A DNA stretch of 64,000 nt, from the NCBI RefSeq assembly GCF_002105155.1, contig NW_019028992.1, positions 764,914 through 828,913 on the forward strand, read 5' to 3'. The notes beneath the pieces were generated by a model, which made no database searches, was not told the origin of the DNA, and saw only the letters and a list, made by a program, of their open reading frames with translations. The position numbers and the translations under genes are program-made. Of the stretch, positions 1 through 64,000 are shown piece by piece (position 1 is the first letter of the stretch; every line of letters starts with the position of its first letter). The DNA is from Lobosporangium transversale. Lineage: Eukaryota > Mortierellomycota > Mortierellomycetes > Mortierellales > Mortierellaceae.

Positions 1-499
1 TGGGCGAGGTAAGAAATTGAGCTCCTGTTTCAATGTAGTTAGTGGCTTTGCACCCCATATTTACGCATAAGGCAATTGATCAGGTTGCTTAGAAAGCAGA
101 GGGCCATGCATGGTAATTTTTGGATAGAAGAAAGCTAAACGCTGAACTGATGAAGAAAATACAGGCTAACGTTCTTTTGGATTCCGGATGTTGTCACCAT
201 TCTAGGATTCATATTGCCACGTGAGAAAGCCGCTTTAAAAAGTGCCGGATTTGATCTGTAGACAATTCTCCGGTAACAAGTCAAGAAATAATAATTCCCC
301 GCTCGGCTTGTCCAACTCTTCTTTCCTTTCTTCTTTCCTTCCTTCCTTCCTTCCTTCTATAAATTTCTCTTCACCGCTTTTTTTTTCTCTGTTTCTTCTT
401 CCTCCTTTTCTTTGTCATCTTGTTTACTATTTTCTCCATTTCTGTCAACTCACTCTTGCATTTTGCATATCTAATCTGTTAATATAATATTTAAGAAAA
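1..499 (+). promoter_or_regulatory. Upstream region and pyrimidine-rich leader of the crotonase-fold gene
   Basis: No gene is visible here. The stretch from about 310 to 440 is strongly C/T-rich (repeated TTCC units and a T9 run) and lies just before the ATG at 500. CT-rich leaders are common before fungal start codons. The ATG is preceded by AAAAA, a favourable fungal start context. Core promoter position is not resolved. Confidence 0.4.
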
Positions 500-856
500 A
501 TGGCCACAGACTTGGAAAAGTACACGGAACAGGCCACGCTGCCTTTTTCCTCCTCAGAGCTCGGCGCGTTTCACCGCTTCCATGCATATAACTGGGATGG
601 AGATGAACATTTCCAAGCTGGCCTCAGAACTATCACTCAGGCACAACCATTACCACCGTCTCTCTCGGAATTATTGAAAATGAAGCAGTATTACTTTTCA
701 ACGAGGTAAAAGAAGGACAAAAGAAAAGTAGTTCATTTCTCTCATTCCATTCATACATGTTCATGAGTGCGCAGAATTGGAGTATGGAGTGAAATGCCAT
801 GGGTTGCTTGCATGCATTCGTTCTCTCTTTACTCTCTTATAAAAACAAAACTAAAT

Positions 857-893
<37 letters not shown>

Positions 894-3297
894 GGCTCGG
901 TACACACATCAACTTGGATAATTATCTGTCCTGGAGGAAACATCTGGAGAAGCCGTCTGATGACCCTAATGTTTTGATCTTCAAGCGATTCGACGAATAT
1001 GACTTTGATAACGATCCTAGATTTCAGAGTGGACTACCTAATATTGTCAGTCAGCTTGTCAAAGATGGAAAAAGTACGTTGGATAAGGCTGCGCTTCAAA
1101 AGGAGATGACTAAGGCCAAAGCTTTTTATTACGCTAGGTAAGAAGATCGCACCATGATGCCTAGCCGAAGTAATCTCGTTTCAAGCCTCGAGCTTTCATC
1201 CACTCACTTATCTTCTTCATTCATTCTAATAACTTTGGATCAAATAGATTCATTGAGCTCTTCGATTTCCCTGCATACTTGAACTGGAAAGAATTGGAAA
1301 AATCACAGGATGGACCTGCCTGTCCGTTTGCACATCTCTGGCAGAACAAAAGCGAGGGCTCCTCCAGTGAGCTCGCAGAGGACGCTCAAAAATTCCTGAC
1401 CACAACCGCCCCAGTCTCTACAGGCGCACTCCAAATTCACATCCATTCACCAGCTACAAAAAACGTCTGGACTGGTGTTCGATTAGCCAAAATGAATCAA
1501 GCCATCTCTGATGCGAATGATAAGGACACTATCACCTCTATCTTATTGACTGCAAACAGCGGAGCCCCTACTCAGGATCGGCGTGATCCAGAATCCTTGA
1601 TTGTCACCAAAGACGAAAAGTGGTTCAGCGGAGGTCTTGTAACAAGCGGATCAACAGAAATGCAGGATAAACAAGATCCCGCAAAGTTCAAGGAGCTGCA
1701 ACGACAATATTTCAGTGTCGTGGATCAGCTTACTGCCATCAATTGCCACCACCATAAGCCAGTAGTCTGTGTAGCAGATGGGATAGTATCTCTATCAGCT
1801 GCATACCTTGCTTTTGGTTCAGGAGGACAACGTGTCATCACTGAAAATGCAACTCTCTCATTTACACCTTTGAAAGCGATCGAGCTTCCACCTAATGAAG
1901 CTCTTAATCCCTTTGCAGGATTGCATCTACTTGCTCAGATTCAGACACATGCCAAGTCTGACAGTGGCGCTCGCTCGCTACCCAAGAATATTGGTCATTA
2001 TCTCGCATTCTGTCCGGACAATATCCTCCGCGGACCAGATTTGCGCAAACTTGGGTTGGCAGATTTTTTCATTTCATCCTCAAAGAAAAATGATATTGAG
2101 AAAGCTGTACTTTCTGTTGCGGGATGCCCACCTCCACACACAGTACAGGCTATCCGAATGGCTCTCAACGCTGAGGTCGTGTACCCTGGTCCTCCAAAGA
2201 TTGATGTTTGGCGATCTGAGATCAAAGAGTGCTTTGATGTAAGTTTTTTGCTTTCGAGCACAGATATATGCGTAGTTATGTAACATGCTATTGCTTTATT
2301 TAGCAGTGTTGCTAAACATCCTAAACTTTTTTTTCTCCTTAATATTTCTAGGATGCGGCTTCCTTGGATGATGTTGTCACCAAGTTGGAGAAGTACAACA
2401 ACAATTGGTCAAAATCCATCCGAGAATATATCGCATCATTGGAGCCTGTCTTTGCCAAGGTACAATATTGTTATAGAAGCTCCTTGCACTCATGTACACG
2501 AGTCCTCGCATTTAAAACAAAACACCTGACTTGGTTTTATATTATTATTGCTCTAGCTTCTCTTTGAGGCTATTACTAAAGCATCTGAAATGGCCTCTTT
2601 CCAAGAACGTGCACGCCTCGAATACCGACTGAATGTGCGTTATAAGGATTATCTCTTATCAAAAGATACAACTGCTGAGGATGATATCAAGGACTTGCAG
2701 GTATTCTTTGAACCGATTGAAGAGGAGGAGTCAGAGTTATTCACATTCCCCTTTACTGAGTGGATCAAAGAACATGGCAACGAAAATGAATTCACGAATA
2801 CTGTCAAGACGAACGGTAATAGTATTGAAGAGCAGGATGCTACACAAGCCTGCCCATATCTTCGTTCTAAAACTGATGGTGACAGGCATACTGCAATGCC
2901 ATCTGATCATCCGACTATTATAACCGGAGCTGAACTTAATGATCCAGAGGCTGTGAAGACATGTCCATTTTTATCTGCGAAAAAATCGGGGCAGGACTCG
3001 ACAGCATCAAATAGTACAGGTGTCGGTGTGCCTGATGATCATCCAAAAATCCCGGGTGTAGACTTTTCAGATGCGAAGGCAGCTGAGGCATGTCCATTTT
3101 TGGCTGCAAAAAAGGCCCAAGATGATGATGAGAAGAAGGATCTGCAGCCCGTAACAGCTACGACTAGTCCTACCACTGTTACTACGGCGGTATCCTCTAC
3201 AGTTCCTAATGACCACCCTGTGATCCCAGGTGTTGACTTTTCGAATCCAGCAGCCATGGCTTCGTGTCCATTTTTGGCCTCACAAAAAACCAAATAG
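500..3297 (+). CDS. Multidomain crotonase-fold (ECH_2/HIBCH-like) protein with N-terminal duplicated module and C-terminal Cys-Pro repeats
   Basis: Five exons: 500-705, 895-1137, 1248-2238, 2352-2459 and 2557-3297, giving 762 residues. Residues 1 to about 165 hold two copies of a short module (pattern F-x-RF, Y, D-x-D, FQ-x-GL, later FY-x-R and YL-x-W). I do not recognise this module. Residues about 190-590 have a crotonase (enoyl-CoA hydratase/isomerase) layout with the helical C-terminal part of 3-hydroxyisobutyryl-CoA hydrolase-like proteins. The oxyanion-loop region reads KPVVCVADGIVSLSAAY, so the usual glycine-rich loop and catalytic acid are not conserved and activity is doubtful. The tail (about 610-762) carries four CPY/CPF motifs (Cys 615, 652, 695, 753), the last three in repeats built on DHP-x-I-x-G and CPFL. 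A fifth CPF lies at Cys175. Cys-Pro is the core of heme-regulatory motifs, so heme or redox sensing is an inference. No C-terminal PTS1 is seen (ends QKTK). Confidence 0.82.
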
Positions 3298-3394
3298 AAC
3301 GTAAAATAAAATTTTTTTCTTTGTTCTTTATTACTTTAAATCGACTTGGACAGTAAAAGGGAAAAACTTCCTTGGCTGTGAAATACGACTTTTT

Positions 3395-3432
3395 TTTTTT
3401 TCTTCTTCTTCTTCTTCTTCTTCTTCTTCTTC
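3395..3432. repeat. (TTC)n microsatellite in the 3' region between convergent genes
   Basis: A T-run followed by about ten TTC units sits between the stop of the crotonase-fold gene at 3297 and the 3' end of the minus-strand gene at 3441. The convergent genes leave only about 140 bases between their stop codons. Confidence 0.85.
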
Positions 3433-3440
3433 GTTTTCTT

Positions 3441-3812
3441 CTAGCACTTTTTGAAAGGGTATGCTACAGGAACTAAGTAAGGATAAAGAGATGCCACGGG
3501 AACTGGAACATTGTATGGGACGGAGTAAGGGATCGAGACTGTAGGAGCGACATTGACTTCAGGTGCGATGTCTGTGTTGGCAATGACATTCGATTGTGTT
3601 ACTGCCCAGGAATGGGGAGAGATGACAGTATCGGGTGGATAGATATTGGGTATAGGTCTGGATCTGGATCTGGATCTGAGCCTTGAAGAAGGAGGAGGAA
3701 GAGGAAGGCCCATGCCCGAGACGGGAGATGCGGACGCGAGACATAACATGCAGACTACAAAGAAATAGATAATTGCAGCTGCGCTGACAAGATGTCTAAA
3801 AAGGGGATCCAT
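3441..3812 (-). CDS. Small secreted or signal-anchored protein, 123 aa, Pro/Ser/Arg-rich
   Basis: Single open exon starting at a true ATG (3812). Residues about 8-30 form a hydrophobic segment (VSAAAIIYFFVVCMLCLASA) followed by ASP-type residues, fitting a signal peptide or an N-terminal anchor. The rest is short, proline-rich and apparently disordered, with an Arg-Ser repeat (RSRSRSRP) and Val/Pro/Tyr-rich repeats near the C-terminus, ending KKC. There are few cysteines, so it is not a classical cysteine-rich effector. It is convergent with the preceding gene. No family recognised. It may be a lineage-specific secreted protein. Confidence 0.5.
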   Translation of the reverse strand: MDPLFRHLVSAAAIIYFFVVCMLCLASASPVSGMGLPLPPPSSRLRSRSRSRPIPNIYPPDTVISPHSWAVTQSNVIANTDIAPEVNVAPTVSIPYSVPYNVPVPVASLYPYLVPVAYPFKKC

Positions 3813-4131
3813 TCTTTTTTTTCCTCTTTTACTTGTGAGTTTGGAAGATTATAGACACAAAGAAAAAAAGAAATTGAAACGTACGGAGAGGGTGTATTTA
3901 AGAGGATCTTTTTACACAGGAAGGGGATCCATCTCTTGTATTCCTTCTATTGCTCAGATCTCCTACTCTATCACTTTGAAGAGGTGATCCAGAAAAAAGA
4001 AAAATTGCCAATCTGATATTGCGAGGTGTTTATCATTTTTTTTTATTTTTTTTTATTCGAATGTAGACATCCGATATTAGCCGTATTTATATTTTTTTTT
4101 TGTCTATTATATTCTACAATTTATCACTCCT

Positions 4132-4540
4132 TTACTCGTCCATATCCTTCCATGCCTCCTCATATCTCATTCTCCTAGCCTTTGCCTTTTCAAAGTGCTT
4201 TTTACGGTTGACGTCAAACTGATAAAGAAAAAAAAAAAAAAAAAAAAAAAAAAAAGAATAGGGATAGAAATAAAAGATATTATCAGATCAGAGTGGATAG
4301 CAAGACTGATAGAGTGATTGATGTCAACATCAGAATAACATTAATAACAATAACAATAGCAATAACCATAATAGTAATATTAAGTGTTACCTCGGCCTGA
4401 AGACATTCATTCATGGCTTGTTTGAGTGAATTGCATCGACCCAAGTACCGGTTGAGGACGTTTTCATGATGGCATCGATCGAGTTGAAGAATAAGGTCTT
4501 CACATGAGACATGTTTGTGCAAGTCAAGTTTGGAATGCAT
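4132..4540 (-). CDS. CMC2: COX assembly mitochondrial protein 2 (CMC2-like twin CX9C protein)
   Basis: Two exons on the minus strand, 4540-4391 and 4218-4132, joined in phase 0 across an intron that holds a long A/T run. They encode 78 residues. The protein has two CX9C motifs (SCEDLILQLDRC and CNSLKQAMNEC), the signature of intermembrane-space proteins imported and oxidised by the Mia40 pathway. The remaining layout (His-rich start, ENVLNRYLGRCN, then a basic NRKKHFEKAKARR tail) matches the CMC2 branch of the Cmc1 family, which acts in cytochrome c oxidase assembly. The start is the ATG at 4540; the frame extends two codons further upstream but only to a TTG. Length is normal for the family. 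Confidence 0.88.
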
Positions 4541-4699
4541 GGTCAAGTAAAAATTACAAGAGTGGTTGCGTCTGTGTGTTCTGTCTAGAGAGATGTTGAT
4601 ATTGTGATATGGACAAAAAAAAAAAAAAAAAAAGACCAGAAGGCCCTTAACTTTCAGTCAACTTCAATTTATTTTTTGGTGGCGAGTTGCTCATACAGT

Positions 4700-5135
4700 G
4701 CTTGTCCAGCAGCGCCATTCCCATTCACTTGATTATTATTCGACTCTTTTTCTTCATGCTCGAGCCAGCTGATCCTCCTGCGATATTGATGTCAGTTTTT
4801 ATAACATGCTGTCCCCACATGGTTTAAATATCTAGGTGTTGCCTTAACATTCAGACTATTGGTGACAACGAACTTTTGAACCTTAAGCTTGGCATATAAG
4901 TCACTTGGAACCATGAAACAGAGGTATGTGATATTGCCACTTTTCTTCGAGCAGGATCCAGTAATATTATCAACTATTTCCTTGATTGGCGCTTGCTTGA
5001 TCGGGTGTTCCTCTGATCTGACCTGGAATGGCTTGTCGGGCCCCAACACAAAACTTATGGGTGGAAAGATAGGAATAGACAATAGAAACAACTTGCCACT
5101 TGCTTGAGAAAATTCCGATGATGCAGCTGCGGCAA
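4700..5135 (-). pseudogene. Fragment of a CRN (Crinkler) effector: C-terminal nuclease-like domain
   Basis: The minus-strand reading matches the last ~110 residues of the intact CRN genes in this window. Shared landmarks are ASGKLF, LGPDKPFQV, HPIKQAPIKEI and a terminal IAGGSAGSS-type tail. The match starts near 5135 without any header or ATPase domain. It changes frame near 4800, where the C-terminal KTDINIAGG segment continues in another frame. The acidic residue in the intact copies' PCIDFALGP segment is lost (PPISFVLGP here), so the putative active site is gone. It is a decayed, truncated third member of the CRN family here. Confidence 0.75.
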
Positions 5136-6299
5136 TCCGCTACTTCTCCTTACTGAATGCGATATTTTAATTTATCTATTAGTGCTATATTACAAAATTG
5201 TGTCTGTGCCATTGTCATAAACAATGGCGAGTAAAAAGAAGTAAAAGAAACGATCGCTACTTTTTCCTTGGTCCCTTATCCCTGCTTGGCCTATTGGGCT
5301 TATCGCCCCTCCGCTTGAGTCGACTCACTTTTTCTTTTATTTGATCCGCTGGGATTGCTCAGCTCTCTCTTATTTTCCATAGCTTGAGCTTTATCGACAA
5401 TTCTCCTTGATGTCCTCCTTGCCTGTGGTTCTTTGGGCTTGCTTCCTTCTCCCTCATCCTCCATAACTGGAGTCAATTCTGACTTCTTGAGGGACTCCCT
5501 TGCACTTTCAAGGAAGTTCAACAAGCTAATATTGAGTACGTCGTTTCTATTCGTTTGTCTTTGATGACAGGGACTTCTTTGACTTTAGCTACTGAATAAT
5601 CACCCTGTTCGTGATAAGACAACATGATAAGGCAACGTGATAAGTAAGGCCTAAACAACAGCAACAAGGATATGCCATTCGAGCAAAAGCCGAGAGAAGA
5701 CGGTGATGAGAGGTGTTCTTTGATGCAATTATGGCAAGTTGTATTATGGGCATCCTTAATTCTTGACCTTATCGCCGATTTTTGACTGTACGGAACCAGG
5801 ATAATATTTACCCTCCGATTCTAATACAAAGACGATATCTGGTCCAGATGGGTTCTCTTTTGGAAACAAAACAAAAAAAAAAGCGAGATTAACTTGGATT
5901 CATGTATTGAGTCTTTGTTACAGTGAGTATCTAAGAATTCGTTCATTGTTATAATTCTGGAAGATTGAAATTAAACAAAGCGGGACTGAAATACTCAAAA
6001 TGTGTGCCCTTTGTGCCAGACGTAGGGGCGTCTAGCAACACATTATTAACCAATTTAACCAATCAAGGGTCATCCACTTCAAACAAGTTAATTGCTGCTA
6101 TAAATGCTATTGGCTCAACGATAGTTGTAAACTCCTTCTTCCTTTGATTAACGACAATTCAAGCAAACGAAACCTCGACCAGAACAGGCTCATTGTACTC
6201 CAATATCAAGTCTTTACTATATAGTAATCTATTCATTCTTTACGGCTCGACCGAAGGTTTCCCTGATGTCGACACTGGTTTTAATTCCTGCATCCCCTT
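5136..6299. other. Intergenic region between CRN relics
   Basis: No supported gene. A short Lys/Ser/Arg-rich minus-strand reading frame (5300-5524) has only a TTG start and no recognisable domain. It may be more CRN debris or chance. The rest is AT-rich sequence with no repeat I can delimit. Confidence 0.4.
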
Positions 6300-7140
6300 T
6301 GTTAATACGCTTCAGAATTCTAGATTACTCATGGCATAGGTTACCAGATTCTTTATATCCCGGATCAGTGAGCGACCACACCAGGCCCTTGATTTCTTGC
6401 TTCCAAAGGCCTGCATCGGCACGTCCAATGACGTTCTCTATTATTGTGATCATTGGACGGAGACGACCACAGGACCAAGCATATAGCATCTCGATTGCCT
6501 GGTCATTAAAATGCCCTCTCAGCTTTGATGCAGAAGCTTGAGAAACTTTGTTTCTCCAAATATCGTACAAGTGTTTTGAAGTATGTCCGGACTTTTGCTT
6601 AATTATCCCATCTAGGAAACGATACTGCACTCTTGAACCTCGGGTCATCGAGAACTTCCCGATATTCCTTGAAGCTTTACCAGTTCTCTTAACCCAAGCA
6701 GGATCATAAATACAAAAGCCTATCCCGCAAGGAACTATGCAAATTCGTGGTAAATCCTCTGATAAGCCCTCCAATCCATGAAAGAATGCTGATAATATTG
6801 GTCGCTTAGTGTCGTCGTTATTAATAAACTGGTATTTAGCCTCCCCTCCCCATATCCTGCGCCTCGTTCAAAACAACCAAAAACCTAGAGTTGCTTTGAT
6901 GCCGCTCCGAAAGGACCCTGATTAGATTGTCGAACCAATATTGCAGGAGCTTGTCAAGACAATTAAAGCCAACTCCACCAAGTAATTCTGCTACTTTTTT
7001 GAAGAGCGCTAGGAATAAATCTGTCCTGGATGGAACCGAGTTTCCTCAATGGACTTCTCCAAGGACCTGTGGACACACTTGCAATAGCATCCATTGGTTA
7101 GGCGTCATTCTACCTTCGGACAAGTAAAAAGGGTAAATTG
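6300..7140 (-). pseudogene. Decayed CRN/Crinkler-type P-loop ATPase gene fragment (different subfamily from copies A and B)
   Basis: Reading the minus strand from 7140 gives MTPNQWMLLQVCPQVLGEV, an in-frame stop, then LFKKVAELLGGVGF. Next comes RFLVVLNEAQDMG, a Walker B-like strand, and after a one-base frame change in a G-rich run near 6845, KRPILSAFFHGLEGL and ICIVPCGIGF. The fragment ends with CGRLRPMITIIENVI around 6430-6490. This order (Walker B, PCG-x-G-x strand, RGR-x-RP-like helix) is the pattern I know from fungal CRN effector ATPases. The Walker A is not visible upstream. At least one stop and one frameshift make it a pseudogene. It is unlike the ATPase of copies A and B, so two CRN subfamilies have occupied this region. 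Confidence 0.6.
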
Positions 7141-8563
7141 ATGAGTATCAAATATAAAACATAAAGGCATTTTTGCTTACGTTCTTCAAGGGGTATACGA
7201 AAACCAAACTGCGATTAACCGTCTATGAACGCAAGACACAGAACTTTTGGTGAGATTATAAACAAGCGTGGATATCCTAGACATCAAGGACCTTTTCCTC
7301 CTAATCTTTCATCCGTCTGGCATGAATTGATGTGAGAGGGGATGATTCTGGCGAGATTGATGCCCTCAACAGCATGTAGCATTAATATACCGAGAACTAT
7401 TAATATACTGACGACACAATCCAATGTTGTATCACATTTTACCGGTCAAGCGCGTGGCAGCCTTGGCCAAATTCTTGATGTTTTTTTATTCCATGTCCCT
7501 GGACGCCTAGAGATTCAAGACGCGCCGCCTTCACATACTGACACTGAATTGGCCGAACATACAACTAATATGATCTCATTGGCCACAGGTTGCCATCCTG
7601 TGCACGCGCACCATGGGACATTTATGTCTTTAGAGTGGAGCTGTCATCCTACAGTGGCACGCATCTAGTCACAGATTTTTTTTAGAAAAAAAAAAGGTTG
7701 AGCGGGAGGCCAGTTAACATCCCAATAACCAATCAAAAATAAAAAACAACGCTATTACCCTATTCATTTGCCATTTCCCTTTGATAAGGCAGAGCGGACT
7801 ATTATTGTAAATAGTAACAATCAAAGGTGATCTTAGGTGGAATCGAAGGTCAAAGGATACTTTATTTAGCTATAACGTAGTGGACTATTTATACTGATAA
7901 TTGATAGGGTTGGGGCTTGGCGTCTTGGCGCCTGGGGTGCGCGTGATAGTTGAGCCCTCCTCAAAGGTTTGAGTTCAGTATTGTATAACACGTTTGCAAT
8001 TATTCCATATATTTTTTCAGCAAATTCTGAAGTGACATCTGTGACGTTTGCTCGGCTTCAACAAATTTGTGCTGTGCTTTTTTTTGTCGAGCATCTCGCA
8101 ACGGTCTCTATCTTTATTCATGTCGACCATTATACATAGTTTGTATAATATTATTTATGCAGTATACAGACAGACATAGCGATACGATGCTAAAGACCCC
8201 TCTTTTTTTGTCCTATTGAACATCAATTCTATATTACTTAGTAAGTTTATATTAATTAGGTTAAAACATTGCAATTTAAAAGGAGAATAAAGACTTTTCT
8301 GAAGGTGCAGAGAGGAGATGATGATTGACCCTTAGAAGAGAGAACCATCGATGTACACCAAAATGGATGCCATTAGCACATAATAAACAATGTGACTGCG
8401 GTGATTCAAAATTCGGACTAATTAAGGTTTATTCCTGACTAGATGCGGGCCACTATAGCTCCCGGTAAACGTTTTGGCGCCCTGGATGATGATAATTGAT
8501 AGGTCTTTCGCAAGTGGCAAGCATCCAGATGACAAAGCATATGAGAAAGGATAATTTCCTATG
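7141..8563. other. Non-coding AT-rich stretch 3' of CRN copy A
   Basis: A plus-strand ATG frame of 108 codons (7342-7668) has no recognisable domain and no supporting context, so I do not call it a gene. No repeat family is evident. The boundary at about 8564 is where similarity to the second CRN copy ends. Confidence 0.4.
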
Positions 8564-11500
8564 CCAGCTGTCCTGGTGATAATAATATGGTTTTGGGTCT
8601 CATCATCAGACTCTCACTGGGTTCTCCACAGGATTCTTCATCTCTATCCGTTTTTACAAAACTCTTTGATAATAGTATCACAAAATCCTGCCCTTTCTTG
8701 CACACAAGATCGCATAATGATCACAACTTTATAAAGTTCTATATGCCCCAGTAGAAGGGAGGACGGATTAAACCGCTCTATCTATTCGTCTAAAAGGTAA
8801 GTGGATAATGATGGCTTCATTCATAAAGAATGAACCATTGTAAAAAATTCTCAAGGAACGGGTATAATGCTTTTTTTAAAAAAGACAAAATTTCATCCAC
8901 TTGATTGGTATTCGATTTAATTCTTCAGATTCGTACCGGCTGCTCCTCCTGAATATGCAGCTTCGATGTCGATTTTTATGACACGCTGTCTTACATGTTT
9001 TAAGCATACATATGGATTCTTGACGACCGTATCTTTGGAGGTAAGAAAGTTCTGAACTTTAAAATTATCATATATGTTTCCTGGCACCGCAAAATAGAGG
9101 AAAATGGTATCGTCACTTCCCTTCGACTTTGATTGGTCTCCCTTCAAGCAGGGTCCAGTAATATATTCAATTATCTCCTTGAATGGTGCTTGCTTGATCG
9201 GATGCTTCTCTGATACTGTGACCTGAAATAGCTTGTTGGGCCCCAATGCAAAATCAATGCACGGAAAGGTGGTTATAGATGGTACAAACAACTTGTCAGC
9301 TGCTTGAGTGAGCCCTGATAATTCATTTGAAGTCCGGATATGCACCACTTCTGGGTTTGCTGGAAAATCAAGAAATCCTGTTTCGCCTGACTGAAGATCC
9401 CTAAAGGGAAATCTAATATCACCACGTCGAAATAAGTGATGAGCATAGACTTCAAACAGTGGGCCTTTATCTATATCCTCTCCGCGTTTGACAAGTTTCG
9501 CCAACACATCGCGCCAAGTGTCATCTTTCATTTCCTCGATAATCCGTGATTCGACCCAACGAGATGCCCATACCAGGTGGAAGCCGAGGTGGTCAGAAGT
9601 GGGAACTCTATGGAGTAAACGACCACTAAATTCACTCGCTTCTTTTCCTCGTGCAAAGAGCGCTACAAGATCTGCTGGGTTCCTGACTGCGTTAATGGCA
9701 GCATTGACGCGGGAAAACGCAGCGTCTTTAGCGCGGTTAATATCTTTTTGCTTTTCAGATAGTACATCGACTGGACACTGTAGAACCTGTCTTGGCACTC
9801 CCCCCAACTTGTAAAAAAGCTCCTCCAAAAATTCTTCATCCATTGGATGATAATCCTCTACATTGGCTCTACATTCCTTAAGCTCGTCCAAACTCCAGAG
9901 TGACATGTGATAGTAGCTAATTGGTGTAGTTTCCTTGCTGAGTTCAGCGTACTGCTCATTGAGAGTTTTTGGTGATGCCGCAAATATCGTCCTGGCTTGA
10001 TCTGGTTGAGGATGGTTACCACTGTCAACTAAATACCACGTTTCAGGTTGCTCAAGAAAATGTTTGAAATCTACTCTCTCCCCATAACGTTGGCAAGTTG
10101 TTCCTCCGTAGGCATAACATTCGGTATTCTTCTTTTCATGGAAAACAATAATCGGTGGATTCTCTTCGTCATGCTCTGCAAGGAGGCGGACGGCAAAGTA
10201 GACCAAAAAGGCTGACTTCCCAATTCCAGGCGTTCCAGTGACAAAGTATCGGTTCTTGCGCCATCTTGTACGAGGAGTCTTGATTAAGGTTGTAATATGG
10301 TCATAAAGCTTTTTATATTCTTCTCTGATATAAAGATGCCTTGTTCCGACAACAGGGAAGACACGACCCTCAGGGGCAGTCAATATTTTGGAACCCTTGA
10401 TACCACCAGAATTTCGGAGCTCGCAAGCCACGCTAACAATGCTGTAGTAAATACTATCTCCTGAAAACTCCTCCCCCATGTACGAAAGCAGCTTGACCCT
10501 CTCTTTCGAGTTGAGAGGCGAGAGGACAGGCCTACCATTCACTATCCCTTTCGTTACAAGCCCCGCTTCTGTAATCGCATCCCTAAGAGTACCTCTGCTA
10601 CTTATACTTGGACGAGCTTTTTTAGAGGGTGACTCTGATAAAGGAGATAGAGTGATCAAAGTCAATATTTTTGATTTATTGCACTGCACATCACTCTGAA
10701 TTGATCAATAACCAGGTTCTCAGCCAAAAGCACTCACCAGCATCTCCATCTTGTTTTCTTTTCTGAGCTAAGTATCAAAGGCGAATAATTAGAAAGAACG
10801 TTGAGTTATCAAGACACAAACCAAATGGTGATATTATGCACATGGCCGTTTAAGATATAAACCAAGCTTCATCAGCTGAAAATATCAACAATCAGTCCAT
10901 CAAGAGCTAATACATACCTCGCTGCGGTGGCTTGACAAAAACATGGATCGTTTTCCTTGGAAGTTCAGAATTAAATATCTCCCAAAGCTCCATTGACGCG
11001 GGTGCGAGAGCCTCTTTTGACTCGATTTCTGACTCGACGACGGTCTTGTCTTCGTCAGGGATGGAGACCTTGTAGAGGGTGAGTTGGTGAGCGTCGATAT
11101 TATTCAATGCATTGGCATTCTTTGCTTTGATGACCTCCTTGAGTATCCCGACCGATTTAGCGGAGGAAATCTCTACTGGGAACGACGTTGCTTCTCCCTC
11201 AACAACGCAGTTCAGCTGCAGCAGCAGTGGGATGGCGCGCTTTTTTCGTTGTGGGTGCTGGTTTACTCTTTTTCGTTTATTGAGTGTGGAGGCATCCTCA
11301 GGCTTATTTGCAGCCATGTTTTTTTGTGCTTGGCTCCTTGTGGTGGCCATTGAAAATTAAGATGAGTGGGACTGAGTGTGGTTGAAATGCAGGGAGAATG
11401 ATGGTTAAATTGGCAAAGGTATATTCTATACTCTTTCACACTCGTGGTCGCTGTATGAAAACAAAAATGAAAAATGCGTAAGGCAAAAAAAAAAAGGAAA

Positions 11501-12147
11501 GGAAAGGAAAGGAAAGGCAATAGATGAAGGCTTGGAATAAATAAAAGAGCAAAATTGATGGGAGCAAAACTGGGGTGAAATATGAAAAAAGTGAAAAAAA
11601 AGGGTAAAGGAAGAGGGAGAGTGCAAAAATGAAGTGAAGCAAAGGAGAAGAAAGGAGCGACAATTGCTATTGATAAATTTGATCCTTTATTTCAAGGTTA
11701 GGCTATGTGTGAGAAAATATATTTTTCAAATCAGCCACGTGCCATTTTCTTGGTCATTGTGACGTGAAAACCAATCACATCTTTTAGTGCGCGAAGAACT
11801 CCCTCAGATAAACGTTTGTTCACACTCTACTTGCTCATTCCTCTGCTTACAACTGCTCCTCAGGAGGACTGGAATGATCATTGGAGGGGGCATTTGAAAA
11901 GGATTATAAAATTGAATGTGCCAGATGTCAACTGATCTCTTTTTCCGCTTTTACTATAATATAACTTTGATTACAGTTTATGATTGCCTTAAAAGCTTCT
12001 ATTCTAATTAAGCCCCTGAGAATGGTGCAGGACTGTTGTTCACTGAAAGTTAAGTGGACTACTATTAAAGACAATCGTTAACATAAAATATGTGCGGTGT
12101 TATATGGGATTCCTGCATAAAATGGCTGTTTATTATCATTGCTTGTG
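8564..12147 (-). repeat. Core of inverted duplication, copy A (carries CRN gene A)
   Basis: The whole segment is repeated in inverse orientation at 38842-42466. It includes the CRN gene, about 350 bases of 3' flank and about 800 bases of 5' flank. Landmarks: AGCTGTCCTGGTGAT at 8566 pairs with its reverse complement ending at 42464, and GCTTGTG at 12141 pairs with CACAAGC at 38842. Small indels separate the copies, for example a 10-base AAGAAAGGGC-type insertion present only in copy A near 8690-8700. Confidence 0.92.
8917..11350 (-). CDS. CRN (Crinkler)-family effector, copy A: ubiquitin-like header, P-loop ATPase, PD-(D/E)XK-like nuclease
   Basis: Three exons (11350-10918, 10767-10738, 10634-8917) give 726 residues. 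The 30-base middle exon encodes a lysine-rich linker (AQKRKQDGD). Residues about 45-145 form the ubiquitin-like CRN header (LLLQLNCVVEGEATSFPVEI onwards). Basic stretches (NKRKRVNQHPQRKKR, SPSKKARPS) look like nuclear-localisation signals. The ATPase has Walker A GTPGIGKSAF and a Walker B-like TWYLVDSG. The C-terminal part keeps CIDFALGPNKLFQV and HPIKQAPF, the D...QxT/V-type variant of the restriction-endonuclease fold known from CRN effectors. CRN proteins of this type are thought to act in nuclei, in conflict or symbiosis. The reading frame is intact. Its inverted relative is at 39638-42127; decayed CRN fragments lie just downstream. Secretion is uncertain because no signal peptide is visible. 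Confidence 0.85.
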
Positions 12148-12153
12148 CAGCAG

Positions 12154-12325
12154 AGGCAATATACCCTGTCAATATTTGTTCATTCCTCATATAGGCCATT
12201 CAGCTTTTTGAAGGAATATTGACACATTCTCTTGAGTTGATCATGCTATTAAGATGTTGTCTCTGTGCACCATACAACCCTTTATTAGCTCATCACATAC
12301 TCCTTGAAGATCCAAAAAACTCCCA
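12154..12325. repeat. Permuted flank segment X, copy A
   Basis: This ~172-base block lies immediately beyond the 5' end of the copy A core. Its reverse complement occurs at 42465-42636, but there it lies beyond the 3' end of the copy B core. Recognisable landmarks are AATATACCCTGTCAATATTTG and CACCATACAACCCTTTATT. The six-base spacer between core and X in copy A (CAGCAG) is absent from copy B. Confidence 0.88.
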
Positions 12326-12548
12326 AGCTTCATGCCGAAGTTGTCCATTGTACGTTAATAAAAAAAAAAATAAAAAGAAAGAGCTTGGCAATGCAAGCCA
12401 CACTTGTGCATGATAGAAGTCGCCAACTATCTAGGCTCGTCACCAGCCTGAGGACGAAGTTCATGTGCACATGCACAGGCTGGGACCAAACTTGACATTT
12501 TGGCTGGAGGTCTCTTCACCGCCAGGAAAAGGCTTAAAAAAAAAAAAA

Positions 12549-12619
12549 AGCTATTCCCTGTGGCGCAAATGACTTAGAAAAAAAAGTTTGAAAGCTATTC
12601 CCTGTGGTGCAAATGACTT
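12549..12619 (+). repeat. Short direct repeat, 27-base unit, two copies
   Basis: AGCTATTCCCTGTGGYGCAA followed by ATGACTT occurs at 12549-12575 and again at 12593-12619 with one C/T difference. The spacer is an A-rich run. No protein or RNA is recognised. Confidence 0.8.
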
Positions 12620-12984
12620 GACAGAATTTTTTCAAATTTATAAAGAGACCCCTGTGACGAGCCTAATGAAGACAAAGTGTATGTCTCCGTAATTTCTCTT
12701 TTTGTTTATCTTCATCTTTCATTGTCATCTGGATTCGCATCAATTCCTTTCGCATTTCTTATACATTTACAGTCCTAGCCGATTTTACTTTCCAGGCAAA
12801 GGTATCGTTCTACTTTTTTCAGGATCATTGAATTTATATAGGATGCTATAGCATGATCATTGTCATTCATGCCTTGCACGCATTAATTATCTCTGTTACT
12901 ACCAGTTTTTTTTTTTTTTTTTTTTTTCTACCCAGTTTTGTAAAACTTCTAGATTCATTGTACAAGATGCTTTAGCATCAGAGT

Positions 12985-13641
12985 TCATTTTTAAAGGGCC
13001 CATTGTGCAGGATTGGTAGAAGCCGTCAGACCGCCGGGGAAACGGTGCTTTACTTTAAGCGCGCTTTTCCAGCTGCCTCTCGTTTCGTTAATCTGTAAGG
13101 GCGAGAGGCAGCCATGTCGCTCTTGGCCGCTTTGATAGGGTGTCTCCTTGTCTGTCAGCCAAAACAGAGGCTTCCTGACAAGAGGTGATGTCCTGCCGTC
13201 CAAGGTCATTTTTAAAAAGGCTCATTGTGCAGGATTGGTAGAAGCCGTCAGACCGCCGGGGAAACGGTGCTTTACTTTAAGCGCGCTTTTCCAGCTGCCT
13301 CTCGTTTCGTTAATCTGTAAGGGCGAGAGGCAGCCATGTCGCTCTTGGCCGCTTTGATAGGGTGTCTCCTTGTCTGTCAGCCAAAACAGAGGCTTCCTGA
13401 CAAGAGGTGATGTCCTGCCGTCCAAGGTCATTTTTAAAAAGGCTCATTGTGCAGGATTGGTAGAAGCCGTCAGACCGCCGGGGAAACGGTGCTTTACTTT
13501 AAGCGCGCTTTTCCAGCTGCCTCTCGTTTCGTTAATCTGTAAGGGCGAGAGGCAGCCATGTCGCTCTTGGCCGCTTTGATAGGGTGTCTCCTTGTCTGTC
13601 AGCCAAAACAGAGGCTTCCTGACAAGAGGTGATGTCCTGCC
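12985..13641 (+). repeat. 222-bp tandem repeat, three copies with internal inverted repeat
   Basis: Copy 1 is 12985-13206, copy 2 is 13207-13428, and copy 3 is 13429-13641, lacking the last ~9 bases. Copies are almost identical; the clearest difference is AAAGGGCCC in copy 1 against AAAAAGGCTC in copies 2 and 3. Each unit has a perfect 11-base inverted repeat (GCTGCCTCTCG / CGAGAGGCAGC, loop 19; 13072-13082 with 13102-13112 in copy 1) and a second possible hairpin, ACCGCCGGGGAAACGGT. GC content is higher than the surroundings. Open frames of about 70 codons occur on both strands of each unit but look incidental. Confidence 0.95.
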
Positions 13642-13765
13642 AATCTGGATCTATCAGTCTCCATCATTGTTCTCTTTCTGTCTTTTTTTTTTTTTTGAGG
13701 GGGTAATATTTCTATTGACTTATAATTTATGAAAACATTATTAATCTAGAAATTCTGCTAATAAG

Positions 13766-16641
13766 ATGTTGAAAGGCAAAGTGCCGCGATGGCGGGTTGA
13801 AGCACAGAGCCTACCTTATTCTCAATATTTTCTCGCCGAAAAGAAGCCACAAGACTTCGACCATGTTAAGTTCCTGACTTGGTTGCAGCCATCTAGCCTA
13901 GAGCGTAGGGAGCTTACAAGTGAATGGCTAGACAAAGTGATCCCAGCACTCCAAAGCTGTTCTTATAAAGAGTTACAGGATTCAGGCAACCGTCTCAAAA
14001 GAGAATGGAATTCGAAAATTGCTAGTAGAGGTATTTTCTGGTCTAATCTCGCCGAGTCTGAGAAACGGGAGCAGGAGAAAAAAGAAAGAATGGCCAGGCT
14101 CAAAGCTGGTGGGGAGGAGCGATTACAAGCTGCCGAAAAATTCATTATTGATGAGACAAAAAAGGATTTCAGTAAAGAAGTCGAAGAAAGTTATAATTAC
14201 GATTGTAATGGTGTTTGGCGTTGTGTTCTGATGCTAATGTATTTGTCGCTTGTGCATAATAGAGGATGCCACAAATGAACTAGCTTCAACTTCATCATTG
14301 GCAGCAAAATCCTCACTCAATATACAAGGTAAATGGCTAGTTATCTTGAGGAAATAATAAGTTGCATTCAAGCAGACTAACTATTATTATTGTCATTATT
14401 ATTATTACTATTATTATTCTTAGATACCCTCTTATCCTCATCAACAGGATCATCAAATATGCCAAGTACATCATATACCGCCTCAACTGAATATACCATC
14501 CAACAAAGAAGTAAAGCACAAGAATCATCTTCTATATCTCAGCCACAACTTGAGGTACTATGGGCTTTAGAAACATTAGTAGATTGAAAATCCTGGATCA
14601 TAAGTTTACATCCTGTCTTCATTTGTGCATAGAAAAACAATCGACTTTTAAGCACCACATTACGCCATTCAACAAAAACATCCAATAGTAAGTAGTGAGG
14701 GGTATTTGATATTTTTGTAGTCAAAGGATTGAATAATCAAATTAAAATATGTTTCCTTTCACATCTCTACCATCAGGCTCCACAAATAAGAAAAAAAAGG
14801 ATGCATATGCCACTGAGGAACCATGGCATTCGCTAACCATGGCACTGGCTAAGATTGTAAGATCTGATATATTGAAAATGTCTTAAATTAAGATACTATT
14901 ACAAATTAATACAATATTCCATCAACTGCGATCAGGTGAACTGCGAGAAGGGAGTTCGATTTCCACAAAAACCAACATTTATGACTCCAGTACATTCCGA
15001 GTTATTTCAGCATGCTGTTAACATGCTTACGGAGTATCAAGCCCAGGATGACCAGCAAAAAGACATTACACTGGTGAAAGATGCTCAGTATGTGCAATAT
15101 TTATTTAGTTTGTAACTTTGCAGGTCAGCCATCATTGATTCTGTATTTACTGAAAAAAAATAAATGTATCATATCACAATAGGGTTGCAATGAGCTGTGT
15201 GTTTAATACATTGTCAGAGAGAGCATGCGACCACTTCAGTGTTTATGAGGATGGATCTACTGTAGCGGATGCTGTGGAACAGAGTCTTATTAATGGATTT
15301 ACCCAACATCCTTGCAAAGATATCCTTTTAAAATACATTCCAATTCTTGAAGAAATGAATGTTGAGGGATTTCAAAGAAAACTTAAAAAAGACTTAGGTT
15401 CACTGCAAGAAAAGTATACTGACCCACCATTGCCATCTGTGATAATAGAAGATAAAACGCTGGAGATTTTAATTTTGCTGTAAATATTAAATATTGTCGT
15501 GTATTCGCAATGTTATACGTGATGCTGATCTGTGATCTGTGAGTTAACAATTGACATTTTCCTAAAATAGTTGCAAATCTATCATTCGCCCCCACTTTGG
15601 CACTGCTTCTCCATCAGAGATGGATTGCTTACATCTTTGGGTTTCAGTATTTTCAGCCATAGCAGATCAAGTCACCCTCCATACGTACGAGACAAGTAAT
15701 AGCTGATAGATATATTAACTTTTTTAAGAAACTAACTCATTCAATCTTAATGGTGAATTTTAGAGGGGAGAAAGCCCTCGAAGCCTCAAAGTCGATGCGA
15801 CGAATGCAATCTTCCGAGTATGGGGATGTGAGTGATACAGGACGGAAGGTCGATTGCATCTTTATGTATAAAGGCATTGAGTTGTCAAACATAGAGTTTA
15901 AATGTCCCAATATATGCCCCCAGGATATTGCAATTCAGAATCGAAAGAATGTCCGGCTAGCAAGGTGTATTCAAGAAGCACATCTGGCGATAGGCGTCTC
16001 ATCCCCATCAATTCTAATGGCTGATGTTTCTGGTATGATATTTGAAATAATGAATATTTCACTCAGTAGGCCACTAATAGCCTTATTAACATGGTGTTCC
16101 TATATCAGGGTTTGGAGGTATATTTTATCAAGTTCAGCCAATGGGCAACATTGCAATTGCTGGGATGACTACTCCCGAGGCAGTCCAACTACCTAAGAAC
16201 AAAGTTGAGCTTCTAATGTTTCTTGAAGACAACTCATTGCCAATAATATGGAATTATATTGTAAGTGAGATGTTCTTATGCTCCTATGTCCTAGTTTTCA
16301 TTGGTTATTCTAATGATCCGACTACTGATGCAAAACAATCAAAGGAGCACCTGGAAAAACAAGCCCTCAATGTATTGGCAGCGAAACAGCGGACGGATGC
16401 AATACAAAAGAGAGAGAGGTTTACAACAAGCATCATAAGACCAAAAGCCATGCCATCACAACTACCATTAAATAGATCGTTTACGAGTAATGTCACATTC
16501 TCACCGACCAAAAAGAGGTCTACATTAGAGAGACCTACTTTAAATTTGGAAGAGTCAATCTCTCCTACAAGGAATGTTCGACGGTGGGCCCAGAACGACC
16601 CAGCTGATGGTGGCAAGAGTAATGCTGATGAGGATACATAG
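13766..16641 (+). CDS. Uncharacterised 11-exon protein with PD-(D/E)XK-like motif
   Basis: Exons: 13766-14210, 14263-14328, 14424-14554, 14633-14687, 14777-14856, 14936-15087, 15183-15479, 15571-15695, 15766-16032, 16109-16260, 16345-16641. They join in phase to 688 residues. The first intron uses GTGTTT, and the last (84 bases, a multiple of three, no stop) may be retained, so those two junctions are less certain. The start MLKGKVPRWRVEAQ leads to a charged helical region (residues ~110-140), then a Ser/Thr-rich linker and a central alpha/beta region. RKVDCIFMYKGIELSNIEFK (Asp480, Glu494-x-Lys496) fits the D...ExK core of restriction-endonuclease-fold nucleases. The tail is basic and Ser-rich. 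No family recognised. A self-standing nuclease of an accessory or mobile family is an inference. Confidence 0.65.
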
Positions 16642-17230
16642 AGAGTATCTTAGGGTTAATGTCTTTTTTACTATCTTGCTCTTGAAAAAAAAAAAAAAAT
16701 ACAAAACCCTTTTTTTTTATGGCCTTTTATTTGAATCCGCCCTGTGCAGACATTTACCCTGACTTGACGCTCCCGGCCTGATGCCCCCGGCTGAATACTA
16801 TATCGACATTCAGTTTACCAAAAAACCATGATGAAATTACAAATAATGACATGCACCTAAATCTTCTCTGCTAGTAAGTCTTGCATACCCTTCAATGTTG
16901 TTGTGGACGGCTGCTAGTGATTCCCTTGGAAGTGCCAGAAAAGTGATAGATGGTTGATAATTACGGCCAGAAGTATCGTAGATTTGATCAACAAATAGCG
17001 ACCTTATGAAGATGCGCTTAATAGATCTGAAAGACAGCTAAAACAATGGCTGCAAATGGCCATCTAAATGAAAGAAGGATCTTCAATAAGTGTTGCTTAC
17101 TACGTTGCTAAGTACTGAGAACTGATGATACAGAAGGTAAATGAATTCAGCTGCAAAATGGCCATCTAAGTAAAAGAAAGATGGGTACCATTTTCCAATA
17201 AAGCAAAACTAAATAGATAAGGGAGGCCAT
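16642..17230. other. Intergenic, two short imperfect repeats
   Basis: No gene. The phrase GCAAAATGGCCATCTAARTRAAAGAA occurs imperfectly twice, near 17051-17075 and 17153-17180. The region separates the nuclease-like gene from the MULE relic. Confidence 0.4.
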
Positions 17231-17234
17231 TTAC

Positions 17235-18660
17235 GACAATGTACACTTTCATTTTTGCCTACTGTATACTACATAGCGCAGCTCCTTCCACAAGGCCATA
17301 TGCCCTTCGCACTCTTCGAACGCCTGTGCGGTGACCCCTTCCCTCTCTTCAGCTCTCATCTCATTCAACTTGCGCAGTAAAGCTGGCGTGATAAAGCTCT
17401 CGAGGGGGGGACATTAAGTTGAACTCTGTGTGCTTGTCCGAACGTTCGATGCGCGAAGAGGCAGTGATGTATTGAACATCAAAGCCCTCGTACTGCGAAA
17501 GTGCTGCAGACTGTATTCCATTTTTGACCTTGGAATCCTATGTCCTGAAAGTCCTGATCAATGGTTCACTGCAATTTGTAGATGAGGAAATCAATCTGCA
17601 AAAGGTGCTTCCTTACCAGCGCATGTGTCTTCAAAGTCTTGTACCAAGGCTCTAGAAGGTTGTTTGTGCCTACGTGGTAGTCCTATCAAGTGAATTAGAA
17701 TGTCGGAAATTGAGATTCATCAAAGACATTTAATACCGCGGTTAATTGGTGCTTTATTTTACCTCTCTCACGAAAAGTACCCCACCTTAGTCTTTTCTCT
17801 TTCGCGATCTGGTTCTTTCCCATATAGTTAAAGAAGGGTTTTGCTCTGACATCGCTAAAATCATAAATTAGTCCTTGATACCTCTTCAGATGCCATTAAC
17901 TCTTTCGTCAGATCCTGCAAGTAAATCCCTCATACGCAACTAGTGTCGCTCCTAAGCAGTATGAAGTTGCATTAAAATGCTATCGCCAAGATATCTTGAA
18001 GGAGCAGCAACATGGTATACCTTACCTTGAATACATCCCTTATGCGATCTTCCCCTAACCCTTGCACATGGGAGTGACAGAAATAAATTGATGCGGAGGA
18101 AATACCTCCTGAACGGCTTCGCTTTATGTCACGGAATAGTCCACCACGATTTCAGTTTGATAAATACCGACTTCACATTGTCGCTCGACTATGCCCAAAC
18201 TTACGATGGTTCTGAGCTGCAGAGTAAATGTGCAGCTGGGATGTCTTTTCTTAAAACCCAGTCCTTGACAAGGATCGTAAACAGGTAGGCTGAGGAGCCA
18301 CTATCCTTTTCGCCCTTGCACTTACTATTCTTTTTGCCCTTACATTTTTCATCCCTCAGGGACATAGCACCCCTCCGTGTGGAGCCCATAAGGCCTTGAT
18401 GGTTCTTAGTCCCTTGTTGGATAGAGCGCCTCGAGTTTCCTCTCATCGTACGCCTCCATTAGCCAGTCTAAGAATAGCCCTGCGTTCGACACCGTGTGAA
18501 ACCTGTTCAATATCCCCAGAGTTAATGCATGGACTATTGTTTGTGCGGACTTGATTAGCCTGAAAGGCGCGACCGAGAGCAGGATCAGAGACAGTCATGT
18601 TTTTTCTAAAGAATCTACTGGGCGAGAGCTTTGAAGGCGAGAGCATTTTGTGTTTTGTGC
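17235..18660 (-). pseudogene. Decayed MULE-type (Mutator-like) transposase
   Basis: Minus-strand fragments in several frames follow the order of a MULE transposase. RFHTVSNAGLFLDWLMEAYD lies near 18450-18510. YLFTILVKDWVLRKDIPAAH lies near 18220-18290 and matches the strand before the second catalytic segment. IYQTEIVVDYSVT plus EAVQEVF lies near 18095-18160 and has the expected Asp. YQGLIYDFSDVRAKPFFNYM lies near 17820-17890, and VGTNNLLEPWYKTLKTHAL near 17620-17680, the usual TNN-x-E-x-W-x-x-LK element. A C-terminal segment (PALLRKLNEMRAEEREGV) lies near 17320-17400. Many stops and frame changes separate these, so it is inactive. Terminal inverted repeats were not found by eye. Confidence 0.6.
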
Positions 18661-19139
18661 TTCAGTTCTCCATAACCTGTTGAAGACAGAAACGAGGATG
18701 GGTAAATAAAATTAATGTCAGAGGGACTATATTGTGGATTTGAGTGATTCTTACGTTCAACTGGGACTTCGTACACGAGGCAGTCAGGTAGTTTTGAAAG
18801 TTGCTGACGTGGATCCGCAACACGTCAGACTTCCATGCAAGTTCTCGCGACTCATGAAAGCTTACTGCAATGTTTTAACCTAAACTTATTATTTTGGGGC
18901 AAAAGTTCAATAGGACAAAGAGAGGGGGCTTTATTTTCACGACAGGCTTATATATGTTTATACATATAATAGTTATCATCTGCGCCACGTGAGTAGTATT
19001 CCAAGTCATCGTATTCACTATGTCTATCAATGCTACAGGGACTGGCCTCAATTCATGAGTAATTAAAAAAGGAATAAGAGTATAGATAGAAGGATGGATT
19101 CTTTGTCCTTTTTTAATCCAATTAGCCAGCTTTTAGAGC

Positions 19140-20170
19140 CATAGCATGGACATTGACTTTCCCGATAGTCCATTTCAGACGGACAAGCACTTGGATGCAT
19201 TCCACATCTTTCGCTCTATCGGTTGAGCTCCTGCCCAATGGCGTCCCTCTCACGCTTCAGGAGGGAAATACAAGTATCGAGAGCGATATTCATTTAAGAT
19301 TCGTTCCCGAAAGTTCGAGCACGTCTCTCCGAAGATCATGAAGTAATACGAACAGAAAGAGCATAGAGATAGTCCCAATGCGAATGCTCCTGACTCTAGC
19401 AAGCGGAAGAAAAAGGAGGGGAAGGGAAACCCGGCAGAGCCACGAAAAGCGATGGACGAAGTGGATAAAAAAAGACTTGGTCGGGGCTATGCAGTATGAA
19501 CATCCAACTAGGACTCTTGACATCGGGACGGTCAACGGCAACCTGAGTAAGACATTGACTGATAATCCCCAATTTAGGCCCAGGATTAAGATCTGCCTGC
19601 AAGAAATCGTTCGCCATGCTTCGAAGGCCAAGTGCACTTGCCAGAGAGTTACTGGCCACATTGAACAGCTTCCAGCTACCGGTGTCATTGGCACAGACAG
19701 AAAGCTGCTCGATCTTATCTGCCCACGTACATATGTTTAGCAAGAGTGTGGCCGGCGATGAAGGTTCTAATGGAACCGAGAAGAGAGATGGCGCATAGAA
19801 TGGTGAGGACGAAACGAAGGATGCCAGTACGCACCTCCTATTTCCGCTCCTCGTGTGTACCTGCAACAAGAGGCCCCCAACTGGCAAAGTAAAGGATCCC
19901 CATGTGTTCAACTTCATCCATGAGGTCAAGGACTTTTTGCCAGCTATGGCCGATGTTGGTTCGACCAATATAGGGATGTGCTACCCAGGGCTCTCCCGCC
20001 CCGCTGAGAAACTCTAGTAGTTCGACTTTGTTGATTGAGATGAAAAAAAGTCAATCCGTTACTTCGTCACAAACATGGATGTCATCCGTGCATATAATCT
20101 TGCGCAGTTTGACAGCATTTGCTAAATTCCGTCCAATTTCGACAATGTTAATACCGTGCATGAGTCTCTA
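19140..20170 (+). pseudogene. Decayed middle portion of a FEN1/TnpB-like fusion protein
   Basis: Plus-strand fragments in several frames: KIRSRKFEHVSPKIMK, KRKKKEGKGNPAEPRKAMDE, then LVGAMQYEHPTRTLDIGTV, RVTGHIEQLPATGVIGTDRK, LLDLICPRTYV (ending at 19740) and PPTGKVKDPHVFNFIHEVKD. The block EHP-x-x-(S/T)L-x-(I/V)GT corresponds to HPIKALTIGSL in the longer copy at 22456-24942, and the Lys-rich stretch before it also corresponds. The order is colinear with that protein's middle. I recall similar large proteins from Mortierella genomes, but this was not searched. There are no FEN1 or zinc-ribbon ends, and stops are numerous. It lies about 2.3 kb upstream of the longer copy in the same orientation. 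Confidence 0.5.
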
Positions 20171-20289
20171 GTATATGCAGTATATGCAAATAGCCATCGG
20201 CTTCTGACGAGCCAAGGATAGATACGCGAGTTTGTTCAGGCTTCTGTAGGCCAGAGCTGCCCCCTACCTTGTCACATCACAGACCTTGT

Positions 20290-20290
20290 T

Positions 20291-20323
<33 letters not shown>

Positions 20324-21082
20324 GTTCCTCTCGTCTCTCTCGTCAAGAGGAGGATTGAAGGTATAATCCGGATGGTCGCGGATAGGAGAGATTCACTTTT
20401 CGTCACGAAGCGACTGCAAAATATTTTCGCAACGCTGTGCTCAATTACACTTCTTTCAAGTTTGATGGTTGTTATGCTGGCGTGCGAGGAAGTTCAGTTG
20501 AATCTGGGGTATGGAGACGACAAAAATAAAGAATAAAATAAAATAAAAAATAAAAAGTAGTGAGTAGGGGAACCGGGGACACAAAACTTTCTAGTTCAGT
20601 TAGATCTGCCCTCTTTGTTAATTTCAAACACACTTACGTTACTTTACGAACAGTTTTGGACGCCATCGCCTACGTCCGGCTCACTCTCAGATACCGCGTG
20701 GGTGTTTCTGACCAGTTAGTGGATTGAAAACAAAACAAAAAAAAATACTTGAGTCTTTACAAATAAAATAATACAGGATGAATGCATTCACTAAACGAAC
20801 CGTATACGCAGGTTAGTTGGTTAGTTACTTACTTACTTACGCTGATGTCATTGAGATGGTTGACAAGGTTGATACCGACGGAGCTGTTGCTGTTGAAGGT
20901 GTCGATAACCAGTCCTGTAATGGAAACTCGCATGGAATCGAGTCGACAAAGTGCATTAAAGGAGGATTGATTGAGAGGAGTTTTTGGTTAAGCGCGTCGT
21001 GGACTTTTTATTGTTATTTTTTTTTTTAAAAATAAAAAATAAAAAAAAAAAGTGAGAAAAGACTTCCTACTTTTTCATCCTT

Positions 21083-21115
<33 letters not shown>

Positions 21116-21334
21116 CATTATTAGAACTATCAAGAGCCTGCACGGCACCACAAGCTTTCCTTCTCATTTACATAGTTATTAATATTTCATATTACAAAAT
21201 AAGGTGGTTTTATAGTTTTAGGAACTTGTTGACAAGGGGAGTTGGACTGGTTGAAATCGATAATATTTCCAGACTATGCTTTGGCTGCTGGAACATAAGC
21301 TGTACCGTCGCTTGTGTGGAATGGTTGCTGAACA

Positions 21335-21371
<37 letters not shown>

Positions 21372-22455
21372 AAGGGAAGGGAAGGGGAAGATAGAGAAAA
21401 AGAAACAGAAAAGAAAGAAAAGAAAAAGGGTGATCTCTAAAGACAAAGGACTTTCAACACCATTGCACCGGTCATAGGGATAGAGAGCTATTAAGCGAGT
21501 TTAAAGAACATGCAATGTAAAGCGAATGATAAAGTGATGGATTTCTGTTGATGGACGCTGTCATTGATCCGACAGACTTCGTGTCATACTCTCCAATTCC
21601 CCGAAAGAGGAATAAAAATTAAAAATAAAAAATCGATTTATCAAAGGTCTCCAGTGGAAAAACACGCCGATTAGCACAAAGTACGCGCTTGTTTGCCAAG
21701 TACTCATCATTATTCAGCACCACCATTCATGTGCTTTGCACATCTTTCACCAGAGGTGAGATCACCAAGAGATGGAAAAAACACGATATCAAAAAACGCG
21801 TAATATCTTTTGATGATATCACTTTTTTTTTTTTTTTTTTTTTTTTTTTCCTTTTTACTTTGATTAATACTTGGGAAATATTAAATCCATTCATTTCTGT
21901 CAAAATTTAAATCTTCTTTATTCATTAAATTCCTCACAAAGCACAAAGCGAGGGCCTGAGAAAAAAAAAAAAAAAAAAAAAAAAAAGTGTAACAAGGGAT
22001 CGACATCGAGATGATTTTTTCGAATGCTCACTTTGGTATCTCAGTGCTATTGTTTCCAATCTGCCGTTCATGCGAGAGCTTGTATTTATTTGTCGATCTC
22101 TGCTATTGACTTGGACAAAACCCCAAGCCAAACAAAGGAACTGAATAAAGATTGATGTGGCCTGTGAAGCAAAGGATCGATATCAAAACTATATGAGACA
22201 ATGATAAAACTCATCATCAATCCAGGATATAAAAAGGGATCATTGTCTTCCTCCTTCAAAGTCCCATCCCTTTTACCACTGCCACTTGTTCCTGTATCTT
22301 TCCCTCAATATTCTTTATCTATTCACTTTGGATCTTTAAACCATAAAAAGCTCATCCTTTTATACCTTTGTAGCTCTTTTTTTTTTTTCTTTTTCATTTC
22401 TTTTCATCATTACCATTTCTTCTTTTTTTCTTTCTCTTTCGCTTAGATATTGACC
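20290..22455. other. Non-coding, homopolymer-rich interval
   Basis: No gene supported. It contains T-runs or A-runs of about 20-30 bases at 20296-20322, 21089-21115, 21339-21369, 21824-21849 and 21961-21986. The last 250 bases (22210-22449) are T- and C-rich and look like the promoter/leader of the FEN1-like reading frame that starts at 22456. Confidence 0.5.
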
Positions 22456-24447
22456 ATGGGGCTGGAGTCCTTCTTCAAACTGGTTGCGGATCGCGGGGTT
22501 TTACCTTCGGAAACTGACGTGGGCACTTCCTTGGCGGCAAATCCTGACCATTCTGTTCATGTAGATCTCCTCGGTACGTTCTATTACGACATCCTCCGCA
22601 GAGTCGTCCATGCAAAGATGAAAAACGAAACCATCATTGATGTAGGAAGGTCTCTGGCTCTCGTGATAAAGGATCTTTTCATAACGGACAATCTGACTAT
22701 ACATATTGATGGGGAACCTTGTACTGAGGAAGAAAAGGCAAGGACAGAACGGCAAGCCATAAGACAAAAAAATATGGATGCTTTGGAGAACGATATGAGG
22801 ACCTTCGAGAGAAATTCTCGGAGTGGGGTATGGACTCGTCCTCAAGTCATGAGGCGCATCCAGAAGGGTCTTCGAGAAGTCCACACCCTGAGCGTCCAGG
22901 ACAAGGATCAGCTGGCAACAGGCCTTAACTCTGTCTTCGATGTCTGTCTGTGTGCATATGAAGCGGACCCATGCATAGGGTGCCATAATGAGGAGAATGA
23001 TAGGATCGTGATATCCCAAGACTCTGATTTTTTTGCGTACGAACAGTCTGCTTCCTAGTGCGACTCCTTCCGCACCATAGACGGAAGTTTGGGGTTTACG
23101 ATGTAGACAACGTTATCCAAGCACTAAGACTGCCATCACACAAGCATCTGGTGCTATTCTGTGCCATCGCAGGCAATGACTACTCAAGGAACCTCGAGAC
23201 GTTAGGCTCGGTCAATAATCTTCGATTAATTCGAAAGGTTGCGTGGAACGAGATCTACAATAAAATGCTTCGGGACTACCTAAGGGAAGCTAGTAAGGTG
23301 TTGGGAAGGAACGCAGCCTCTGAAGAAGGCCGTTTCAGAGTAGCTCTCCGCATTTTTACTTCCGGCCATCAAACGTCGGCCCAAGCGTTACCATCGAACA
23401 ATGGGTTCGATAACTTCAAGCAGCGTCTACTCAATGGAAAGGATCTTCGCCATAGAATGGCTCAGCAAAGGCGAGCGCAGCGCCGCAGAACGTAAGAAAG
23501 CTCAAGCTATAGTTTTGACCTCGAAACCAAACGTTCCCAATACTAATCGTTAGTCCCTTTCTTGGATAATGTAGAGACACACCGTCATTCTATATAGCGA
23601 AAGGGTCATATAGGAACCAGTTCCGGCCCATCTTTTCTGACAAGGCGAGCATATTGAACGGACGCATAGTTGATATCAGTAACTGCCGTCAGCACCATAG
23701 GCCGGGCCTTAAGCATCCACCACGTCGGAGAAAGGCAAAAAAGAAGCAACAGAAAAAACAAAAGCGGAAGCACAAAGGCAAGAAGCCCCACAGGGCTAAA
23801 AAAGAAGGTGCACCAATTAGGAACTTGAAGGATGCTACGAAGGTTGACCACAGCTACAGCGGTAAGCACCCTATCAAGGCCTTAACAATTGGGTCCCTTA
23901 AGGCCTCCATGGCAAGGAAAGGCGGACTGGACGCAGATGAAAGGGATAGTATTGCAAGCCAGATCCGAGGGGCAGTTGTTGTCCTCAACCGACTACGCCG
24001 CTATGCATACTGGGTGATTGCCTTGGACATTGAGAGGATCATGCGGTTACCAGGGGCAGCAAAGTCGAGGAAAAAGGCGCTGGACGAGGTCTTGGATAGC
24101 AATGATTATTCCTTCCGTCTCGCCACCCTTCTTTTGAGCGGTCAAGGTGGCCCCAATTCAGCTTACGCGAGGGCAAAGAAACAAGGAAAGGCGGTAGAAA
24201 CGCCCCATCATCACCTCGCTTATGAACATTTCAAGGCCACCACTGAACTTTCCCCAATAAAGGATATAGACATCACATTGGGGGACGTCCAAGGCTTTGA
24301 TCCCAAAAAGATCACATTTCCAAGAGCGTCAGACTTACTAATGGGCCAAGTACAGACATCATTAAGGCAGCACTACAGGAACGCAATGGTATAGCTTGTG
24401 TAGGGTATTTTCATGCATATTCTGCAATCAAATGCTCTTTATTCACA

Positions 24448-24482
<35 letters not shown>

Positions 24483-24942
24483 TTTGATGTCGAGAAAACA
24501 AGTGAAGATATGAGTGACATTGAGTTTTTTTTGCGGGAGAACAAAAAAGTGAAAAAATACTCAGACTTTCCTATGTCCCCCTGGTCACCCGGGTATGTGT
24601 ATCTGTCTGAACACGCCCTAGTTGACATCCTCTGGGCTTGCTAATAAACGACTGCCATTTGAAACGCTTAGGTCAAAGCACGAGGACACTTCGCTGTAGG
24701 GGCGCACGAATTTTACACCAGCGCCCGCTGCCCCCGACCCCTCTGCGATAGCTTTTTAGAGACGGTATACCCTCGCTCTAAATATTGCCGGACATGTAAG
24801 GTATTCTTCGACCGTGACGCAGTAGGGGCGGAAAACATCGCAAGAATCGGTCTTGCTCAAATTGAGAGGCAAGAGAGGCCTGCAAAGTACAAGCCCACGG
24901 AAGAGTCGCCTGCTCCGGCTGCAAAGCGCGCACGACGCTAGA
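22456..24942 (+). pseudogene. FEN1/XPG-like nuclease fused to TnpB/Fanzor-type RuvC-III zinc ribbon; frameshifted and internally deleted copy
   Basis: The start CCATGGGG at 22456 gives MGLESFFKLVADRGV, a FEN1/XPG N-terminus. Conserved acidic positions follow: Asp37 (VHVDLLG), Asp85 (IHIDGEP), Glu169/Asp171 (CAYEADPCIG), Asp189/Asp191 (ISQDSDFF). A T7 run (23028-23034) then breaks the frame. The protein resumes as RRKFGVYDVDNV and FCAIAGNDYSRN (helix-three-turn-helix region). Introns 23492-23574 (branch TACTAAT) and 24389-24482 keep phase. A Lys-rich linker and a helical middle follow, with YLSEHALVDILWAC near 24600-24640. After a discontinuity, KARGHFAVGAHEFYTSARCP resumes near 24673. It continues PLCDSFLETVYPRSKYCRTC and FFDRDAVGAENIARIG. 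This is a CxxC..CxxC ribbon plus the D-x-x-A-x-N RuvC-III motif of TnpB/Fanzor. RuvC-I and RuvC-II are missing. Likely inactive. Confidence 0.7.
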
Positions 24943-25419
24943 CACAAGTATTTGGGTGCCGGCAACACCCACAAAAAATTTGTAAGTTCTGTTTATTTTC
25001 GTCTCTTGTATCCTCTCTAATCTTTTGCCCCTGAATTTCTGGACTAACTTTAAAAACCGTACAGATCAACAGATAACTAGCAGATGTTCTACTAGGGGGG
25101 GTTTTTTCTTTGTTTTTTTTTGTTTTTGTTTTTTTTTTTTGCCTGCCCTCTTGAAATCAGATGGCAGCTTGTTTTATGACTTGATATGATTACTATTAAA
25201 AGGTATAAAGGAGTAGGACTATACTATTGTCTGTTATAATAAGAAAAATGAAAGAAATAGGCAATTAAACATTACAGAAAAAAAAAAGAAAAGAAAAGAA
25301 AAGAAAAGAAAAGAAAAGCAAAAAAAACTACGTGCCATTATGGTTGATTAAACTATATACAATGTAATGTTGGAAAAAGAGAAAATGTAGCAACATAAAA
25401 AAGTATCGTAAAAAGGACT
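24943..25419. other. Intergenic with (AAAAG)n repeat
   Basis: A short AAAAG-unit microsatellite lies at about 25279-25317, followed by AT-rich sequence. It forms the 3' flank of the large minus-strand gene that ends at 25420. No gene seen. Confidence 0.5.
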
Positions 25420-25917
25420 TCAAATCACCACAAGAGGCTGAAATTCATATCGAGATTTTGGTACTAACATAAACGCGATGTGTGCATATGCCTCCTCAAT
25501 ATCCTCCTCATCCATCTCATTATTATCGTTGTTGCTGTTGCTGCTGCTAGTGCTGGTACGGTCGTTATCATTGAATGCATTTGGCAGTGGTAGATCCTCA
25601 AGTGCTTCAAGCGCTAGTGGTGAGAGGAATGGAGCACCTGATGTTGTGTTTGTCGTTGCAGTTACAGGCGTCACTGGCCGAAGGGATGATACTGGTGAGG
25701 ATGAGCCCATAGGGCGTCCTGTTTTAGCAGAGGTCCGCTCCTTGTGTCTCATCGTCAGCATCGCCATGATCTGCCTTTTGGTCGATGCTCGTTTCTCTCG
25801 CTCCAATTCAGTAACTGGGTGAAGAGGAGCAGGTGACGGATGGAGTACTACCGATAGCGATGATGAAAGTGCAGCCTCTAGACTCTTAAAAGATCGCTCG
25901 ATGCTCTTTTGTTCACC

Positions 25918-25963
<46 letters not shown>

Positions 25964-28900
25964 ATAGTTGTGGGAGCCACAGTTGATGAAGCAACAGCAG
26001 AGGGCTGAATAAAAGTGGCGCCCATTGCTGTTTCTCCTGGTGTCGTGGATGTAATGATAGCCATCTCGAGGACTTCTGATTGCGACCTCCGATGGAACGC
26101 CATCAGGTCGTGTCCTCGACCATTAGCGAGGCGGAGTGGATCATTGCGACGAGGATGAGAAGATAAGGATCGTGTTCTCTGTGCGGTGGCCCTCCCTTTT
26201 ACTGCCGATGTGGTTAAAGCGGCCTCAGCTAATGTACCAGTTGAAGGAGTCGCTAGCTCATATTGTGTATCCATATTACGTGGATCAGAAGCACGGCTTG
26301 TAGTCTTGGAGCGGAACAATTTCACTTTTCTGTGAACCGAAACTCGTTCCGTTGCAGCGGCAGCAGCGGTAGTGGTAGCATTAGTAGCTGTTGCCGTAGC
26401 AGCCACTGCAGCAGTTGTCAAGGTTTTATCAGTTCTAAGAGTAGACGTCCCAAGGGCCAAAGAAGGCTCGCTAGCGGAGGTTGTAGGGGGGAAGTACTTC
26501 ACGCTATCACTCCTCATACGAACAATGTCTCCTTCCGAGCAAACTGCTTGTTGTAAATCGACAACCCCATCGGGCCCTGGTTCAAGCGATCGCATGGTCG
26601 TGGTCGTGGTCGTGGTTGTAGCTATTGCGGTTACCGTCATGTCATAGCCCGTTCGCATGTTTGGACTAGATATCGTGCCCTTATTTTCTTTTGTAAAGTC
26701 AGTGACAGATTCATTATTGGATCCTACAGCGGAACCAGTCCGAGTACTTCCGCTGAGGCGACTGGAGCAGCGGCGAGCCAACGAGCGGATTGATGAGCCA
26801 GTGACAAGCTTCTTCAGGGTCCGCTTGCGGGTCAATCCAGGGGCTGTGGTCTCCTGTGATGACGGTACTATCGGCGCAGTCATGGCTGGTTGCAATTCAT
26901 TTGTATCGTTTGCTCCATCTTCTTTGCTGCCGACAGTTGCGTTGCTCTCTTCCTGCACGTGCTGTTGTCGTTGTGGCTGCTGCTGCTGTTGTTCCTCCAA
27001 AGCAATTGACGGTGTTGATGTTGCTTGTTTATTACTTCTCCGGATGCTCAGTAGTCGACGACCGGCGGACAAAAGGGAGCAGTCGAGGGTGTGACACTTT
27101 GTGCTTCCAGGCTCTCTGGACGGCGTACTATCATTTCGTCGTCTGTTATTGCTGCTATAGACAGCAGCACTCTTGGATCTCGATAATCCTGATGCATGAG
27201 CCGCTCTGGATTTGAACGAGGACGAGATACGACTCAGAGAGCTTGCCCTTGAGACGGATCCCTGCTCTGGGGGGCAAAGAAGCCCCTCTGCCCTTCCGAC
27301 CCTTTCACGACCTCTTCTTTCCTGCTGCTGCTGTTCCTGCCGCTGTTGGTGCATTTGTTGTTGTAGTTCCTGCCTCCGAGCTTCCTTCCACTTCACTTCC
27401 GCTAAAACATCCTCCTGGTGTTGCTGCTGTTGGTAGTAGCAATGTCTCTCCCATGCAAGCTCATTTGCGGTGCGATCTTTCATTCCAGGGTGATGATGAG
27501 GGGGACATGCTCCAAGCTCATAGGCTGAGGCCGCTGCAGTTATGTTCAAATAAGACTTGTGCTGGGCACTATGTGCTGATGAATGATGATACGCATTTGA
27601 GGGCAGAGGAGGCAGCGGCGGCAGCAAGCTGTGATGAGAATGGTGCACATGATGACGTTGATGAGGACGGTGAAGATTGTGATTACCGTAGTGACGGTAC
27701 AGCGGTTGTTGCTGACGATATTGCTGGGTATGTTGATAGTGCATCTGATGCCATTGACGGCGCAACAGGCGCTCTTGTCTTGCTTGCTCTGTCAGGTCCT
27801 CGTGTCTCGATTGAGGGTCGAGATAAAGATAGCGTGGGACATCCGTGCTTGTGAGAGATACCGAGCGGCGATGGCTATTCTCCACGTGTGAATGACTATC
27901 GGAGGATGAAGATGCCTCGTACCGATGGTATTGTTGATGAAGCACATTTCCATGTGAATGTCGTGAGTACTCCTCGTGGTTGGGACTGTTCCTCAAATAG
28001 GTCTGATCATGGAGGAGATGCTCACCAGTGTGAGTGAGCTGTTGCGGAGGTTGAGTCGGACAATGTCGTGGATCTAGTTTATTTGACGAATTTTGGTTTT
28101 GGCTGTGCTGTTGACGAAGACGACGATGATTGTATTGATGATCGAGATGATGTCGTTGTTGGTGGGAATGAGCATATTCATGAATAGCAGCTGAGTTTGG
28201 GAGCGCTGGTGTCGAAAATGGCGGCAAATGCGATGCTGAGTTCATGTAAAGCTCATTAAATTGTTGTTGACTGCTAGCTCGGTGCTCATGTTGAGGCTCC
28301 CGCTGAGCTCCAGTACTATTTATAATAGTTTGCTGACTATCCTGGGAAGGATAAATCAATTGCTGGTGTGACTGGTACGGGTGCTGATATTCCTCATGCT
28401 CGATGCTTGATGCCTCCAATTGATGAGTACTAATAGCAAGTCCATGCAAAGTGCCATGTTGTTGGTAATGATGATTGTCGGGTAATTCAACTGCGCCACC
28501 CTCCATAGCTTGGCTCTGCTGAGTCAACCAGGCTGTCACGTAGTCATCTTTCGCCTGTCTACTAGGCAAGTGCCCATCACTTAGGCTCCAGGCCACGTTT
28601 TTAGCATGGTAAATAGGATTGGAGGCACAGAGGTGTGTATGATGTGATTCAAGGTTTGGGATAGCTAGAGAGGGTTTCGGACTTTGTTGATAATCAGAGT
28701 TGACAATGTGTGTTGCTTTGAATTGCCTGGGCTCACGATGATCGGTGCTGATGCTGTCGGATATACCTGCATGTTGTGGCGTGTGAAAATGATAATAGCT
28801 GTGCGTAAGAGCATGGGCAAGCGATTGGCGCCCTTCTGTTTTACTATCCATAGGAGTGGGAGTGTTGGTGCGGGAAGATTGGGAATACGGAGGACTTGTG

Positions 28901-29568
28901 GAACGGTCGATACTGTTAGTTTTATAGTCGTCCCAAGCTGGATGCCTGTTTGTCCGGTGATGTCGCCTTGAGGCTCCTCCTCCGCTACGGAGACTGCGAA
29001 CCTTTCTCCGTAGGCGCTCCTTCTTGCTGTATAGGAGGCTGAGCAGGATCATGGTTAATGTCACAGACAGGAGAGTTGCTATAGATGATCTAGAAACTTT
29101 GGAACCTTGGAGTGCCTTCCTCTGTGTAACAGCGACATTCTCTTTCTCATGCATTGTTCTGGATTGAGTTGCATACTGCTTTTGTTGTTGTGGTTGGTGA
29201 TTGAAGCGGTCTGAGCTCGCATCTGCTGCAGCTCTGGAGATTGTTTGTGTTGTTGATACATCAGTTTGTATAGTCGAAAGCTGCGTGTTTGTCTCGTTGG
29301 GATTGGGCAAAGTGGACACAAGCGTCGTGCTCGCGCTTTCGTGGCGGTCACCTGGCTTCTCTATACAAGAGCCTGCTTGTGGGTCCAGAACCCGAAGCGA
29401 CGATGTCTCTGTCTGATTCGTCTGAGCGGCTTTTAAAGATGCTGCTTGTAGGGACGATGCTGTAGAAGCAGGTATAGAGGAGCTTTCCGATGATGGCTGA
29501 ATTATGAAAGAAGTTGACGTTGAAGTTGAAGTTGAAGTAGTCAGAACATTCCTGTTGAGAGCTTTCAT
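25420..29568 (-). CDS. Large low-complexity single-pass membrane protein, 1382 aa, His/Gln/Ser/Thr-rich
   Basis: A single uninterrupted frame from a true ATG (29568). Residues 1-160 are Ser/Thr-rich. Residues about 162-180 (SIATLLSVTLTMILLSLLY) form one hydrophobic helix followed by KKERLRRKVRSLR. By the positive-inside rule this suggests a Ser/Thr-rich outer N-terminus and a ~1200-residue cytoplasmic tail. The tail is disordered: His/Gln-rich tracts (about 400-760), Arg/Ser-rich basic segments and polythreonine (a run of 17, from a GTA/GTG-type repeat at 25919-25962). An acidic, Asn/Ser-rich end (NDNNEMDEEDIEEAY) precedes MLVPKSRYEFQPLVVI. Length without introns in such biased sequence argues for real coding. 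No family recognised. A cell-wall or membrane signalling scaffold is speculation. Confidence 0.72.
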
Positions 29569-30019
29569 CTGTTAGTAAACAAAACAAATAAAGAGTTGGT
29601 GTTGTGTGTTGTTATTGTTGTTGTTGGTGTTGCGATCAAGTTTTTTTTTTTGTGGGGTGTTTTTTGGAATGATGCGATGCAAGTATGCAAGTATTATGTT
29701 AGCATTCAGAAAGCATAGCCAGGATGCAGCAATCCAGAATCGACCATAGCGTGTGCATCATTGGATGAAGGTCATACAGAGAAAAACAAACAAGCGAATG
29801 CAGTGACATTGTGGCGCGATCGATCAGTCGATAGTGTAATTCAGTGGTGGCAAAATAAAAAACAAAAAAAAAAGGGGGGGGAGGAGGGAAGGGCAGAGAA
29901 GGTTAGTTTGCTGTTTTGAGAAACATCAAATTAGAGCAATTTGACACGTTGTTGAATCATTACAACTGTTCAATGAAAGATGGTCAGATCGAGGGCGACT
30001 ATGCAGATACAACAGGTGA

Positions 30020-30197
30020 ATTGTTTGTAATATACCTTGTGTGTAGTCTTAATCTGATATCGTCGTAGTGCCTTAGCCATCAATGTCTGAACAAAATTTG
30101 TCGGTTGTTTTGTCTGTGAAACGGCAGAGGATGAAAACATGGCCATGGTGAAGAAAAGGCTGTAGCGAGCCACGATAGGAGAGAGAATGTTGGACAT
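30020..30197 (-). CDS. Possible small membrane-type protein (about 58 aa), two exons
   Basis: From the ATG at 30197 the frame gives MSNILSPIVARYSLFFTMAM followed by FSSSAVSQTK and FVQTLMAKALRRYQIKTTHK. It ends in a good donor (AAG|GTATAT at 30036/30035). A possible acceptor (TGCATAG) leads after four codons to a stop near 29990-30000. One hydrophobic segment lies near residues 8-26, with a basic C-terminal half, as in small mitochondrial inner-membrane subunits. I cannot assign a family. The upstream frame to 30248 starts with TTG only. The second exon is uncertain, so treat it as a tentative gene. Confidence 0.35.
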
Positions 30198-30249
30198 TTT
30201 CGCCGACGGAGCCCTTTCAAGGACAGGAGTAATTACTGAATGTTCCAAG

Positions 30250-30300
30250 CAAAGGAGAAGAAGGATGGAAGGGGGGGATTTTTATGTTTTAATTGAAGGG

Positions 30301-30333
<33 letters not shown>

Positions 30334-30750
30334 AAGTGAAAGATATCCTTTTTTTATGTGCATAAATGTAATGAGATGTGCTGGTGCACAAGAAGGGCAG
30401 GTATGCCACTGTCTTGGCAATGACTAAAGATGTGTTGTTTTAGAGAGAATGTATGATGATGCAGAGTAAAGGGAAGGAAAGGGAAGGAGAAGGAAGAAGA
30501 GAGGGGAAAGAAAACAGGCTCAGGATGGTTGAAATGCTTAAAGACGTCAATAGTGGAAATGGGAATGGAGAGAGAAAGGAATTGAGTGTCATTAAATAGG
30601 TGAACGAGAGTGACAGAATGAGTGGAGGGAGAGAGGGTTTAGAGCTGTGGATGGGTGCAAGTTGGTGTGGTAATGAGATTTGCCCAAGATCCAGCAAAGG
30701 AATGTTGATGGAAAGAGATTGAGAGATTGAAAGATGAAAGAGGCAAGGAC

Positions 30751-30783
<33 letters not shown>

Positions 30784-32311
30784 AAGAAAGGAAAAAAAAA
30801 AAAGTTGTAAAGAGGAAGAGCAAACAAACAGCATTTGGTGGTAAATAGCATATTAAACAAGTATAAGCCCTGCTCAACTCCTTTTTCTTTTCCCATCGAT
30901 AGTTTGCAACCGTTGGATGCAAAAAAAAAAAAAAAAAAAAAAGCAACAGAAGCGCGGTATGCAAAGTTAGTGCATCAATTCTTTTGGAGTAGAGTGAAAT
31001 AGGGTACAAACATGCTTAATGAACATGAATACGCCGTGTACAATCTCTTGCATGTTGAATATACATGAATGTACCTTTGCTTTTATCGAGCGTAGTGCTT
31101 AATTTTATTTTATTTTTTTTTTTGCTGAGATTGGATGTGACAACGTGCCTGAGAGCGCTTAATTCTCCTTCATATACTCTCTCCTATCTCGTTCCTCAGC
31201 ATTCTCAAGATCAAAAGCAAAAAAGACATGAGACGTTTTTCTTGCAAGGAGTTGAATGAGTTGAGTACATCAATGTGTATGAATGAGATCAATTGATAGA
31301 TATATATCTTTTCTACATTTACTTTTACTTTTTTTATTTTTTCTTATTTTATTTTATTTTATTTTATTTATTTATTTTACCGTATTTACTTTCTTTTTTT
31401 TTTTTTTTTTTTTTTTTTTAGCGCTCAGACAGACAAAGACAAAGACGAATTGCGAAAAAATCAGAAAACCTTGATCACTTTTGTAGCAAAAGACAGATGT
31501 TTAAAGTCTGAGAAGAAAAGAATGGGAATATCTTTTCCACTCTGCTCTCAATTACTCGTTTTTTAGGAAAAAAAATACTCTCCACGGGCTGACGGACTGA
31601 GGGCTGTCTTCCTTTGTTGATACTCTTCATTAGCTCATCCTTTCCTTGAGCTCTGTAACTTCCCAGTATCTTGGGTCTGAAAAATAAATAAATAAAAGTC
31701 CAGAACATAAAAATAAAAATAAATGGTGAAATATATAAACAGGGTTGTAAATGAATACAAAAACATGAAAACCCATTATCATTCTCTTACAATATAATAA
31801 AGATGTTCATAGTATATTTTTACTATCAGTTATCAGCTTCATGTATCATCTATCAGGGGCAATTCATGCGTTGTTATGACAAGTAAGATGTTGACCTCAA
31901 CAGTACCTTCATTCTGTTAGTACTTTGCCTACATCCAACACAATGGGAAGTCAAAAGAATGTTCATGTCGTCCTCTTGTCCCTTGTTACTTGCATCTTGC
32001 AGTTGTCGGAATGGTTTAAATCTCGGCAAAGCATGGAACTGGAGGCAACCTAAAAATGCACAAACATTCATGTACCAAGACCAAGCTGCATACAGATAAC
32101 AAAAAACAAAAGAGAAAAGCGCAAAAAGTAAGAGATCTGTTGAGCATGCATTTGGACGAATTGGAACTATAACTAAATGCTCTCTTTATTTCTTTTTTTT
32201 TTATTTTTTTTATTTTTTTTATTTTTTTTATTGTCCTGTTTATGGTTAAAAGAGACCCTTCATCAACATCACACCCCACATTGGATCTCGATCTATTGGT
32301 GTATTGCCTTC

Positions 32312-32343
<32 letters not shown>

Positions 32344-33001
32344 CTTTTTTTTTCTCTTCATTTCCTGCTGTTTGTGAAGCGAATGACCAAGCCTGGACAC
32401 AAAGGTCGCTATGCATGCAAATTCTTGAATTTTAGGTAATAGGATACTCAGGAAATTCAGGATTTTCAGAATGCAATTTTGTCCTCACTTGGGTTTTAGT
32501 GCAATTGGGAGATCTTTTTAGGCTCGTAAGGGGCTTTACCGGCACAATGCTGTAAAATAGACGCAATTTACTTGTGCCCGTTCCTGACCCTGAAGAAAAA
32601 ATAGTCAGAATGAGTTGTCGAAATGTATCATCTCACGGCTATGTCATGGAGATCAAATCGTCAAACATTCATTTATCCTCCAGTTCATTCGGGTTATGGC
32701 CCCATCTGATCTTCTAATCATTGAGTCAATCTGGTCGTACAAAACCTCCCATGACAACCCAATTGGTGAGCCAGTTACATTCCAGCTTATCCAAAGATCA
32801 GGGCGCGATCAAAACGAAATAGGACTATACATCTGCATCCAAGCATAGTCCATGAATGTGTTGTCTGTTTACATGACGAAAACCTTCATTCATATCATGT
32901 AATTCAAAAGCTTTCGTTTTTATTAATCCGGTATCGTCCCTGTACAGTCTCATTTGGATCTGGAAATACTGGCAGGAATAGTTCGAGCGTCCCCTCCCAT
33001 T

Positions 33002-33045
<44 letters not shown>

Positions 33046-33065
33046 CTTCTTGTTTTCCCCTCGTA
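30250..33065. other. Long non-coding interval with purine/pyrimidine-biased and homopolymer sequence
   Basis: No gene supported. It includes an A30 run (30301-30330), (GA)n at about 30762-30782, (ATTTT)n near 31340-31375, a T25 run near 31395-31419, (T8A)n near 32192-32232, and T-runs at 32318-32343 and 33001-33045. The open frames here are Leu/Phe/Ser artefacts of these biased tracts. Confidence 0.55.
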
Positions 33066-34699
33066 CTAGTAGCACCAGACCTTTGGTCCAATGTTAAATG
33101 CGTTCACAGAATCCTTAAATCCTGGGAAAATCACCAGGGCCACTGTGCCCGCTGGGTTACTCTTGAGTGATGTTGCCATGGTCTCCTCATCAAATGGTAT
33201 ACCAAGAGGAACTGAGACAGGAGCAATGACGTTTTCGAGCCCTGTCATGGCTACAGCAAGCTCAAAGGCTTTGCTACAAAGATCACGGATTTTGGCGCCT
33301 TCGTTTGCGTTGGTATAGACTCTGGAGATAATTTCATTCAGCGCACTGGCTGCTGCTGTCACAGCTGCCTCCTGTCGGGCCTTAGTCTCTGGATCCTGAG
33401 TAATCATCACACAGAGCTGTTGACGCCAACGGACTGCAAGTCTGTCATTTCGTTTGTACATCCAATCGTAGATTTCCTTGAATCCCTTGTTGTAATCAAA
33501 GACGCAGCAGAGGGGCTTGTCAAAAAAGTTTTTGACGAGCGCAGACATCACGACTGATTCCATATAAAGGTTCAAATGGAAAGGCTCCAGAGTACATTCG
33601 TCCAGAGGGAAATCATCCAATAGTCCACTGGCTCTGAAGTGGTTGATGGCTGCAGTCCTGTTAAGGTTGACTGAACGAGTGCCTTGGGTCTTGCGGATTA
33701 AATGCTCAATAGCGGCCTTGAGATGGGTCAGGCGTTCATTGATTGTGGAATGATCATCATCTGTTGCACGGATCATCCGAACGTGTTCAAAAAAGTTTTT
33801 AGACATGACCTCATAGTCTTTATCCAGTTTAGTCATTTTTGATTGAAGATCCTGGTTTTGGTGTCTGAGTTCTTCATTAGCCCGAAGAAGACGATCACGT
33901 TCGGCCCTGATATTTTGTTGCTCCTCGAGTGCATCGTTGAGGTTGATTTGCAGACTGTTGGTAAGTGTATTGAGTTCGTCGATTCGGTTGATGAACGCCC
34001 TGGTTGTCGCCTCAGTTGCTGAAGAAGACGGCACAGGCGAGCTTTCTCGACTCAATGAGAGCTCCTCCATGGAGAGCTGCTGTTTCAAGATGGCCATACC
34101 CCGTAGTTCATTCTCTGTTAAATTGGCATTCTTTGATGTTGATCGAAAGGGTATACCTGTGACCTTGAAAGGTTGAGGAGCTTAGGGAAAATATGAATAT
34201 AGTTAGTCAATCAATCAGGAATAATTTATACGCGTGTGTGTAAGGTCCTCGGACTTTTTTTTTTTTTTTCTTTCAATGTATTTTTACCTTGGTCAAAGGA
34301 CTTTCTGACGATTTCATAGGTCTCTTCGTCTTCTTCATCACTTTTGGCGAGATTAAGACTCCTTCGTGCTGAATGAGATTGGACAGGTGATGCCATAGTC
34401 ACTGCGACAGTTGGTTTTTTGCCAGGGGCGAGAATGGGCGAAGTTGGGTCTGAGCCAGTCCTGGTACCTTTAGGTCCATTGCGATTGCCATTGTCATTGC
34501 CAAGAGGATCTGAGAGAGGCAGTGATTTGATTTCCAAGGTGGTTGGGGAAGGTAAGAGACCATTGCTCTTCCGCTTGGGTTCGTCGAAAACAGGCGCAGT
34601 ATAGAACTCGGAGTTGGCCCTAGTTAGTAGTCTTGGCGAAGGGGGTGAAGAAGCATATTGTCGACGAGTATGTAGTGGTTGTTGTTTCAAAGTGGCCAT
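33066..34699 (-). CDS. Coiled-coil protein of unknown function, 508 aa
   Basis: Exon 1 (34699-34288) and exon 2 (34180-33066) join in phase 1. Exon 1 is Ser/Pro-rich and disordered, with an acidic stretch SDEEDEETYEIV. Exon 2 opens with APQPFKVTGIPFRSTSKN, then a coiled coil (about residues 200-275; NIRAERDRLLRANEELRHQN and heptads onward). A compact helical domain follows (about 285-500; FPLDECTLEPFHLNLYMES, CCVFDYNKGFKEIYDWMYKR, DLCSKAFELAVAMTGLENVI), ending FNIGPKVWCY. I do not recognise the domain. Well-conserved-looking helices and clean splicing support a real gene. It lies head-to-head with the Hsp70-like gene, with about 1.46 kb between start codons. Confidence 0.78.
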
Positions 34700-36160
34700 C
34701 AGATGAATTTGAAAGAGTTGAAGAGAATGAGAATGAGAATGGAAATAAAATAAAAAAAAAAAAAAAAATTAAGGAAAAGAAAACTGATGAAGAAAAAAGG
34801 AGAGAGGAGGAAGGAAAAAAAAAAAAAAAATCCAACTGATAGGAAGGAACGCGTTTTAGGAGAACCATGCTCAAGGTCATTAAAGCATTGAATGAATATA
34901 CTTCAGGTAAAAAGAGGCGAGTGCCTGTATTTTCTACTGGATTCCAATGCTAAACATTAACCCCCTCATTCCAATTAGGTATTGGTAGACCTAAGAGCAT
35001 GAGGACAACAAGCCTTTTATACTTTTACAAGGATAAAAAAAAAAAAAAAGTTGGTGGCACCAATGCAAGGCCAACCATTTTTGTCGACTTTTTCTTTGTA
35101 CGATCGATTCTCGATTACTCGATGCTCAAAATATGAAATTGCAGAGGGAGGCAGTGCAGAGGCAAAGGATGTCCCAGCACGGTTAAAAGACAGAGTACAG
35201 AGTGGAGAGCAATGACGCACCAGTGGTGAGCAGTGGGTAAAATAAAAAAACGAAAAAGAACGTTGCGATGGTTTCTCCTAGGAAGGCAAAACCTATACAC
35301 TTTGAGTCAACAACTCTGCAGAAATAAAAAATGAAGAAAGAAAAGAATAAAGGACAAAGGGGAGGTTCAAGAGTTCAACAAGGGGAGGAAAAGTCAAGAA
35401 TCGAGTCCGAATCCTCCGTTCGTGGGCTGTGCAGAATTCATCGACCAATCCTGTTGATCCCTGTTCGCTCCATAGCCATTCAAAAGGCAAAAGGCATTGA
35501 AGTTTCTTATTTGGCCTATTTATATGGCGATGATTGCTAGACGATGCCAGGCAAGGGAAAGGATGTGTGTAAGTAAATGTAATACAGAAGAGTAGAAGGT
35601 CCTCCATTGTCGTCTTTTGTGGTCTTTTTGTTGTGTTTTGAAAGGAGAATAAGGCATGAGAAGTGATCAAGTCCAAGTAAACGATGTCCATGCATTGTCC
35701 TGGTATGGAAGTGTGTGTAAATGTGTGAGACATTGTTTGTATTTGTATTGTATTGACCTTGGTTCCTCTGCACGGCGCATCACTTGATTTTTTTATCCTT
35801 TTCCCCTTTCTCTTTTTCTCTTTTCTCCCACTTCTCTCTTTCTCTCTTTCTCTCTCTTCGCTCTCATTCTCTTTCTTCTTCTTTCTTCTTCCTCCTTCAT
35901 CCGTTCATTCTATTTCGCCACTTCGCTGGTCTTGGCTGTTTGCGAGCCCATTTCCTTCATTGACTTTTTGGTTAATCCTCCCTCTTCAACCCACTTTTAT
36001 TTATTCATTCATTCCATTCATTCATTCATTCCTTCACATCCATCCTTTGATACAAACTTTTATCATAGATATTCAACCAACCGATACACATTCATCCCCA
36101 CACTCTCTATCTGTCACACCTTGTTCCTTTTCCCCACCTCATTAAGCTCTATCCTCTGTA
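34700..36160. promoter_or_regulatory. Divergent intergenic region between coiled-coil gene and HSPA12-like gene
   Basis: No gene called. The half nearest the Hsp70-like gene (35790-36120) is a long C/T-rich tract with TTCATTCATT-type repeats, the other end (34740-34830) is A/G-rich. Both fit pyrimidine-rich leaders of the gene they precede. Heat-shock elements could not be assigned with confidence by eye. Confidence 0.4.
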
Positions 36161-38223
36161 ATGCAACAGCAGCAGACCTTTAATCCAAAGGATTATCCCA
36201 TCGTCGTTGCTATCGACTTTGGAACCACTTTCTCGTAAGTGTACAACCCTTGATTCCTTTCTTTTCCCTTTCCTTTCCTTTCCCTTCCCGAATCCAATGC
36301 ACTTTTTTTTTTGTTTTTTTTTTTTTTTTTTTCCTTCCGTTCCTGGCTCTTCTCTTTCTTGCGCTGGTGCAACAAGCAATAAAACAAGGAACATAAAATA
36401 CACATTCATTAATCTTTCATTCTATCTACCTGGGCTAACAACCTTTTTTGGGGGAAATATTTTTTTCTTTTTTATTCTCAGCGGATGTGCCTATGCTTAT
36501 GCTCAGGATGACAAGGAAGTCATTGATATCACCAGCTGGTAAGCCCCTGTCTGTCTCGGTCAGGACTGAATGACAAAGCAGAAAATTCAACTTCGCCAAT
36601 TGGATGACTAAATCTTTATTTCTTTTCTCCTTCCTTCCCCATGCTTCGATTGATGACTTTGTCAGGCCCAAACAAAACATCCAGTACCCCAAGACACCAA
36701 CACTCAACCTGTACAAAAAAGATGATCCCGAAAACAAGCTGGTAGCATGGGGCTGGCGCGCCAAGATGGAAACCCTCAAGCCCACCGCTCGACACCACAC
36801 CCTTCTCTACCAATACAAACTTCATCTCGATGAGAACCAACAGAGTGGACCCCTTGACGTCAACATCACTGTTCTAGAAGCCATCTCTCATTACCTTGAT
36901 GCTTTCCACGAGTACGTCGTAGGCGAGATTATGCGTGGATTCGCAAAGAACTTTCAGCGCGATCACTTCCGTTACTGTCTCACCGTTCCTGCCATGTGGT
37001 CTGACCGTGCTAAAAATGTCATGAGACAGGCTGCTGTCAAGGCAAAGTTGATCAAGGAATCCGACCACCCCGACCGTCTCATGCTCATCTCCGAACCCGA
37101 GGCTGCTGCACTCTACTGCGAACGCAAATGCGACCAATTCGATCTTGGCAATGGCGACCGATTCATGATTTGTGATGCCGGTGGTGGAACTGTCGATTTG
37201 ATCGTCTTTGAAATCGCCGTCACCTCTGCAGGACGTCGCCTGTCCGAGGTCACCAAGGGACATGGTGCCTCCTGTGGGTCCGTCTTCCTCGACAGACATA
37301 TGCGCCGCTTACTTGAGCAAAAGTTTGGACATCACGCCGCCAATTTCCCCGCCAACATCATCCCCAACTTGGTCGACACCTTTGCTGATGTAATCAAGCC
37401 TCAGTTTGATGGCTTAGAGGACCAGTTCTTACAACTCCCTGCCAACCGCTGTTTTGATGATTTGGAGGATCCCGAGGCTGTGGGCATTGACGATGGATAC
37501 CTTGTCCTCACCGCTGCGGAACTCAAGGAGAACGTATTCGAACCTGTAGTGAAGGATGTGCTATCATTGATTCAGGAACAACTCACACAGGCAAAGGACT
37601 GCTCCGCCATCTTTTTGGTCGGAGGATTCGGCTCATCAAATTACCTCTACAGCCGTGTTAAAGCACAGTTCAGCAATCAAGTTCCCCTCATCTCCATTCC
37701 CCCTCGTCCAGAGTTGGCTGTCGTCCGTGGAGCTGTCTGTGTAGGTCTCAACCCCCGTGTAGTCACATCACGTATCGCACGTCGTTGCTACGGTATCTCA
37801 TCGGATCAGCCCTTCGAGAAGGGTAAAGATCCCTTGGCCAAGCGCAAGTTCGAGGTCAATGGTGTTTGGTGCATTGATCGCTTCTCGCCCTATGTCCGAA
37901 AGGGTCAGAAGCTTAATGTGGACGAGTGTATCTCCAGAGAGTTCTCGTTCACGAAATACTCGGAAGCACCTGAGGACTACAACATTGCCTTGTATGCAGC
38001 AGACACAGATGGTGATCCGCCACGTTATACCACAGATGCTGGTGTCTCCAAGTTGGCAGACATCCCTATTCCATGCCCACACGCTCCCTCTGCACGTCTC
38101 GGTTCTATGGTCAAGGTCAAGGTCAATATGAACTTTGGACTGAACGAAATTCAAGCCGAGGCCGTCGTTGGAGACAAAGTCTACAGCACGACTCTCCAAT
38201 TCGATGCTGTAGATACATATTAA
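36161..38223 (+). CDS. HSPA12-like Hsp70-family protein, 562 aa
   Basis: Three exons (36161-36234, 36482-36538, 36666-38223) join in frame. The first encodes VVAIDFGTTFS, the Hsp70/actin-fold phosphate-1 loop; the second continues GCAYAYAQDD. The third has the phosphate-2 strand FMICDAGGGTVDLIVFEI, the adenosine-side LVGGFGSSNYL, and SEPEAAALYCERK. The overall length and lack of a standard substrate-binding domain and EEVD tail match HSPA12-type atypical Hsp70s, which are expanded in Mucoromycota and other fungi. A partial beta-rich region (residues ~400-562) replaces the canonical substrate domain. It likely binds and hydrolyses ATP in the cytosol; client and role are unknown. Codon use is C-rich at third positions, stronger than in neighbouring accessory genes, suggesting good expression. 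Confidence 0.9.
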
Positions 38224-38302
38224 AAGATTATTTGGTTTATACAACACGGACTGGGTGCTCATTATCATTATCATTTCTGTTCTTCTCACCAAAATAAAGT
38301 TT

Positions 38303-38347
<45 letters not shown>

Positions 38348-38429
38348 TCTTGGAACTTAGGGACTTAGGCGGACTTCCGAGCCTTGGGTCAATTCAATCG
38401 GCCAAACAAATCTCCAAAAGTTAATGCAC

Positions 38430-38471
<42 letters not shown>

Positions 38472-38841
38472 TGGTCTGGCGAAGGCATTTGTGATGTGAC
38501 ATGGTTAGAGCAGTGTGCTTTGATAGATCTGTAGCGTTTGTGCCAAGTTCATGGCATTCTGACTGAAAGTGTGAGATATCGCTGTTTGTCTGCATCATGA
38601 GTTGATCAGCCGCAGTACATTTCCAGGCAGTATACAGAGCTATTGCCCTCACTTTGGGCCGAAAAGGAGCGTTAGATAGAAGCAATCTTTATTTGTTTTA
38701 TTTCTCTATAGTAGCTCCATATGATGCCGGTACCATGATCGCATTACTTCTTAAAGAGCACACGGCACCTTTAACAAGTTAGTTCCTCCTATTAACTCAG
38801 AATAGAGTTCTGCTTTCTGTTCAAGAATATCACCACTGCAA
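38224..38841. other. 3' flank and spacer before CRN copy B
   Basis: It holds an A-run of more than 30 bases (38311-38343) shortly after AATAAA (38293), plausibly the Hsp70-like gene's poly(A) signal, and a second A-run near 38436-38465. No gene. Confidence 0.5.
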
Positions 38842-39637
38842 CACAAGCAATGATAATAAACAGCCATTTTATGCAGGAATCCCATATAACACCGCACATA
38901 TTTTATGTTAACGATTGTCTTTAATAGTAGTCCACTTAACTTTCAGTGAACAACAGTCCTGCACCATTCTCAGGGGCTTAATTAGAATAGAAGCTTTTAA
39001 GGCAATCATAAACTGTAATCAAAGTTATATTATAGTAAAAGCGGAAAAAGAGATCAGTTGACATCTGGCACATTCAATTTTATAATCCTTTTCAAATGCC
39101 CCCTCCAATGATCATTCCAGTCCTCCTGAGGAGCAGTTGTAAGCAGAGGAATGAGCAAGTAGAGTGTGAACAAACGTTTATCTGAGGGAGTTCTTCGCGC
39201 ACTAAAAGATGTGATTGGTTTTCACGTCACAATGACCAAGAAAATGGCACGTGGCTGATTTGAAAAATATATTTTCTCACACATAGCCTAACCTTGAAAT
39301 AAAGGATCAAATTTATCAATAGCAATTGTCGCTCCTTTCTTCTCCTTTGCTTCACTTCATTTTTGCACTCTCCCTCTTCCTTTACCCTTTTTTTTCACTT
39401 TTTTCATATTTCACCCCAGTTTTGCTCCCATCAATTTTGCTCTTTTATTTATTCCAAGCCTTCATCTATTGCCTTCCTTTCCTTTCCTTTCCTTTTTTTT
39501 TTTGCCTTACGCATTTTTCATTTTTGTTTTCATACAGCGACCACGAGTGTGAAAGAGTATAGAATATACCTTTGCCAATTTAACCATCATTCTCCCTGCA
39601 TTTCAACCACACTCAGTCCCACTCATCTTAATTTTCA

Positions 39638-42127
39638 ATGGCCACCACAAGGAGCCAAGCACAAAAAAACATGGCTGCAAATAAGCCTGAGGATGCCTCC
39701 ACACTCAATAAACGAAAAAGAGTAAACCAGCACCCACAACGAAAAAAGCGCGCCATCCCACTGCTGCTGCAGCTGAACTGCGTTGTTGAGGGAGAAGCAA
39801 CGTCGTTCCCAGTAGAGATTTCCTCCGCTAAATCGGTCGGGATACTCAAGGAGGTCATCAAAGCAAAGAATGCCAATGCATTGAATAATATCGACGCTCA
39901 CCAACTCACCCTCTACAAGGTCTCCATCCCTGACGAAGACAAGACCGTCGTCGAGTCAGAAATCGAGTCAAAAGAGGCTCTCGCACCCGCGTCAATGGAG
40001 CTTTGGGAGATATTTAATTCTGAACTTCCAAGGAAAACTATCCATGTTTTTGTCAAGCCACCACGGCGAGGTATATCTTTGGCTCTTGATGGACTGATTG
40101 TTGACATTTCCAGCTGATGAAGCTTGGTTTATATCTTAAACGGCCATGTGCATGATATCACCATTTGGTTTGTGTCTTGATAACTCAACGTTCTTTCTCA
40201 TTATTCGCTTTTGATACTTAGCTCAGAAAAGAAAACAAGATGGAGATTCTGGTGAGTGCTTTTGGCCGAGAACCTGGTTATTGATCATTTTAGAGTGATG
40301 TGCAATAAATCAAAAATATTGACTTTGATCACTCTATCTCCTTTATCAGAGTCACCCTCTAAAAAAGCTCGTCCAAGTATAAGTAGTAGAAGTGCTCTTA
40401 GGGATGCGATTACAGAAGCAGGGCTTGTAACGAAAGGGATAGTGAATGATAGGCCTGTAATCTCGCCTCTAAACTCGAAAGAGAGGGTCAAGGTGCTTTC
40501 GTACATGGGGGAGGAGTTATCAGGAGATAGTATTTACTACAGCATTGTTAGCGTGGCTTGCGAGCTCCGAAATTCTGGTGGTATCAAGGATTCCAAACTA
40601 TTGACTGCTCCTGAGGGTTGTATCTTCCCTGTTGCCGGAACAAGGCATCTTTATATCAGAGATGAATATAAAAAGCTTTATGACCATATTACATCTACAT
40701 TCAGTACCCCTCATGGAGCTAGTTTGAACCGACTCTTTGTCACTGGAACGCCTGGAATTGGGAAGTCAGCCTTTTTGGTCTATTTTGCCATCCGCCTCCT
40801 TGCAGAGCATGACGAGGAGAATCCACCGATTATTGTTTTCCATGAAAAGAAGAATACCGAATGTTATGCCTACGGAGGAACAACTTGCCAACGTTATGGA
40901 GAGAGAGTAGATTTCAAACATTTTCTTGAGCAACCTGAAACGTGGTATTTAGTTGACAGTGGTAACCATCCTCAACCAGATCAAGCCAGGACGATATTTG
41001 CGGCATCACCAAAAACTCTCTATGGGCAGTACGATGAATTCACCAAGGAAAATTCACGCAGTAGCTACTATCACATGTCACTCTGGAGTTTGGACGAGCT
41101 TAAGGAATGTAGAGCCAATGTAAAGTTTTTTCATCCAGTGGATGAAGAATTTTTGGAGGAGCTTTTTTACAAGTTGGGGGGAGTGCCAAGACAGGTCCTA
41201 CAGGCTCCAGCCAAAGAACTATTCAAGAATCAAGGAGATATTAAGGGTGCTAGAGACTCTGCGTTTAGCCGCGTCGAAACTGCCATTGAAAAACTCCGGA
41301 ACCCAGCAGATCTTGTAGCGCTCTTTGCACGAGGAAAAGAAGCGAGTGAATTTAGTGGTCGTTTACTCCATAGAGTCCCCACTTCTGACCACCTCAACTT
41401 CCATCTGGTGTGGGCATCTCGTTGGGTTGAATTAAGGGTTGTCGACAAAATAAAAGATGACACTTGGCTCGATGTGTTGGCGAAACTTGTCAAAAGCGAA
41501 GAGGATATAGCTAAAGGCCCACTGTTTGAAGTCTATGCTCATCACTTATTTCGATGTGGTGATATTAGATTTCCCTTTAGGGATCTCCAGTCAGGCGAAA
41601 CAGGATTTCTTGATTTTCCAGCAAACCCAGAAGTGGTGCATATCCGGACTTCAGATGAATTATTAGGGCTCACTCAAGCAGCTGGCAAGTTGTTTGTACC
41701 AGAACATTCTAAATTTCCGTGCATTGATTTTGCATTGGGACCCAACAAGCTATTTCAGGTCACAGTATCAGAGAAGCATCCGATCAAGCAAGCACCATTC
41801 AAGGAGATAATTGAATGTATTACTGGACCCTGCTTGAAGGGAGACCAATCAAAGTTGAAGGGAGACCGATCAGAGTCGAAGGGAGACCGATCAGAGTCGA
41901 AGGGAGACCGATCAGAGTCGAAGGGAAGTGATGATACCATTTTCCTCTATTTTGTGGTGCCAGGAGACGTATATGGCGATTTTAAAGTTCAGAACTTTCT
42001 TACCACCAAAGATACGGTCGTCAAGAATCCATATGTATGCTTAAAACATGTAAGACAGCGTGTCATAAAAATCGACATCGAAGCTGCATATTCAGGAGGA
42101 GCAGCCGGTACGAATCTGAAGAATTAA
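39638..42127 (+). CDS. CRN (Crinkler)-family effector, copy B: ubiquitin-like header, P-loop ATPase, PD-(D/E)XK-like nuclease
   Basis: Exons 39638-40070, 40222-40251 and 40350-42127 mirror copy A exactly, including the 30-base middle exon, and encode 746 residues. The header is almost identical to copy A (CRN ubiquitin-like fold, basic NLS-like stretches). Walker A GTPGIGKSAF, TWYLVDSG and the CIDFALGPNKLFQV core are all kept, and the frame is open. Differences cluster: the segment just before Walker A (TSTFSTPHGASLNRLF), the region around YGQYDEFTKENSRSS, and APAKELFKNQGDIKGARDS. An extra 21 residues come from a heptad-like KGDRSES repeat (three near-identical 21-base units at 41862-41930). 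Likely nuclear effector or conflict protein; the target is unknown. Confidence 0.86.
41840..41930 (+). repeat. 21-bp in-frame tandem repeat inside CRN copy B
   Basis: The unit encodes KGDRSES/KGDQSKL and is repeated four times with small changes, against a single unit in copy A. It lies between the nuclease-fold core and the last strand. Confidence 0.9.
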
Positions 42128-42464
42128 ATCGAATACCAATCAAGTGGATGAAATTTTGTCTTTTTTAAAAAAAGCATTATACCCGTTCCTTGAGAATTTT
42201 TTACAATGGCTCATTCTTTATGAATGAAGCCATCATCATCCACTTACCTTTTAGACGAATAGATAGAGCGGTTTAATCCGTCCTGCCTTCTACTGGGGCA
42301 TTTAGAACTTTATAAAGCTGTGATCATTATGCGATCTTGTGTGCAGGATTTTGTGATACTATTATCAAAGAGTTTTGTAAAAACGGATAGAGATGAAGAA
42401 TCCTGTGGAGAACCAGTGAGAGTATGATGAGACCCAAAATCATATTATTATCACCAGGACAGCT

Positions 42465-42636
42465 GGGAGTTTTTTTGGATCTCCAAAGAGTATGTGATGA
42501 GCCAATAAAGGGTTGTATGGTGCACAGAGATAACATCTTAATAGCATGATCAACTCAAGAGAATGTGTCAATATTCCTTCAAAAAGCTGAATGGCCTATA
42601 TGAGGAATGAACAAATATTGACAGGGTATATTGCCT
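42465..42636. repeat. Permuted flank segment X, copy B
   Basis: Reverse complement of 12154-12325. It sits directly beyond the 3' end of the copy B core, sharing the bases TGGGAG at the junction, whereas in copy A it lies beyond the 5' end. Confidence 0.88.
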
Positions 42637-43530
42637 AGTTGATTATACGTGATGGAGCTACTTTTTTTTTTTTTGTAAATCGAAAAATTATCAATGGAGA
42701 CACTCGCACAGAAGACAAGTAACATTTAATAATTATCTAAATCTATCGTACTGGTTAAATTGCACTAATAACATACGCGTGACTTGAGTAAGAGAAGATC
42801 TTTGATGATCTTCATAACTAATCAGCATTACAAATTACAATGACAACCATATGCACCATTGAGAAAAAAAAAAAAAAAAAAAACGCTCCAAAGTAAGCTT
42901 TTGTTCAACAAATTATTACTATCCCTACAAACTATGCTCCTTGAGAAAAAAAAAAAATGTCTTCCATTGCTCTGAGTCGAAGAACTTGTTCCAGGAGAGG
43001 ATGTGCTCCTACGGTCTTGCATTTTGTGAAAGATCTTTGATTACCTCTCCTACTCCATGTTAGGCCTTGTTCTAACTCTCAAGCCATTCGTACGCCCTCT
43101 GGAAATAATAAAATCATTGAAGCGCATTGTGAACCATGAAGCCCCGTGGGTTGTATTACACTCTGGGGAACAGTGGCGATTATCGATTCTAACAAAATTT
43201 TTTTTGCCACACTTTTCCGCATTTGGAATAACATTGATTGTGACGCCTTGACGTGTCCATTCATTTAAAATCTTTCGAATCTATCCACTGTCTTATTTTA
43301 TTTTATCTTCAATGCCAATATCTGCCTCCATTTGCTAACCCATAGGGTCCCCCATTGCCGGCCTTTCCAACTCTGTCAGGTTTCTTTCTCTTCAGGAAGT
43401 TAACTAGATCCATGCCTAAGCTAACAAGAGACCTTCTCAGATTGTCAACAATGGCAATACCGGCTATGTGACTGATGCCACTTCCACAGGTTGTCGGAGA
43501 CCAATCAAACCTTCCAGATTTGCTCCGCCC
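42637..43530. other. Non-coding stretch 3' of CRN copy B
   Basis: AT-rich with T- and A-runs; no supported gene. Short plus and minus frames around 43057-43264 carry no recognisable motif. Confidence 0.4.
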
Positions 43531-44345
43531 AAGGTGTCCAAGAGTGTAGCACCACGGCCCCCGCTATGACTTCCACGACCAAGCGTTCTTTTTCGATGAG
43601 CTAGTGTTTAGTACCTCCCAGTACTATGGCGAACGGCTTGCATCGGCCCCTAGGGCTGATGACACCATCGCGTCCGTAGAGGGCCCTTTCCAGGAGCTCT
43701 CGGAAATGATGGCATTGAAATCAAACGTAAGTGTCAACCCTCTTCCACTTCCTCAGGGTCTCCCATCCTTTAAGAAGGGCATAATCCTCGTGGATACGGC
43801 TCTTGGTTTACTTTACATGTACTCCAAGTAGGCTGCTGTTGTCTTTGATAAGATATCAGCAGCCGAGAGGGCCCTTGCCAAAGCTATCGAGGCAGGGACC
43901 CTCACTATTTTGGTAAGATTCTCTTCGCCGACAACCGTGCTTCTATGCCAGAAGAGCGGCCCAGAAACTCCTCCAAGATACTTGGTGTCAGTCAGTGATT
44001 GCCACCAAGACTTCTGAAATACAATCACTCAAGATTAAGTTCCAGGAGGGCCTTGCTAAGGAACTCTCCTCTGAGTTACAAGGTGCGCTTGTCCGTGTTC
44101 ATAGCATGGACGGCGTCACTAAGCCACTCTTGGAGAGTTTCCATGCACAGGTGCGACAAACCACCCTTGGCTTCAAGGCCAATTGTGAACGTATTCAAGC
44201 CATCGTGCTGGCGGAAGCTGCTACTTTAGCTTTTAAGGTAAAATATTCTAGTGTACTCTTCCAAACTCATACCCTCTCAAGTATGTATGGAATGCTTATT
44301 ATCGAGATTCCACTGTATATTTCTCGTTTCATTTCTTAAATCAGA
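43530..44345 (+). pseudogene. Degraded coding relic of unknown family (Gag-like or element ORF remnant)
   Basis: Consecutive plus-strand segments in different frames look protein-coding. One has STSQYYGERLASAPRADDTI and VEGPFQELSEMMALKSN (43604-43730), then GLPSFKKGIILVDTALGLLY to a stop. The next has DKISAAERALAKAIEAGTLT (43850-43915). The last has TKTSEIQSLKIKFQEGLAKE and VRVHSMDGVTKPLLESFHAQ (44000-44240). The helical, Lys/Glu-rich character resembles structural proteins of elements, but no catalytic domain is visible. Stops and frame changes show decay. Confidence 0.4.
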
Positions 44346-44660
44346 TGGAAATGTTAAGTTTGTGGTCACGATTGAATCAAAATAGAATAGAAAATCCTAC
44401 TCAGAAAGTTATTGGGAGGGGGGTGTACGTACCATCTTACTAACGAACTGTTACTGATTTTATATGCTTTGTTACTAATGTAGTGATTATAAAGTGAGGA
44501 ATGACCCTATCGTCTAAGTAGAGAAAGCTGATCAGTGTTAGAAAAAGCTAATATATTTTAAGAGAGCATTCGTTACTCTTCTTTGGTATCCTTCACTCTA
44601 TTAGCATAGACAGGTTCAACGGCAATATCAATATTTTTTATATCATCATTTATTCTTTCT

Positions 44661-44717
<57 letters not shown>

Positions 44718-44820
44718 GAATTGATTTGGGCAGATATCCTTGCTGTTGTTAGTTTTATAATATGAATATTGTGAAAATGCATGAGATAGGAGGAACCCTC
44801 TTTAGCATCCGACAACTACA
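44346..44820. other. Intergenic with T/A hairpin-like homopolymer pair
   Basis: A T26 run is directly followed by an A26 run at about 44665-44716, able to fold back on itself. No gene. Confidence 0.6.
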
Positions 44821-46945
44821 TTACTGAGGCGAGTTGCAATCATTTCCTGACTCCCAAAGCAAAGCAAATGCGTGTGCATTGTCCTGTTCAAACCTCAATC
44901 TGAGTACTTCTGAGAGCGCCAGGGCTCCTTCATACCCAATTAAGTTGTATGTCAAGTTCAAGTTAGCAAGAGTCATATTGGTCTTGAGTGCCTCCGAGAG
45001 TGCCAGAGCTCCCTCACTCCCGATTGAGTTATTGTGCAGGTTCAAGTTGGTTAGAGTTGTGTTTGTCTTGAGTGCCTCTGAGAGGGTCAAGGCTCCTTCC
45101 TTCCCAATGGAGTTGTATGTCAAGTTCAAATTGACCAGAGTCGTATTTGCCTTGAGTGCCTCTGAGAGCGCCCAAAACTCCTCCATTCCCGATTGAGTTG
45201 TACGTCAAGTTCAAATTGGCCAGAGTCGAGCTTGTCTTAAGTGTCTCTGAGAGGGCCAAGGTTCCTTCCTCCCCAATTGAGTTGCACTCCAAGTCCAAAT
45301 TGATTAGCGTTGTGTTTATCGGTAATATCTCTGAGAGTACCAAAGCACCTTCCTTCTCAATTGAGTTGTATCCCAAGTCCAAGTTAGCTAGAGACGTGTT
45401 TGACTTGAGTGCCTTTGAGAGTGCCAGAGCACCTTCCTTCCTAATCAAGTTGTCTTTCAAACTCAAATTGGACAGAGCCATATTCGTTTTGAGTACCTCT
45501 GAGATTGCCAGAGCTCCTTCATTCCCAATTGAGTTGTATTCCAAGTCTAAATTGGACAGAGTCGCGTTTATCTTGAGTGCCTCTGAGAGTGCCAGGGCCC
45601 CCTCTTTCCTAATAGAGTTGTCTTTCAAGCTCAAAGTGGATAGAGTCGTGTTTGCCTTGAGTGCCTCTGAAAGTGCCAGAGCCCCTTCACCCCCAACTGA
45701 GTTGTATTCCAAATCCAAATTGGTTAGAGTTGTGTTTATCTTGAGTGTCTCTGAGAGTGCCAAGGCTCCTTCATTCCCAATTGAGTTGTATCCTAGGTTC
45801 AAATTAGCCAGACCCATGTTTGTCTTGAGCGCCTCTGAGAGTGCCCAGGCTCCTTCATACCCAATTGAGTTATTGTGCAAGTTCAAGTTGGTTAGGGTCA
45901 TGTTTGTCTTGAGTGCCTCTGAGAGTGCTAAGGCTCCTTCATACCCAATTGAGTTGTGCTTCAAATTCAAATTGGTCAGAGTCATATTTGCCTTGAGTGC
46001 CTCTGAGAGTGCCAAGGTACCTTCATTCCCAAATGAATTGAATTCCAAGTTCAAATTAGTTAGAGCTATGTTTGCCTTGAGCGCCTTTGAAAGTGCCAGG
46101 GCTCCTTCCTTCTTAATTGAGTTGTATGCCAAGTCCAAATTAGACAGAGTCGTGTTTGCCTTGAGTGCCTCTGAGAGCGCCAAGGCTCCTTCATTCCCGA
46201 TTGAGTTGTTTCTCAAGTGCAAATTGGACAGAGTCGTGTTTGTCTTGAGTGCCTCTGACAGTGCCAGAGTTCCTTCCTTTCCAATTAAGTTGGATTCCAA
46301 GTCCAAATTGGCTAGAGTTCTATTTGTCTTGAGCGCCTCTGAAAGTGCCAAGGCTCCTTCCTCCCCAATTGAATTGAATCCCAGGTCCAAATTAACCAAA
46401 GTCATGTTTGTCTTGAGTACCTCTAAGAGTGCCAGGGCTTCTCTCTTCCCAATTAAGTTGTTGCGCAAGTTCAAATTCGTTAAAGTTTTGTTCGCATTGA
46501 GTGCCTCTGAGAGTGTCATGCCCGATCTAGTCAAATGAATGGCCGCGTTGCTGTTGTTGTCGTTGTCGTTGTTGATATTGCTGGACTGTCGTACTTCTGT
46601 AATGACGTCCAGGATCTTGTCAGGATAGAACGCAATACGCTGCGGCTCGATCCTAATAGAACATTTGTCAAACTGATTTACTCTTCCTTTTTTCTTTTCC
46701 TCAGGGCAATTGCTATGGCACTGTGATAAAGTAAAAATATACCTATTGCCATTGGCCTCTGAAAGGAATGAGATGGGATGTCCATCCAGTTTGAAACGTA
46801 GTGCATCTGGAAACACATCTCGAATGTCTTGCAAAAGCACAAAGTGTGGAGAGCCGCCATTGCTTGCATCGGTGGAAGCAGTTTTGACGCAAACTTCTCC
46901 AACGATGTCGCCTTTTCGGAATTGTTGATACTGAGATTCTGCCAT
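44821..46945 (-). CDS. Leucine-rich-repeat protein (ribonuclease-inhibitor/NLR-type LRRs), with one-base frameshift
   Basis: Exon 1 (46945-46743) and exon 2 (46652-44821) join in phase (NGNR|IEPQRI). Residues 1 to about 90 form an N-terminal domain (FRKGDIVGEVCVKTA, then DIRDVFPDALRFKLDG) that I do not recognise. About 19-20 LRRs of 28 residues follow (84-bp DNA repeat), consensus EGALALSEALKTNTTLTNLN then L-x-x-NSIG, like RNI/NLR LRRs. One extra base at 45171-45173 (GCGCCC where sister repeats have GCGCC) shifts the frame. Without it, exons total 2034 bases, an exact 677-residue protein ending ALLWESGNDCNSPQ. As read, the protein instead ends at 45029 after a non-LRR tail. It is either a recent mutation or an assembly error. 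The role, perhaps recognition, is unknown. Confidence 0.75.
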
Positions 46946-47099
46946 CTCGCTAATAATGCGAAGGAGAATGAGGATGCTGACAAGATGCAAAGTCTCATTC
47001 CTGCAATTTCTTTTTACTTCACCAGAGGGATAAAAAAAAAATAGTGTGTAACCCATTGGCGTCAACGGAATGTTGAAGATATGATTGAGATGGTCTGTA

Positions 47100-48130
47100 T
47101 AGAACTCGACTCATAGCTTCCTTGAGCTATAGGCACGAGCAGCATTGTATCCATATCGACACATTGCGCTTCTTCGAACAGACCATCAGATCCATGAATC
47201 ACCCAGCGTTCTCAAGAAGTGTGGAAGGAGTCCACAACAGCTACGAATGTATCTCTCACCAACAGGTCGAGGACATAGCCCACCATCTTCACGCCACCCT
47301 CAAACACCTTCCTCCACCAATGCTAGTCTTCAACCAGCTTAAAACCACCATTGAGATCTACGAAAAGACAGTCAGGATAAGACAATAATCTGCACAACGT
47401 GAAACGCGATACCGTAACTCTTTTATTTAATCCATGACTGCAGAACGACAACCTCCTGAATCCACAAATGCGCAGAGGCCTGTCATCATGAGCCAATCAC
47501 AGCCGCTGCTACTATTCATTAAGTACGTCGAGATCTGTATCAGTATCAGCTACGATAACACAAGAAGCCGTTGTGGCAGCGCCAGCTACCTTGTTTACAG
47601 CATAGGCTTACTTATAGCAGCTGGAATGGAGCGAACCTCACCACCAAAGGATTCATATGGCTCGTCCACTTCAATTCCAACGGACACTGTAGCTGCAGCC
47701 GATGAACAAAGTAACACACGCGATGGATACAACGAGAGGCCAAGAGGAAGTAGTAAGAACAGGCATCGACGCAAGAGCCGACAGAGGAGTAGAAGCCAAG
47801 ATGACCACGGCCGCAGAAGCCCTAGCAAAAGCCGAGGATTGAGCTAAAGTGTGCAAAGGAACAGGACTCGACCTGCTAGATGTGTACTTGCGATGGGTGC
47901 GGCTACAAAGAAGCATGGGAGGTCTCATGTTGCTAGGAAGGTGAAAGTGATGACATCCCTGATAACAATAGCGACATATCCTTAACCATGTAGAAACCAA
48001 GACGCACCCTTGCTGATGACTCTCAGATTGGATTGATATCACAGATCCAATAGTTCATATGATGACACATGTATATGTAACCAGCTTTAATATTATTAAG
48101 AATATGTGCGGCTCCTTTTGGCTCCATAAA
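47100..48130 (+). pseudogene. Possible degraded coding region, unknown family
   Basis: Two plus-strand frames separated by stops: HIDTLRFFEQTIRSMNHPAF, HQQVEDIAHHLHATLKHLPP (47122-47388) and an Arg/Ser-rich segment KNRHRRKSRQRSRSQDDHGR (47434-47847). Downstream a cysteine-rich stretch (CTCDGCGYKEAWEVSCC, near 47880-47940) appears in another frame. There is no ATG before the first segment. The mixture suggests a relic of a nucleic-acid-binding or element protein. Weak. Confidence 0.28.
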
Positions 48131-48318
48131 GGCTCTATTCCTGCTCCTACACAATGTGATACGAGACTTTAACCACACTTGGGCATGACTGGCATCCAGA
48201 GGTAAAGCAATAACAATAACAACGGCTCCCTTTGAACACCTCTTCCGCAGCAGCTTCCCATACTATTGCAAAAAGGAAGATTTTCAAATCAAGTTTTATT
48301 CGTTCGGACAGCCTATGT

Positions 48319-49913
48319 TTAGTCCTGTTTTGGCTTGGTCTTGATAGCCAAGTCAACATCATCTTTGATGGGAATAGCATCCATAGCACCTTCTTTACCG
48401 ACTGCCAATGAGGCCGCATGGCTCGCCTCATGCAGCGCTGCTTGTAATTGTTCTTCGCTGAAGCGCTTGCCTTGAACTTGGTTGCGGACAAGATTCGCGA
48501 CGAAGTAGCCCTATTAGAAAAGAAAGTGTAGAAGAGGAAGAGAAGGAAAGGAAGTAGTTAATAAAAATGAACTAATTGAAGACCTGTTAATGATCAACTA
48601 AAAGTATACAAAGACCATATTTTACCGTAAATGAATCTCCAGCCTGTTATTGTTTTTGAAGTTGTTGGAAACAGTTTCACATAATCCGTAATATATATGA
48701 GATCGGATATAACCAGCAAGTTAGATTCAACACAATGTCACGATAGAATAAAATAAAATAAAAAAAAATATAAAATTCCTTACGCCAGTCGTATTCACAA
48801 CGTCGCCCTTGATGACACCCATTCGGAACTCCTTCATTTTTTCATCCTCTTCATTGATACGAAACCTAGCAACGAGGCCGTCACTACCAAGCGTGATAAT
48901 GATGCCGCTGATTTGTTCGTATGCCTTTTCCAACACTGGGAAACATTGCGCAGGAGTGATGTGGGTTGAAGACGAGATCGAGTCAGCGTCGTTACCGCTG
49001 GTCAAGAATGAGTGAAGGCCTTGAGCCTCAATTTCATTGATCAAGAGGTAGTCGACGAGATGTAAGGGATATTCCTTTGGAAGTTTAGCGGTCATGGGCG
49101 AGGGATTAAAGCAGATTGTCATTCCTGTATTCAATTAGCCGGTAAAAAATAAAAATAAAAATAAAAATAAAATAAAATAAAATAAATAATCAATATCATA
49201 TCATGAACTTCTAAAAGCTTTCCATGACAACGAATCAATATAGCAGTTACCTCGCTCTTTGGCTGCACGCATGATCTCGCCTCCGCTGCTCATTTCATTC
49301 TGCATAACGATCCAATCGCCTTCTTCAAACTTGTTCAACACATGGCGAGCCTCTTCTAATGTTACAGTTTTGTTTGTTCCAGGGAATAACACGATAGAGT
49401 TATCGTGTGATTCCTCGCTTAGTTGAATAATGGCCCTTCCAGTCACCTAATAGATACATATGAACGTGTTATCGTTTTTTTATTATTTTTTTTTTTTTCA
49501 CCTATAAAATATGAAGGTGTAATTTTAATTCATCGTTTCTTTACCTCCTTTTCTGAAACCATGATGTATTTAGTATCTACACCAGCCTTCTCCATGATCG
49601 TGCGGACCCATTCTCCGTCCTTTCCAATCTTCCCTGCGTGATAAACATTAGCTCCAGCTCTTCCAAGAGCAACCGATTGGTTTGCGCCTTTGTAACCATT
49701 TTTTTTTTTTTTTTTTTTTTTAAATAAATAATAATAGCTATTAATATTAGCATATTATGATCGTTATTGCACAATTCAAAGTCAAAGTGAAGTTTTCTAT
49801 TATTTTTTTCCTGTTTACCTTTGCCTCCAGCACTCACAGAGTGTGAAGTAGAAGAGATAGTCTTTAAAAAAAATAATAATAATAGTAGCATAAGCTTTTC
49901 TTTGTTCAATTGC

Positions 49914-49948
<35 letters not shown>

Positions 49949-50222
49949 TAACTTGTCATTACTCTTATCACTATTCTTTTACCTCACCAGATCGAACGAT
50001 ATGAGGCACCACATAAAAATCATCTTTTTCATGGAGACAAGGTTATTGAGAGCCAAGATAAAAAAAAAAAATTAGGCTTGACGTTCTTCTCTAAACTATG
50101 AAAAAAAAAAAAAAAAAAAAAAAGAAAGAGAAAGAAAAGAAGCAAGCGACACAACAAGCTTCATTTTACATACCAATGTTGATTGATCCATAAACAAGCA
50201 CCTTGGGTTTTGAGAGCTCCAT
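48319..50222 (-). CDS. RBK1: Ribokinase (PfkB family), eight exons
   Basis: Exons on the minus strand: 50222-50174, 50023-49983, 49861-49819, 49687-49545, 49446-49251, 49124-48784, 48643-48626, 48510-48319. They sum to 1023 bases and 340 residues with every junction in phase. PfkB features appear in order: GSINIDDF near the start, the substrate loop GGKGANQSVALGRAGAN, NPSP, the LLINEIEA helix, TLGSDG, and the catalytic NTTGAGDSFTGYF, whose AGDSFT comes from an 18-base exon. It phosphorylates D-ribose to ribose-5-phosphate in the cytosol. Length is typical. The start MELSKPKVLVYGSIN is the only ATG that fits. Introns contain long A/T runs. It is followed upstream (higher coordinates) by the monoglyceride lipase in the same orientation. 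Confidence 0.93.
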
Positions 50223-50471
50223 TATTATCGTAAAATAGTAGTCTATAAAAAAAATAAAAAAATAAAAAAAAGAAGTGAAAATGAAGAATGAAGAAATGAA
50301 AGAAATGAAGGAAATGAAGGAATGAAGAATGGAGAGAATGAATGAAACAAAAAGTTCTCACGCTTGCACATCATTGGAAGTCGCGTGTTTTGGCGGGATT
50401 TTTTTTATTGTGACATTTTACCAAATCATCAAGTATACAGATAAAAAGTCTTCAATTCTTCTCTTTCTTTT

Positions 50472-51819
50472 TTAAACGGCTGTGGTGTTGTTGTCAGGCA
50501 AATGCTTCTTGATCCATTCGATATAATAATCAATGACTTTTCTACGCTCCTCCTCGGGCTCGTTATGAAGCTCGTGGAAATGACCCTCATAGAGCTTGTA
50601 CTCCTTATCCTTGACCTGCACCTTATCAAAGAACTGCTTACTTGCTGCTGCATCCGTCAACCCATCCTTATCGCCATGACAGATCAACAATGGTACATCC
50701 GCTGTGATCTCTTTGTATCTCTCTGTCAACAACAACTTCCCGTACGTCAACATATCATTCAAGCCAACCATTGTTACATATCCATGCACAAGGGGGTCTG
50801 TGTCATATTTCTCCACCTCCTTCTTGTCACGCGAAATCCACTTGGATGACAAGCCAGTCGAAATCTGAAGCGATGGAAACACTTTGGAGGCATACCTTGC
50901 AGCTATAATGGAGATCCAATTGGGGCGTGTGGGTTCTGCGGGAATAATAAGTGGTGCTGATGCAATCAAGCCAGCAAGTCTAGTCCTCAGTGGGCCAACG
51001 CAGTCATAATTCAAAACCAAGTCTCCACCCTGACAAGAAGAAAAAAAAAAGAGCAGATTAGGATCTGTTAAAATACAAAGAAGTGGAAAATCAAAGATTT
51101 GAATAGTATTATCATTCAAACTTTTTCTTTTTCTTTTTTTTTTTTTTTTTTTTTTTGAACATACATAGCTATGACCCATCAGGAACAAAGGAAGACCCTC
51201 GATCTGGCCACGTTCCAAAGCGGCAGTAATGTCAGGAATTGCCTTCTTGAATCCTCCAGTACATCCCAAAGTCTTTGACTTTTTGCCTATTTTAAATAAA
51301 TAAATAAATCAAAAAGTCGAGTTATAAGAAAGTCAGTTCTCACATGAGTTTCTATACTTCAGGGCTGAGTAACCCCTTCATGTGATTTTTATAAAAAAAA
51401 AGAACATCCTCTGGATGGAGCTTTGAACATGCCTGTTTGTCCGAATCCACGCTGATCAAAGGCCGAGACCTGGAAACCCGCCTTGTTAAAATCTTCAAAA
51501 ACTCCATCGTAGCCTATAATAATCGAATAATAACAAAAAAAGAAACAAGAAAAAAAAGACTCAATATTAATTGCCATCATCCTTAAAGATCAAAGGATCA
51601 AAGGAAGGAAGGAGGAGAGAGAAACAAGTATAGTAATAAAAATGAAGAGCAGAAGAGGAGGGACAACGTACGGACAATATGCTCTCCTAGACCATGGACA
51701 AAGACAATGGAAGCAACTGGTTTTCCGACAGGGTACCAAGTCTTTGTAAAGATTTCATGCCCGTCTTCGGCAGTAATCCACTCCACCTTGGATGTAGGCT
51801 TGTCAGTTGCAGAAGACAT
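50472..51819 (-). CDS. YJU3: Monoglyceride lipase (MGLL/Yju3-like alpha/beta hydrolase)
   Basis: Exons 51819-51672, 51513-51433, 51286-51165 and 51029-50472 give 302 residues. Motifs: HGLGEH (oxyanion side), FDQRGFGQTG, nucleophile elbow GHSYGGD (Ser), the acid in CHGDKDGLTD, and catalytic His in the GHFHELHNE segment. This is the full monoacylglycerol lipase order. The enzyme cleaves monoacylglycerol to glycerol and fatty acid on lipid droplets and membranes. Intron 2 (51432-51287) appears to use a GC donor: ACAG|GCATGT gives exact phase and the expected GQTGKKSKTLGCTGG, while no GT donor nearby keeps the frame. The C-terminus is LPDNNTTAV. Same orientation as ribokinase and the membrane protein gene. 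Confidence 0.92.
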
Positions 51820-52471
51820 CGTAGAACAAGTAAAGGATGTAGGAATTGACCAGTATGGGCGAGAATAATTTGAGGAGCAAAGTAAAGAGGGGGAGAAGCA
51901 AGAAAAAAAAGAAAAGAGTGAAGGACAAAAGGTGCAATTGTGTTACCAACACCACGGTGAACACATTCATTGGGCTCCTGGCCCTGAGTGGCTTATTTGC
52001 AATGCACAGACAAGAGGCTGGGCATTGGTCTCGAGTTTTTTTCCATCTCGTATTTGGTCCTTCTTTTTATTAACATTATCATTATTCCTGCTGATGTTAG
52101 CATTGGAAATGGATGATGTGCTTTGTAGTGGATGATGTGCTTTGTAGTGGACAATGATAACAGCAATTGGAGGACTGGGGGCGTTTTTGAGGAAAACGAA
52201 CCACAATAAAGGAATATGGAGACGGACAAATGATAATACAATGATCTTTTTTTTTTTTTTTTTTTTTTTTTTTGGACTCTGGAAAAGCATTGAGGAGGTA
52301 AAGGTCCATTTTCTCCGCGGCATGAACAACAAAGGGCTTCCTGACATCAAAAGCTGCAACCCAGCAGTGCATAAAACAAAAAGTCATCCCAGGCTGCGAC
52401 GAGGCCTTCGCACTGACAGCCGTCAGCGTATTTGCGATAAAGCTTATTTATTTTTCAATGCATGAATCTCT

Positions 52472-54429
52472 TTACAGGTATCCATAGAGCCCATTGGGGC
52501 CACCATCTTCGTGAGTATTACTGTTCTTGTGGCTGTTGTCGTCGTACCGTGCCTTCTGTTGGTCTACATGGTCGCGTCTCGTCTGGGGCCGTGTCAGTAC
52601 TCTAGGTAGTAGATATGGTGAGCGAATAACAGGGGGTATACTAATGGGTGCGCTTCTCAAGCGTATTTCTTCTTGTACTTGAGGAATTGGTAATAGAGAA
52701 GAATGATGGTGACCGGCACTATCATCTAGATGCAGCTGTGCACCACTGGCACCATTATTGTTCTTCTCAAAAGTACCTATACTAGACCCTCTATAGCCTC
52801 CCGATACTGAGGGTGAAGTCAAAATAGGCGCTGAGATGATCATAGATCGTGGTGAAGAAAGCGTTGGATAACGTGGCGACTTTGCTTCCTGCCTCGCGAG
52901 AGGATGTTGAAGCACTGTACCCTCACCCCAATTTGTTGTCTTATCAACCCCATCAACCCCATCATCACTATCATAGTAATAATAATCATCCAGATGCAGC
53001 TCGTCCGAAACGGCGACATCTGGCGGAGGTAGATCGGCCCCACCGTTCCCCTGGAAAGCAATACACGGCTTTCTTAGCCCCGATGCTGTGGATCGTGCTG
53101 TCTTCGTGGATGAGCGATGTGCCATGGCAGCACCTGTCCGTGGTAAGGCTTCCGCCGCAACCTTGTCTGTCCTAGGGTCTTGGGACTCATGGAACGATGG
53201 ACCATGTCTTAATGACTTTTCTCTATATGATATATACACGTCAGAGCTACGATATACATCATGGTGGCTAGCGTTTGGGTCTGTAATTGTGAACCCGGTG
53301 CTTGTGCTGCCATTATTGTTGTTGACTTGGTTTAGCGCGTAACGGGAATGAGACCCTTCGGACTTCTTGATCTTAATAGCTGGGGCGCGCGTCTGGCGAT
53401 TGCGCCTCCGTATTAAGAGGAACGCGATGATTATCAGTATCACAGCTATACATGAGACGCCAATGATGACACCCTTGTTTGATGATATAAAGGATGGGGA
53501 TGAAGAAGACTGCTCGTCTTGCGACTTTGAAGTGGAAGAAAGGGACGTTGGTTGTGAACCAGTTTTTGTCATTGTAGCTGATGATGATAATGGGGACGAA
53601 GGAAGTCTTATATCGGATGAGGTTCTATCATCTGGAATCGAGCAAATTGGCCCTACAGAGCACACCTCACCGTTAACCGATACTGACTCTGCATGGGGAG
53701 GGTCTATGGCAGAAGGAGTAGCGGCAGCAGCGGTTATTGTGTTGCCATTTATCCCTTCATCTACTCTTTTGGATAAATATTTATTCACACCGCCATTGCC
53801 AACATTTTGAAGTGTGACTCCATCGGGCAACGCTGTAATATTAGGAAACGAGACTTGGAGTTGATCTTGACTGCCCCATTGACAGAACGCAGTGGAGGAT
53901 GATACAAACATACAGCCACTAGGCGTAGCTGTGATCAGGAACGCATCAGGAAACTTGATGATGGCCTTATGTTCAACCCCCTCAGGAGAAGAACCATGAT
54001 TGGTAGAGTGGGCACTGATCTTAAGGGTAACAGCATAGGACGAGGAAGATGATGAGTCAAGGGGGTCGAGGGCATGCGAAGAAATGCTGTAACAACACTC
54101 TATTAACAAAATTCAATTAATAAATGTTTAAATGTTTAATTTAAAATTTAATAACCAAAAACAATGCACGGAGGAATATTGATTAATAAAAATAATTAAA
54201 AACAAGAAAAAAAAAAATTCACAGGATAAAACTACAACAATGAATAGGAATGGTCATTGTCATGCAAATGTGTGTTCATTTCTTTTTTTTTTTTTTCTTT
54301 TTATAAATATATGAGTAAACGAAAAAGAAGAGGAGACCTACTGGAGAGAGCAATCCCTGTCAAAAAACTAGGGTGGAGAGCCATGACAATAATGAAAAGT
54401 TGCCGAGCGCGACGCGCATACAGTGTCAT
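52472..54429 (-). CDS. Secretory-pathway single-pass membrane protein, 568 aa, unknown function
   Basis: Exon 1 (54429-54338) encodes a signal peptide (QLFIIVMALHPSFLTGIALS after a basic MTLYARRARR-type start). Exon 2 (54086-52472) joins in phase 2. The ectodomain (residues ~31-230) has a small beta-like region (FPDAFLITATPSGCMFVSSS, CQWGSQDQLQVSFPNI) and a Ser/Thr-rich stalk. A transmembrane helix (GVIIGVSCIAVILIIIAFLL, about 245-265) is followed by RRRNRQTR, giving type I topology. The cytoplasmic tail is long and disordered, with a repeated LHLDD motif and an acidic DDYYYYDSDDG patch. The architecture recalls fungal wall-stress sensors, but no WSC or similar domain is present. Confidence 0.78.
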
Positions 54430-55668
54430 TTTGAATGGTTTGAGAATTTAAATAAAATGCGACAAAAATTAAGATGTTTGGGATTTCCTCCAAGAGCAAT
54501 GACGAACGCTCTGCAGAAACGTTGGGAGATACAATAGGCGATAATCGAGGAAGTAAAAGATATTGAAAAAAGAAAAAAAAAAAAAAAAAAAGATATGAAA
54601 GTAAGGATGGAGGTATATGTGTAGAAGCGATGATTGCAAATTGGAAAGACCGTTGATGGAGGAAAGAAGAAGGGTTGTATGATAAAAATGCAGAAGAGAG
54701 CGAGGAAGAGCGGAAAGTGAAAGTGAACGCGAGAGAGAAAAGCAATATGAACAAGAGAAGGTCAATTCTTTCATGGTTCCTGTGGGGCGAGGGGCACTGT
54801 ATTTTCCTTCCTTGTCAAGGAAAAAAAAAATCCTTTCGCAGACATTTCCATGAATGCTTTCCTCAATTTTTGTGATGAGGATTCTTACTTTCGCATGGAG
54901 CCTCACCCAATCGTTTTTTCTCATCAGTTCTGCTTTCACGCTCTCTTTCTCCTTCTCTTCTCTTGCCCATCTCTTTATCATGGGGGAATCAATGAACGAA
55001 AGAAAAGAACAACCAGATGCTTCTCTGAACTGAACAACCACCATAGTTTTAATCGCCCCCCATCTCGCCAAACACAAAACAAAAAAACTCATTGGACAAA
55101 TTGATAATCCCATGTTGTTTGGCTGTTTTTTGTCTTGTTCTTCTTGTTCTTTGACTTTCATCAACTAAAGTTTGACATGTTACACCACTTTAATTTTACA
55201 CGACCGTTTTGTTTGTTTATATATATATATATATTTTTTTTGCATTCAACGCCATTTGGTGTGAAATGCAAACATTACAACCATGCAACAAAAAAAAAAG
55301 TGTGAACTTTAGAAATGCATTCAATAATTAAGATCATGCAAACTCATTTAAGCATAGACGATCATCTGTAGATCATATATTAAAGTCTTTTTTGTTAAAA
55401 AAAAAAAAAAAATATGTACAGGTATTTTATTATCATCACAGTAAGAACAATGAGGACGAGCATATGTGTTGATGCGAAAAAGTATACAATATCAAATCCA
55501 GGAAAAAAAAAAAACCATAAATAGAACAAATGTAGCAGTACAATGAAGAAGAAGAAGAAAAAAAAAATGCCAAAAGGAACAGAAGTTCAGCCATAGTCGC
55601 GATTTAGATCTACAGAGAACAATAGAAAACCCCCCCCCCCTCAACACCGCCATGATCGTCATCATGTT
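54430..55668. other. Intergenic: promoter of membrane protein gene and 3' flank of Zn2Cys6 gene
   Basis: No gene. A-rich runs at 54568-54590, (TA)n at 55219-55233, and a C12 run at 55630-55641. Overlapping minus-strand frames near 54469-55164 are Phe/Ser/Leu-rich artefacts of the T-rich complement. Confidence 0.5.
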
Positions 55669-58600
55669 TTACATCCATAGCGAGCCACTAAGCTGAGGCT
55701 CAACCATGGAGCGACTGCTTGCGATGGAAGGATCTTGCTGTTGAATATGAGCAGGATTGAGAGTTCCGTTACTGCCAGAGTCTGTGAAATCAATCCAGAA
55801 TTTGGTAGGGTCATAATCAAAACCATCTGTCATGGTTGAAGCCATTGGACCCATGCCCAATTGTTCCTGACCCATCTTTTGTTGTGCTTCCATGGAAAGG
55901 TCTGTCATGGTCATTGGCATGTTATGGTGGCCATGCTGCTGCTGTTGTTGTTGCTGTTGTTGCTGGAGCATCTGTAATGCATATCTGTGGCTAGGAATGA
56001 CAGGAGCTGTCATGGTATTCAAGACAGACTGAGATTGGGATGTGTTGGGATCTTGCTCCTTCATACCCATATCCGATTGCTGACGCTGCTGTTGACGCTG
56101 AAGCTGCTGTCTCATTAGCTGTTGCTGTTGTAACTGCTGCTGCTCCAGCAATGACTCAGTCTTGATCTCAGAAGGCTTGTTCAATACACTAGCACCAAAG
56201 GTCTGCATCTGCTGATACAAGCGATGCTGCTGCTGGATTTTGAGCTGCTGTTGCTTCTGTTGCTCCTTCAAGTCCAATGTAAGCTGTTGCTGCTGTTGCT
56301 GTTGTTGTTGCTGTGCTACTAGGTTATAGATGAGCTGGGGAGCGTTGATAGCGCCATTTGTCACATCAGAAGTAGTCGATGTCATCATCGAGAAAGTGGG
56401 AGTCATGATGTGCTGTGGCATCGAAGAGATAGGCAAGGTTCTTGTCAGAGTTGGAGTGTACTGCACAGATGTTGTTGAATGTTGCGACATTGAAGGAACT
56501 GCCTCGAATTGACGCCTCTTGCGGCTTGGCAGAGCATCACTCTCCTGCTGTACCATGTTCTCACCACCCTGATTGATCTCATCTTCTGCTGCTGCTTGAG
56601 AAGTAGTGGCCAAAAACTGCTCTAAAATCTAGATCATCAAAGTAAGGAAATATTAAATGGTTAGATACAAGAGAGCGACATCAAAATTTTAGTTACTCCT
56701 CAAAGGTTAAACTTTTTGTTAAATAAAGCATACCTTAATGCCCTCTAAGACACCTCCCGAGTATGAGGAACAGTTAAGGAAGCTTTCCAATACATTGAGC
56801 GTGCGCTTGTAATAGTCCATCGCCACTTGTGAGCCGCGCTTATCATAGACTGCATTCATGGCATGAATCACACCTGCCTGCAAAAGAGCGAAGAGTGCAA
56901 ATCGGTTGACAACATACGAGCATTGCTCCATGTCTAATCCCTGTGCAATGTCGGTGATGGCGCGTCCGGAGCCTGTGCAAATGGTGTTTGACTGCGCGGC
57001 TGCAGGAGAACCAGCTGCACCAACGATATAGGGACGATGGAGCAGAATCAAAGTGGTGTTATAGACAATGTAAAGATAAGCTGGGTACACCTCACCGGCC
57101 TCCTTTGCGAGAGCAACAGCTCGATTGGCCTCGGCAAGCGAAGCTTGGATGGAAGGCGGTGATCGCAAAGGAGAACCTGGAGAGCCTCGCTTGGAAACAT
57201 TGGGGTTTTGCCAACGCATCTCAGGCGCCAAGTTACTCAACCAGGAGGAAAGTGACCCTTCGATAAAAGACACCATCGAATCATGTCCACCGAACTGAGG
57301 TGGTAATGATTGGGCAGAATACGAATGCTGCAGAACACTTCCAAGGATCTATTTGATAATATTGAAAAATCAGAACAATAATAAATTAGACAAAGCTTGC
57401 AAAACGAAAAGTATTAAAAAAGGATAAAATAATAGTATAAAAAAAGGTATACCTTGACCAAGCGGACCATGCAGATAAATCCACGCAAGTCTTGCTGTGA
57501 AGAAGTCGGGGCCATGGGTAGTTCGACATCACTTTCTTTGTCGTGCATCATCAGACCCAAGCCCAACCAGGAAGAGAATTGATGGTCCTATTTAATTGTT
57601 ATTTTAAAAAATAAAAAATATCAGGAAAATATCCATTTGCCGGCCCTTTTTTAAATAGTAATAAAACTTTCTTGTTTAAAAAACTTACAAGGATGAACAT
57701 CGACCACCACAAATAGCGAAGACCGTCAGCCTCGGGACCACTGATTATGTTTTCAGGATCGCGGTTGAGTCCCAATTCATGTGCCATACGAATAGCCATC
57801 GAGAGATAGCTACTGCTGCGTGTAGCCTTCCATTGGCCTTGGTGGTGATACTGCGACATCAGACACAATGCCTGAACAGTACTCACACGGGGTACGTCCA
57901 TAAAGTCGTCTAGCAATAAGCGTGCAGCATCAAAGAAACTTTGACTTAGGAAGCCTGAGTGTTGACGATCCTCCAAAGTCACAGAGTTGGTCGAGGGAAC
58001 CTTGGCTGCTACTGCCAAAAGGGCATTGAGCAACAAGGGGGAAATAGGTGCTGCTGGATCTTGAGAATGTTGGTTATGTGCCTCGATATCCTCTGCCTGA
58101 GCTGGGCGGTTTCTAGGGTGGGAAGAAGGTGTTTGGGGGCAAAGAGGGCAGTTTTGTTGCTCCCATTGCTTCATAAAGGTGGGACGATGGATAATGGGCA
58201 AGTAGATATTGAAACGTTCAAAGAACGATTCGATCAACTGAAGAGTCTGCTCCGGAGAGATGGTAGGTGTGAAAGAGCGAGTAAGGATAGGAAGAGAAGG
58301 CTCAAGACTCTGAAGTGTGAACTGAAGGTGGTTGCGACCGTATTGGAGAGATTGCTCTGGGCCAAGCCAGGGGAAGGGAACAGTGGTACGGACTGAAGTA
58401 GATCCCAATTTATCAAACATTGAGGTGAGAGAAGCGATATCTGCATTGGTGACTAGGCTGCTGTCGTTCTGTGAAGAGTGATGGGGCAAGACATCATGGG
58501 AAAACGGGAGTAAGGATGTGATGGAATGGTTGCGAGAAATCAAAGGTGAGTGACGGCCAAGGGGTGACATGGCCACAGAACCCGAGCGGATGTTGCGCGA

Positions 58601-59098
58601 GGATGGGGTGCTGGAGCGAGCAGGACGTAAAGCAGGCGAAGCAGGCTGTTGCTTGACCTTAACGAGGTCGTTAGAGTAAGTGCTGGCGCAGCCGTCATCC
58701 TCATCTTCATCATGGCTGTCCTCGTTGTCCTCGTTATTTTGAGAAGTATGAGAAGCAGACGCAGCAGTGGAGGATGAGACAGTGGCCTTGTCTGTGGATG
58801 AAGAGGACGAGGCCTCGGGGAGGGTGTTTTTCTTTTTTCTAACAATACTGGTAAGCATATTTTCAATCTTGCCCAGTCTGTCCTCAATCACTTCGACGTA
58901 GCCCTTTGGAGGACCACGCTTTGTGTTGCTGGTTGTGTAAACACATTGGGTTTTTGCCGCTTTACAACCACTGCAACCATCAGGGACACCGTCGCACTTG
59001 ACTCTTCTCCGTCGACAATTATCGCATGCCTTTGTGATTTTGGATCTCTTTTGTTGAGTGCTGCTGTTGAAGTCCAACAGCATAGGAGAGTTAAACAT
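55669..59098 (-). CDS. Zn2Cys6 transcription factor with fungal-specific transcription factor domain, 1039 aa
   Basis: Exons 59098-57689, 57587-57453, 57348-56734 and 56628-55669 are all joined in phase 0. The Zn2Cys6 cluster spans residues 25-52 (C-x2-C-x6-C-x6-C-x2-C-x6-C; ACDNCRRRRVKCDG), with the linker RGPPKGYVEVIEDRLGKIEN leading to a short coiled coil. This arrangement is that of XlnR-like or CYP-activator-type regulators. A Ser/Asp-rich linker follows, then the fungal-specific domain (about 315-735; FFERFNIYLPIIHRPTFMKQ, GLRYLWWSMF, RPYIVGAAG). The C-terminus (about 720-1039) is Gln-rich (long polyQ tracts), probably a transactivation region. It binds DNA in the nucleus; targets are unknown. 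The frame extends upstream of 59098 only to a TTG, so that ATG is chosen. Confidence 0.9.
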
Positions 59099-60973
59099 AG
59101 TGTCTAACTTGAATGCGTGGGAATAGATAGGGTAAGATGGGGTGTGCGCTGTGCGTTTGTGAACTTTTGCGCCGTGCAATAAGGATTAGATTATTGCACA
59201 AGCACTTTCTGTTGAGTGTGGCAACGTGGAGGTGTTAATATGACGCACAAAGAAGGTCACGGGAGTAATGTTTAGGACTAGACCGTTTGAGAAGTGGGTA
59301 TGAATGAATCTGGATGGAGAGTGTGAGTATAAATAAGGGTATGAATGTATATGTGAATAAATGAGGGAAAGAATGAGAATCGAAGTTTGAAATGGAAATG
59401 GAGAATGGAGATTGATGAAGAGAAAGAGAGAAGAGAAGGGAAAAGAGAAGAGAGGGGAAGAGACGGGAAAATAAGGGAAATTGGGCGCTAGAAAGAGAAA
59501 GTCAAAAAGGCACATTTCACACAATCACACAATCACAAAAAGAGAGAGCAAAAAAAAAAAAAAAAAAAAAAATGAAGCGAGAGCGGGTGAGCCATGATAG
59601 AATAATATAATCCTTTGTTAATATGTTTTATCAGCTGGATATTCATGGGTATATAACAGTATTATTTGCGGAGTCTTTTTTTTTTGATCGGGCATGTTTC
59701 TTTTTTATTACCATGATGAATGGACAATAAGTTTGCTCTACTCTCTTTCTACGGAAAGCCTTGCAGAAAACGTTGTTGTCATGGCAAAGAAACCAGGCAA
59801 CCGTGCAAGTGTTAATTGATGGGATTTACCAAAAAAGCGATTGCAACTTGCCCGTGGACTCCCAGTTTGTTTGTTTATTTGTTTGTGTCTTTATGTTTTG
59901 AGCATGGTTACAAAAAGAAAAAAAAAAAATAGAAAAAACTTGTTGTCCAGTTGACCTCTGTTTTTAAACATTTGGAGTGAACTTGTCCCTTTCAAAGTGA
60001 GAGGCCCCATGTGTTCCCCCCCACCCTCCTTCCTGCACCACCCCTTATTTAGAGCCAGTAACGGGCTCACGTTGAGGCACCGCTGGTTCAGATTGGACAG
60101 GATCGGCCTTATTTTTTATTTTCTCTGTTTTTTTGTTCATATCTCCAAGGGATACATGGGCCCTACCAAGAACAGGTAAAGTTTCAATCGTATGTTGACA
60201 GTAGCCTGCGCTTACTGATCTCATTCTGTTTTTATTTTTGTTGAAAGAATGCTTAGTGTCCTACTACTTCATTTAGCGCCCAATTGCGCCTAATGCCATC
60301 ATGATCTCTGCCTTGCGGAGTTTTTATTTATTTTATTTATTAGGATAGACAAAAAGTTGAACGAATCAATAGACAAAAATGATTAAGAATGCCTTTCTAT
60401 TTTTATAAGACTGAATTCATTTTTAAAATAAAAAATAAAAAATAAAAAATGTTTTGTCTCCTTTTCAAAAATGGCGTACATTCGTCCATTAACAATGTAG
60501 ACCTTTTGCTTTCCGATCACTAACACCTGCATGCATTTGGGATATATTCTGCAATCATGTTCAGGTGGACATCTGAAATTGGAATTTTTTTCTCTTTTGT
60601 CCATCAGGCCTACTGTTGATCCTTAAATTTGCTCATTGTGCAGTACATGTCCATTACTTTTTTGTTTAATGTTTTTATTTTTTTTAGAAAGAAATGGGCA
60701 TTTGACTCTATCCCTGTAATTGTTTTGACGTGGCTGTTTAATTGGCAATAAAAACTAGAAACAAATCAAATGTCGTTTGTATATATAAATGATAGAAACG
60801 ATGATGCAAATCCTAATAGCCATAACCATGTATAAATGGCATAGTGACTTCTAACAAATGATAACAATTAATAAATGTTTAATTTCATAGATAAGTGTCC
60901 TATTAGATGGCCAGATTCCCTTCCTTGGAGAAGGAAGATATCTGACGTGAGGAGATTGGAGATCTTTTTCCCA

Positions 60974-61009
<36 letters not shown>

Positions 61010-61100
61010 TTTCTTTCCTTTTTGCCACCCAGGCAAGCCCCTGATTGAACTTGTTTCTTCCTTGTTTCACTTCGTCATATCAGACTCTGGAAGGACTGCA
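59099..61100. promoter_or_regulatory. Upstream region of the Zn2Cys6 gene and non-coding DNA
   Basis: 59200-59480 is strongly A/G-rich on the plus strand, hence C/T-rich on the gene's strand, in keeping with a pyrimidine-rich leader. A-runs lie at 59550-59572 and 60976-61005. No gene recognised. Confidence 0.4.
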
Positions 61101-61252
61101 AGCTTTTCTGAAATATCAAAATAGGAGGTGGCCTCTGGACTACTGAAGCATATGCCTGTCCATCTAAACATTGTAAATCCTGGGTTAAGTGCTTATGACA
61201 CCAAAGAGCACGTTCAACGCCTTTGATGACATTAAAGACCAGAGATGTAATG

Positions 61253-61285
<33 letters not shown>
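61253..61285. repeat. (TA)n microsatellite
   Basis: About sixteen TA units in AT-rich non-coding DNA. Confidence 0.9.
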
Positions 61286-61286
<1 letters not shown>

Positions 61287-61869
61287 TTGTTGGAATGATT
61301 TATGAGCTGACATGCACATTCTCTTACAATGACAATAACGGGAATAACGCATCCTCTAATTAAAGAGCATTTCATATCAGCTCTAGTGCAAATTGAGTTT
61401 TTTTTTTTACCTTTATTTTCAATGATCTTGTGACAATAGAAAGACACGTTTTCTAGATGTTTCAAACTATACATGTGATGAGGTTATTGAAAATCCATTT
61501 CTATTCACTGTTCATGGTGTCATAGGAAGGATTAATTTGGAAATGAAAGTCTCTGAAGGTTTCAGTCGATCCAACTGCCAGACAACAACTCAAGTGTAGA
61601 TCCTCAGAGCCCTTGATCTCTCTTATCGGACAGACTCGGTGATCATAGTCTCAGTCCGCAGTTTCGATCAAGCATGATGGATAAATATTACCAAACCAAT
61701 CAATGACGTGCACATGTGGGAAACACCAGTCATAGGTAAGTCTTCATCAATTGTTAGATCGTTGATTTCGAAAGAGCAGAACAATCTTGGATCCTCTGCT
61801 CCTTTAAAATGTCTCGGTACTTTATCAAGAACTCGATCATGGCTTCGAGGGTTCCCCTGGCATTTTCAC

Positions 61870-62057
61870 TGTTGGAGCTAAAAGCTATGCCACCCAGTCT
61901 CATAAGGATTGGGCCATCAAAAGATGTACGGCAGAGCAGGCGAAATTATTGGCTGCGGATGTGATGTGCTCACTCCAGCCACCAAAAGAATATGCGATAA
62001 TATGGAGGGATAGACGTACAATTGTTGATGTCGACATTGACACACGTAGACAATAGA
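61870..62057 (+). pseudogene. Weak coding relic beside the trinucleotide repeat
   Basis: The plus-strand frame gives VGAKSYATQSHKDWAIKRCT and later LLAADVMCSLQPPKEYAIIW plus RRTIVDVDIDTRRQ, then a stop just before the (AAT)n array. It has no start and no recognised family. Composition is protein-like, unlike the flanks. Confidence 0.25.
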
Positions 62058-62065
62058 AGCAACAA

Positions 62066-62218
62066 CAACAACAATAATAATAATAATAATGATAATAATA
62101 ATAATGATGATAATAATAATGATGATAATAATAATGATAATAATAATAATGATAATAATAATAATGATAATAATAATAATGATAATAATAATAATGATAA
62201 TAATGATAATAATATCAA
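62066..62218. repeat. (AAT/GAT)n compound microsatellite
   Basis: About 150 bases of AAT units interrupted by regularly spaced GAT units, forming a higher-order period of four or five triplets. It yields long poly-Asn or poly-Ile frames that are artefacts. Confidence 0.95.
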
Positions 62219-62502
62219 TAAAGGTATTTCCGGGAATCATGGTGCCTTTTTGTGATTTTTTGTAGGTGGTCTATGTGTCAGATGAAGCCACGTGCGGATA
62301 AAACTTAAAAAAGTCGTATTTGGAAAATAATAAACACTGCGATGATGCTCTCAATTTTTTCTGAAATATTCGGGTCCTCAGATACTCCGAACGAACAAAG
62401 CGCTCTTTGGACACACAGGATAAAATGGCTTGTGAATAGAATATGGCGAAGCTGTGATGGCTTTAACCCATACATGCAGATCCTCCAACAGCAATGGGGG
62501 GG

Positions 62503-62514
62503 GGGGGGGAATGA
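62503..62514. repeat. G12 homopolymer
   Basis: Run of about 13 G inside AT-rich DNA. Confidence 0.9.
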
Positions 62515-62765
62515 TGCATATTCCAGAAACATTATAAAACAAAATGATAAGAATAATAGTTACGACGCTGGTGACTCCAGTCAAGAAATATACTAGGTTC
62601 GTGTCCACATACACGTCAACATATTCGATATCTTTAGCTTGCCACCATTCGAGAAAATATTAAAAGAGGCACTCAACTCACTGAATAGGCCCGAATTACA
62701 AAGTAGAGCAATACCACCACCCATTATCAATTAAGCAACATGCTATACCTATGTTTGTTCGTTCT

Positions 62766-63215
62766 TCACAATAGCTTATATTGATTGCTGAATAAATAAG
62801 AACGCTTTCTCTCAACGTAACACCTTAGGCCAGACATAGCCATAGAAAGGTTAATTACACTGTTGAGATACCTTCTAGAGAATGTGTCATATATCTTTGA
62901 TACATCAACAGGCCTCGAGGAGGGCATGGCGTTGAATCTGGCGCTGTTGAGTGCAGACCGTACCTGCATAGCCCTTGTCTCCCATTCATCTTTCATCTTC
63001 TTTAGATTAACTGAATAGCTGCAACTAGCACCCTTTTTTATAGACAAGTTGATTTTAGATGCATTTCCCAAAGGTACACCGAATGGAGTCTACATTAATA
63101 TTCATGTCAAAATTTGCTCCTCTCATAAAGGTGACTCCATTGAAATGCAGCCCTCTTTACTCCAAGGAACTTTTCATACTTGTGAGATACTTTTTCAAGG
63201 ATAGGATGCGTTAGC
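62766..63215 (-). pseudogene. Possible coding relic of unknown family
   Basis: The minus strand from 63215 reads HPILEKVSHKYEKFLGVKRA and AFQWSHLYERSKF, then a stop. After a possible splice site (TGTAG near 63091) it reads TPFGVPLGNASKINLSIKKG, DEWETRAMQVRSALNSARFN and VDVSKIYDTFSRRYLNSVIN up to a stop at 62766. No ATG was found for the first part. The two blocks look like one degraded gene or exons of an unrecognised one. Confidence 0.3.
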
Positions 63216-64000
63216 CTGTCTCATGATGAGAGGTGGGGTGTGCTACGACCAAGGGGATCATAATCCACGGAATAATATGTTACATCTTTGATAGTAAGGC
63301 ATAGTAAGATGGAGATGTTGCAAAAATACAGTCGTTAAAGATAAATAAAGGGAACAGTGCTTTCCTTCTCAAAGTGGTTGATGTCTGAAAGGGCGGTCCT
63401 AGCCCCATAGCTTTAATTGTAAGGAAACTGAATCAAGAAGAGCTTGGATAACAAGTGGTGTTTGCCCATCGAAAGCAACCAACGTTAAATGTATCGCAAT
63501 GCCTGCGCCATCCACATTACCAGTCGTGCTTCTAGAGAGCGAGCTCGCCGGAAGAACAAAAATGCATCATTCAGCAAAACCAAACCTCGTCAAGAGTCGA
63601 GATAGACATTGCGTCTGTATCCATCTTTTTAGATATTTAGATATCCCAGACTATCTCAACTTGACCCACACTCAACTGTCAAACAGATATTATCTAAGAG
63701 AAGTAGCCCAACATCGATCAGAATTTATAAGGCTGTAGGTGGCTTCGTACTCGTCCCATTGCCTCCTTCCGAAATGGAAGCATTTTTACATAACAACTGC
63801 GTTCATCACTCCGTTGCCTGCTCGAGTTGTAGAGTATGATCTATACAACACAACATAATGACACGCATTAAATTCGTGGAAATAAATTCTCAAAGACCCC
63901 AGCAATTCACTACAGTGCAGCTTACATTAAAACTTAAAACAACAGCTACCAAGGAGGGGTTAACAGTGAAGGGAAAAGGCTACCAAAATGAATAAAAAAC
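63216..64000. other. Right end, nothing recognised
   Basis: A 79-codon plus-strand frame at 63499-63738 has no recognisable motif and no context, so it is not called. Confidence 0.4.

Follow-up and report, generated by a model that had tools for sequence, protein, structure and literature searches.

Two nuclease-like signatures lie on one strand in a stretch of DNA of 64,000 nucleotides from the soil fungus Lobosporangium transversale (the window, from contig C34 of the 42.7 Mb genome), and the question they raise is whether a single parental protein once contained both and, if so, what carried its gene. The initial annotation had placed the motif MGLESFFKLV at one end and the motifs of a zinc ribbon at the other, and this was confirmed. 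MGLESFFKLV is the start of exon 1 at position 22456, and FAVGAHEFYTSARCP, CRTC and FFDRDAVGAENIARIG all lie within 24672-24941 on the same strand. We compared the window copy with L009 and 17 other fetched copies; the features of the region are as follows.

19149..19990, + strand: family C FEN1-Fanzor relic, middle part only (tblastn with the family C protein)
21900..25075, + strand: family A element copy, 5'-truncated and internally deleted (blastn to L009; right end from flank divergence)
22456..23491, + strand: exon 1, FEN1/EXO1-like nuclease domain (P0006 in tblastn at 22549-23450)
23492..23574, + strand: intron 1, GT..AG, 83 nt (GT..AG in all but one of 15 aligned copies, the exception L013 being deleted here)
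23575..24388, + strand: exon 2, Lys/Arg-rich linker and first part of the N-terminal region of the Fanzor (P0006 346-614)
24389..24482, + strand: intron 2, GT..AG, 94 nt (GT..AG in 15 of 15 aligned copies)
24483..24636, + strand: exon 3, first 154 nt only (copy comparison and P0006 alignment)
24637..24671, + strand: deletion junction and last 35 nt of intron 3 (intron 3 remnant CT..AG)
24672..24941, + strand: exon 4 with catalytic Glu (HEFYTS), C4 zinc ribbon (TNB), RD motif and stop (Pfam PF07282; P0006 1179-1258 at 24672-24902)
24942..25075, + strand: 3' untranslated stretch with the right end (40 or more copies genome-wide)

Damage and limits of the window copy

By blastn, about 1.6 kb of 5' region present in L009 is missing from the window copy. 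Exon 1 measures 1036 nt against 1037 nt in most copies, and a shift of one base, somewhere in about 23040-23058, breaks its frame. The Lys/Arg-rich stretch forms the first part of exon 2. At about 24637 the copy lacks some 1,027 bases that in L009 extend from within exon 3 to within intron 3, among them the remaining ~970 nt of exon 3 with RuvC-I and RuvC-II. Exon 4 still encodes HEFYTSARCP, four cysteines and FFDRDAVG.

The same layout emerges from a protein of Podila verticillata (P0006), which is collinear with the window copy in tblastn (best E 2.3e-28). Its residues 28-201 and 207-335 align with 22549-23040 and 23055-23450, and residues 346-614, 627-669 and 1179-1258 with 23573-24388, 24510-24638 and 24672-24902, while residues 670-1178, which lack a window counterpart, coincide with the deletion of about 1 kb at ~24637 relative to sister copies. 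This collinear alignment through the copy rules out a chance resemblance. The window copy is thus a decayed, broken one, with a frame change and an internal deletion. As for its limits, 24942 had been taken as the end, which holds for the coding part but not for the element: the latter ends at about 25075 with GATA, after which the flanks diverge. The right end of family A was set by flanks that diverge after ...CAACAGATA in at least 15 copies, and the last 136 bases up to it match at least 40 places in the genome.

Other material lies nearby. The family C relic precedes the family A exons by about 2.5 kb and shows 64-68% identity over residues 409-601 (19408-19990) and 40% over residues 354-435 (from 19149). 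On the minus strand, 25420-29571 holds an open frame of 1383 aa, stop to stop, with abundant Gln/His/Thr/Ser repeats.

One polypeptide with two nuclease halves

Because the window copy is broken, the parental protein has to be read from its relatives. In a family B copy (L051) the frame stays open from the FEN1 start as far as the RD motif, in four exons and across three GT-AG introns; the last ~30 codons of this copy after the ribbon, up to the fetched end, are out of frame relative to other copies. Frame damage affects the other six of the seven assembled family B copies, each with at least one break, at least one of which falls in a homopolymer run, and all 15 assembled family A copies (a set that excludes L018, L020, L021 and L023). 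Introns 1, 2 and 3 of family A are GT-AG in 14, 15 and 13 of 15 aligned copies.

Protein searches, each scoring only about 8000 candidates and so permitting no inference of absence outside Mortierellomycotina, returned 12 different homologues, all from that group (Lobosporangium, Benniella, Mortierella and Podila). P0006 and two Mortierella alpina proteins (P0009 and P0011) keep all 14 diagnostic residues, and the remaining nine models are truncated, partial or damaged. M. alpina P0003, for example, has Glu in place of the RuvC-I Asp and lacks a stretch of the FEN1 half. Intact homologues lacking the ribbon would speak against a fusion. Two proteins lack it (P0002 and P0010); yet, as protein models, P0010 is marked partial and P0002 stops where exon 3 ends in relatives. 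P0006, P0010 and P0012 (from Podila verticillata, Mortierella antarctica and Podila horticola) are 79-81% identical, and the identity of the other lineages to P0006 is about 34-35%.

That gene callers have joined two adjacent element genes with separate polypeptides might be suspected from exon 1, whose reading frame ends a few codons past the donor site. Against this stand the uninterrupted L051 frame, the three annotated proteins that span both halves, and the conserved middle, family C residues 40-693 aligning with P0006 29-682 as one stretch; we consider two genes extremely improbable. Across nine lineages, moreover, the two halves covary in identity (Mantel rho 0.62, p 0.012), which is what an old fusion would produce. 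With full-length two-half proteins in Podila and Mortierella and the frame of L051 open to the RD motif, the proposal of one parental polypeptide has held up, and sequence and modelled structure together make it almost certain that a FEN1/EXO1-type nuclease and a Fanzor form one protein. Scans of viral contigs gave no relative, which does not thereby exclude an origin there.

The C-terminal half goes well beyond the ribbon. The window ribbon itself scores above the Pfam cut-off (PF07282, 27.9 bits against 26.3, E 2.7e-6), in keeping with its first description as TnpB/Fanzor-type, and profile A3 matches TnpB-like L79 (9b0l, E 1.4e-5) and SpuFz1 (E 1.1e-3). Between the protein ends, fuller copies and homologues contain what we take to be RuvC-I and the region of RuvC-II, where the initial annotation had suggested looking for them. 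In the predicted structure, this half matches the fold of PpFz1 over 471 residues, with a REC/WED part before RuvC and the overall Fanzor1 fold. The Fanzor1 motif of Bao and Jurka is given as D-X(125,275)-[TS][TS]xx-C4-X-RD (PMC3627910), and it fits all five proteins tried (L051, P0006, P0009, P0011 and P0003) with gaps of 175-223, the initial Asp being present in four and replaced by Glu in P0003. The catalytic triad reported for SpuFz1 is D383, E541 and D606, the last of them on a helix (PMC11423790); its counterparts here are the catalytic Asp, a Glu in the loop that leads into the ribbon, and the Asp of RD, and the D-E-D triad is kept in all four full-length proteins (L051, P0006, P0009 and P0011). 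The Pfam score, the profile matches, the SpuFz1 triad and the PpFz1 fold match rule out an unrelated CxxC domain. As judged from alignment and model, the C-terminal half is a complete Fanzor1, more than a ribbon alone.

In the N-terminal half, all seven FEN1-type acidic positions are invariant in six of six families that are only 24-49% identical pairwise, the E160 position being occupied by Asp. For human FEN1, we take the metal ligands to be D34, D86, E158, E160, D179, D181 and D233, and the basic gateway pair presumably to be K93 and R100, 7 and 14 residues past D86. A Lys at +7 and an Arg at +14 are present in all 10 sequences tried, and the spacing is also visible in the alignment with 1a76. 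Among PDB matches of the N-terminal profile, 31 of 33 are FEN1, RAD2, XPG or EXO1 (best E 3.5e-9), and the predicted structure has the FEN1/EXO1/XPG superfamily fold. The profile searches proposed at the outset succeeded for the ribbon but not for the window FEN1 half, which alone stays below the Pfam cut-off (XPG_I_2, 11.6 bits against 24.2). All bit scores shown for XPG_I and XPG_I_2 with single proteins are likewise below the curated cut-offs; XPG_I is listed for five of the six members of alignment A4 (best E 3.8e-5, bits not displayed). Fold modelling, also proposed at the outset, gave matches for both halves in one model. Its mean pLDDT of 65 and pTM of 0.45 mean that the relative arrangement of the two domains is not readable from it.

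Per-site ratios of nonsynonymous to synonymous variants in the 15 family A copies were 0.68, 0.60, 0.34 and 0.58 for exons 1 to 4, and 0.53, 0.48, 0.21 and 0.13 for variants common to several copies. Constraint acts on both halves and is clearer for the Fanzor, the exon 1 ratio of 0.68 being just mildly below 1. Such mild constraint would suit a FEN1-like part that keeps its fold mainly for binding branched or flap DNA, as in R-loop or fork tethering, with catalysis secondary; since the metal-binding positions are nevertheless invariant across such divergent families, we think this improbable. It seems quite likely that both predicted nuclease sites are catalytically active.

Element families, derivatives and mobility

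The FEN1 half matches 92 places in the genome and the ribbon 137; exon 3 queries gave 146 (family B) and 144 (family A) match segments, either query detecting both families. The copies are many and dispersed, which bears out the suspicion of a mobile element. Family A in L009 spans about 5.8 kb, including a 2 kb 5' region without long open reading frames. Family B is 34% identical to family A in the FEN1 half and carries an imperfect terminal inverted repeat (TIR), TATAGYCCGTYCCATT, found at 41 exact sites against 0 for the reversed control; eight opposed pairs lie 5.6-6.7 kb apart, and other pairs are shorter or longer. Families C and D (the latter in L044) are more distant, with the parts in the same order. 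FEN1 parts of family C occur in L043, L045 and L047 and are absent from L046 and L048 within the stretch read.

The ribbon survey used 97 of the 137 matches, omitting the 40 weakest. A FEN1 match lies 0.5-6.5 kb upstream on the same strand for 55 of the 97 ribbons and is lacking for 42, and an opposite-strand match within 6.5 kb occurs for three; conversely, 70 of the 92 FEN1 matches have a ribbon downstream. L045 and L047, counted among the FEN1-less distant ribbons, carry FEN1 parts that had escaped the family A query, and L046, L048 and L049 showed no clear FEN1 part by eye in the 4.1-4.2 kb read. Among family-B-like ribbons, 17 of 32 have no upstream FEN1 match, and the three of these 17 that were fetched are deletion derivatives. 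In L056 and L057 the loss extends over exon 2 and into the first part of exon 3. L058 has lost most of exon 1 but kept most of exons 2-4, in which exon 3 carries a frame change and Lys replaces the catalytic Glu. In this thin check of three of the 17, no complete, undamaged FEN1-less Fanzor of the same clade was found. L058 indicates that the Fanzor part can remain when most of exon 1 is gone. Deletion derivatives in which the right end is retained have spread without the fusion protein in cis, which shows that the FEN1 part is dispensable in cis and fits action in trans as well as the ghost loci reported from Spizellomyces (PMC10432273).

Several rearrangements were seen alongside. In its 5' region, family B carries part of family A exon 3 in antisense (L027:1539-2167; 86% DNA identity over 553 bases), and antisense matches adjoin other family B copies too; this part may have been captured, or it could supply antisense RNA directed at the rival family. 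In L027, a 74-bp inverted repeat (86%; 1156-1229 and 6434-6506) links the 5' region with the 3' untranslated region. In L056 (C117) and L057 (C33), an inverted family A-like 5' region precedes a family B 3' part, and truncated matches of this kind recur at several other places.

How the elements move is a separate matter. If the fusion protein were itself the mobility enzyme, one nuclease would open the donor or target and the other would resolve the intermediate, with no other transposase. In line with this, the six-frame reading frames of one family B (L027) and one family A (L010) 5' region contain, by eye, no transposase-like frame, and many of the 41 TIR sites are, by coordinates, ends of family B copies. 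However, TIRs flanked by TATA at both ends, together with truncated derivatives, resemble Tc1/mariner-type elements mobilised in trans. The Tc1/mariner relative Sailor, which has TATA duplications, has been described in L. transversale (PMC8533490), and the genome holds at least 154 DDE_3 matches elsewhere. Family A ends, moreover, have just TATC in common despite the homologous protein. We therefore judge a fusion protein that mobilises itself to be quite unlikely; movement probably occurs in trans, by a Tc1/mariner-type transposase. Conserved element ends, which the initial annotation had proposed to look for, are the family A right end and the family B TIR. An empty site was sought at what had been taken for a duplicate of a short family B element; there, C40 and C67 are not collinear.

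A guide-like RNA downstream had also been proposed as something to look for, and it finds no support: folds of the right end were no more stable than shuffled sequences (z 0.79, -1.17 and 0.79). An intron-like GTAAGT...ACAG of unproven use lies inside the window's 3' untranslated stretch at 24982-25064, and a similar GTAAGT...AG stands just before the right end in family B (L027, ~6481-6560); splicing there could put the 3' untranslated part beside flanking sequence. The FEN1-like domain might act on RNA instead, trimming the 5' side of the transcript to mature a Fanzor guide RNA in an XRN-like 5'-3' manner, which we regard as unlikely.

A possible role and its relation to known systems

As read from sequence and model, both active sites are preserved in the complete copies, within one polypeptide encoded by many dispersed copies. 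We favour, with some reserve, the reading that the window holds a decayed transposable element whose sole recognisable gene encoded a bifunctional nuclease, a 5' nuclease joined by a disordered basic linker to a Fanzor1, with a role in guided cutting and end trimming. Fanzors, which are related to CRISPR enzymes, are guided by RNA in other fungi. The Fanzor half would be loaded with RNA from the element's right end plus a flanking guide (RNA guidance being assumed from membership in Fanzor1) and would cut the matching target where a copy has no element. The 5' nuclease joined to it could then trim the 5' ends or the displaced strand, by EXO1-like resection or FEN1-like flap removal, which may steer repair toward homologous copying from the element-bearing chromosome, and the element would be retained or spread. 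Counting against this reading are the right-end folds, the mild constraint on exon 1, the frame damage in most assembled copies, the FEN1-less ribbons with L058 among them, the Glu in RuvC-I of P0003 and the low confidence of the model.

Ends with 5' overhangs are a substrate class of EXO1- and FEN1-type enzymes. SpuFz1 cuts are reported to leave such overhangs (PMC11423790), and a cut-and-copy idea has been discussed for Fanzor and TnpB (PMC10432273). The division of labour between the halves, cutting by one and resection or flap removal by the other, is a plausible suggestion from sequence that we hold tentatively. More speculative is the larger picture of a natural RNA-guided nuclease with a built-in 5' resection or flap nuclease, through which a transposon might restore itself to empty sites by copying. 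On the question of what Fanzors do for their carriers, a lineage that added a 5' nuclease of the resection/flap class and kept its active site fully conserved directs attention to DNA repair, a pointer that can be tested. If true, the fusion would be a natural precedent for joining a guided nuclease to an end-processing enzyme, and it suggests that guided cutting and end processing have been combined in nature within one protein.

Each part has known relatives. The N-terminal half is 13-19% identical to EXO1, FEN1 and XPG/RAD2 in structural alignments and, unlike these, sits inside a transposon gene, fused to a Fanzor. Family B resembles the published Sailor (DD82E), of the IS630-Tc1-mariner group, in having TATA at both ends, its right end starting inwards with GTCC; unlike in Sailor, no transposase was seen in the family B element. 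Fanzor1 proteins are reported from several kinds of transposon, among them MCi-2 and MCi-5 of Mucor circinelloides, elements of several kb with unclassified carriers in an early-diverging fungus (PMC3627910). The published description of the two Mucor elements, in the portion drawn on here, mentions no flap-nuclease domain (PMC3627910). The words XPG and FEN1 are absent from the main texts of the Fanzor papers searched, and no FEN1-Fanzor fusion is described in the titles and abstract openings searched, a coverage that leaves out preprints outside PMC and most subscription journals. With SpuFz1, GtFz1, PpFz1 and the families of Bao and Jurka (2013), the C-terminal half shares the motif, the D-E-D triad and the PpFz1 fold; unlike them, the element protein has an extra FEN1/EXO1-type nuclease of ~340 residues and a basic linker in front. 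The parts are thus known and the joined architecture was not met in the literature searched; the protein is best filed under Fanzor1.
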